Below, one piece after another: positions 1 to 36,256 of a stretch of DNA of 36,256 nt. Made by a program: the position numbers and the translations under genes. The notes beneath the pieces are model-generated. The model saw only the letters and a list, made by a program, of their open reading frames with translations, did not search any database and was not told where the DNA came from. Origin of the DNA: Oscillospiraceae bacterium. GTDB lineage: Bacteria; Bacillota; Clostridia; Oscillospirales; CAG-272. How positions within the stretch are numbered: position 1 is the stretch's first letter; each line of letters begins with the position of its first letter. The DNA lies in NCBI GenBank assembly GCA_015064965.1, contig SVRG01000007.1, positions 1 to 36,256 of the forward strand. Reading direction: 5' to 3'.

Positions 1-422
1 CGCTTGCCGGTATCCTTACCGGTACCGCCGAGAGTTACGCCCTGATAAAGTGTGCAGTTGTCGCCGATTTCTGCTGTTTCGCCAATTACAACGCCGCTGC
101 CATGGTCAATAACAAGTCCCTTGCCAATGGTAGCGCCGGGGTGAATCTCGATACCCGTTAAAAACTTTGCCCCCTGGCTTATCGCACGCGCACTGAACTT
201 ATGTCCGCGCTTATGGAGCGCATTTGCAACACGGTGAAGCTGCACTGCGTGAAAACCGGAGTAAAGCAGCATAACCTCAAGGTCGCTCGTTGCCGCAGGG
301 TCGCGGTCGCGAATAGCCGCAACATCATATTTTATATCGCGGACTACCTTTTTGACGTTCCGCTTAAGCTTTTTAAAATCGGGTAGAGTTATATCTATAT
401 TGATTTTTGCTTTTTTGCCCAT
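1..422 (-). CDS. cysE: Serine O-acetyltransferase (partial, C-terminus beyond window edge)
   Basis: Reverse-strand translation from ATG at 422 reads [44 protein letters not shown]...[52 protein letters not shown], a hexapeptide-repeat CysE signature. Not in the supplied ORF track because it runs off the edge. Confidence 0.93.
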
Positions 423-441
423 AATGATACCTCACATATAG

Positions 442-1350
442 TCAATGTTGCACATTCTTTTTCCACTCTTTTTTATCTTTTAATATATTATACAGTTCAA
501 CGTAACTTTCGTGACGGGATTTTTCAATCTTTCCGTCGCGAAGTGCCTCAACAACGGAACAGCCGTCCTCGCAAAGATGCGTACATTTTTTATATCTGCA
601 CCTGCCGAGGTACTCTTCAAATTCCGGAAAAGCGTACGGCAAATCGTCAACATTCATAAAGTCAAAACGCATAAAATCAAGCATGCTGAAACCGGGAGTA
701 TCTGCCACAAGTCCACCAAACGCCTCAAAAAGTTCCACATGGCGTGTTGTGTGCTTGCCGCGCGCTATTTTCTCACTGATTCCGCCTGTGGCAAGTGAAA
801 GCTCGGGAAATATCGCGTTTAAAAGTGTGGATTTTCCAATTCCGGATGCACCTGCAAAAGCGGCGGTCTTGTCCTTTAAGTTTTCCATGAGGAATGCCTT
901 TAAGTCCTCAATTCCCTCTCCGTCCTCTGCACTAAGAGTAAAAACAGTAAATCCGCTATTACGGTAAAGCGATGCAAGCCGCTCGCCGTTTTCACGGTCA
1001 AGGTCGCACTTGGTTATAACAAAAACTGCCGTTATATCCGAGTGCACGCAAATTGCGCTAAGCTTATCGAGCGTTGCCGGAATAGGAGCCGGTTTTGCCG
1101 CAGCCGCTGTTATAAACATATAGTCAAGATTTGCCATTGGCGGGCGAATTAGCAGATTCTTTCTCTCGCAAATATCCTCGATATATGCGTCGCCCTCGTT
1201 TTCAATACGAAGCGTTACGTTGTCGCCGACCTCAGGCGAAATCTGCTCGTGGCGGAATACTCCGCGCGCACGTGCGGTGATAAGCCTGTCGCCGAGTTTC
1301 ACGGTATACTTTCCGCCGACGCCTTTTATTATCTTTCCGTTTTGCTTCAT
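442..1350 (-). CDS. rsgA: Ribosome small subunit-dependent GTPase A
   Basis: OB-fold plus circularly permuted GTPase motifs (TKCD, GASGIGKSTLLN, DTPGF) and C-terminal Cys/His zinc motif. Start taken at MKQNGKIIKG (1350), just after the kinase stop, rather than the ORF-track start at 1407. Confidence 0.95.
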   Translation of the reverse strand: MKQNGKIIKGVGGKYTVKLGDRLITARARGVFRHEQISPEVGDNVTLRIENEGDAYIEDICERKNLLIRPPMANLDYMFITAAAAKPAPIPATLDKLSAICVHSDITAVFVITKCDLDRENGERLASLYRNSGFTVFTLSAEDGEGIEDLKAFLMENLKDKTAAFAGASGIGKSTLLNAIFPELSLATGGISEKIARGKHTTRHVELFEAFGGLVADTPGFSMLDFMRFDFMNVDDLPYAFPEFEEYLGRCRYKKCTHLCEDGCSVVEALRDGKIEKSRHESYVELYNILKDKKEWKKNVQH

Positions 1351-1351
1351 A

Positions 1352-3334
1352 TTAATTAAACCGTCCTGATATTGGGTCATGGGGCTTTGTTGCTGCGGTA
1401 GTTTCATCCGGTATGTTAACTTCGGTCTCTTCAGTTGTTTCCGAAGGTTCTTCGGTTACGGGGGTAGATGTAGTTTCCGGCGGTATGTACGGCTGCGGTC
1501 CCTTTGAAACAAGAAAAGAAACCGACGAACCGATGTCAACAACGCTTCCGTGTGACGGAATCTGTCCAAATACTACACCTATATCCACATCGTCATTGTA
1601 TTCATAAGATACTGAGCCAACTGCAAGGTCATTTGTTTTGAGAAGCGCCTCTGCAATGCTCTGAGTCATTCCGTTTATTTCGGGAACTGTGGATGTCGTT
1701 TTGGGAGGTGCGCCCTTTGAAATTACAAGCGAAACCTTGGTTATCCCCTTTGGAACGATAGTTCCGTCAACGGGTGATTGCTCAATAATCTCACCCTTAC
1801 CGTATTCCTCGCTATACTCATAGTAAACGGCACTGAAACGAAGCCCGTCCTTAACAAGAAGTTCATATGCCTTCTCTGTGGAAAGCCCCACAAGAAGCGG
1901 CATGGTGGTTACATCCGCGCTTGAAAGGTCCTCACCGCTGCTCAGAATAAGCGTTACGGTTGTGCCAACTGTTACGGTTTCTCCGGCTGCAGGCAATGTT
2001 GAAATTACTCTGCCGCTTGTCACAGTGGAACTCGGCTCATACATATAATCGTATTTAAGCCCCTTGTTGGCAAGGTCAACTTCTGCCTCCATACGCGTCT
2101 TGTTAAGATAGTTTTCAATAACTACCTCCTCAACACCCTCACCGATATAAAGTGTGATCTCAGTGCTGTTTTTCTTTTCGCCGGCTGTAGGCGACTGGCG
2201 GAGAATGATGCCCTTTTCTTCCTTTGAACTTGCAATATAAACGCGCTTGATTATAAACTCTTCCTTGATTTTATCTTCGATTTCGGCATAAGATTTGCCA
2301 ACATAGTCTGCAACCCTTACCGTATTCTCCTCGGTTGCCGCGTCACTGAAGAAAAGATTATTTATAAGCACAACGCCGCTTATCAAAAACACAAGCAAAA
2401 ATGCACTGACAACGCCGATAATAATGGGCATCATCGAGGATTTTTTCTTCTTTTTTGCAGTGTCCGACTGTTTCTTCTGACGGAATATAACCATCGGATT
2501 ATCTCTGACCTTTTGCAAAAGCTCGATCATCTGTGTTGCCGTCTGGAAACGCTTGTCCTTATCCTTTTCCATCGCAAAAAGAATGATCTGCTCAAGCCCC
2601 TTAGGAATACTGTTTTGAAGCTCTGTGGGTGCCTTGGGCTGCTCATTTATCTGCTTGAGCGCAATACTTACAGGATTTTCTCCGTCAAACGGGAGCTTGC
2701 CCGTAAGCATCTCATACATCATTACACCAACCGAATAGAGGTCGGTGCGGCGGTCAATTCCCTTTTCGCCTGCAGCCTGTTCGGGGCTGATATAATAAAC
2801 TGTTCCGATAGCCTTGTCCGTTGCGGTAAGCGTCTTTGCATCGGGAAGCTTTGCAATGCCGAAGTCGGTAACTTTTATCTGTCCGTTTTTGAGCAGCATA
2901 ATATTTTGCGGCTTGATATCACGGTGAATAACACCTCCGATATGCGCATGCTCAAGTGCACGGAGAATCTGAATGGTATAAGAAATTGTTTCTTTTACCG
3001 AAAGTGCGCCCTTGCGGTCAATGTAAGCCTTTAATGTAATACCGTCAATGTATTCCATAACGATATACTTATGCTCGCCTTTTACCGAAACATCAAAAAT
3101 CTTTACGATATTGGCGTGGGAGAGCATGAGTACCGCTTTTGATTCGTTTATAAAACGCTGCACCGAGATCTCGTCGGACGCAAATTCCTCTTTAAGTATC
3201 TTGAGCGCAACAACCGTTTTGCGGAAAGTATCGTCCGCCTCAAACACCATTGCCATGCCGCCAAAACCGACAAGTCTTTTTATGGTATATCGTCCATCAA
3301 GCGTAAGGCCGATATAGTTATTATACTGATCCAT
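1352..3334 (-). CDS. prkC: PASTA-domain Ser/Thr protein kinase (PrkC/PknB/Stk1 family)
   Basis: HRDIKPQN and DFGIAK kinase motifs, a single TM segment (MMPIIIGVVSAFLLVFLISGVVLI), about four PASTA repeats and a Thr/Glu-rich tail. Confidence 0.95.
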   Translation of the reverse strand: MDQYNNYIGLTLDGRYTIKRLVGFGGMAMVFEADDTFRKTVVALKILKEEFASDEISVQRFINESKAVLMLSHANIVKIFDVSVKGEHKYIVMEYIDGITLKAYIDRKGALSVKETISYTIQILRALEHAHIGGVIHRDIKPQNIMLLKNGQIKVTDFGIAKLPDAKTLTATDKAIGTVYYISPEQAAGEKGIDRRTDLYSVGVMMYEMLTGKLPFDGENPVSIALKQINEQPKAPTELQNSIPKGLEQIILFAMEKDKDKRFQTATQMIELLQKVRDNPMVIFRQKKQSDTAKKKKKSSMMPIIIGVVSAFLLVFLISGVVLINNLFFSDAATEENTVRVADYVGKSYAEIEDKIKEEFIIKRVYIASSKEEKGIILRQSPTAGEKKNSTEITLYIGEGVEEVVIENYLNKTRMEAEVDLANKGLKYDYMYEPSSTVTSGRVISTLPAAGETVTVGTTVTLILSSGEDLSSADVTTMPLLVGLSTEKAYELLVKDGLRFSAVYYEYSEEYGKGEIIEQSPVDGTIVPKGITKVSLVISKGAPPKTTSTVPEINGMTQSIAEALLKTNDLAVGSVSYEYNDDVDIGVVFGQIPSHGSVVDIGSSVSFLVSKGPQPYIPPETTSTPVTEEPSETTEETEVNIPDETTAATKPHDPISGRFN

Positions 3335-3345
3335 TTTTTTCTCCG

Positions 3346-4089
3346 TTATTTTAGTTTTGCGACTACCGCGGTTATGTTGTCGTGTCCGCCTGCTTCGTTT
3401 GCAGTAGCAACAAGAACTTTGGCAAACTCCTCGGGTGTTTTATGTGCCTTGCAAAGGTCGCAAAGCATACCGTTTCCTATATAATTTGAAAGTCCGTCCG
3501 AACAAAGAAGCAAGGTTTTTCCCTTATATTGCTTTTGCTCAATAACCGAAACATCCACGCTAACCTCTTTGTCAACGCCGACTGCACGTGTGATAATATT
3601 CTTTTGCGAGCTGTTTCTCGCCTCCTCCGGCGTAAGCTTGCCGATGTCAACAAGATACTGTACAAATGAATGGTCGCGGGTTATCTGATATGCGCCGTCC
3701 TTGTCTATGAGATAAGCGCGGCTGTCACCGATATTGGCGACATACACCTTATCCGAAATGCAAAGTGCCGCAACCATGGTGGTTCCCATACCCTCGTATT
3801 CTTTGTCAGCACTGGCAAGTGAAAAAATCTTGAAATTTGCACGGTCCGCAGCACTGGCAAGCGCCGCCTGCACTGCTGCAGGCTCTGTTCTGCCGAAGTT
3901 TTCAAAAAAGCTTGTAAAATACTTCTCCACTTCATCGCGTGCAATGGCAGATGCCGTTTCACCTGCATTTGCGCCTCCCATGCCGTCAAAAACGGCAAGA
4001 AGAGTTGCATCGCCATATTCTTTTACAAGGTAGGTATCTTCATTGAGTTCACGAACCATACCCACATCAGTTATTGCAAAATGTTTCAT
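3346..4089 (-). CDS. PP2C-family Ser/Thr phosphatase (Stp/PrpC)
   Basis: FDGMGGANAGE, GDSRAYL, TRDHS, SDGLSN and GGHDNITAVV motifs; adjacent to prkC. Start taken at MKHFAITDVG (4089). Confidence 0.95.
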   Translation of the reverse strand: MKHFAITDVGMVRELNEDTYLVKEYGDATLLAVFDGMGGANAGETASAIARDEVEKYFTSFFENFGRTEPAAVQAALASAADRANFKIFSLASADKEYEGMGTTMVAALCISDKVYVANIGDSRAYLIDKDGAYQITRDHSFVQYLVDIGKLTPEEARNSSQKNIITRAVGVDKEVSVDVSVIEQKQYKGKTLLLCSDGLSNYIGNGMLCDLCKAHKTPEEFAKVLVATANEAGGHDNITAVVAKLK

Positions 4090-4090
4090 C

Positions 4091-5131
4091 TCAAGTACTC
4101 TCCTTTCTGCGGAGTTGTCCGCATGAGGCATTTATGTCAGGGCCAAGCGTGCGGCGCACCGTTGCGGTGAGCCCCATGTCGGCCAGTGTCTTCTGGAATT
4201 TCTCTACACTGCGCCTATCCCCTTGCATAAATCCGCTCTCTTTTACCGGATTTACGGGAATAAGGTTTATGTGCAGGGCATCCTGCTTTGCAAAATACTT
4301 GCGCAACAGCGCACCGAGTTCTTTTGCATCCTGCTCGCTGTCATTTTGCCCTGCAATAAGTGTGTATTCTATCGAAACACGCCTGCCGGTCGCTTCAAAA
4401 TAGTGTTTGACTGCGCTCAGCAGTTCGTCCACTCCCCATTTTCTGTTAACCGGCATAAGTGCGCTTCTGCGCTCATCATTCGATGCGTGAAGTGATATGG
4501 AAAGTGTAATTTGAAAGTTTTCTTTTTCAAGTTCTGCGATTTTATCCACAAGCCCGGAGGTGGAAAGCGAAATATGCCTTGCACCTATATTAAGTCCGTC
4601 CGGACTTGTAACAAGTTTTAAAAATTTAATCGCGTTATTATAGTTGTCAAGCGGCTCGCCGATGCCCATCATAACAATGCCGTCAATTCGCTCGCCGATA
4701 TCTTTCTGCGCTGCAGCAACCTGACCGAGCATCTCGCCGGCAGTAAGGTCTCGCACCTTTCCGCCTATAGTGGATGCACAGAATTTGCATCCCATACGGC
4801 ATCCTACCTGCGAAGAAATACAGATCGTGGTGCCATGCTTGTAAAACATGACAACCGACTCAACGCATTCGCCGTCAGGAAAGCCGAAAAGATATTTTAC
4901 AGTACCGTCAATGCGGCTCACAAGTTTTTTCTCTATGTGCGGTATGCCGCTGTAGCAGTTTTCTGCTAACTTTTCGCGCAGCGGCTTTGACAAATTTGAC
5001 ATGTCGCCAAAATCGACACCGCGGCAAAGCCATGTATAGATCTGCTTTGCCCGAAAACGGCTTTCGCCGATTGAAACTATATATTCTTCAAGCTCGCTTA
5101 AAGTCATTGAGCCGATGTCGATTTTAGCCAT
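4091..5131 (-). CDS. rlmN: Dual-specificity 23S rRNA/tRNA adenine-C2 methyltransferase RlmN
   Basis: CRMGCKFCAS radical SAM motif, GIGEPLDNYNN, SLHA and the NLIPVNP region. Confidence 0.96.
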   Translation of the reverse strand: MAKIDIGSMTLSELEEYIVSIGESRFRAKQIYTWLCRGVDFGDMSNLSKPLREKLAENCYSGIPHIEKKLVSRIDGTVKYLFGFPDGECVESVVMFYKHGTTICISSQVGCRMGCKFCASTIGGKVRDLTAGEMLGQVAAAQKDIGERIDGIVMMGIGEPLDNYNNAIKFLKLVTSPDGLNIGARHISLSTSGLVDKIAELEKENFQITLSISLHASNDERRSALMPVNRKWGVDELLSAVKHYFEATGRRVSIEYTLIAGQNDSEQDAKELGALLRKYFAKQDALHINLIPVNPVKESGFMQGDRRSVEKFQKTLADMGLTATVRRTLGPDINASCGQLRRKEST

Positions 5132-5133
5132 AA

Positions 5134-6432
5134 TTAATCCTTTTCTATTAAGCCGATAAAAAATCCGTCATGAAATCCGTTTGGCAAAAGTGTCGCACAA
5201 CCGCGTGTACTTTCCACTTCACCAAGCGAGAAATCAACAAACTTAAAACCTTTATTCTCGGAGAGAAAACGGTAAAAATTGTCTTCGTTTTCTTCCTTTG
5301 TAAGTGTACAGGTGGAGTAAAGCATGCGCCCTCCGCTTTTAAGATATTTAGCACTGGCGGAAAGTATGTCAAATCCGAGGGGTGCAAGTTCCTTATAAAG
5401 AGATGCGTCATGATATCTTATCTCCGGTTTTTTTGCCATGACACCAAGGCCGCTACAGGGCACATCGCATATAACAAAGTCACACTTACCGATAAGCTTT
5501 TCATCGCAATTTCGCGAATCGCGAGCGGACGCGCTTATGATATCAATTCCAAGCCTTTTTGCTCCGCTTTCAACAAGCGAAAGCTTGCTCTCGTGCAAAT
5601 CGTAGCAATGTATCTCTCCGAGATTTTCCATAAATACTGCCGCATGAAAACTCTTTGAGCCGGGACATGCACAAGCATCTGCAAGAGTTGCACCCTTTGC
5701 CGGTGCAAGCACGCTTATTGCAATCTGCGACGCCTCATCCTGAACGAAAAATGCATTTTCGCCCAAGGTTGAGCAAAGAGTTTTAAAACTTACATTGCCA
5801 AAAACCATTATTCCTCTCGGCGCGGTTTCGCAAGCTTTGGCGTTAAATCCTGCCAAAGTGAGTTTTTCAAGCGCTTCTCCAACACTCATAACGAGCGTAT
5901 TTATGCAAATTGTAATCGGCGGATTTTTGGAAAGTGCGTGCAAAACCTCTTCGGTTTTATCGCCGAGATTTTTATGCATAAGAGCTACAATGCCCTTGGG
6001 GAATGAATACTTCACCGAAAGGCGCTCCTCGAAATCATCGGGAAGCACAATTTTTTCTTTATCGCGGAGATATCCGCGCAGCACACCGTTTAAAAATGCG
6101 CGCTCACCCTGGCTTTTTCCAAGCCGCACCGTTTCGCTCACTGCAGCATGGGGCGGTATGCGGTCAAGGAACATAAGTTGGTAAAGTCCAAGTCTCAGCG
6201 TCATAAGCAGCCTTGCGCCGATTTTATCGCAAGGACGCCCTGCAAGTTTTTCGATGTAATAATCAAGCGTTACGCGGCGCTCTGTAACTCCGTAAACAAG
6301 AGTAGTGAGCAGTGCGCGGTCGCGCTCGTCGCACTCGGCTCCGTCAAGAAGCGCAGATAGTGAGAGCGACACATATTTATCGTTTTGCTCTGCATCACGA
6401 AGGAGTGACAGAGCCGTTTTGCGTATATCCAT
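5134..6432 (-). CDS. rsmB: 16S rRNA m5C967 methyltransferase RsmB
   Basis: N-terminal NusB-like domain; ADACACPGSKSFHAA, DVPCSGLGV and YSTCTLTKEENE motifs. Confidence 0.94.
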   Translation of the reverse strand: MDIRKTALSLLRDAEQNDKYVSLSLSALLDGAECDERDRALLTTLVYGVTERRVTLDYYIEKLAGRPCDKIGARLLMTLRLGLYQLMFLDRIPPHAAVSETVRLGKSQGERAFLNGVLRGYLRDKEKIVLPDDFEERLSVKYSFPKGIVALMHKNLGDKTEEVLHALSKNPPITICINTLVMSVGEALEKLTLAGFNAKACETAPRGIMVFGNVSFKTLCSTLGENAFFVQDEASQIAISVLAPAKGATLADACACPGSKSFHAAVFMENLGEIHCYDLHESKLSLVESGAKRLGIDIISASARDSRNCDEKLIGKCDFVICDVPCSGLGVMAKKPEIRYHDASLYKELAPLGFDILSASAKYLKSGGRMLYSTCTLTKEENEDNFYRFLSENKGFKFVDFSLGEVESTRGCATLLPNGFHDGFFIGLIEKD

Positions 6433-7118
6433 CAGTTTCTGCGTCTGCCGCCGTTAACAATCATGATAAGGCGGAGAAGGTTTGCAAGCGATACTGCAAG
6501 CGCAGCAACATAAGTGAGCGCCGCTGCCTTAAGCACCTTTTTTGCGCCCTTTATCTCGCTTGGATCGTCGGTCTCACTTTCAATTGCAGCCATTGCTCTT
6601 TTTGATGCATTAAACTCAACAGGAACCGTTACAAGCTGAAACAGAGTTGAAAAACTGAATGCTAAAATACCGAGTTCTGCAAGAAATGGCATACTAAGAA
6701 CAATACCGAGAAGTATGAGCGGCATTGCAAGGTTCGAACCGATGTTTGTAACAGGGATAATAAACGCACGGAACTTCATTGGAGCATAGCCTTTAGCATA
6801 CTGCACCGCGTGTCCCGCCTCGTGCGCAGCAACTCCGATTGCCGCAACGCTTGTAGACGAATACACACTGTCGGAAAGACGAATGGTGTTTGTGCGTGGG
6901 TCAAAATGGTCTGTGAGATTTCCGCTTACATGCTCAATCTGCACTCCGTAAACGCCGTTTGCCTCAAGCACTCTGCGAGCGCTCTCAGCGCCTGTAATAT
7001 AGCGGCTTGACATAACTGATGAATACTTTTTAAACGTAGAATTTACATTTGCGCTTGCCCACAGTGAAAGAAGTATTGCAGGCAAAACCAAAATTATATA
7101 CCACTGATCAATAAACAT
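6432..7118 (-). CDS. Zinc metallopeptidase (YugP-like, neutral zinc peptidase family 2)
   Basis: HEAGHAVQYA zinc motif with several TM segments; lies between rsmB and fmt. Confidence 0.88.
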   Translation of the reverse strand: MFIDQWYIILVLPAILLSLWASANVNSTFKKYSSVMSSRYITGAESARRVLEANGVYGVQIEHVSGNLTDHFDPRTNTIRLSDSVYSSTSVAAIGVAAHEAGHAVQYAKGYAPMKFRAFIIPVTNIGSNLAMPLILLGIVLSMPFLAELGILAFSFSTLFQLVTVPVEFNASKRAMAAIESETDDPSEIKGAKKVLKAAALTYVAALAVSLANLLRLIMIVNGGRRRN

Positions 7119-7119
7119 A

Positions 7120-8058
7120 TTATCTTACTCCTAAAATATCTCCAAGAGAAATCTGTCTTCCGTTTACAAGATCCGCCGCACTTTGCGCCTTTTTGCCCTC
7201 GGGTGTTGCAACCTCGATAACTACAAGTCCGTCCTTTGCGCAAACGGCAATTCCGCCTTTGTCAGCGCGGACGACCTTGCCGTATTCGCTGCCGCCGTTT
7301 GCCGCCTCAAAATGTGCCTTTACAATTTTGAGAAGCTTGCCGTTTGGCATATGAGTAAAAGCAAGAGGAAACGGTGAAAGCCCGCGAATCTTATTGTGAA
7401 TAGTATGCGCATCAGCGCTGAAATCTATTAAGCAGTCCCCTTTTTCAATTTTAGATGTGTGAGTTGCAAGGCTATCATCCTGCTTTTCAGGTTTCAGGGT
7501 TCCTTGCTTTGCCGCATCTACAGTCAAAAGCAATACTCTTGCGCCTGCCTCCCCGAGTTTGTCATGCACGCTTTCAAAATTATCATCCTCGGCGATCTCG
7601 ACTTCTTCTTTGATAAGCATGTCGCCGGTATCAAGTCCCTCTGCCATATACATGGAGGTAACACCGGTCACCTTTTCGCCGTCGATAATCGCACGCTGCA
7701 TGGGAGCAGCACCGCGATACTTAGGGAGAAGGGAGCCGTGAATATTGATGCATCCGTATTTCGGAAAATCAAGCACATACTTTGGCAAGATCTTGCCGTA
7801 TGCTACAACAACTATCATTTCAGGAGCGAGTTTTTCAAGCGTTTCAAGAAATGCTCCGTCTTTGAGAGTTGCAGGTTGATATACCTTGATACCGTGCTCC
7901 ATAGCATAAACCTTTACCGGAGGGGGAGTAAGCGTATATCCCCTTCCCTTGGGCTTATCTGGCTGTGTAACAACACCGACTACCTCCTCACCGCTTTTAA
8001 CAAGCGCATCAAGCGAGAAAAGTGCAAAATCGGGCGTGCCCATAAAAAGTATTCTCAT
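7120..8058 (-). CDS. fmt: Methionyl-tRNA formyltransferase
   Basis: MRILFMGTPDFA, INIHGSLLPKYRGAAPMQRAI and LDTGDML motifs. Confidence 0.97.
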   Translation of the reverse strand: MRILFMGTPDFALFSLDALVKSGEEVVGVVTQPDKPKGRGYTLTPPPVKVYAMEHGIKVYQPATLKDGAFLETLEKLAPEMIVVVAYGKILPKYVLDFPKYGCINIHGSLLPKYRGAAPMQRAIIDGEKVTGVTSMYMAEGLDTGDMLIKEEVEIAEDDNFESVHDKLGEAGARVLLLTVDAAKQGTLKPEKQDDSLATHTSKIEKGDCLIDFSADAHTIHNKIRGLSPFPLAFTHMPNGKLLKIVKAHFEAANGGSEYGKVVRADKGGIAVCAKDGLVVIEVATPEGKKAQSAADLVNGRQISLGDILGVR

Positions 8059-8059
8059 A

Positions 8060-8533
8060 TCAGCCTACCTCATCCGGGTCAAGATATCTCACAAGGTTGC
8101 CCTTGTCGATGAAAAGTTTACCGTCAAGATGGTCGATCTCGTGGCAGAAAGCTCTTGCAAGCAAACCTGAACCTGTGTATTCAACAGTTTCGCCTTTTCG
8201 GTTGAGTGCGCGGACAGTAACCTTTGCAGGACGGCGGGTGATGCCCCACTTTCCGGGAACGGAAAGGCAACCCTCTCCCTCTTCTTGCACTCCTACCTCC
8301 TTGATGATTTCGGGATTGATAAGTTCGATAAGGCCTGACTCCTCGGTTTCGATAACAACTATACGGCGAAGAATACCAACCTGCACTGCTGCAAGTCCGC
8401 ATCCATTTGCATCGCGCATAGTTTCAACCATGTCATCAAGCAATGTGATTATGCGCGGAGTGATCTCCGTAACAGGGCGGCTGACTTTACGCAGAGTTTC
8501 GTCGCCCTCTTTTACGATTTGTAATTTAGCCAT
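8060..8533 (-). CDS. def: Peptide deformylase
   Basis: GCGLAAVQVG, EGCLSVPG and CHEIDHLDG motifs. Confidence 0.97.
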   Translation of the reverse strand: MAKLQIVKEGDETLRKVSRPVTEITPRIITLLDDMVETMRDANGCGLAAVQVGILRRIVVIETEESGLIELINPEIIKEVGVQEEGEGCLSVPGKWGITRRPAKVTVRALNRKGETVEYTGSGLLARAFCHEIDHLDGKLFIDKGNLVRYLDPDEVG

Positions 8534-8545
8534 AACAAATCCTTT

Positions 8546-10771
8546 CTATATTCCCGTGGGGTTGATGTCAACACCGCAGGTAACATTTTTATATTTAGCC
8601 GTGCCAAACGTGCAAACAACCTCGGAAAACAACTTTAAAAGCTGCTTTGAACGGCGGCATTTCAGCACAATTCTCATACGGTACCGCTCGTCTATCTTAT
8701 AAACGGTAGCCTCAAACGGTCCAAATGAGATTATCGGCACATTCTTGTATTCATTTGCAGTTTTCTTTTTCAGAAATTCAAATATTTCCACCGCGCACTT
8801 TGAGCAGTCAGTTTCGCTTAACGATGTTATCGAAAACACTGCTATGTCGCAGTACGGAGGAAAGGTAAACGCTTTGCGGAGCTTGATGTCACGCTCGTAA
8901 AAAGCCTTGTAATCCTGCGCGGCGGCAAGCCGTATAACCTCGTGCTGCGGATTCATTGTCTGAATCACGGCAACACCGTGTTTTTCAGCCCGCCCTGCTC
9001 TGCCGATAACCTGCGTAAGCATTGAAAATGTACGCTCGCCCGCGCGAAAGTCGTCCATATAAAGCGTACTGTCGGCATTGAGCACTCCGACAAGCGTTAC
9101 ATCGGGAAAATCATGCCCCTTTGCAACCATCTGTGTGCCGAGCAAAACATCTGCACCGTGGGCGCGGAATCTTGCAAGCATATCGTCATACGCACTTTTT
9201 TTAGTAGTGGTATCCGCATCCATGCGCATTATAGTTCCTTGGAATTTTTCGTAAAACTCCTCCTCCACCTTCTGGGTGCCGTAGCCCATAAATGCAAGGT
9301 GCTCTCCCTTACATGACGGACACACCGAAACAATTGGCGAGCGGTAACCGCAATAGTGGCAAAGAAGTGTATCGTTTTTTCCATGCTTGTGGCGAGTGAG
9401 TGATACGGAGCAATGAGGACAAAGCACCGCCTCACCGCAATCGCGGCACGAAAGAAACGCATTGTATCCACGGCGGTTTAAAAACAGAATCGCCTGGTCG
9501 CCGCCCTCAAGCGTTTCTCTTAACTTTTCATTCAGCAAATTGCCGTATGGTGAAAGATTACCTCCGAGAGCATTTTTGCGAATATCGTCAATATACACCT
9601 CGGGCAGTCTTGCACTGCCGTATCTTTCTGTGAGCTCTACAAGCTCATATGTACCGCTTTTTGCCTTGAAATAGCTCTCAACTGACGGGGTTGCAGAGGC
9701 GAGCAACAAAAGCCCCTTTGCGCGTCCGAGACGGAATGCCGCAACATCACGTGCGTGATACTTCGGGCTCATGTCCGACTTGTAGGTATGCTCCTGCTCC
9801 TCGTCAATGATTATCATGCCGAGATTTTTCATCGGTGCAAACACTGCACTGCGCGTGCCTATAACAAGGTCTACCTCACCTGCGTCAATGCGTCGGTATG
9901 CATCATAGCGTTCACCTGCGGAAAGAGAGGAATGAAGTACCGCCACTCTATCACCGTAAAACGAACAAAAAAGTCCGACCGTTTGCGGTGTGAGAGAAAT
10001 TTCAGGCACAAGAACAATAACGCCCTTGCCGCTTTTTACGGCATGGTCTATCATTGCTTTCATCACTCTTGTTTTGCCGGAGCCGGTAACGCCGTAAAGC
10101 AAAGCGCACCTTGCGTCATCGGCATCATAAAGCGAGCAAAGAGTATCAAATGCCTTTTGCTGATGCGCACTTAACACATTTTTGCGGCTTTCGTCAACCT
10201 TGATATCGGCATATGGGTTTCGCCATACACTCTCAAGTCTGACCTCCGCCGCGCCTGCAGCTTTGAGCGCCTTTAATTGCGCACTGCCTGCGCCTGTACG
10301 CTCGTAAAGCTCGCTTGCGGGCAAAAACTCATCCGTGAGAGCGAAATACAATGCCTTTTGTTTTTCACCGTGCGGTGAAAACTCTGCGTCTGTACGGCGC
10401 ACATACACCACGCTTTTTTCATTTGTTGCACTTTTCAGTGCCGAAAGCGGAGGTGCAACCGTTCGCACAGCATCACCGGTGGTACAAAGCGTGTACTCCT
10501 TTAAAAAATCGCACATTGCGAGCTGCTCCTCGGAAAAAGTAACGCGCAAATTCACATCAATAATGTCCTTTGTGCGCTCACTTTCTGTATAGTCGCATAC
10601 CTCAATGACAAGTCCCATTCGCTTTTTGTTAGCGGCGGAAAACGGAACAAAAACCAGCGAGCCACGGCAAACCAATCCCGACAAATGTTCGGGAATACGA
10701 TAGTCAAAAGGTCTGTCCAGCGCGCTCGGCGCATCGAGTAAAAAGACCTTTGCATATGCCGCACCTTTCAT
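8546..10771 (-). CDS. priA: Primosomal protein N' (replication restart helicase PriA)
   Basis: GVTGSGKT Walker A, DEEQEH, a Cys zinc-binding block (CRDCGEAVLCPHCSVSLTRH...CHYCG) and GTQMVAKGHDFP. Confidence 0.96.
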   Translation of the reverse strand: MKGAAYAKVFLLDAPSALDRPFDYRIPEHLSGLVCRGSLVFVPFSAANKKRMGLVIEVCDYTESERTKDIIDVNLRVTFSEEQLAMCDFLKEYTLCTTGDAVRTVAPPLSALKSATNEKSVVYVRRTDAEFSPHGEKQKALYFALTDEFLPASELYERTGAGSAQLKALKAAGAAEVRLESVWRNPYADIKVDESRKNVLSAHQQKAFDTLCSLYDADDARCALLYGVTGSGKTRVMKAMIDHAVKSGKGVIVLVPEISLTPQTVGLFCSFYGDRVAVLHSSLSAGERYDAYRRIDAGEVDLVIGTRSAVFAPMKNLGMIIIDEEQEHTYKSDMSPKYHARDVAAFRLGRAKGLLLLASATPSVESYFKAKSGTYELVELTERYGSARLPEVYIDDIRKNALGGNLSPYGNLLNEKLRETLEGGDQAILFLNRRGYNAFLSCRDCGEAVLCPHCSVSLTRHKHGKNDTLLCHYCGYRSPIVSVCPSCKGEHLAFMGYGTQKVEEEFYEKFQGTIMRMDADTTTKKSAYDDMLARFRAHGADVLLGTQMVAKGHDFPDVTLVGVLNADSTLYMDDFRAGERTFSMLTQVIGRAGRAEKHGVAVIQTMNPQHEVIRLAAAQDYKAFYERDIKLRKAFTFPPYCDIAVFSITSLSETDCSKCAVEIFEFLKKKTANEYKNVPIISFGPFEATVYKIDERYRMRIVLKCRRSKQLLKLFSEVVCTFGTAKYKNVTCGVDINPTGI

Positions 10772-10791
10772 AGTTTTTGCTCCTTGTAAAA

Positions 10792-11061
10792 TCAGTTTTC
10801 TTCGAGATGTACTACCTTGTACTCACCGCTGTAAAGCTTTGCAACGGCATTCTTTACTGCTTTTTCATCGCGGATATCCTTGTCGATAAGCGCGCTTATC
10901 GGCTTATCGGTTTCCTTGCGCTCAATAAGCTTTTCAGCATATGCTCTCTGCTCAACATATTCATCGGTAATAATGCGCGCGCATTTTGCGGTTGCAATTA
11001 CGAGCTCGTAACGGTTGAGTTCATCGTTTGTCATTGCTTCTACGGAAGGCTTGTTAATCAT
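10792..11061 (-). CDS. rpoZ: DNA-directed RNA polymerase omega subunit
   Basis: Short protein with NRYELVIATAKCARII and ...KPISALIDKDI; lies between gmk and priA. Confidence 0.9.
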   Translation of the reverse strand: MINKPSVEAMTNDELNRYELVIATAKCARIITDEYVEQRAYAEKLIERKETDKPISALIDKDIRDEKAVKNAVAKLYSGEYKVVHLEEN

Positions 11062-11063
11062 AA

Positions 11064-11678
11064 TTATTCTCCTTTTTCGCTATTTGCGAAATATTTGTTT
11101 TTAAATTCAACGGTGCAGTTAGCACGAAGTTCTTCTGCTCGCGCTATTGCAAAGAAATTATCAACGGCTTCATTGATTTTGCCGGTTTCATTTATAACCA
11201 AATAGTCATACTGATTAAGATACTCAAGTTCTTCAGAAGCGCGGCGAAGACGCTTTGCAATCGACTCCTCGGTATCGCGACCGCGGTCAAAAAGTCTGCG
11301 GCGCTGCTCGGCTGCATCGGGGGGAGTTACCATCACAAGAACTGCGTGAGGATACTTTTTCTTAATCTGTGTCGCACCGTCAACCTCTATTTCAAGGATG
11401 AGGTGCTTGCCATTTTGCTCGGCTCGCTCAAACTCGGAAACGAGCGTGCCGTAATAATTGCCGCAGTATTCGGTATACTCTACAACACCGCCGCTCTTGA
11501 TTTTTTCCTCAAATGATTCGCGGCTGATATAGTGGTAATTAACACCGTCAACCTCGCCCTTTAAAATCGGACGTGACGTTGCGCTTACCGCGCAGATAAA
11601 CTCATCGCTTCTGCCCAAGATTTCGCCAACAACAGTTCCCTTTCCGCTGCCGGCAGGACCTGAAATAATGAATACCAT
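11064..11678 (-). CDS. gmk: Guanylate kinase
   Basis: ISGPAGSGKGTVV, SRESFEEKI..GGVVEYTEYCGNYYGT and LEIEVDGATQIKK. Confidence 0.97.
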   Translation of the reverse strand: MVFIISGPAGSGKGTVVGEILGRSDEFICAVSATSRPILKGEVDGVNYHYISRESFEEKIKSGGVVEYTEYCGNYYGTLVSEFERAEQNGKHLILEIEVDGATQIKKKYPHAVLVMVTPPDAAEQRRRLFDRGRDTEESIAKRLRRASEELEYLNQYDYLVINETGKINEAVDNFFAIARAEELRANCTVEFKNKYFANSEKGE

Positions 11679-11947
11679 TATTCATCCTCCTCTGCTACGT
11701 CGGTCTCGTCAATCTCGTCTGCAAGACGGTTTGAGATGGTTTCAGGCTGAGTAGCGCTCAAAATCACATGGTCACTGTCGGTGATGATGATGGCTCTGGT
11801 TCGGCGACCGCAGGTAACGTCAATAATGCGTCCGCCCTCGCGCGCTTCGCTTACAAGTCGCTTCATCGGTGCCGAATCGGGGCTGACAAGCGCAACCACG
11901 CGGTCAGCAGCTACCATGTTGCCAAAGCCTACATTGATGAATTTCAT
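11678..11947 (-). CDS. remA: DUF370/RemA-family extracellular matrix regulatory protein
   Basis: [65 protein letters not shown] matches the DUF370/RemA pattern; upstream of gmk. Confidence 0.93.
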
Positions 11948-11964
11948 TTGTTTCTCCTATTCTG

Positions 11965-12852
11965 TTACTCTATGTTCTGTATCTGTTCTCTGATTTTTTC
12001 AAGCTCGGCTTTGATATCAACAACAAGCTTTGCAATATCAAGGCACTGCGCCTTTGAGCCGATTGTATTGGTTTCGCGATTGATTTCCTGAAGCAGAAAA
12101 TCAAGCTTTCTGCCGCACGGCTCTCTGCTTGCAAGAATATCGTAAAATGCGCCGAAGTGGCATCCAAGACGGGTGAGTTCCTCGTCTATTGCAACGCGGT
12201 CTGCGTAAATTGCACTCTCTGTAAGAATGCGTGCCTCGTCAATAACAACATTGTTGTCATCGAGAAATGCCTTTATTCTCTCAGTGAGCTTTGCGTTGTA
12301 TGCCTTGATTTCCTCCTCGGAATAGTCGGCAATCTTTGCAGCCTTTTCGCGGATAAACTCAATCTTTGCTGCGATATCCTTTTCAATTTTTTCACCCTCG
12401 GATACACGCGCACTTACAAATTCGGAAAGTGCCTTGTCAAGCACCTCTTTAATCATAAGCCAGTCGCCCTCTTCATCATCCTCGGCGCGCTTGGTTGTAA
12501 ACACCTCGCGATTCTGAGCTACGCTCATAACGCTTATATCGTCACGAAGCGAGAATTTATCGCGAAGCGCTTCAAGCGCCTTTATGTAGCCGCTTGCATA
12601 TGCATCGTCAAGCAAAATCTCAACTTCAGTGTCGGAGAGGGTATCCACACCTACATAAATCTCCACCTTACCGCGGCTGATTCCGTTTTGCTGTACATAA
12701 GTCTTTACCTTATCCTCAAGGAAACTGTAGCGTCGCGGCATGCGGACAGTGGCATCGAGATATCGACTGTTTACGCTCTTGATTTCAACAGTGATATCTT
12801 TTTCTTCTGTTGTAACTCTTGCGCGGCCGAAAGCCGTCATACTTCTGATCAT
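11965..12852 (-). CDS. YicC family protein (YicC-like endoribonuclease family)
   Basis: MIRSMTAFGRARVTTEEKDITVEIKSVNSRYLD at the N-terminus and REPCGRKLDFLLQEINRETNTIGSKA at the C-terminus. Start taken at MIRSMTAFG (12852). Confidence 0.94.
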   Translation of the reverse strand: MIRSMTAFGRARVTTEEKDITVEIKSVNSRYLDATVRMPRRYSFLEDKVKTYVQQNGISRGKVEIYVGVDTLSDTEVEILLDDAYASGYIKALEALRDKFSLRDDISVMSVAQNREVFTTKRAEDDEEGDWLMIKEVLDKALSEFVSARVSEGEKIEKDIAAKIEFIREKAAKIADYSEEEIKAYNAKLTERIKAFLDDNNVVIDEARILTESAIYADRVAIDEELTRLGCHFGAFYDILASREPCGRKLDFLLQEINRETNTIGSKAQCLDIAKLVVDIKAELEKIREQIQNIE

Positions 12853-12914
12853 TTTTACCTCCGTTATTATACTTTTTTGCATAACATGCCCATATTAGTA
12901 TAATATATTAATAT

Positions 12915-12943
12915 ATTATATATAATTTCGCGCGCAAAGTCAA
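12915..12943 (-). promoter_or_regulatory. Predicted sigmaA-type promoter for the yicC-remA-gmk-... operon
   Basis: Reverse strand reads TTGACT, 17 nt, TATAAT, immediately upstream of yicC. Confidence 0.75.
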
Positions 12944-12944
12944 G

Positions 12945-12974
12945 AAAAAGACCGCCGATTCGGCGGTCTTTTTT
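12945..12974. terminator. Intrinsic terminator (probably bidirectional) after the TraX-like gene
   Basis: AAAAAGACCGCCGATTCGGCGGTCTTTTTT: GC-rich hairpin flanked by A and T tracts. Confidence 0.85.
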
Positions 12975-13700
12975 CTATAAAAATATGTCAATTAAGTACA
13001 AAACTCCGAGATGGAGCGGATAAAAGATGTAAAACGCATACTTGAACTTTTTGCTCCCGCGCTCGCCGTTATAACAAAGCAGTATCGGAATTGACAAAAG
13101 TGCAAACCATATATAACTAAGTGCACTTTGTAATAAAAGTGCAAAAAATACAAGTCCTATACCAAAGCAAAAAGTTTGTTTTTTGCGTTCTTTGCAAAGG
13201 AGTGCAAAAAGGGGCAAAATCGCACCTGCAAAACCATAGTCAAAATATACGGAAACACCGATGATCCCCTTTGAATATGTGCAAAAAATATCGAAGGCGA
13301 GAACCGTCATAACGGTTGCCGCAAATACAACAAATTTTGTAATAGCCTTTGATTTGTCAGGGTTTTTAAGCGATTTTTCAAAGTCAATATACGAAAAGCA
13401 TATGAGCATTGCAAACGAAAGTGTAAATAAAATATTCAGGTACACCGACCGTATTCCGCCGCTCTGTATCTCCTCTGCTGCGTACACGATCTGGCATGCT
13501 GTGCCGAGCAAAAAAGTACGCAAAAAATAGCGTGTCCGACTCTTGGTATATCTTGCGCCTTCGGCAATAAAAAATCCGAATATCGGCATGGCAAGTCTGC
13601 CCACATACCGCATCCATATCTGTGACGGAAAAAGCAAAAGTCCTGCATGGTCAATGAGCATGCTAACGCATGCAATAAATTTCAATACATTAGCATTCAT
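12975..13700 (-). CDS. TraX family membrane protein
   Basis: Hydrophobic multi-TM protein with LKFIACVSMLIDHAGLLLFP..MRYVGRLAMPIFGFFIAEGARYTKSRTRY. Start taken at MNANVLKF (13700), abutting the thioesterase stop. Confidence 0.88.
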   Translation of the reverse strand: MNANVLKFIACVSMLIDHAGLLLFPSQIWMRYVGRLAMPIFGFFIAEGARYTKSRTRYFLRTFLLGTACQIVYAAEEIQSGGIRSVYLNILFTLSFAMLICFSYIDFEKSLKNPDKSKAITKFVVFAATVMTVLAFDIFCTYSKGIIGVSVYFDYGFAGAILPLFALLCKERKKQTFCFGIGLVFFALLLQSALSYIWFALLSIPILLCYNGERGSKKFKYAFYIFYPLHLGVLYLIDIFL

Positions 13701-13701
13701 A

Positions 13702-14415
13702 TTAAAAATACAAGGCAGCTTCGCAGTTTGTTTTTCCGTCCGAGCGGACAGTTCTGAAATAAGCAATGTTTCCGTCAACATTTGAAAACAGAGTCAATTC
13801 ATCGCCAAGCGGTGCCTCTGCAACATAACTGATGTTAATTCCCTTAAGAATTTTATGAGAAAAATCAGGCACAAAATCACATAGCATATTGAGATATTTT
13901 GTATTGTTCATATGCCCATTGAGATCAGTGTCGCTATAATAAACCACGCGCTTTGCTACCTCTGTCATTTCCTCGTTTTTGGGGATTCTTACACGTAGCG
14001 GCAACGGCATTTCAATCGGCGGGTCTGTCTCACCGCCAATTCGCGTTGGGTAATCCTCAACGCGAATGAGTTTTTTCTCGTTTATGTCAAGCAATGCCCA
14101 CACGGTGTACACCTCAACAGCGCACTCATCTCCCATTTTAAGCGTATAACAGCGATTGAAAGAAGGTCCGCGGCTATCAGTCGCCCATGTTTCACAAAGT
14201 GCCTCTCCCTCGCGGATTTCCTTACGTATCGCCATAACAAGGCGACTCAGAATAAAGCCCTTTCCCTCTTTCCTGAGATCGTCATTTGATGGTGGGAACT
14301 CTTCCATATGATGAGAACCCACCTCCTCGAGTTTTGCAAGGAGCTGGGTGGGGCGAGCTATACCGTGCATATCAACATCGTAACTATTGATTTCTATTTT
14401 TTCTGTATACTTCAT
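13702..14415 (-). CDS. Acyl-ACP thioesterase
   Basis: Double hotdog pattern: YDVDMHGIARPTQLLAKLEEVGSHHMEE and YYSDTDLNGHMNNTKYLNMLCD. Confidence 0.88.
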   Translation of the reverse strand: MKYTEKIEINSYDVDMHGIARPTQLLAKLEEVGSHHMEEFPPSNDDLRKEGKGFILSRLVMAIRKEIREGEALCETWATDSRGPSFNRCYTLKMGDECAVEVYTVWALLDINEKKLIRVEDYPTRIGGETDPPIEMPLPLRVRIPKNEEMTEVAKRVVYYSDTDLNGHMNNTKYLNMLCDFVPDFSHKILKGINISYVAEAPLGDELTLFSNVDGNIAYFRTVRSDGKTNCEAALYF

Positions 14416-14427
14416 TTTCCTTTAAAA

Positions 14428-14458
14428 CAAGGGCTGACTTGCGTCAGCCCTTGGTTTT
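14428..14458 (-). terminator. Intrinsic terminator between fba and the thioesterase gene
   Basis: CAAGGGCTGAC TTGC GTCAGCCCTTG, an 11-bp stem with flanking A/T tracts, directly downstream of fba on the minus strand. Confidence 0.8.
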
Positions 14459-14462
14459 TGTA

Positions 14463-15422
14463 TTAGAGTGTGTTTGCAGAGCCGAGAACGTTTACGATCT
14501 TGTGGTAAACAGTCTTCTTAACTTCTTCACGAGCAACAGAGAGATAACCGCGGGGGTCAAACACATCGGGTGACTCGTGCATTACGCGGCGAATACCCGC
14601 AGTGAGAGCAAGGCGGATATCGGAGTCGATATTGATCTTACATACTGCCATAGTAGCTGCTTTGCGAAGCTGTTCTTCGGGAATACCTACTGCGTCCGGA
14701 AGCTTGCCGCCGATAGCGTTGATTTCCTTAACATAATGCTGAGGAACGGAGGATGCACCGTGGAGAACGATCGGGAAGCCGGGAAGACGCTTACCAACCT
14801 CTTCAAGAATATCAAAACGAAGCGGAGGGGGAACAAGGATGCCCTCTGCGTTGCGTGTGCACTGTGCAGGGGTAAACTTGTATGCACCGTGAGAAGTACC
14901 GATGGAAATTGCAAGAGAGTCAACACCGGTGCGGCCTACAAATTCTTCTACTTCTTCAGGCTTTGTGTAGGAGGATTCTTCAGCTACTACATCGTCTTCA
15001 ACGCCTGCGAGCACGCCGAGTTCGCCTTCTACCACCACGCCATTTGCGTGTGCATATTCAACAACCTTCTTGGTAACCGCAATGTTATCCTCAAAAGAAT
15101 GGTGAGAACCGTCAATCATAACGGAAGTAAAGCCACCGTCAATGCAAGCTTTGCAGATTTCAAAATCTGCGCCGTGGTCAAGGTGGAGAGCAAGGTCAAT
15201 GCCGGAGTCTGCGATAGCAGCCTTTGCAAGTGCGAGGAGGTACTCCTGCTTTGCATACTTTCTTGCGCCTGCAGAAACCTGAAGAATTACAGGGGACTTT
15301 GCTTCACCCGCTGCTTCAGCGATAGCCTGAATGATCTCCATGTTGTTAATGTTGAAAGCACCGATTGCATAGCCGCCCTCATATGCCTTCTTGAACATTT
15401 CCTTTGTTGTTACAAGTGCCAT
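14463..15422 (-). CDS. fba: Class II fructose-bisphosphate aldolase
   Basis: AFNINNMEIIQAI, LHLDHGADFEICK, VMIDGSHHSFEDN, VEGELGVLAG, LVLHGASSVP-like segment and KINIDSDIRLA. Confidence 0.96.
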   Translation of the reverse strand: MALVTTKEMFKKAYEGGYAIGAFNINNMEIIQAIAEAAGEAKSPVILQVSAGARKYAKQEYLLALAKAAIADSGIDLALHLDHGADFEICKACIDGGFTSVMIDGSHHSFEDNIAVTKKVVEYAHANGVVVEGELGVLAGVEDDVVAEESSYTKPEEVEEFVGRTGVDSLAISIGTSHGAYKFTPAQCTRNAEGILVPPPLRFDILEEVGKRLPGFPIVLHGASSVPQHYVKEINAIGGKLPDAVGIPEEQLRKAATMAVCKINIDSDIRLALTAGIRRVMHESPDVFDPRGYLSVAREEVKKTVYHKIVNVLGSANTL

Positions 15423-15529
15423 AATTTATATCTCCTATAGATTAAATTGTTTTTTCTTTAACATAACAATTGTACAACAATCAAAGAAAAAAAGCAAGTG
15501 TATTTCTTTACGAATATTTCTGTAATTTT

Positions 15530-15883
15530 TTATACCGTGCCCGAAAGACCGAAACTTATCGATATTGCCGTATCAACAGCGTTCATCACGCTGTCATCGA
15601 GATGCCCCATTTTTTCTTTCAGACGTTGCTTATCTATTGTACGTATTTGTTCGAGCAGGATAACCGAGTCTTTCCCAAGTCCACCCTTGTCCGCATATAT
15701 GTCAATATGTGTCGGAAGATGCGTTTTGCTCATTTTGCTTGTAATTGCCGCGGCAATTACGGTTGGGCTATATTTATTGCCAACGTCATTTTGCACTATC
15801 AGCACAGGTCTGAGTCCTCCCTGCTCGCTGCCGACGACGGGACTTAAGTCAGCATAAAAAATGTCTCCGCGCCGTACACTCAT
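15530..15883 (-). CDS. MazF/PemK-type endoribonuclease toxin (NdoA-like)
   Basis: [59 protein letters not shown]...[12 protein letters not shown]. Start at 15883, preceded by AAAGGGGGC. Confidence 0.93.
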
Positions 15884-16059
15884 AAAAGCGCCCCCTTTCA
15901 AGTGGTTTGTCAGTATTTTTCCCTAAGCCACACATGTTTTAATCACGTGTTTTGCTTTTTTGTGTGGGAATTTGTGACAGTTTTTGATAGGACTCCTTTA
16001 ATAGTGTATTTTTACGCGGAGATTTTGGTTAAATAAAGATGAACTAAAATTTTTATTGC

Positions 16060-16686
16060 TTACTTCTTCTTTTTCTTCTTTTTTGCGCTGTCGCCAAAGC
16101 CGGAAAGCTTTTTGCCGAGTGCAAAATATTCGCCATGGGCAAAAGCAATAAGGTTAGCTTTGCCAAGGTCCATTTTGCCGTTTTTATCGAGCAATTTTTC
16201 GTCAACATTGGTTGCAAGAATATCCGCCAGCATCATTACATGCGTACCAAGGTCGGTCATATCGGTAACTCTGCACTCCAAAGCAAGCGGACTTTCGCCG
16301 ATGATGGGGCAAGCAATTTGCGTGGCTTCTTCTTTTGTAAAATTACACTTCTTGAATTTATCCACCTTGCGACCTGTAAAAATGCCGCAATAATCCACAC
16401 TTTTTACCATTTCTGCAGTGGTGAGATTTATCGCAAACTCTCGTGTGTTTTCAATTATTTCATAGCTGTAACGGCTTTTGCGCAGCGAGATATATGTCTT
16501 TGGCGGAATGGTATTTACTATACCCGTCCAAGCAACAGTAGCAATATTGCTGTTTTCCATATCTCCCGATGTGATAAGCACTGCGGGAAGCGGTGCAAGC
16601 AATGCCCCGCCCTTCCAAACCTGTTTTGCCATTGTTTTACCAACTTTCACATAAATTTCAGAAAAATCATGTACTTTCGCCATCAT
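16060..16686 (-). CDS. Flavin reductase family protein (FMN-binding); Lys-rich C-terminus
   Basis: KQVWKGGALLAPLPAVLITSGDMENSNIATVAWTGIVNTIPPKTYISLRKSRYSYEII. The start could instead be MAKQVWKGG at 16632. Confidence 0.85.
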   Translation of the reverse strand: MMAKVHDFSEIYVKVGKTMAKQVWKGGALLAPLPAVLITSGDMENSNIATVAWTGIVNTIPPKTYISLRKSRYSYEIIENTREFAINLTTAEMVKSVDYCGIFTGRKVDKFKKCNFTKEEATQIACPIIGESPLALECRVTDMTDLGTHVMMLADILATNVDEKLLDKNGKMDLGKANLIAFAHGEYFALGKKLSGFGDSAKKKKKKK

Positions 16687-16721
16687 TGTGTGCTACAATA
16701 ACAATGAAAGGATGTGTATAA

Positions 16722-17135
16722 ATGTTTCGCAAACTATTTGACGCCATCAACCGTTTTATGTACGGCAGATACGGCGCCGATCAGCTTTTTTATGCACTTA
16801 TAATTATATTTTTTGTTTTGTCGGTTGTCAATAGATTTGTCGCCTCGCTGATCATTCTTATTATACAGTACTTGGTTTTCGTTTTTGCGATCTTCAGATA
16901 TCTTTCAAAAAACATATATAAACGCAGAGAAGAAAACAGAAAATTCATGAGCATCTGGCAATCAATAAAAAACTTTTTCGCCTTTCAGCGCGACAAGTTC
17001 CGCGACAGAAAGGTTTGTCGCTATCGCAAATGCAAATACTGCCGCGCCGCACTCCGCTTGCCCATTAAAAAGGGCAAAAACTCGGTAAAGTGCCCTCGTT
17101 GCGGAAAAAGTTTTAAAGTAAACATCTGGATATAA
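16722..17135 (+). CDS. Small membrane protein with C-terminal zinc ribbon, function unknown
   Basis: Two hydrophobic segments followed by CKYCRAALRLPIKKGKNSVKCPRCGKSFKV. Confidence 0.75.
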   Translation: MFRKLFDAINRFMYGRYGADQLFYALIIIFFVLSVVNRFVASLIILIIQYLVFVFAIFRYLSKNIYKRREENRKFMSIWQSIKNFFAFQRDKFRDRKVCRYRKCKYCRAALRLPIKKGKNSVKCPRCGKSFKVNIWI

Positions 17136-17161
17136 AAAACGCGCCGCTTGGCGCGTTTTTT
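17134..17161. terminator. Bidirectional intrinsic terminator between convergent genes
   Basis: AAAAAACGCGCCGCTTGGCGCGTTTTTT. Confidence 0.85.
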
Positions 17162-17978
17162 ATATTGCTTCTCCGCAAAACACCGTTTCACATTTTGCAC
17201 AAAGCAAAGCGCTGTTGCCTGCGAGTTCCACGCAAAAGCTTCCGCATGCATTTTTCACAAGCACTCGTGATGAATCAACAGTTTCATACTCCACAGCAGC
17301 ATATGCCGCAAGCACTGCTCCCTCTCCAAGTGCCCCCATCTCGCCGATTTTGCACCGCCATGAGCGCATAACAAGCGCATTGTCGCCTGCTATTGCCGCA
17401 AAATGCAAATCTATACTCTCTCCGAAAAACAAGACCTCCTCAAGACGGCGGCAAACACTTTGCATATTGAGTGCGCGAAGTGCTGCAGCGCTTTCAAGCA
17501 TGAAAACCGCATGCGCTCCGCACAGTTCATACACGCTGACGCGCGGATGCACTATGCAGGCACGAAGAACTTCGCCGCGTATCCCATGATAGTATTTAAG
17601 CTGCTCAAGCGGCTTTGGCACAAGTTTAGGCATCTCAAGCCACGCGCACACCACTCTGCCTGCCATAACAGACATTTTCACATGATAGACTCTGCCGCCA
17701 AAAGAAATTCCGTACTTTTTCTTTTTTACAGAATTATCGTATAAAAACTTTGCTGCAGATATGACCGCCGTTGCCGAACAGGTACTTTCTTCTCCATTTG
17801 CAAGCAACAGCCTTATTTTCGCATCGCATCCCTCATCCGGCTCGACACTTACAAATCCGTCCGCTCCTATCCCCCTCCTTCTGTCGAGCAACCTTTTGGC
17901 AGTTTCAACACTTTCGTTCATGCGCTCGGCACACACAAGATAATCGCTCCCGGCAGTATGTATTTTTGTCAGTTTCAT
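17160..17978 (-). CDS. Diaminopimelate epimerase-like (DapF-fold) protein with degenerate active site
   Basis: MKLTKIHTAGSDYLV, RRRGIGADGFVSVEPDEGCDAKIRLLLANGEESTC and GEMGALGEGAVLAA align by eye to the DapF motifs. Start at MKLTK (17978) after GGGAG. Confidence 0.75.
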   Translation of the reverse strand: MKLTKIHTAGSDYLVCAERMNESVETAKRLLDRRRGIGADGFVSVEPDEGCDAKIRLLLANGEESTCSATAVISAAKFLYDNSVKKKKYGISFGGRVYHVKMSVMAGRVVCAWLEMPKLVPKPLEQLKYYHGIRGEVLRACIVHPRVSVYELCGAHAVFMLESAAALRALNMQSVCRRLEEVLFFGESIDLHFAAIAGDNALVMRSWRCKIGEMGALGEGAVLAAYAAVEYETVDSSRVLVKNACGSFCVELAGNSALLCAKCETVFCGEAI

Positions 17979-18051
17979 AAAAAATCTCCCATTTATCATA
18001 TCGCTTATGAAAAGTATATGAAAAAATAGGAGTTTAAATTTCTGTTTTTTA

Positions 18052-18080
18052 TTTACTTTATTCTTTTATGGTGGTATAAT
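18052..18080 (+). promoter_or_regulatory. Predicted promoter of the DUF554 gene
   Basis: TTTACT, 17 nt, TATAAT. Confidence 0.6.
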
Positions 18081-18110
18081 TCACCTATATTATTTATTTT
18101 TCGAGGAATT

Positions 18111-18839
18111 ATGGCTCTTTCAGGATCAATAATCAACGCGGTATTGATTATCGCAGGCGCACTGGCAGGACTTGTTTTCAAAAAGATACTGTCCGACCGC
18201 CTAAAAGACACGCTGCTCCAGGCAGTGGGACTCATTGTAATTTTTGTTGGAATCGGCGGCGCAGTAAGCGCGGCCCTCACCTATGAGGACGGAGCATTTG
18301 GTACCAAGGACACACTTATAATGATTTTGGCAATGGTACTCGGCACAGTTATAGGCGAGCTTATCAATATCGAAAAGCAGCTTGAACGCTTTGGCGCATT
18401 TTGCCAGAAAAAACTTGTAAAGGAAAATGCAAAATCTACCTTTGCGGAAGGGTTGGTAACTGCATCCCTCATATTCGTAGTAGGTGCAATGGCGGTGGTC
18501 GGCGCACTTGACAACGGTATCCGCGGTGACGACTCTACCCTTGTGGCAAAAGGAGTTATCGACTGTATCACAAGCGTTGTGCTTGCATCAACGCTCGGTA
18601 TCGGAGTAATGTTCTCCGCTGTACCCGTATTTGTTTACCAAGGTGCTATCGCGCTACTCGGCGTTTATATTGAGCCGTTTCTCACAAGTGCTGTTATATC
18701 GCAGATGTCTTTCACCGGCTCGATTCTGATATTTGCAATCGGTGTCAACATGCTTGGATTTGTAAAAATCAAAGTGGGCAACATGCTCCCTGCGATTTTT
18801 ATGCCGATTCTTTTTGATATTGTAACCGGAGTTTTTTAA
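18111..18839 (+). CDS. DUF554 family membrane protein
   Basis: Multi-TM; GSIINAVLIIAGALAGLVFKKILSDRLKDTLLQAVGLIVIFVGIGGA and the ALDNGIRGDDSTLVAKGVIDCITSVVLASTLGIGVMFSAVPVFVYQGAIAL signature. Confidence 0.9.
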   Translation: MALSGSIINAVLIIAGALAGLVFKKILSDRLKDTLLQAVGLIVIFVGIGGAVSAALTYEDGAFGTKDTLIMILAMVLGTVIGELINIEKQLERFGAFCQKKLVKENAKSTFAEGLVTASLIFVVGAMAVVGALDNGIRGDDSTLVAKGVIDCITSVVLASTLGIGVMFSAVPVFVYQGAIALLGVYIEPFLTSAVISQMSFTGSILIFAIGVNMLGFVKIKVGNMLPAIFMPILFDIVTGVF

Positions 18840-18841
18840 AA

Positions 18842-18869
18842 CAAAAAAGCGGCTTATGCCGCTTTTTTG
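18842..18869. terminator. Bidirectional intrinsic terminator between DUF554 and the APC permease
   Basis: AAAAAAGCGGCTTATGCCGCTTTTTT. Confidence 0.85.
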
Positions 18870-20242
18870 TTTTTGATGTTTATTATTATGCCAATAGCCA
18901 TGATTATTGCAAAAACAATGAGATAATACACAACAGAAATTCCATGAGAAATCGCGGTTGCATACATCATGAACGCGCTTGCAAAGGTTGCGAGAGCAGG
19001 AACAATAAAACGCTTGAACAAGCCAAACTCTTTGCCCTTTACCATAAACATGACATAAATCGGGATGTAAAGCGCATGAAGCGTGATAATGGGAAGCTCC
19101 GATGAATCAAATCCGTATGCGCCAAACCAACCTTCTTTGCCTGACATAGGTCCGGCAATGATGCTTGCATAGAAATAGAAGAACCAGAACATTGCCATCA
19201 AAAGTCCGATAATCGCAGAGTTTGAAGGCATATTGGTCTTTGCATCGATCGTTGTAAACACGTCGGGCTTCATGCCCTTATTTCTTATCGCAAGCGAATA
19301 TGTTGTTCTTGCAGAAGCAAGCATAAGACCGTTAAGAGTACCAAGGCAAGAGAGAGCAACAAAAAGATTAAGCACTGCACCTACACCGCCGCCAAAGATG
19401 TTTGTAAACGCCTTGCTGGCATCGTTGGTGAGTTCTTCAACAGTAGCACCGCCTGCAATACCGAGATTGTAACAAACGCAGATAGCCATTACGATAAGCG
19501 AGCCAACCGCAAGTGCGATGGGTAGATTGCGTTTTGCATCTTTAAGTTCGGCATTAACGCTTGTAGCGATAATCCAGCCGTCATATGCAAACGCGGTTGA
19601 AACTAGCGCGATGAAGAACAAGTTGCCTGAATTTGAATCCAAAGCGGGAGCCTGTGTAAAGTTTTCAACAATTGTACCGTTTGTAATGCCGACAATAACA
19701 CCGACAACTGCCATAAGTATGAGGGGAATAAGTTTTACAACGGTAGTTGTAACCTGAAATTTACCCGCAATTTTCGGCGAAAGCGTATTGAGCGCATAAC
19801 TGCCTATCATAAACGCAAGAGTTATAACCATGCACTCAGGGCCCGTAAGGGGGTTTTCGGCAAATCCCGGGAACACAGAGTTGAGAAAAACCACCGTGTA
19901 TCTTGCACTTACCCATGCAAGCACACCGGTAATTGCAGGCATATAAATCATAGCAATGAACCAACCTACAAAGTAGGAATAGCCCTCTCCCACTATTGCC
20001 TCTGCGTAGTCAATAACGCCGCCGGATTTTTCATATTTGGTTGCCATAAATGAGAACGCAAGACAACAAACAACCATGATAAGACCGCCTGCTATCCATG
20101 CCAGAATTGCGGGGGTAAGGTTGCCATTAGTCTTTGTCAAAATGTCCTGTGCTTTGAAAAATATGCCGCTACCTATTACTATGCCGACAACCATTGCAAT
20201 AGCGGTAAACAAGCCATATTTTTTGGTTAGTTTTTGTTCCAT
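18854..20242 (-). CDS. APC-superfamily amino acid permease
   Basis: 12-TM-like hydrophobic pattern; GIVIGSGIFFKAQDIL at the N-terminus and the AFAYDGWI segment. Confidence 0.92.
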   Translation of the reverse strand: MEQKLTKKYGLFTAIAMVVGIVIGSGIFFKAQDILTKTNGNLTPAILAWIAGGLIMVVCCLAFSFMATKYEKSGGVIDYAEAIVGEGYSYFVGWFIAMIYMPAITGVLAWVSARYTVVFLNSVFPGFAENPLTGPECMVITLAFMIGSYALNTLSPKIAGKFQVTTTVVKLIPLILMAVVGVIVGITNGTIVENFTQAPALDSNSGNLFFIALVSTAFAYDGWIIATSVNAELKDAKRNLPIALAVGSLIVMAICVCYNLGIAGGATVEELTNDASKAFTNIFGGGVGAVLNLFVALSCLGTLNGLMLASARTTYSLAIRNKGMKPDVFTTIDAKTNMPSNSAIIGLLMAMFWFFYFYASIIAGPMSGKEGWFGAYGFDSSELPIITLHALYIPIYVMFMVKGKEFGLFKRFIVPALATFASAFMMYATAISHGISVVYYLIVFAIIMAIGIIINIKNKKAA

Positions 20243-20311
20243 AATAGAACTCCTTTTCTTTAATGATACTATTATAACATATAATGATAAAAAATGCTAT
20301 AAAAAAAATTA

Positions 20312-20334
20312 AAACCCCCAAAAATGGGGGTTAT
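20312..20334 (-). terminator. Intrinsic terminator downstream of the D-Ala-D-Ala carboxypeptidase gene
   Basis: AACCCCCAAAAATGGGGGTT hairpin with flanking A/T tracts. Confidence 0.7.
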
Positions 20335-20335
20335 T

Positions 20336-21463
20336 TTACTGTGGAATATAGTTTTTATAAATCTTAAAAGCGTCGTATACCGCGCCGTAATTGCCCTCCT
20401 CTGCGGTGGACATTGCCCTGCCGGTTACAAGAATATACCTTTCGCCGCTTGGTGTTTCAGCGCACGAAACAAGGCAGTTGAGTGCCTCGTTAGTATATCC
20501 GGTTTTACCTGCGATGATCTCGGCAACTTCCGGTTCTGTGCCATACATACGGCTGAACACAGTGCTGACAAGCAAAAGTCCCTCCGGATGCTGGGGAGTT
20601 GCAGTAGTAACATATTGATACGTTGACATTATCTCTGCAAGCAACGGAATGTTCATAGCATATCGCATGATAATTGCAATATCGTGCGGAGTTGAGTAGT
20701 GATCGGGGTCATGCAAGCCGCTCGCGTTTACAAAGTGAGTATTTTCAAGGCCGAGAGCCGCTGCCTTTTCGTTCATGAGTTCTGCAAATTTTTCCTCACT
20801 GCCGGCAACCCTGACCGCAACCGCGGTGGTAGCGTCTGCACCGGAAGGAAGCGCTATTCCGTACAAAATATCAATCATCGGCACAGTTTCACTTGAAAGA
20901 AAACCTGCAACACTTGCGCCGGCTTTATAGGCAGGGTCGGTTATCGTATAGTCAAAGGTGAAGGTTTCGTTCAAGTCCTCGATATGCTCATATGCAACAA
21001 TAAGTGTCATAACCTTGGTCATGGACGCAGGATACATACGGGAATTGCCGTTTTTGTGCGCAAGCACCTTATTGTTCTTAATATCAAGAAGAATGGCAAA
21101 CTCGCTGCGGATATCCGTAAGGTTTACCGTATCGTCGGTATACATTGCGTAAACATCCGGCTCTTCAAGCGGCGAAAGCGGTGCTACAGTGGCGTTTGTC
21201 ACTGTTCCGGCGGGCAGCTCCTCAGTAGCAAATACTGCGGCGGTATCGCCGACGCTGTATCCGTGCTCCAAAAGCTCATTTTCAAGCGCGTTATTTCTGC
21301 CACGAAGCGCGCCAAGCAAGCAAAGCATTATAACAAGCGAAACAGAAAGCACCGACAAAAGCACAACCAAAAGTGTTTTAAAAGAAATTATACTGCCACC
21401 CTCAAGAGGTATTATATATGATTTTTCAAGGGGCTGCTGCCCGTTTGAATTTTGCTCTTGCAT
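20336..21463 (-). CDS. Serine-type D-Ala-D-Ala carboxypeptidase (penicillin-binding protein 5/DacA-like, peptidase S11)
   Basis: PASMTKVMT (SxxK), PSGADA (SxN-like position) and GKTGYTNEA (KTG); N-terminal TM anchor. Confidence 0.92.
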   Translation of the reverse strand: MQEQNSNGQQPLEKSYIIPLEGGSIISFKTLLVVLLSVLSVSLVIMLCLLGALRGRNNALENELLEHGYSVGDTAAVFATEELPAGTVTNATVAPLSPLEEPDVYAMYTDDTVNLTDIRSEFAILLDIKNNKVLAHKNGNSRMYPASMTKVMTLIVAYEHIEDLNETFTFDYTITDPAYKAGASVAGFLSSETVPMIDILYGIALPSGADATTAVAVRVAGSEEKFAELMNEKAAALGLENTHFVNASGLHDPDHYSTPHDIAIIMRYAMNIPLLAEIMSTYQYVTTATPQHPEGLLLVSTVFSRMYGTEPEVAEIIAGKTGYTNEALNCLVSCAETPSGERYILVTGRAMSTAEEGNYGAVYDAFKIYKNYIPQ

Positions 21464-21537
21464 GTCAAATTCCTTTCAGCAAAATAGCATTACATATTAT
21501 TTTATCACACTTTATATCTTTTTTCAATACTTCTGTC

Positions 21538-21566
21538 TTGCATTTATAAAATTAGTATAGTATAAT
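21538..21566 (+). promoter_or_regulatory. Predicted promoter of yajC
   Basis: TTGCAT, 17 nt, TATAAT, followed by ACGGAGG and an ATG. Confidence 0.7.
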
Positions 21567-21597
21567 AATAGCGATAATTTTAAAACGGAGGCAAAAA

Positions 21598-21939
21598 ATG
21601 TTTGATTTTCTTTTAACCGGCGAAGCTGCTCCCCAGGGCGGCGGTCTTGGTCCTATACTTCTTCTTGTACTGATGTTCGTAGTAATGTACTTCCTTATGA
21701 TTCGTCCTCAGAAGAAACAGGAGCAGGAAGCACAAAAGATGCGCGACGGTCTTCAGGTTGGCGATGAAATCACCACCATCGGCGGTATCATCGGAGAAAT
21801 AGTTTCCATCAAAGAAGAGACCATCACCATTGAAACCAGCCGTGCTGGCACAAAAATCCGCTTTCTCAAGAGCGCTGTAAGAAGCGTTGACGTAAGCGCA
21901 GAAGACAAGAAAAAGGCTGCTGAAGGCAACAACAACTAA
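21598..21939 (+). CDS. yajC: Preprotein translocase subunit YajC
   Basis: LVLMFVVMYFLMIRPQKKQEQEAQKMRDGLQVGDEITTIGGIIGEIVSI. Confidence 0.96.
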   Translation: MFDFLLTGEAAPQGGGLGPILLLVLMFVVMYFLMIRPQKKQEQEAQKMRDGLQVGDEITTIGGIIGEIVSIKEETITIETSRAGTKIRFLKSAVRSVDVSAEDKKKAAEGNNN

Positions 21940-21941
21940 AC

Positions 21942-21974
21942 AAAAATTCCACCCAGAAGGGTGGAATTTTTTTG
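21942..21974. terminator. Bidirectional intrinsic terminator between yajC and SGNH gene A
   Basis: AAAAATTCCACCCAGAAGGGTGGAATTTTT. Confidence 0.85.
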
Positions 21975-21976
21975 TT

Positions 21977-24727
21977 TTAGAACACGAGTTTCTTAAACAT
22001 CTGAAGAACATGGAGAATATCAACATCACGCATACCGTAGAAAGCAGGAAGATAAGCATTATAAAGATCTGTGGGCGTTCCGTTGAGCAAGTAGGAAAGG
22101 CTGACAAGCGCATCACCAATGTCAACCACGCCGTCAACGTTAAGGTCTTCAACCTTTATAACCTCATTGGTAAGTCCTTCTGCAAGGTTTACGGTAATGG
22201 AACCGGTGTTTTTGAGGATGTCATACTTTGCAGACTCCAGAGAACCGCCAAGCCAGCTAAACTCGCGAACGGGCTTGCCTTCAGGCCATGTTTTGAGGTT
22301 GAGAGTAATTGTTCCGGTAAGATAGTTCTGTCCGCAAGCACCGTTACGGATATTATCACGGATAACAACATTAGGACCTACATTAATTACCATGTTGCCG
22401 CTATAAGTGCCGTAAATTGCCTTGGAATAATTGCCGTTATAGAGATAGTTGCCGCCCATGAAGTAGCTGAAATCACCGCCGTTTACGGTAATTGTGCAAT
22501 CTTCATCAGATCCAACGGACTCACGGCTGTTATACCAACCGGAAGCCTTATCCTCGCTAAAGGAAATCACGCCTGCTGCCAAAAGTGCCGCTTTTGATTT
22601 GAATGTTTCGGTAAATGTTACATTGTTATAGCCGCATGCAATATGAATTGCGCCGGTAGATGTAGTGTAAATACCGATATTATCGAAAGTAGCATCATTC
22701 TTGATGTGGAAATGCTTTGCGTTTGTATGAAGGGATGCGCCCTCGCCATATCCCTTGATAGTGAGGTTTTTAACATTTACAGGGGTTGGCATACCGTACT
22801 GAGCGTCGCCAATCTTTTCGTACTTATATTCACCAATGATGTGAATGGTGGAGCCGTCAACAGCCTTTGCAAATGCTATTGCAAGGTTGGATGTGGGGTT
22901 TTCAAGAGTACATTCTGCATTGTTTGTACCGTATACCACACCCGCTACCGGTTCTTCGGGCGCTTCAGGAGCAACATAGATGTCCATTTGACCAAAGTTT
23001 TCGGGAACTGTAATTCCGTTTCTGATAGCGTCATAAATCGCATCTGCATAAATTGCATAGCCTGCTACATGGGGATGGAGGTTGTCGCCGGAAAGGAGCT
23101 CGCCTGCAAGCGCCTCATCAAGTGTGAGTGCATAGAGGTCGATGTAGGTTACATCCTTGCCTGCTGCGTCAAGTGCATTGAGCACAACATCCTGAATTCC
23201 GCGGATATTTGCAACTGCTGCAACATCGGTGGATTTACGATAGATAGCACTTGTACCGTATACCATTTCGGTAGAGTCAAGTTCTTCATAACCGAGCACA
23301 AATGCCTCATATTCTTCAGCATATCTGTCGCCCATACCGTATGTGTATGTTGTGGAGTTTGCATCATTGGTGCCAAGACCGATGATTACGATATCGGGGT
23401 CGGTTTCTTCCATGGAAAGAGTGTACGCAAGTCCCTCGGTATAGCCAAGGCCGCTGTATTGCATAACCTTGGTTGCGCCGCAACCGTAGTTTGCAACTAC
23501 AACATCCTCGCCAAGATCAAACATCTTTTTGTAAAGCTGTGCAGGATAAGAGCCAAGCTCAAAGTTTTCAACTTTGTTAATAACCGCTCTTGAACCCTGA
23601 GTGATAGAGTCGCCGATACATGCAATACGGGTGGGCTCGTCATATTTCTGCGCCGCGCCGTTTACGCTGTCAAAACGAACATAATCAACATTTTTTGCAG
23701 TGGGATAAGTAAGAGTTGCTGTTGCAGAACCGTCAGTATAACCCTTAACCTGAGTTGCATCAAGAATAATGCCGTCTGCAAGATCTGCCGCTTCTGCTAC
23801 GGTAACGGTGTAGTCACCGCGAACAAGCTGCTGGTATGCAGCGGTGATCTGTGTTGCACCAACTTCAAAGCCGTTAAGTTTACCGCCGTTGATATTGATA
23901 GCGATTTCACCGTCAATTGCATAGAACTTGCTATCAGATTTTGTGTACTGCGAGCAAGCGCTTGTACGTGTGGAAGTCTGACCGATATAACCCTGCGCAT
24001 AAATAGGAGTATTGAATGTACCGCCGTTAATGGTGAGGATTGCATCATCTGCAAGGATGCTCATACCGGAAATCGAGAAAGCCTTGTCAACCTTGAGTGC
24101 AGTATCTGCATCATAGGAAACAGTGCTGCCGAAGGTACCGCCATTGATAGTAATAGTAATGGGAGCAGCGATGGAGCCAAGGAGTGATGAATAGCCGAGA
24201 CGGTAGCTACCGCCCATGAAATGGCGGAATGTACCGCCGTCTACTACGATATCATAAGGCAGCTCGCAAACGAGAATCTTGTTTTCTGCATAATACTTCT
24301 CGGGGGTTGCAGTAGTCTCACCGCTTGTGCTTTCAAAATTGTGATAACCGCCGTAGAAATCAAGCGTACCTGTAACTGCGAATTTGTTTGTAAAGGTTAC
24401 AGAGTTAAAACCGCCGTAAATCACGCCTTCGGTTGCCTCAACAGGAAGGTCAAGAGTGATTACATTGTCATTTGTGTTCTTTTCAAACATAAGAGAGCCG
24501 TCGAGAATAAGCTTTGCACCATTTTCAGAGGTGATGGTGAGCGCGCCCGCCTGCTCAGGAATTACAGTGCCGTCTGCTACGGTAACATCCTCGGTGAGCG
24601 TAACAGTGCCGCCGGCACCGTTTAAAGCCGCTACTGCATCAAGAAGTCCGTCAGCAGCAAATGCACTTACTGCCATGATTGCCGCAAGTGTCAGCACTAC
24701 CAAAAGTGATAACAGTTTTTTGTTCAT
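21977..24727 (-). CDS. Secreted SGNH/GDSL hydrolase flanked by beta-strand repeat modules, C-terminal dockerin-like module (paralogue A)
   Basis: Signal peptide MNKKLLSLLVVLTLAAIMAVSAFA; many (I/T)TxNGGTF repeats; GDSITQG, GTNDA and DNLHPH SGNH blocks; C-terminal DLNVDGVVDIGDALVSLSYLL calcium-loop-like segment. ATG start at 24727; the ORF track begins at a TTG upstream. Confidence 0.88.
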   Translation of the reverse strand: MNKKLLSLLVVLTLAAIMAVSAFAADGLLDAVAALNGAGGTVTLTEDVTVADGTVIPEQAGALTITSENGAKLILDGSLMFEKNTNDNVITLDLPVEATEGVIYGGFNSVTFTNKFAVTGTLDFYGGYHNFESTSGETTATPEKYYAENKILVCELPYDIVVDGGTFRHFMGGSYRLGYSSLLGSIAAPITITINGGTFGSTVSYDADTALKVDKAFSISGMSILADDAILTINGGTFNTPIYAQGYIGQTSTRTSACSQYTKSDSKFYAIDGEIAININGGKLNGFEVGATQITAAYQQLVRGDYTVTVAEAADLADGIILDATQVKGYTDGSATATLTYPTAKNVDYVRFDSVNGAAQKYDEPTRIACIGDSITQGSRAVINKVENFELGSYPAQLYKKMFDLGEDVVVANYGCGATKVMQYSGLGYTEGLAYTLSMEETDPDIVIIGLGTNDANSTTYTYGMGDRYAEEYEAFVLGYEELDSTEMVYGTSAIYRKSTDVAAVANIRGIQDVVLNALDAAGKDVTYIDLYALTLDEALAGELLSGDNLHPHVAGYAIYADAIYDAIRNGITVPENFGQMDIYVAPEAPEEPVAGVVYGTNNAECTLENPTSNLAIAFAKAVDGSTIHIIGEYKYEKIGDAQYGMPTPVNVKNLTIKGYGEGASLHTNAKHFHIKNDATFDNIGIYTTSTGAIHIACGYNNVTFTETFKSKAALLAAGVISFSEDKASGWYNSRESVGSDEDCTITVNGGDFSYFMGGNYLYNGNYSKAIYGTYSGNMVINVGPNVVIRDNIRNGACGQNYLTGTITLNLKTWPEGKPVREFSWLGGSLESAKYDILKNTGSITVNLAEGLTNEVIKVEDLNVDGVVDIGDALVSLSYLLNGTPTDLYNAYLPAFYGMRDVDILHVLQMFKKLVF

Positions 24728-24743
24728 TTTATACAACCTTTCC

Positions 24744-24757
24744 GGCTTTTTAAAGCC
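24744..24757 (-). promoter_or_regulatory. 5'-leader hairpin of SGNH paralogue A
   Basis: Reverse strand GGCTTTAAAAAGCC, 16 nt upstream of the ATG, followed by GGAAAGGTTGTATAAAATG; counterpart at 30931-30944. Confidence 0.5.
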
Positions 24758-24849
24758 ATATTATTTCCAATATATATAATAACATATTTATAATTATTTT
24801 CAATAGAAAAAACTATTATCAATCAAATATCTTTTTGCACCGTCACCAA

Positions 24850-25836
24850 TCAATTCAGCTTCAGTCTTTTAATCAGTTTTTCTGACTCCTCATTTACGCG
24901 GTCATAATCAACGTAGTCGCGGTAAAGTTTCTCAATTTCGTCATGCGTATGCAAAGACTTTGAAAGTTCTTCGCAAGCATGCAAAGTAAGACTCTCACAC
25001 TCGGAAAGTAAAAACTGAATATTCTCAGATTCTACGCCGCTGCAAAAGCGCTTGAGCGTGTCGCCGCTATCCGCAAGTGCAATCGCACCTTTGCTGAACA
25101 CGATCGCGCGCGGACACTCAGGCACTAAAAAATCGTAAAACACTTCGCACCGCTTGCCTGCAAATAATTTTAATGCTTCGCAAAGCGCGGCTTCACCCAC
25201 GATTCCCGAAAAGCATACAGTGTTATCCGGCAAAAAAGTCTCTGTATAATCAACAACACCTTTCGGGGTTGCACTCCGCGCAAAAAGTTCCCTCTTTTCG
25301 CCGCTGCTTTCCCCTGCGAAAAAACTTGACAAATATGTGTGAAGCTTTTTGATATCAAGCATTTCGCGAGCTTGTGCAAGTGCCTCTTTTTTCAAAGAAA
25401 GCGCTGCGCCAAGCATTGAATATGCTGTGCGGTAATGCGTTTTATTTTTGAAAAAAAGTTCTTCAACTTCACCTTTAAAAGTTGCAAATTCCGCCTGATT
25501 TTTAAAGTGCCCAAGATCAACAACTTCATCGCATATACCGGGCAAAACAGGGTCGATGCTGTGAGGTGCAGTACCGTCAAGCAACACTACCCCCTTTTGT
25601 ACGATGCGAACCGCATCAAGGCTTGACGGGTCGGACGCGCACCTAAACTCCTCCACATCGTACCCTTTCTCCGTGGCATGCTTTGCCACCTTTTTCATGA
25701 GCGTATTTTTTCCAACGCCGGGGCCGCCCTTGAGAACGTAGGTATAATGCCCTCCCTCCCACGGCGCCACGATACCCGAAAATCTTGAAAAAAATCCCCT
25801 TCCGCTATTTGCTCCGGGAAAATATGTCTTGTTCAT
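24850..25836 (-). CDS. P-loop ATPase/nucleotide kinase-like protein (PRK06851-like)
   Basis: YVLKGGPGVGKNTLMKKVAKHATEKGYDVEEFRCASDPSSLDAVRI, then VVLLDGTAPHSIDPVLPGICDEVVDLG, a pattern typical of this Firmicutes ATPase family. Confidence 0.8.
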   Translation of the reverse strand: MNKTYFPGANSGRGFFSRFSGIVAPWEGGHYTYVLKGGPGVGKNTLMKKVAKHATEKGYDVEEFRCASDPSSLDAVRIVQKGVVLLDGTAPHSIDPVLPGICDEVVDLGHFKNQAEFATFKGEVEELFFKNKTHYRTAYSMLGAALSLKKEALAQAREMLDIKKLHTYLSSFFAGESSGEKRELFARSATPKGVVDYTETFLPDNTVCFSGIVGEAALCEALKLFAGKRCEVFYDFLVPECPRAIVFSKGAIALADSGDTLKRFCSGVESENIQFLLSECESLTLHACEELSKSLHTHDEIEKLYRDYVDYDRVNEESEKLIKRLKLN

Positions 25837-25900
25837 AAGCTACCTCCGTTGTGGTTTTTCTAACATTAATATATGCAGGTATTAAATTTTTGCTTAACAC

Positions 25901-25929
25901 TTGAATTTTTTTGGTTGCTTTGTTATAAT
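25901..25929 (+). promoter_or_regulatory. Predicted promoter of the dockerin-like/beta-propeller gene
   Basis: TTGAAT, 17 nt, TATAAT, then a GGAGG ribosome-binding site before ATG 25962. Confidence 0.65.
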
Positions 25930-25961
25930 ATACTTATCAATTTTTAACTATGGAGGAAAAC

Positions 25962-27233
25962 ATGAAAAAAATTATTTCTGCTATCATTTTGGCAACGCTT
26001 CTCCTCTCCCTGCTTGCGGTTGGCGCATCTGCTGCATACACTGCTCCCACTATTGCTGACGCTCTTACAATTATAAAGGGCTTTTTGAGCGATTCCACGG
26101 ATCTTGCACTCGACGTAAACAATGACGGCGCAGTCAATCTAAAGGACGGTCTGCACGGCATTAAGCGTGTGCTTTGGGCAAACGACCTTCCCGCCGTACA
26201 AAACACTCAGCTTTTCGGCACATCCACCTCTTATGACCTTTACACCTACAACTACTGCCCTTCCATCATGGAAGAAGATGACGGTACACTCCATGTTTAT
26301 TACTGCACCAACAAGGGCGACCACGGCTTTTACATGACCTATATCGACTACATCGGCTACCGCACCGGTACCCCTAACGGCGACGGAACATACACCTGGA
26401 GCAATGAGTCAATTGTGCTCTCCCCCTCCGCTTCAGGCGCATGGGACGACAAGCACAACTGCGACCCCTCGGTAATCAAAGGCACTTTTAAGTACAATGA
26501 CACAAATTATTCCTATCTTATGGCATATCTCGGTTGCACACAGGGCGATATCAATGACATTGGTCTTGCTGTTGCAAACAATCCCGCAGGTCCTTGGGTA
26601 AAAGTTGGCACAACTCCCCTTGTCGACTATGTTTACAACGAAGACTCCTCAAACAACTGGGGCGTTGGTCAGCCCTCACTTGTAAACAAGGGCGGCGCAG
26701 ACAGCGGCAAGGTCTGGTTTTTCTTTACTCGTGGCGACATTAACGGAACTCGTACAATCGTTTGCGACTGCGACTTCTCCGACCTTAACAATCCCGTTGT
26801 CGGCACCGAGACCAAGCTTGAAAATGAGGGACTTGTCACTCTCGACACCGGCGCAAGAAGCATCATCAACAACGCAGACTTTGCTTTTGACGATGCAAGA
26901 AAGGTTCTTTATGCATCTTCAGGTTGTCATCCTTTCCCCACAAGTGCTCCTAACTTTATCGCCGGCAAAACCCGCGTAACTTCCTTCCGTTTCGGCGGTG
27001 AGGACATCGCAGAAATCACCTACGGCTCGGCTTCCAAAGCAAAATGGAAGTACCTTGCAACAATTGACAGTGAAGACACCGGCTTCCCGCGTAATCACAA
27101 CAGCGGCCTTGTGCGTGACGAATACGGTCACACAAGCGGCAACATACTCACCGTATTCTATACAGTTTCTGAGGAGCTTTCCTCCTATGCTGAAAGAACC
27201 TACAGAATCCACTCAATGTCAGTTGTAAAATAG
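25962..27233 (+). CDS. Secreted beta-propeller glycosidase-like protein (GH43/GH32-clan-like) with N-terminal dockerin-like module
   Basis: Signal peptide MKKIISAIILATLLLSLLAVGASA; LDVNNDGAVNLKDGLHGIKRVL calcium-loop segment; propeller-like repeats (CPSIMEEDDGTLHVYYC, CDPSVIKG, GQPSLVNKGGADSGKVWFFF, NADFAFDDARKVLYASSG). ATG 25962 follows TATGGAGGAAAAC. Confidence 0.72.
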   Translation: MKKIISAIILATLLLSLLAVGASAAYTAPTIADALTIIKGFLSDSTDLALDVNNDGAVNLKDGLHGIKRVLWANDLPAVQNTQLFGTSTSYDLYTYNYCPSIMEEDDGTLHVYYCTNKGDHGFYMTYIDYIGYRTGTPNGDGTYTWSNESIVLSPSASGAWDDKHNCDPSVIKGTFKYNDTNYSYLMAYLGCTQGDINDIGLAVANNPAGPWVKVGTTPLVDYVYNEDSSNNWGVGQPSLVNKGGADSGKVWFFFTRGDINGTRTIVCDCDFSDLNNPVVGTETKLENEGLVTLDTGARSIINNADFAFDDARKVLYASSGCHPFPTSAPNFIAGKTRVTSFRFGGEDIAEITYGSASKAKWKYLATIDSEDTGFPRNHNSGLVRDEYGHTSGNILTVFYTVSEELSSYAERTYRIHSMSVVK

Positions 27234-27237
27234 CTCA

Positions 27238-27276
27238 AAAACGCCCTTGGCAAATAACCAAGGGCGTTTATTTTTC
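27238..27276 (+). terminator. Intrinsic terminator
   Basis: AAAACGCCCTTGGCAAATAACCAAGGGCGTTTATTTTT. Confidence 0.85.
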
Positions 27277-27371
27277 AAAAAAATTATTTTTTATCAACAA
27301 TAATATTGATATTTTTCGCGATTTATGTTATTTTATATTTGTTAATTTATTTTCGAAAGAAGGAACTTTTT

Positions 27372-28055
27372 ATGAAAAAGCTTTATACCGGCAAAACCAA
27401 AGATGTTTACGAACTTGACAACGGCAATGTAATGCTCAAGTTTAAGGACGATTGTACCGGAAAAGACGGCGTTTTTGATCCCGGTGAAAACACCGTTGGT
27501 CTTACTATCGAGGGCATTGGCAAAGCCAACCTCCGTACCTCTGTTTACTATTTCGACATTCTCAAGGAAGCAGGCATCAAGACCCACTATGTTGGCGCAA
27601 ATGTAGATGAAGCAACCATGGAAGTTCTTCCCGCAACTGTTTTCGGTCACGGTCTTGAAGTTATCTGCCGACTCGTTGCAACCGGCAGCTTTATCCGCCG
27701 CTATGGCGAATACATCGCAGACGGCACTCCTCTTGAAGGCGGCTATGTAGAGTGCACATTTAAAAACGACGAAAAAGGCGACCCGCTTGTAACAGGCGAA
27801 GGCCTTGCAGCTCTCGGTGTTATGTCCCCTGCTATGTTTGAAAGCATGAAGGAACAGACCCTTAAGATCACAAAAATCGTTGCTGACGACCTTAAAACCA
27901 TCGGTCTTGATCTTTGGGACATCAAGTTTGAGTTTGGTTACAACAACGGCGAAGTTATCCTTATCGACGAAATTGCTTCCGGCAACATGCGCGTATACAA
28001 GGACGGCAAGATTGTTGATCCCGTTGAACTCACAAAGCTTATCCTTGCAAGATAA
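27372..28055 (+). CDS. purC: Phosphoribosylaminoimidazole-succinocarboxamide synthase
   Basis: [52 protein letters not shown] and the [26 protein letters not shown]-terminal signature. Start at MKKLYTGK (27372). Confidence 0.95.
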
Positions 28056-28058
28056 ATT

Positions 28059-28088
28059 TAAAAGGCTCGCAAATGCGAGCCTTTTTTG
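28059..28088 (+). terminator. Intrinsic terminator of purC
   Basis: AAAAGGCTCGCAAATGCGAGCCTTTTTT. Confidence 0.85.
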
Positions 28089-28094
28089 TTTGCT

Positions 28095-28130
28095 AAAAAG
28101 GGTATCCGGAATCGGATACCCTTTTTAAAA
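28095..28130 (-). terminator. Intrinsic terminator of SGNH gene B
   Basis: AAAAAGGGTATCCGGAATCGGATACCCTTTTT, directly downstream of the gene B stop. Confidence 0.85.
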
Positions 28131-30914
28131 TTATTTAACAAGATTCTGGATGAAGTGGAGAACATCAAGAATGGAGGTATAGGGTTCAAGACCGTAGTAG
28201 TACTTTTCGCCCATTTTTCTGCCTGCAACGATACCCTTGAGGAGTCCAACCATATCGCCAAAGTCGCCGGTGTCGCCGTCGCCGTCAAAGTCGAGAGGAC
28301 GGCAAATTACACTGTCAACGCCTTCTGCAACATTGATGTTAACTGTACCGGTATTCTGCGCAGGATCGAACACGATGGGATCTTCAACAGTGCCGCACTT
28401 GCCGTGCTCGCTGATGCCCCATGTTCCCCAACCGTTAACGTTTGCGTTAATGGTACCGGTGAGATAGTTCATGCCGTTGATACCTGTGCAGGACGCATTG
28501 CTCTTACCAACAATTACGCCTTCGCCCACAGTAGCAGTCATTGTGCCGCTGTAAACACCAAAGGGAGCATTGCTTGCAAAACGACCGTTACCGAATACAA
28601 AGTTGAGATAAGTACCGCCGTTTACAGTAACGGTGCAATCTACATCAGTAGAAGCGGAAGCAACGCTGTCAAATGTAGCGGTAACTTCAGGATCAGCCTG
28701 AGCAAATACATTGTAGCCTGCGTAGAAGTTCCAGTTGCCGGAAGTTTTAACAGTATCGGTAATTTCAATATCATTGTAGCAACCGATAATGGAAACAGCA
28801 GATTTGCCCGCTTTAAGTGTTACATTATCAATCTTAGTTTCTGTGCCAACCTTAAGGGTATTTGCGTCAGGAGTGCAAAGAACGGCACCTTCACCCTCGC
28901 CTACTACAATAAGCTTTGAGGGAGCCATGGAAAGATATGCATTGCCGCCTGCCTTGCCGCCCTGATCGTCCACCCATGTGGATGTGCCGATGATGTGGAG
29001 AGTTACCTCTGCATCGCGCTTCATAAGGTCGAATGCATACTCAATGTTTTTGATAGGATCGTTCTTTGTACCTGCACCGAATTTTTCACTTGTACCGGTG
29101 TCGGAAACATAGATATCAGTGAGGTGATAATCCTCTACAGGAGCGGTTTTGTTTTCGGTCCATGCATCGTAGCAAGCCTTGCCCATCATTTTGAGGCCGG
29201 GGCCTGCAGGATGGAGATGCTCGTGAGCCTTGCCGTTTTCATCCTTGAAAAGCGCATCGGTGATGGCTGCTTCACGGGTAAGACCGAAAAGGTCAACAAA
29301 TACATACTTAGAATCTTCAGCAGCAAGCTTCTTTGCAATTCTTTCCTGTGTAGGGCGAATTACTGCAGATGCACGGTGATCTGCAATGTGATTTGTGGTG
29401 TAACGATAAATAGCATTTGTAATGAATACCTTGTCTGCTACCTTACCCATCTCGGTGATGAAGTATTCATACTGTTCTTCAAACTCGAGAAGCGCACCGT
29501 TAGTGCCGCCTGCGCCCTGTGCATCATTGGTACCCATTGCAAAGAATACAATGTCAGCATCGGTTTCGTTTCTTACGAGATCCCATGTAAAGAGATCGCC
29601 ATAGTAACGTCCGTTGGAGGGGAGGAAGCCGGATGCAGAAACACCGAAGTTACCAACTATAACTTCCTTGTTTGCTTCTTCACAGTATGCAAGGAACTGT
29701 GCAGGATAGGACTCGGTAAGACGGTCTACACCTGCGGCAGCGGGAGCATAGCCCTCAGTGATGGAGTCACCGATAAATACTACACGGATGGGTTCATCAT
29801 AAGTCTGGTCAACATTATTAACTACGTCAAAACGAACAGGGGTAACGGTAACGCCGGAATAAAGGAGAGTAGCCTTGTTTTCGCTGCCCTCACGAGCCTT
29901 AACCTGGGTTGCGTCAAATACGGTGCCTGCTTTAAATGTACCGCCGACAACGGTAACATCAAAGTTACCTCTCATAAGCTGAGTATAAGCTGCCTGAGTG
30001 TAAACTGCGCCCAAGCTGCCGCCGTTGAAAGTACCGCCCTCGATGTTGATTTCAACATCGCCATCAATCGCATAGTACTTTTCATCGGTAGAAATGATTG
30101 CACTGTTCAAAGAAGCTGCGCCTGCAAAGACGCCCATTTTTCCCTGTGCATAAATAGGCATGTTAAAGGTACCGCCGTAAATATTGAGAGTAGCATCGTC
30201 AGCAAGAATAGACATGCCGGAAATGGAGAATACTTCATATTCCTTGTTATTAGCAATAGGATAGCTGCCTGCCAAACCAAAAGTACCGCCATTGACAGTA
30301 ATGGTGATAGGAGCCGCAATTGCACCTGCACGCTGCTCTACGCCGTTACGAAGGCTACCACCGCAAAAACGTACAAAAGTACCGTTATTAACGGTGATGG
30401 AATAAGGAATTTCGGTAACTGCTGCAGTGTCGTCTTCGGTTTCGCCAAGGTGAACACCGCCGTAGAAGTTGAGGCTGCCTCCGCCACTGGAGGTAACAAC
30501 AAAGTTTTCAGTAAGTACCACGTTGTTAAAGCCACCAAAGAAGAAGCATGCATAGGTAGCAGTTACATCAACGGGACAGTCAAAGGTAACAACATTGGTA
30601 TTTGTGTTGTTAGCAAGCTGAAAACGTTGGGAAACAAGAAGTTTTGCTCCGTTCTGTGCAACAAAAGCGAGATCAGCAGACTGTTCGGGAACAGTCGTCT
30701 TTACGCTGACAGAAGTATCGCCTACCAAAACAACTCTACCGCCCTCGCCTGCAAGCGCTTCAAAAGCATCTGCAAGAGTTCCGACAGGAGCGCTTGAAGA
30801 TGTACCGTCGCCGGTACCTCCGTCTTTCACATAAACATCCTTTGCGCTTGCACCAAACGCAAGGAGACTGACAAGCAAAAGCGCTGTCAAAAATGCTAAG
30901 ATTTTTTTGTTCAT
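28131..30914 (-). CDS. Secreted SGNH/GDSL hydrolase-like protein flanked by beta-strand repeat modules, C-terminal dockerin-like module (paralogue B)
   Basis: Signal peptide MNKKILAFLTALLLVSLLAFGASA; ITVNGGTF repeats; FIGDSITEG, GTNDAQG and EHLHPAG; C-terminal DFDGDGDTGDFGDMVGLLKGI. ATG start at 30914; same architecture as 21977-24727. Confidence 0.87.
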   Translation of the reverse strand: MNKKILAFLTALLLVSLLAFGASAKDVYVKDGGTGDGTSSSAPVGTLADAFEALAGEGGRVVLVGDTSVSVKTTVPEQSADLAFVAQNGAKLLVSQRFQLANNTNTNVVTFDCPVDVTATYACFFFGGFNNVVLTENFVVTSSGGGSLNFYGGVHLGETEDDTAAVTEIPYSITVNNGTFVRFCGGSLRNGVEQRAGAIAAPITITVNGGTFGLAGSYPIANNKEYEVFSISGMSILADDATLNIYGGTFNMPIYAQGKMGVFAGAASLNSAIISTDEKYYAIDGDVEINIEGGTFNGGSLGAVYTQAAYTQLMRGNFDVTVVGGTFKAGTVFDATQVKAREGSENKATLLYSGVTVTPVRFDVVNNVDQTYDEPIRVVFIGDSITEGYAPAAAGVDRLTESYPAQFLAYCEEANKEVIVGNFGVSASGFLPSNGRYYGDLFTWDLVRNETDADIVFFAMGTNDAQGAGGTNGALLEFEEQYEYFITEMGKVADKVFITNAIYRYTTNHIADHRASAVIRPTQERIAKKLAAEDSKYVFVDLFGLTREAAITDALFKDENGKAHEHLHPAGPGLKMMGKACYDAWTENKTAPVEDYHLTDIYVSDTGTSEKFGAGTKNDPIKNIEYAFDLMKRDAEVTLHIIGTSTWVDDQGGKAGGNAYLSMAPSKLIVVGEGEGAVLCTPDANTLKVGTETKIDNVTLKAGKSAVSIIGCYNDIEITDTVKTSGNWNFYAGYNVFAQADPEVTATFDSVASASTDVDCTVTVNGGTYLNFVFGNGRFASNAPFGVYSGTMTATVGEGVIVGKSNASCTGINGMNYLTGTINANVNGWGTWGISEHGKCGTVEDPIVFDPAQNTGTVNINVAEGVDSVICRPLDFDGDGDTGDFGDMVGLLKGIVAGRKMGEKYYYGLEPYTSILDVLHFIQNLVK

Positions 30915-30930
30915 ATTATACAACCTTTCT

Positions 30931-30944
30931 GCCTTTTAAAAGGC
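30931..30944 (-). promoter_or_regulatory. 5'-leader hairpin of SGNH paralogue B
   Basis: Reverse strand GCCTTTTAAAAGGC, 16 nt upstream of the ATG, followed by AGAAAGGTTGTATAATATG; counterpart at 24744-24757. Confidence 0.5.
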
Positions 30945-31100
30945 GATTATTCTTCAACTTTAATAATAACACTATATGGAAAATAAATCAAGAAAAAAAT
31001 TTGTAAAATCTTTTATATAATAAATATTTTTAAAAAAACTCTACAAATTTGATTTCAACTATGTTATAATTAAAAAAATGCTTTTTCCCGGAGGACACAA

Positions 31101-32762
31101 ATGAAAAACAAGAAGTTTATAATTGCTTTGCTGATCATAGTGCTTTTTATACCGGCTTATATCGCAATTGCAAATTTCATTTATATAAAAAGCACTCCCG
31201 TAACACTTGATTCTGCTACAGAAATACAAATAAAAGACAACATTTCCGGCTTAGTTTATATTGAAAAACCCAATAGCGATATTGGCAAGCTGATAAACGA
31301 AATCATAAACGGAAACAAATCAATAAAGAGTGATCTCCCCACCGCGCTTGCAGGTGAAAATAATTTTATCATATCTTCTGTTGACGGTGCCAGAAAAACC
31401 GACACTCTTTGCTACATTTTAAAGGACTCGCTTTCCGGCTACTTTGTAAATTCGCAGGGTGCGGCATATAAAATGGATCAATCGCACGTTGCGGCTTTTC
31501 TTGAAACCAAATATGCGCAAAGTCTTTACAGCGATGCATATGTACCCGCGCTCACAAACGGCGATAACGAAATCCTCCCCTCTGACTACACATGGACTTA
31601 TACCACCGCAAGCGGCAACTCGGTCATTGATGCTTCGGTAACCAAAAAAGCCGATGGCACTGTAACATACACAAGCATGAGCGGCGCATCCCTCTCCTTT
31701 GCACGCCAGCCCGATACATTCACTGTAAAGGTTACAGGTCAGAACAGCGGAGAAATCTACAGCGGCGACTATGCAAATCTCACCGGAATTGATACCAAAA
31801 AGGATTCGGTCATCACAATCGAAGCCGATGCAGAATGGAACGAAAGCGAAACCATGCCGCACGGTAGCGCAAGCTATAAATTTGTGATCGACATTGCAGC
31901 TCAACCGGAATTTGCGATTGTATACAGCGGCAGCAAAGATGAAGAATATGCAAAGTTTGAGCCCGGCGATATTGCACTTATAACCGCGGTTGGCATCAAC
32001 AATCCCGGCTCAATTACCTTTACTTCAAACCCCACACTCACACACGAGGGCAAGGAAATAGTTCCTGTTTTCTATAACGAAGGTAAGAATTGCTATGCAT
32101 TCCTCCCGACCTCATACGATACAGCTCCGGGCGAGTATGAATTTGTATTCAGTTATGACGGCATCGACTACCCCGTAACCGTAATCCTTGCAAAGAAAAA
32201 GTTTACCAATGCATCCGAATACAGCATCTCAAAAGGGCGCATAACTGCCACTTACACCGCTGACACGCTTGCAGCGTACGACGAATTTGTAGAAACAACA
32301 GTAAACGGCAATGACAGTTCCGCAAAATACTTCACTTCTGAGAAGTTCACTATTGCAAACAGCGGCTATGCAGGCGGCGGTCTCCGCGGATACGGCAAGC
32401 CACGCCCGGTTCCGGCTCTCAAGGAAAACTACCTTAACAAGGGCATGGAATTCACCATGTATAACGGCAGCAAGGTTCTTGCAGTAATGGACGGCAAGGT
32501 TATCAAAGTTGCATACACTGCTTTCTCAGGTGATATAATTGTCATCGACCACGGATACGGTCTGTACAGCTGGTACCACAACCTTGACAAAGACAGTATA
32601 ACCGTTAAAGAGGGCGATACCGTTAAAAACGGCGATGTAATCTGCTCAAAAATCGGCGACAGCGGATTTACCGATGGAAAGACACTCCACTTCCGCCTTA
32701 CTGTAGGCACAGTTCCCGTATACGCATCCGACTTCTCATGGGGCAGCGGCATTGAGTTTTAA
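31101..32762 (+). CDS. Membrane-anchored extracytoplasmic protein with C-terminal degenerate M23/LytM domain
   Basis: N-terminal TM segment (FIIALLIIVLFIPAYIAIANFIYI); C-terminal VLAVMDGKVIKVAYTAFSGDIIVIDHGYGLYSWYHNLDKDSITVKEGDTVKNGDVICSKIGDSGFTDGKTLHFRL. Confidence 0.85.
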   Translation: MKNKKFIIALLIIVLFIPAYIAIANFIYIKSTPVTLDSATEIQIKDNISGLVYIEKPNSDIGKLINEIINGNKSIKSDLPTALAGENNFIISSVDGARKTDTLCYILKDSLSGYFVNSQGAAYKMDQSHVAAFLETKYAQSLYSDAYVPALTNGDNEILPSDYTWTYTTASGNSVIDASVTKKADGTVTYTSMSGASLSFARQPDTFTVKVTGQNSGEIYSGDYANLTGIDTKKDSVITIEADAEWNESETMPHGSASYKFVIDIAAQPEFAIVYSGSKDEEYAKFEPGDIALITAVGINNPGSITFTSNPTLTHEGKEIVPVFYNEGKNCYAFLPTSYDTAPGEYEFVFSYDGIDYPVTVILAKKKFTNASEYSISKGRITATYTADTLAAYDEFVETTVNGNDSSAKYFTSEKFTIANSGYAGGGLRGYGKPRPVPALKENYLNKGMEFTMYNGSKVLAVMDGKVIKVAYTAFSGDIIVIDHGYGLYSWYHNLDKDSITVKEGDTVKNGDVICSKIGDSGFTDGKTLHFRLTVGTVPVYASDFSWGSGIEF

Positions 32763-32767
32763 AGAAT

Positions 32768-32798
32768 CAGAGGACTGAATCATCAGTCCTCTATTTTT
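32768..32798 (+). terminator. Intrinsic terminator of the M23-like gene
   Basis: AGAGGACTGAATCATCAGTCCTCTATTTTTT. Confidence 0.85.
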
Positions 32799-32835
32799 TA
32801 TACAATAAAAATGTTATTTTCTATTTACCAAACAG

Positions 32836-32859
32836 TAATTATATTGTACAATATAATTA
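32836..32859. promoter_or_regulatory. 24-bp perfect palindrome overlapping a -10-like TATAAT, upstream of the SLH-GH43 gene
   Basis: TAATTATATTGTACAATATAATTA equals its own reverse complement; TATAAT at 32852-32857. Confidence 0.55.
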
Positions 32860-32887
32860 TCATATTCCCCATAAAGGAGAAATAATA

Positions 32888-34882
32888 ATGAAAATGACAA
32901 AAAGAATCGTATCTCTGCTTTTGGCAGTTTCACTTGCTTTTGCAGCAGTTCCTGCCGTTTTTGCAGCCGACTCAACCGGTGCTGACGCGGCAAATGCGCT
33001 TCACTCGCTCGGACTTCTCGCAGGCAAGGGCACCAATGCCGACGGAAGCGTAAATTTTGACCTTGACGGTAGCCTCACCCGCGCTGAATCCATCACACAG
33101 GTGGTTCGTTTCCTCGGTGCTGAGAAAAAGGCAACCGCCGAAACAAACGCACATCCCTTCACCGACCTTGCAGCTTGGGCTGTTCCGTATATCAGCTATG
33201 CTTATGCTAACGGAATTACAGCAGGCGTAAGCGCAACAAAGTTTGATTGTAATGGCGCAATGAGCGACTATGCCTTTCTCACTGCCATTCTCCGCGTACT
33301 CGGATACAAGGATGCAGAAGGCGACTTTGTCTGGAACAATCCTTATGCACTCGCAAAGACAGTAGGTCTTATCGCAAGTGAAACTCCCGACACTAATTTT
33401 ACAAGAGGTGATGCTTTTGTGATTTGCTTCAACGCTCTCACCGCCACTGTTAAAAACGGCGATAAAATCTGCGACAGCCTTGTTAAAAACGGTGCTGTAA
33501 GCGCAGATGCCATGAGCGTAATTACAAAACCCGCAAGCGGTCTCACCATTGGCGGTGTGAAGATTACCGATTGCAAAGTGGTTGTTTCTGCCGGCGCAAA
33601 CGCAACCGAAAAACTTGCAGCCAATACGATCATCAATGCAGTTAAAGAAGCTTATGGCGTAGAACTTCCTCTCGTTACAGACGACACCGCACAGACAGAT
33701 GCTGAAATTGTTGTAGGCAACACCTCAAGAAACGTTTCAGCAGGTCTTGCAAATGTTGGCGGATATGATGCAGCAATGATTGTTGAGGGCAGATCCGTAG
33801 CAATCGGCGGTGCAAACAACTCCATTCTCCGCAACACAGCAAATGCTTTTGCTAACTCATATGTTGTCAACAAAGCAAGCGTAAATCTTACCGAAAACGA
33901 TACTTACATCGGCGAGCTTATCACTGCACCCGCACGTGCTCTCGGTCAATCCGGTGACCCTTGCATCGTTTACGATGACGAAACACAGTATTACTATGCA
34001 CTCTACTCCGCACCCAAAAACGACCGCGTTATCCTCTACCGTGCAAAGACACTTGCAGAACTCGGCACACTTGATACCGCCGACGGCAAGGAGATTTATG
34101 TAGCAGGCGAGCACGCAGAAGTAAAGCATAAACTCTATGCTCCCGAACTCAAGAAGATGGACGGCAAGTGGTACATCTACGCAAGCGGCGCAACATCCTG
34201 GGATGACAGAAACGGCGGCCCCGCAAACCCGAACGGCGGTGCTTCTGCATCAATCCGTCTTTTCTGCCTTGAAGCTGTAAGCGATGACCCCTACGGCGAT
34301 TACAAGTTCAAAGCGTTCCTCAACCCCGATATCTTTGCAATTGACGCGCATCCCTTTACCTACGAAGGACAGAACTATATCGCATTTGCAAGAATCCGCA
34401 GCGGCAACCTCATTTCCATTGCAAAGCTTTCCAACCCCTGGACCATCGACACCGAATCAAAGGTTTCGGTTATCGCAACTCCCACATACGCATTTGAAAC
34501 AATCAGCGGTAGTATCAACGAAGGTCCTTTCACCTTTGTTTCTCCCGACGGCAGACTCTTTATGCTCTATAGTGCAAATGCTGTTACCTCCGGCAAGTAC
34601 TGCCTTGGCATCCTTGAATTCACCGGCAGCGACATTCTCTCAAAGAACAGCTGGACAAAGCACAAAGAAGCAGTTCTCCTCGGCACAGATGCAGCAAAGT
34701 CCCCCGGACACTGCTCTGTATTCATGTCCCCCGACGGCACCGAATACTGGCTTGCTTATCACTACCAGTCATCCGGCAGAAAACTCGGTGTAAAGAAGTT
34801 TACATTTGACGAAAGCGGATTCCCTGTATTTGGCGACCCTCTCGCACCCGGCAAGTATATATTTGCTCCTTCAGGAGAATAA
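32888..34882 (+). CDS. S-layer-anchored GH43-like glycoside hydrolase: SLH domains, GH67-N/DUF4838-like domain, five-bladed propeller
   Basis: Signal peptide; SLH-like repeats (HSLGLLAGKGTNADGSVNFDLDGSLTRAESITQVVRFLG; FTDLAAWAVPYISYAYANGITAG); KLAANTIINAVKEAYGVELPLVTDD...AEIVVGN; then DPCIVYDDE, YAPELKKMDGKWYIYASG, IDAHPF and NEGPFTF. Confidence 0.87.
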   Translation: MKMTKRIVSLLLAVSLAFAAVPAVFAADSTGADAANALHSLGLLAGKGTNADGSVNFDLDGSLTRAESITQVVRFLGAEKKATAETNAHPFTDLAAWAVPYISYAYANGITAGVSATKFDCNGAMSDYAFLTAILRVLGYKDAEGDFVWNNPYALAKTVGLIASETPDTNFTRGDAFVICFNALTATVKNGDKICDSLVKNGAVSADAMSVITKPASGLTIGGVKITDCKVVVSAGANATEKLAANTIINAVKEAYGVELPLVTDDTAQTDAEIVVGNTSRNVSAGLANVGGYDAAMIVEGRSVAIGGANNSILRNTANAFANSYVVNKASVNLTENDTYIGELITAPARALGQSGDPCIVYDDETQYYYALYSAPKNDRVILYRAKTLAELGTLDTADGKEIYVAGEHAEVKHKLYAPELKKMDGKWYIYASGATSWDDRNGGPANPNGGASASIRLFCLEAVSDDPYGDYKFKAFLNPDIFAIDAHPFTYEGQNYIAFARIRSGNLISIAKLSNPWTIDTESKVSVIATPTYAFETISGSINEGPFTFVSPDGRLFMLYSANAVTSGKYCLGILEFTGSDILSKNSWTKHKEAVLLGTDAAKSPGHCSVFMSPDGTEYWLAYHYQSSGRKLGVKKFTFDESGFPVFGDPLAPGKYIFAPSGE

Positions 34883-34887
34883 GATTT

Positions 34888-34918
34888 AAAATCCCGGCTT
34901 CGGCCGGGATTTTTTTGT
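34888..34918 (+). terminator. Intrinsic terminator of the SLH-GH43 gene
   Basis: AAAATCCCGGCTTCGGCCGGGATTTTTTT. Confidence 0.88.
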
Positions 34919-34933
34919 TTAATGTTTATTGCC

Positions 34934-34962
34934 TTGCATTTGCCTCATCAAAATGATATAAT
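34934..34962 (+). promoter_or_regulatory. Predicted promoter of the ABC transporter gene
   Basis: TTGCAT, 17 nt, TATAAT. Confidence 0.65.
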
Positions 34963-34995
34963 AATAAAGATAACTTCAACCTTGGAGATGAAACT

Positions 34996-36256
34996 GTGAA
35001 AAAGATTCTCGAATACTTGTCAAAATACAAGTTACTGTCAATTCTGGCGCCGCTTTTCAAAATGCTTGAGGCGACATTTGAGTTGCTTGTTCCCGTTGTA
35101 ATAATGGACCTTGTCGATGTCGGTATCAAAAACGGAGACAAGGCATATATAATCAGCCGCTCGCTGATTCTCGTGCTTTTCTGCGCGCTCGGCTATGCAT
35201 TTGCAGTAACGGCACAGTATTTCTCAGCCAAAGCCGCCGTTGGCGTTGCCAAGGATTTGCGCAGTGATATGTACAAAAGAATTCAGAGCTTTAACCACAC
35301 AGATCTCGATAAAGTGGGCATATCCAACATTCTTACGCGAATGTCCGGTGATGTAAACCAGGTACAAACCGGTGTAAACATGACACTTCGACTTCTCATG
35401 CGTTCACCAATCGTGGTTTTCGGTGCTGTGATCTGCGCATTTTTGATTGATGTAAAATGTGCAATTATTTTTGCTGTTGCAGTACCGCTTTTGCTTGCTG
35501 TTGTGTTTGCCATTATCCTTGTCACAATTCCCCTTTTCAAAAAAGTGCAGAAGAAGCTTGAAAAAGTTCTCCGCACCACCCGCCAGAACCTAACCGGCAC
35601 ACGTGTTATCCGCGCATTTTGTGCCGAGGGTGATGAAATCGAAGAGTTTGACCGCGAAAACGAAGAACTTTTTGGGATTCAAAAATTCACCTCGCGTATC
35701 TCTGTTTTGCTCAATCCGCTTACATACCTTATCATAAATTTTGCTATAATCGCCCTTGTCTACACCGGTGCTATCCGCATTGAATACGGCATTATCACAC
35801 AGGGCGCACTGCTCGCACTCTATGACTATATGTCGCAGATACTTATTGAACTTGTAAAATTTGCAAACTTCATTGTCACCATCACAAAAGCCATGGCTTC
35901 TGCTGCAAGAATCGACGAATTCTTTAAAGAAGGTGCACCCATGGAAACAATTGAAGGCGCACGCGATGAAAAAGCTCCGTTTATTGTATTCGACAATGTT
36001 TCCTTTGCATACAAGGACGGCGGTAACGTGCTCCAAAATATCTCTTTCACCGTTAATAAAGGTGAGACTGTTGGCATAATTGGCGGTACCGGAAGCGGTA
36101 AAAGCTCGCTTGTGAGCCTTATCCCACGCTTTTATGATGTATCGGACGGCAGAGTTGTAGTTGACGGCATGGACGTGCGCGCATACAAAGGCGAAAACCT
36201 GAAAGAGCGCATTGGCGTTGTTCCTCAACGGGCTGTGCTTTTCAGCGGTACTATTC
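34996..36256 (+). CDS. ABC transporter, fused permease/ATP-binding exporter (partial, 3' end beyond window)
   Basis: GTG start at 34996: MKKILEYLSKYKLLSILAPLFKMLEATFELLVPVVIMDLVDVGIKNG...; exporter TM domain (TTRQNLTGTRVIRAFCAE) and Walker A GGTGSGKSSLV. Absent from the ORF track, presumably because it runs off the edge. Confidence 0.93.
   Translation, partial: MKKILEYLSKYKLLSILAPLFKMLEATFELLVPVVIMDLVDVGIKNGDKAYIISRSLILVLFCALGYAFAVTAQYFSAKAAVGVAKDLRSDMYKRIQSFNHTDLDKVGISNILTRMSGDVNQVQTGVNMTLRLLMRSPIVVFGAVICAFLIDVKCAIIFAVAVPLLLAVVFAIILVTIPLFKKVQKKLEKVLRTTRQNLTGTRVIRAFCAEGDEIEEFDRENEELFGIQKFTSRISVLLNPLTYLIINFAIIALVYTGAIRIEYGIITQGALLALYDYMSQILIELVKFANFIVTITKAMASAARIDEFFKEGAPMETIEGARDEKAPFIVFDNVSFAYKDGGNVLQNISFTVNKGETVGIIGGTGSGKSSLVSLIPRFYDVSDGRVVVDGMDVRAYKGENLKERIGVVPQRAVLFSGTI

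What the first reader, a model, noticed from the sequence alone, without database searches (positions are those of the whole stretch)
24728..24780. Conserved 5'-leader hairpin with a compensatory base-pair change in SGNH paralogue A (counterpart at 30915-30960)
On the reverse strand, A reads GGCTTTAAAAAGCC-GGAAAGGTTGTATAAA-ATG and B reads GCCTTTTAAAAGGC-AGAAAGGTTGTATAAT-ATG. Hairpin-to-ATG distance is identical (16 nt). The second stem pair is G-C in A and C-G in B, so pairing is kept while sequence changes. Upstream flanks also resemble each other (TTGGAAATAATAT versus TTGAAGAATAATC). Other secreted-protein genes in the window (25962, 32888) do not show it. This could be a shared post-transcriptional control or mRNA-stability element just upstream of the ribosome-binding site.
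Basis: seen in the sequence. Interest (0 to 1): 0.6.

Follow-up and report, generated by a model that had tools for sequence, protein, structure and literature searches.

The report
Short hairpin abutting ribosome-binding site
Two related genes for large secreted enzymes carry a small RNA hairpin just ahead of their ribosome-binding site; relatives suggest that the pairing, more than the letters, is kept, so it probably tunes mRNA life or translation, a familiar kind of control seen here in one little-known group of gut bacteria.

Summary
In detail: the leaders of two GDSL/beta-helix secreted-protein genes (A, start 24727; B, start 30914, both minus strand) carry 14-nt hairpins exactly 16 nt before ATG, with a G-C/C-G swap at pair 2. 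Both lie about 12 nt downstream of the predicted start site of sigma-70-type promoters, so the hairpin should be transcribed in a ~42-nt leader. Among 67 GAAAGG-type leaders in the genus, the five strongest hairpins abutting the Shine-Dalgarno all belong to this gene family. The A clade (four species) has the hairpin throughout with diverged sequences; all four stem pairs show two-sided changes (few sequences, structure-guided alignment). It is not universal: B's own orthologue in a sister species has none, and three others are weak or lack it. B's leader is closer to A's than to that of B's orthologue, which hints at leader exchange between paralogues. No DNA-operator regulon, Rfam family or credible match outside the genus was found. 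Best reading: a cis-acting SD-abutting hairpin that tunes mRNA stability or ribosome loading, working like the aprE/vacA leader stem-loops. Function is inferred, not shown. Modest interest.

The parts
24798..24803 (-). A: -35-like TTGAAA
   Evidence: promoter scan, 10 of 12 matches, 16-bp spacer
24776..24781 (-). A: -10 element TATTAT preceded by TG; predicted start site about 24769 (inferred from usual spacing)
   Evidence: start site is inference
24744..24757 (-). A: leader hairpin GGCTT-TAAA-AAGCC (an outer U-G pair also possible)
24737..24742 (-). A: Shine-Dalgarno GAAAGG, 1 nt after the stem
21977..24727 (-). A: secreted GDSL/SGNH protein, 916 aa (MNKKLLSLL...)
30986..30991 (-). B: -35-like TTGATT
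   Evidence: 17-bp spacer
30963..30968 (-). B: -10 element TATTAT preceded by TG; predicted start site about 30956 (inferred)
   Evidence: start site is inference
30931..30944 (-). B: leader hairpin GCCTT-TTAA-AAGGC (also a perfect DNA palindrome)
30924..30929 (-). B: Shine-Dalgarno GAAAGG, 1 nt after the stem
28131..30914 (-). B: secreted GDSL/SGNH protein, 927 aa, 37% identical to A

Best explanation
A short (about 42 nt) 5' leader of the mRNA of A and B carries a weak-to-moderate hairpin (4-6 bp) that begins about 12 nt from the predicted 5' end and ends one nucleotide before the Shine-Dalgarno sequence. Shown: the hairpin, promoter-like boxes, strict 16-nt spacing in A and B, recurrence in the A clade with changed sequence. 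Inferred: it is transcribed, it folds, and together with the bound ribosome it shields the 5' end from the host's RNase J / RNase Y pathway and keeps the ribosome-binding site free of upstream pairing, raising and steadying output of a large secreted enzyme. B probably owes its present leader to exchange with an A-type leader.
For: Promoter boxes directly upstream of both. Of 67 distinct GAAAGG leaders in the genus, the five with the best SD-abutting hairpin (<= -2.9 kcal/mol) are A, A's orthologue in G004, B, and the G003 and G001 members; no other leader is below -1.7. Shuffle P about 0.01 for each; combined P = 0.012 for six members not used in the discovery, 0.0009 for the two A-clade members of other species among them. 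All four stem pairs have two-sided changes, 90% of cells paired, covariation score reached by 1 of 500 shuffles and by no slid control (5 distinct rows, arms chosen by structure). Clade A is hairpin-bearing throughout. B's leader scores highest with G004A and A among 68 leaders. RNase J and RNase Y are encoded in the genome. Similar leaders are proven stabilisers: aprE stem-loop plus SD (PMC11805744, citing Hambraeus 2000/2002), vacA (PMC4843948).
Against: Few independent sequences; the alignment used for covariation is guided by the structure. B's orthologue G004B and the G005 members lack it and G002 is weak. Overall leader folding is ordinary. The predicted 12-nt single-stranded 5' tail and the 1-nt distance to the SD are not the ideal stabiliser layout: in B. 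[quoted passage not shown] No RNA data.
Confidence: 0.45

Rival explanations
1. No function: an inherited leader with an incidental hairpin; A, its orthologue and B share it by descent or leader exchange, and the rest is chance.
For: Hairpin absent in G004B and G005, weak in G002; whole-leader energies ordinary; confined to one genus; the one A/B compensatory swap has about 5% chance probability.
Against: G003 and G001 hairpins differ in sequence and loop yet sit at the same place (P about 0.01 each); top five of 67 leaders all from this family; two-sided changes at all four pairs.
Confidence: 0.3
2. Translational switch: the hairpin, possibly lengthened by pairing of AUAAU(C) with GGUUGU over the SD, hides the ribosome site and is opened by temperature, a protein or an RNA.
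For: The MFE of B pairs AUAAUC with GGUUGU around the hairpin; G003 can pair GCAAC with GUUGU.
Against: The outer helix is not found in G004A, the nearest orthologue, and is weak in A; no Rfam family matches.
Confidence: 0.13
3. DNA operator: the palindrome at about +12 to +26 is a repressor site, not an RNA element.
For: B's element is a perfect 14-bp DNA palindrome placed where roadblock operators lie.
Against: No excess of GSCTTTNNAAAGSC in the genome (46 matches against 56 for the reversed control, up to 1 mismatch); the motif letters change while pairing is kept and loops differ in length, unlike sites for one shared protein.
Confidence: 0.1

Closest known systems
Bacillus subtilis aprE leader 5' stem-loop (Hambraeus et al. 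2000, 2002, as cited in PMC11805744 and PMC7509114)
   Same: Secreted-enzyme gene; short 5' UTR; 5' stem-loop plus strong Shine-Dalgarno; host with RNase J and RNase Y.
   Different: [quoted passage not shown] here a ~12-nt tail is predicted and the stem abuts the SD. No sequence relation tested or claimed; no stability data here.
Helicobacter pylori vacA 5' UTR stem-loop (PMC4843948)
   Same: Small stem-loop in the 5' UTR of a gene for a large secreted protein; its disruption lowers mRNA half-life.
   Different: Unrelated organism and gene; experimentally shown there, only predicted here.
E. coli ompA / papA 5'-terminal stem-loops (Emory 1992, Bricker 1999, cited in PMC3997798)
   Same: 5'-proximal hairpin ahead of the ribosome site as a stabiliser.
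   Different: Acts against RNase E from the 5' terminus; different RNases and layout here.

Membership tests
5'-UTR mRNA-stabilising stem-loop (aprE/ompA/vacA kind) | Hairpin lies within the transcribed 5' leader near the 5' end | tested here: inconclusive
   Promoter boxes place the start about 12 nt upstream of the hairpin, but the start site is not mapped.
5'-UTR mRNA-stabilising stem-loop (aprE/ompA/vacA kind) | Strong ribosome-binding site downstream of the hairpin | tested here: met
   GAAAGG, 9 nt before ATG, in A and B.
5'-UTR mRNA-stabilising stem-loop (aprE/ompA/vacA kind) | Pairing conserved across relatives | tested here: inconclusive
   Two-sided changes at all four pairs in 5 distinct rows, but three relatives have no hairpin at this place and one a weak one.
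5'-UTR mRNA-stabilising stem-loop (aprE/ompA/vacA kind) | Loss of the hairpin shortens mRNA half-life | not testable with these tools
   Needs experiment.
Known riboswitch / RNA thermometer / other Rfam family | Match to a curated covariance model | tested here: not met
   No match at gathering threshold in the window; only chance-level matches in the two leader loci.
DNA operator of a shared regulator | Same palindrome at other promoters of the genome | tested here: not met
   No excess over the reversed control.

The most novel reading that the evidence does not exclude
A genus-specific, mobile leader module (promoter start region, SD-abutting hairpin and SD-spacer) that is exchanged between paralogues of an expanding family of secreted GDSL/beta-helix proteins, giving them a common post-transcriptional control.
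Probability: 0.15. Interest if true: 0.5.

Novelty: new member of a known kind. Interest (0 to 1): 0.3.

Why it matters
If real, it shows a cis-acting RNA control of secreted, possibly cellulosome-attached enzymes in uncultured ruminant-gut Clostridia, and a case where a leader rather than a gene is exchanged between paralogues. It does not change any general picture of gene control.

Tried and rejected
Rfam at gathering and permissive thresholds: nothing credible. Covariance model of the two leaders in seven genomes: strong hits only in this gene family; in 118 genomes of the taxonomic family the hits outside the genus (E 0.006-0.04 per genome) lie before unrelated genes or in no leader at all, as expected by chance. 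Own-genome pattern search: the only other GAAAGGNTGTATAANATG site (C82) has no hairpin. DNA-operator regulon: no excess. Upstream reading frame as the cause of conservation: A and G004A have ATG...TGA overlapping the start, G003 has GTG, but B and G001 have no start codon in that frame, so rejected as a shared feature. Outer helix over the SD: not kept in G004A. Viral contigs: no match.

Full report
What is there. On the minus strand, gene A (start codon 24727) is preceded by GGCTTTAAAAAGCC at 24757-24744 and gene B (start 30914) by GCCTTTTAAAAGGC at 30944-30931; in both the stem ends one nucleotide before GAAAGG and 16 nt before ATG. The second pair is G-C in A and C-G in B. Each hairpin alone folds at about -6 kcal/mol. 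A and B encode secreted proteins of 916 and 927 aa with a GDSL/SGNH domain, 37% identical.

Is it transcribed? Both leaders have sigma-70-type boxes just upstream: A TTGAAA-16-TATTAT, B TTGATT-17-TATTAT, each with TG before the -10. The ends of the -10 boxes lie 18 nt before the hairpin in both. With usual spacing the RNA would start about 12 nt before the hairpin and the leader would be about 42 nt (inference).

Is it more than chance? A hairpin of at least the observed stability ending 0-2 nt before GAAAGG arises in about 1% of dinucleotide shuffles of A or B. Whole-leader folding is not unusual. Given two substitutions in the stem, all five pairs survive in 7% of cases, so the A/B swap alone is slight evidence. 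As a natural background I took 67 distinct leaders from the sequences fetched, nearly all of the genus, with GAAAGG, 7-12 nt, ATGAANAAR: the five with the best SD-abutting hairpin are A, its G004 orthologue, B, and the G003 and G001 members of the same gene family; no other leader is below -1.7 kcal/mol.

Relatives. P0002 finds a large paralogous family essentially limited to six genomes of one genus (20 matches in the window's own genome); named records of this genus are Clostridia metagenome bins from goat and roe deer gut. Leaders of members beginning MNKK or MNRK: G004 A-orthologue GGCTGTAAAAAGCC; G003 TGCCAGAAAGGCG; G001 TTTGCAATCAAAAGCAGA; G002 GGAAACTAATTCC (weak, P = 0.03); G005 (two genes) and the G004 orthologue of B have none at this place. 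For the six members that played no part in the discovery the combined shuffle P is 0.012; for the two A-clade members G003 and G001 it is 0.0009. Aligning the stem arms by position, all four pairs show changes on both sides, 90% of cells pair, and the covariation score is reached by 1 of 500 shuffles and by no slid control. The arms were chosen by structure and only five rows are distinct, so this is supportive and not conclusive.

Phylogeny. The protein tree puts A, G004A, G003 and G001 on one side, all with the hairpin, and B with G004B (no hairpin) far away. Yet B's leader is nearest to those of G004A and A among 68 leaders (alignment scores 31 and 25, mean -3, sd 8) and closer to A (73% over 75 nt) than to its own orthologue (61%) (bootstrap P about 0.03 for the difference). 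The simplest account is that B acquired an A-type leader, though shared constraint plus loss in G004B is not excluded.

Mechanism. Two-sided changes, differing loops and no genome-wide excess of the palindrome speak for RNA rather than a DNA operator. RNase J and RNase Y are present in the genome, so decay should run as in other Firmicutes (inference). The layout resembles the aprE leader, where a 5' stem-loop and the SD together give long mRNA life (PMC11805744), and vacA, where breaking the stem lowers half-life (PMC4843948). Against a simple stabiliser, the hairpin has a predicted 12-nt 5' tail and abuts the SD; [quoted passage not shown] subtilis (PMC7509114). I therefore prefer a broad reading, a cis element tuning stability and ribosome loading, at 0.45, with no function at 0.3.

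Scope. No Rfam family matches. No credible instance was found outside the genus in 118 genomes of the taxonomic family or in viral contigs. One hit in another genus (L173) has a hairpin, one nucleotide, GAAAGGTAGTATCAT and a secreted-protein start, but its E-value of 0.007 per genome over 118 genomes is what chance would give.

Noticed in passing
window 21977-24727 and 28131-30914; G000-G005: A and B belong to a large, genus-specific family of GDSL/beta-helix secreted proteins (20 protein matches in this genome, 25 in G001; open frames up to about 2,800 aa).
   Followed up: partly
window 21977-22150 (C-terminus of A), G000:C75, C41, C100: A ends in a weak dockerin-like stretch (Dockerin_1 E 0.049, below cut-off), and all six genomes encode cohesin domains at or above cut-off: possible cellulosome-like attachment.
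   Followed up: partly
window 24724-24759 (-): In A a 12-codon frame (ATG GCT TTA ... AAA TGA) spans the hairpin and overlaps the start codon as ATGA; also in G004A, with GTG in G003; no start codon in that frame in B and G001.
   Followed up: yes
window 24728-24736 and 30915-30923 (-): The SD-to-ATG spacer keeps a TGTRYA-like core (TGTATA, TGTGCA, TGTACA) across the subfamily, more than a plain spacer needs. Cause unknown.
   Followed up: no
L173 1501-1542: In another genus of the family, a secreted-protein gene has hairpin GTCGT..ACGAC, one nucleotide, then GAAAGGTAGTATCATATG; not significant given the number of genomes searched.
   Followed up: partly
L005 / G004:C11:50245-55906: In G004 the orthologues of B and A stand in tandem, 150-250 nt apart; in the window they are separated by about 3.4 kb that holds a GH43-like gene on the other strand.
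   Followed up: no
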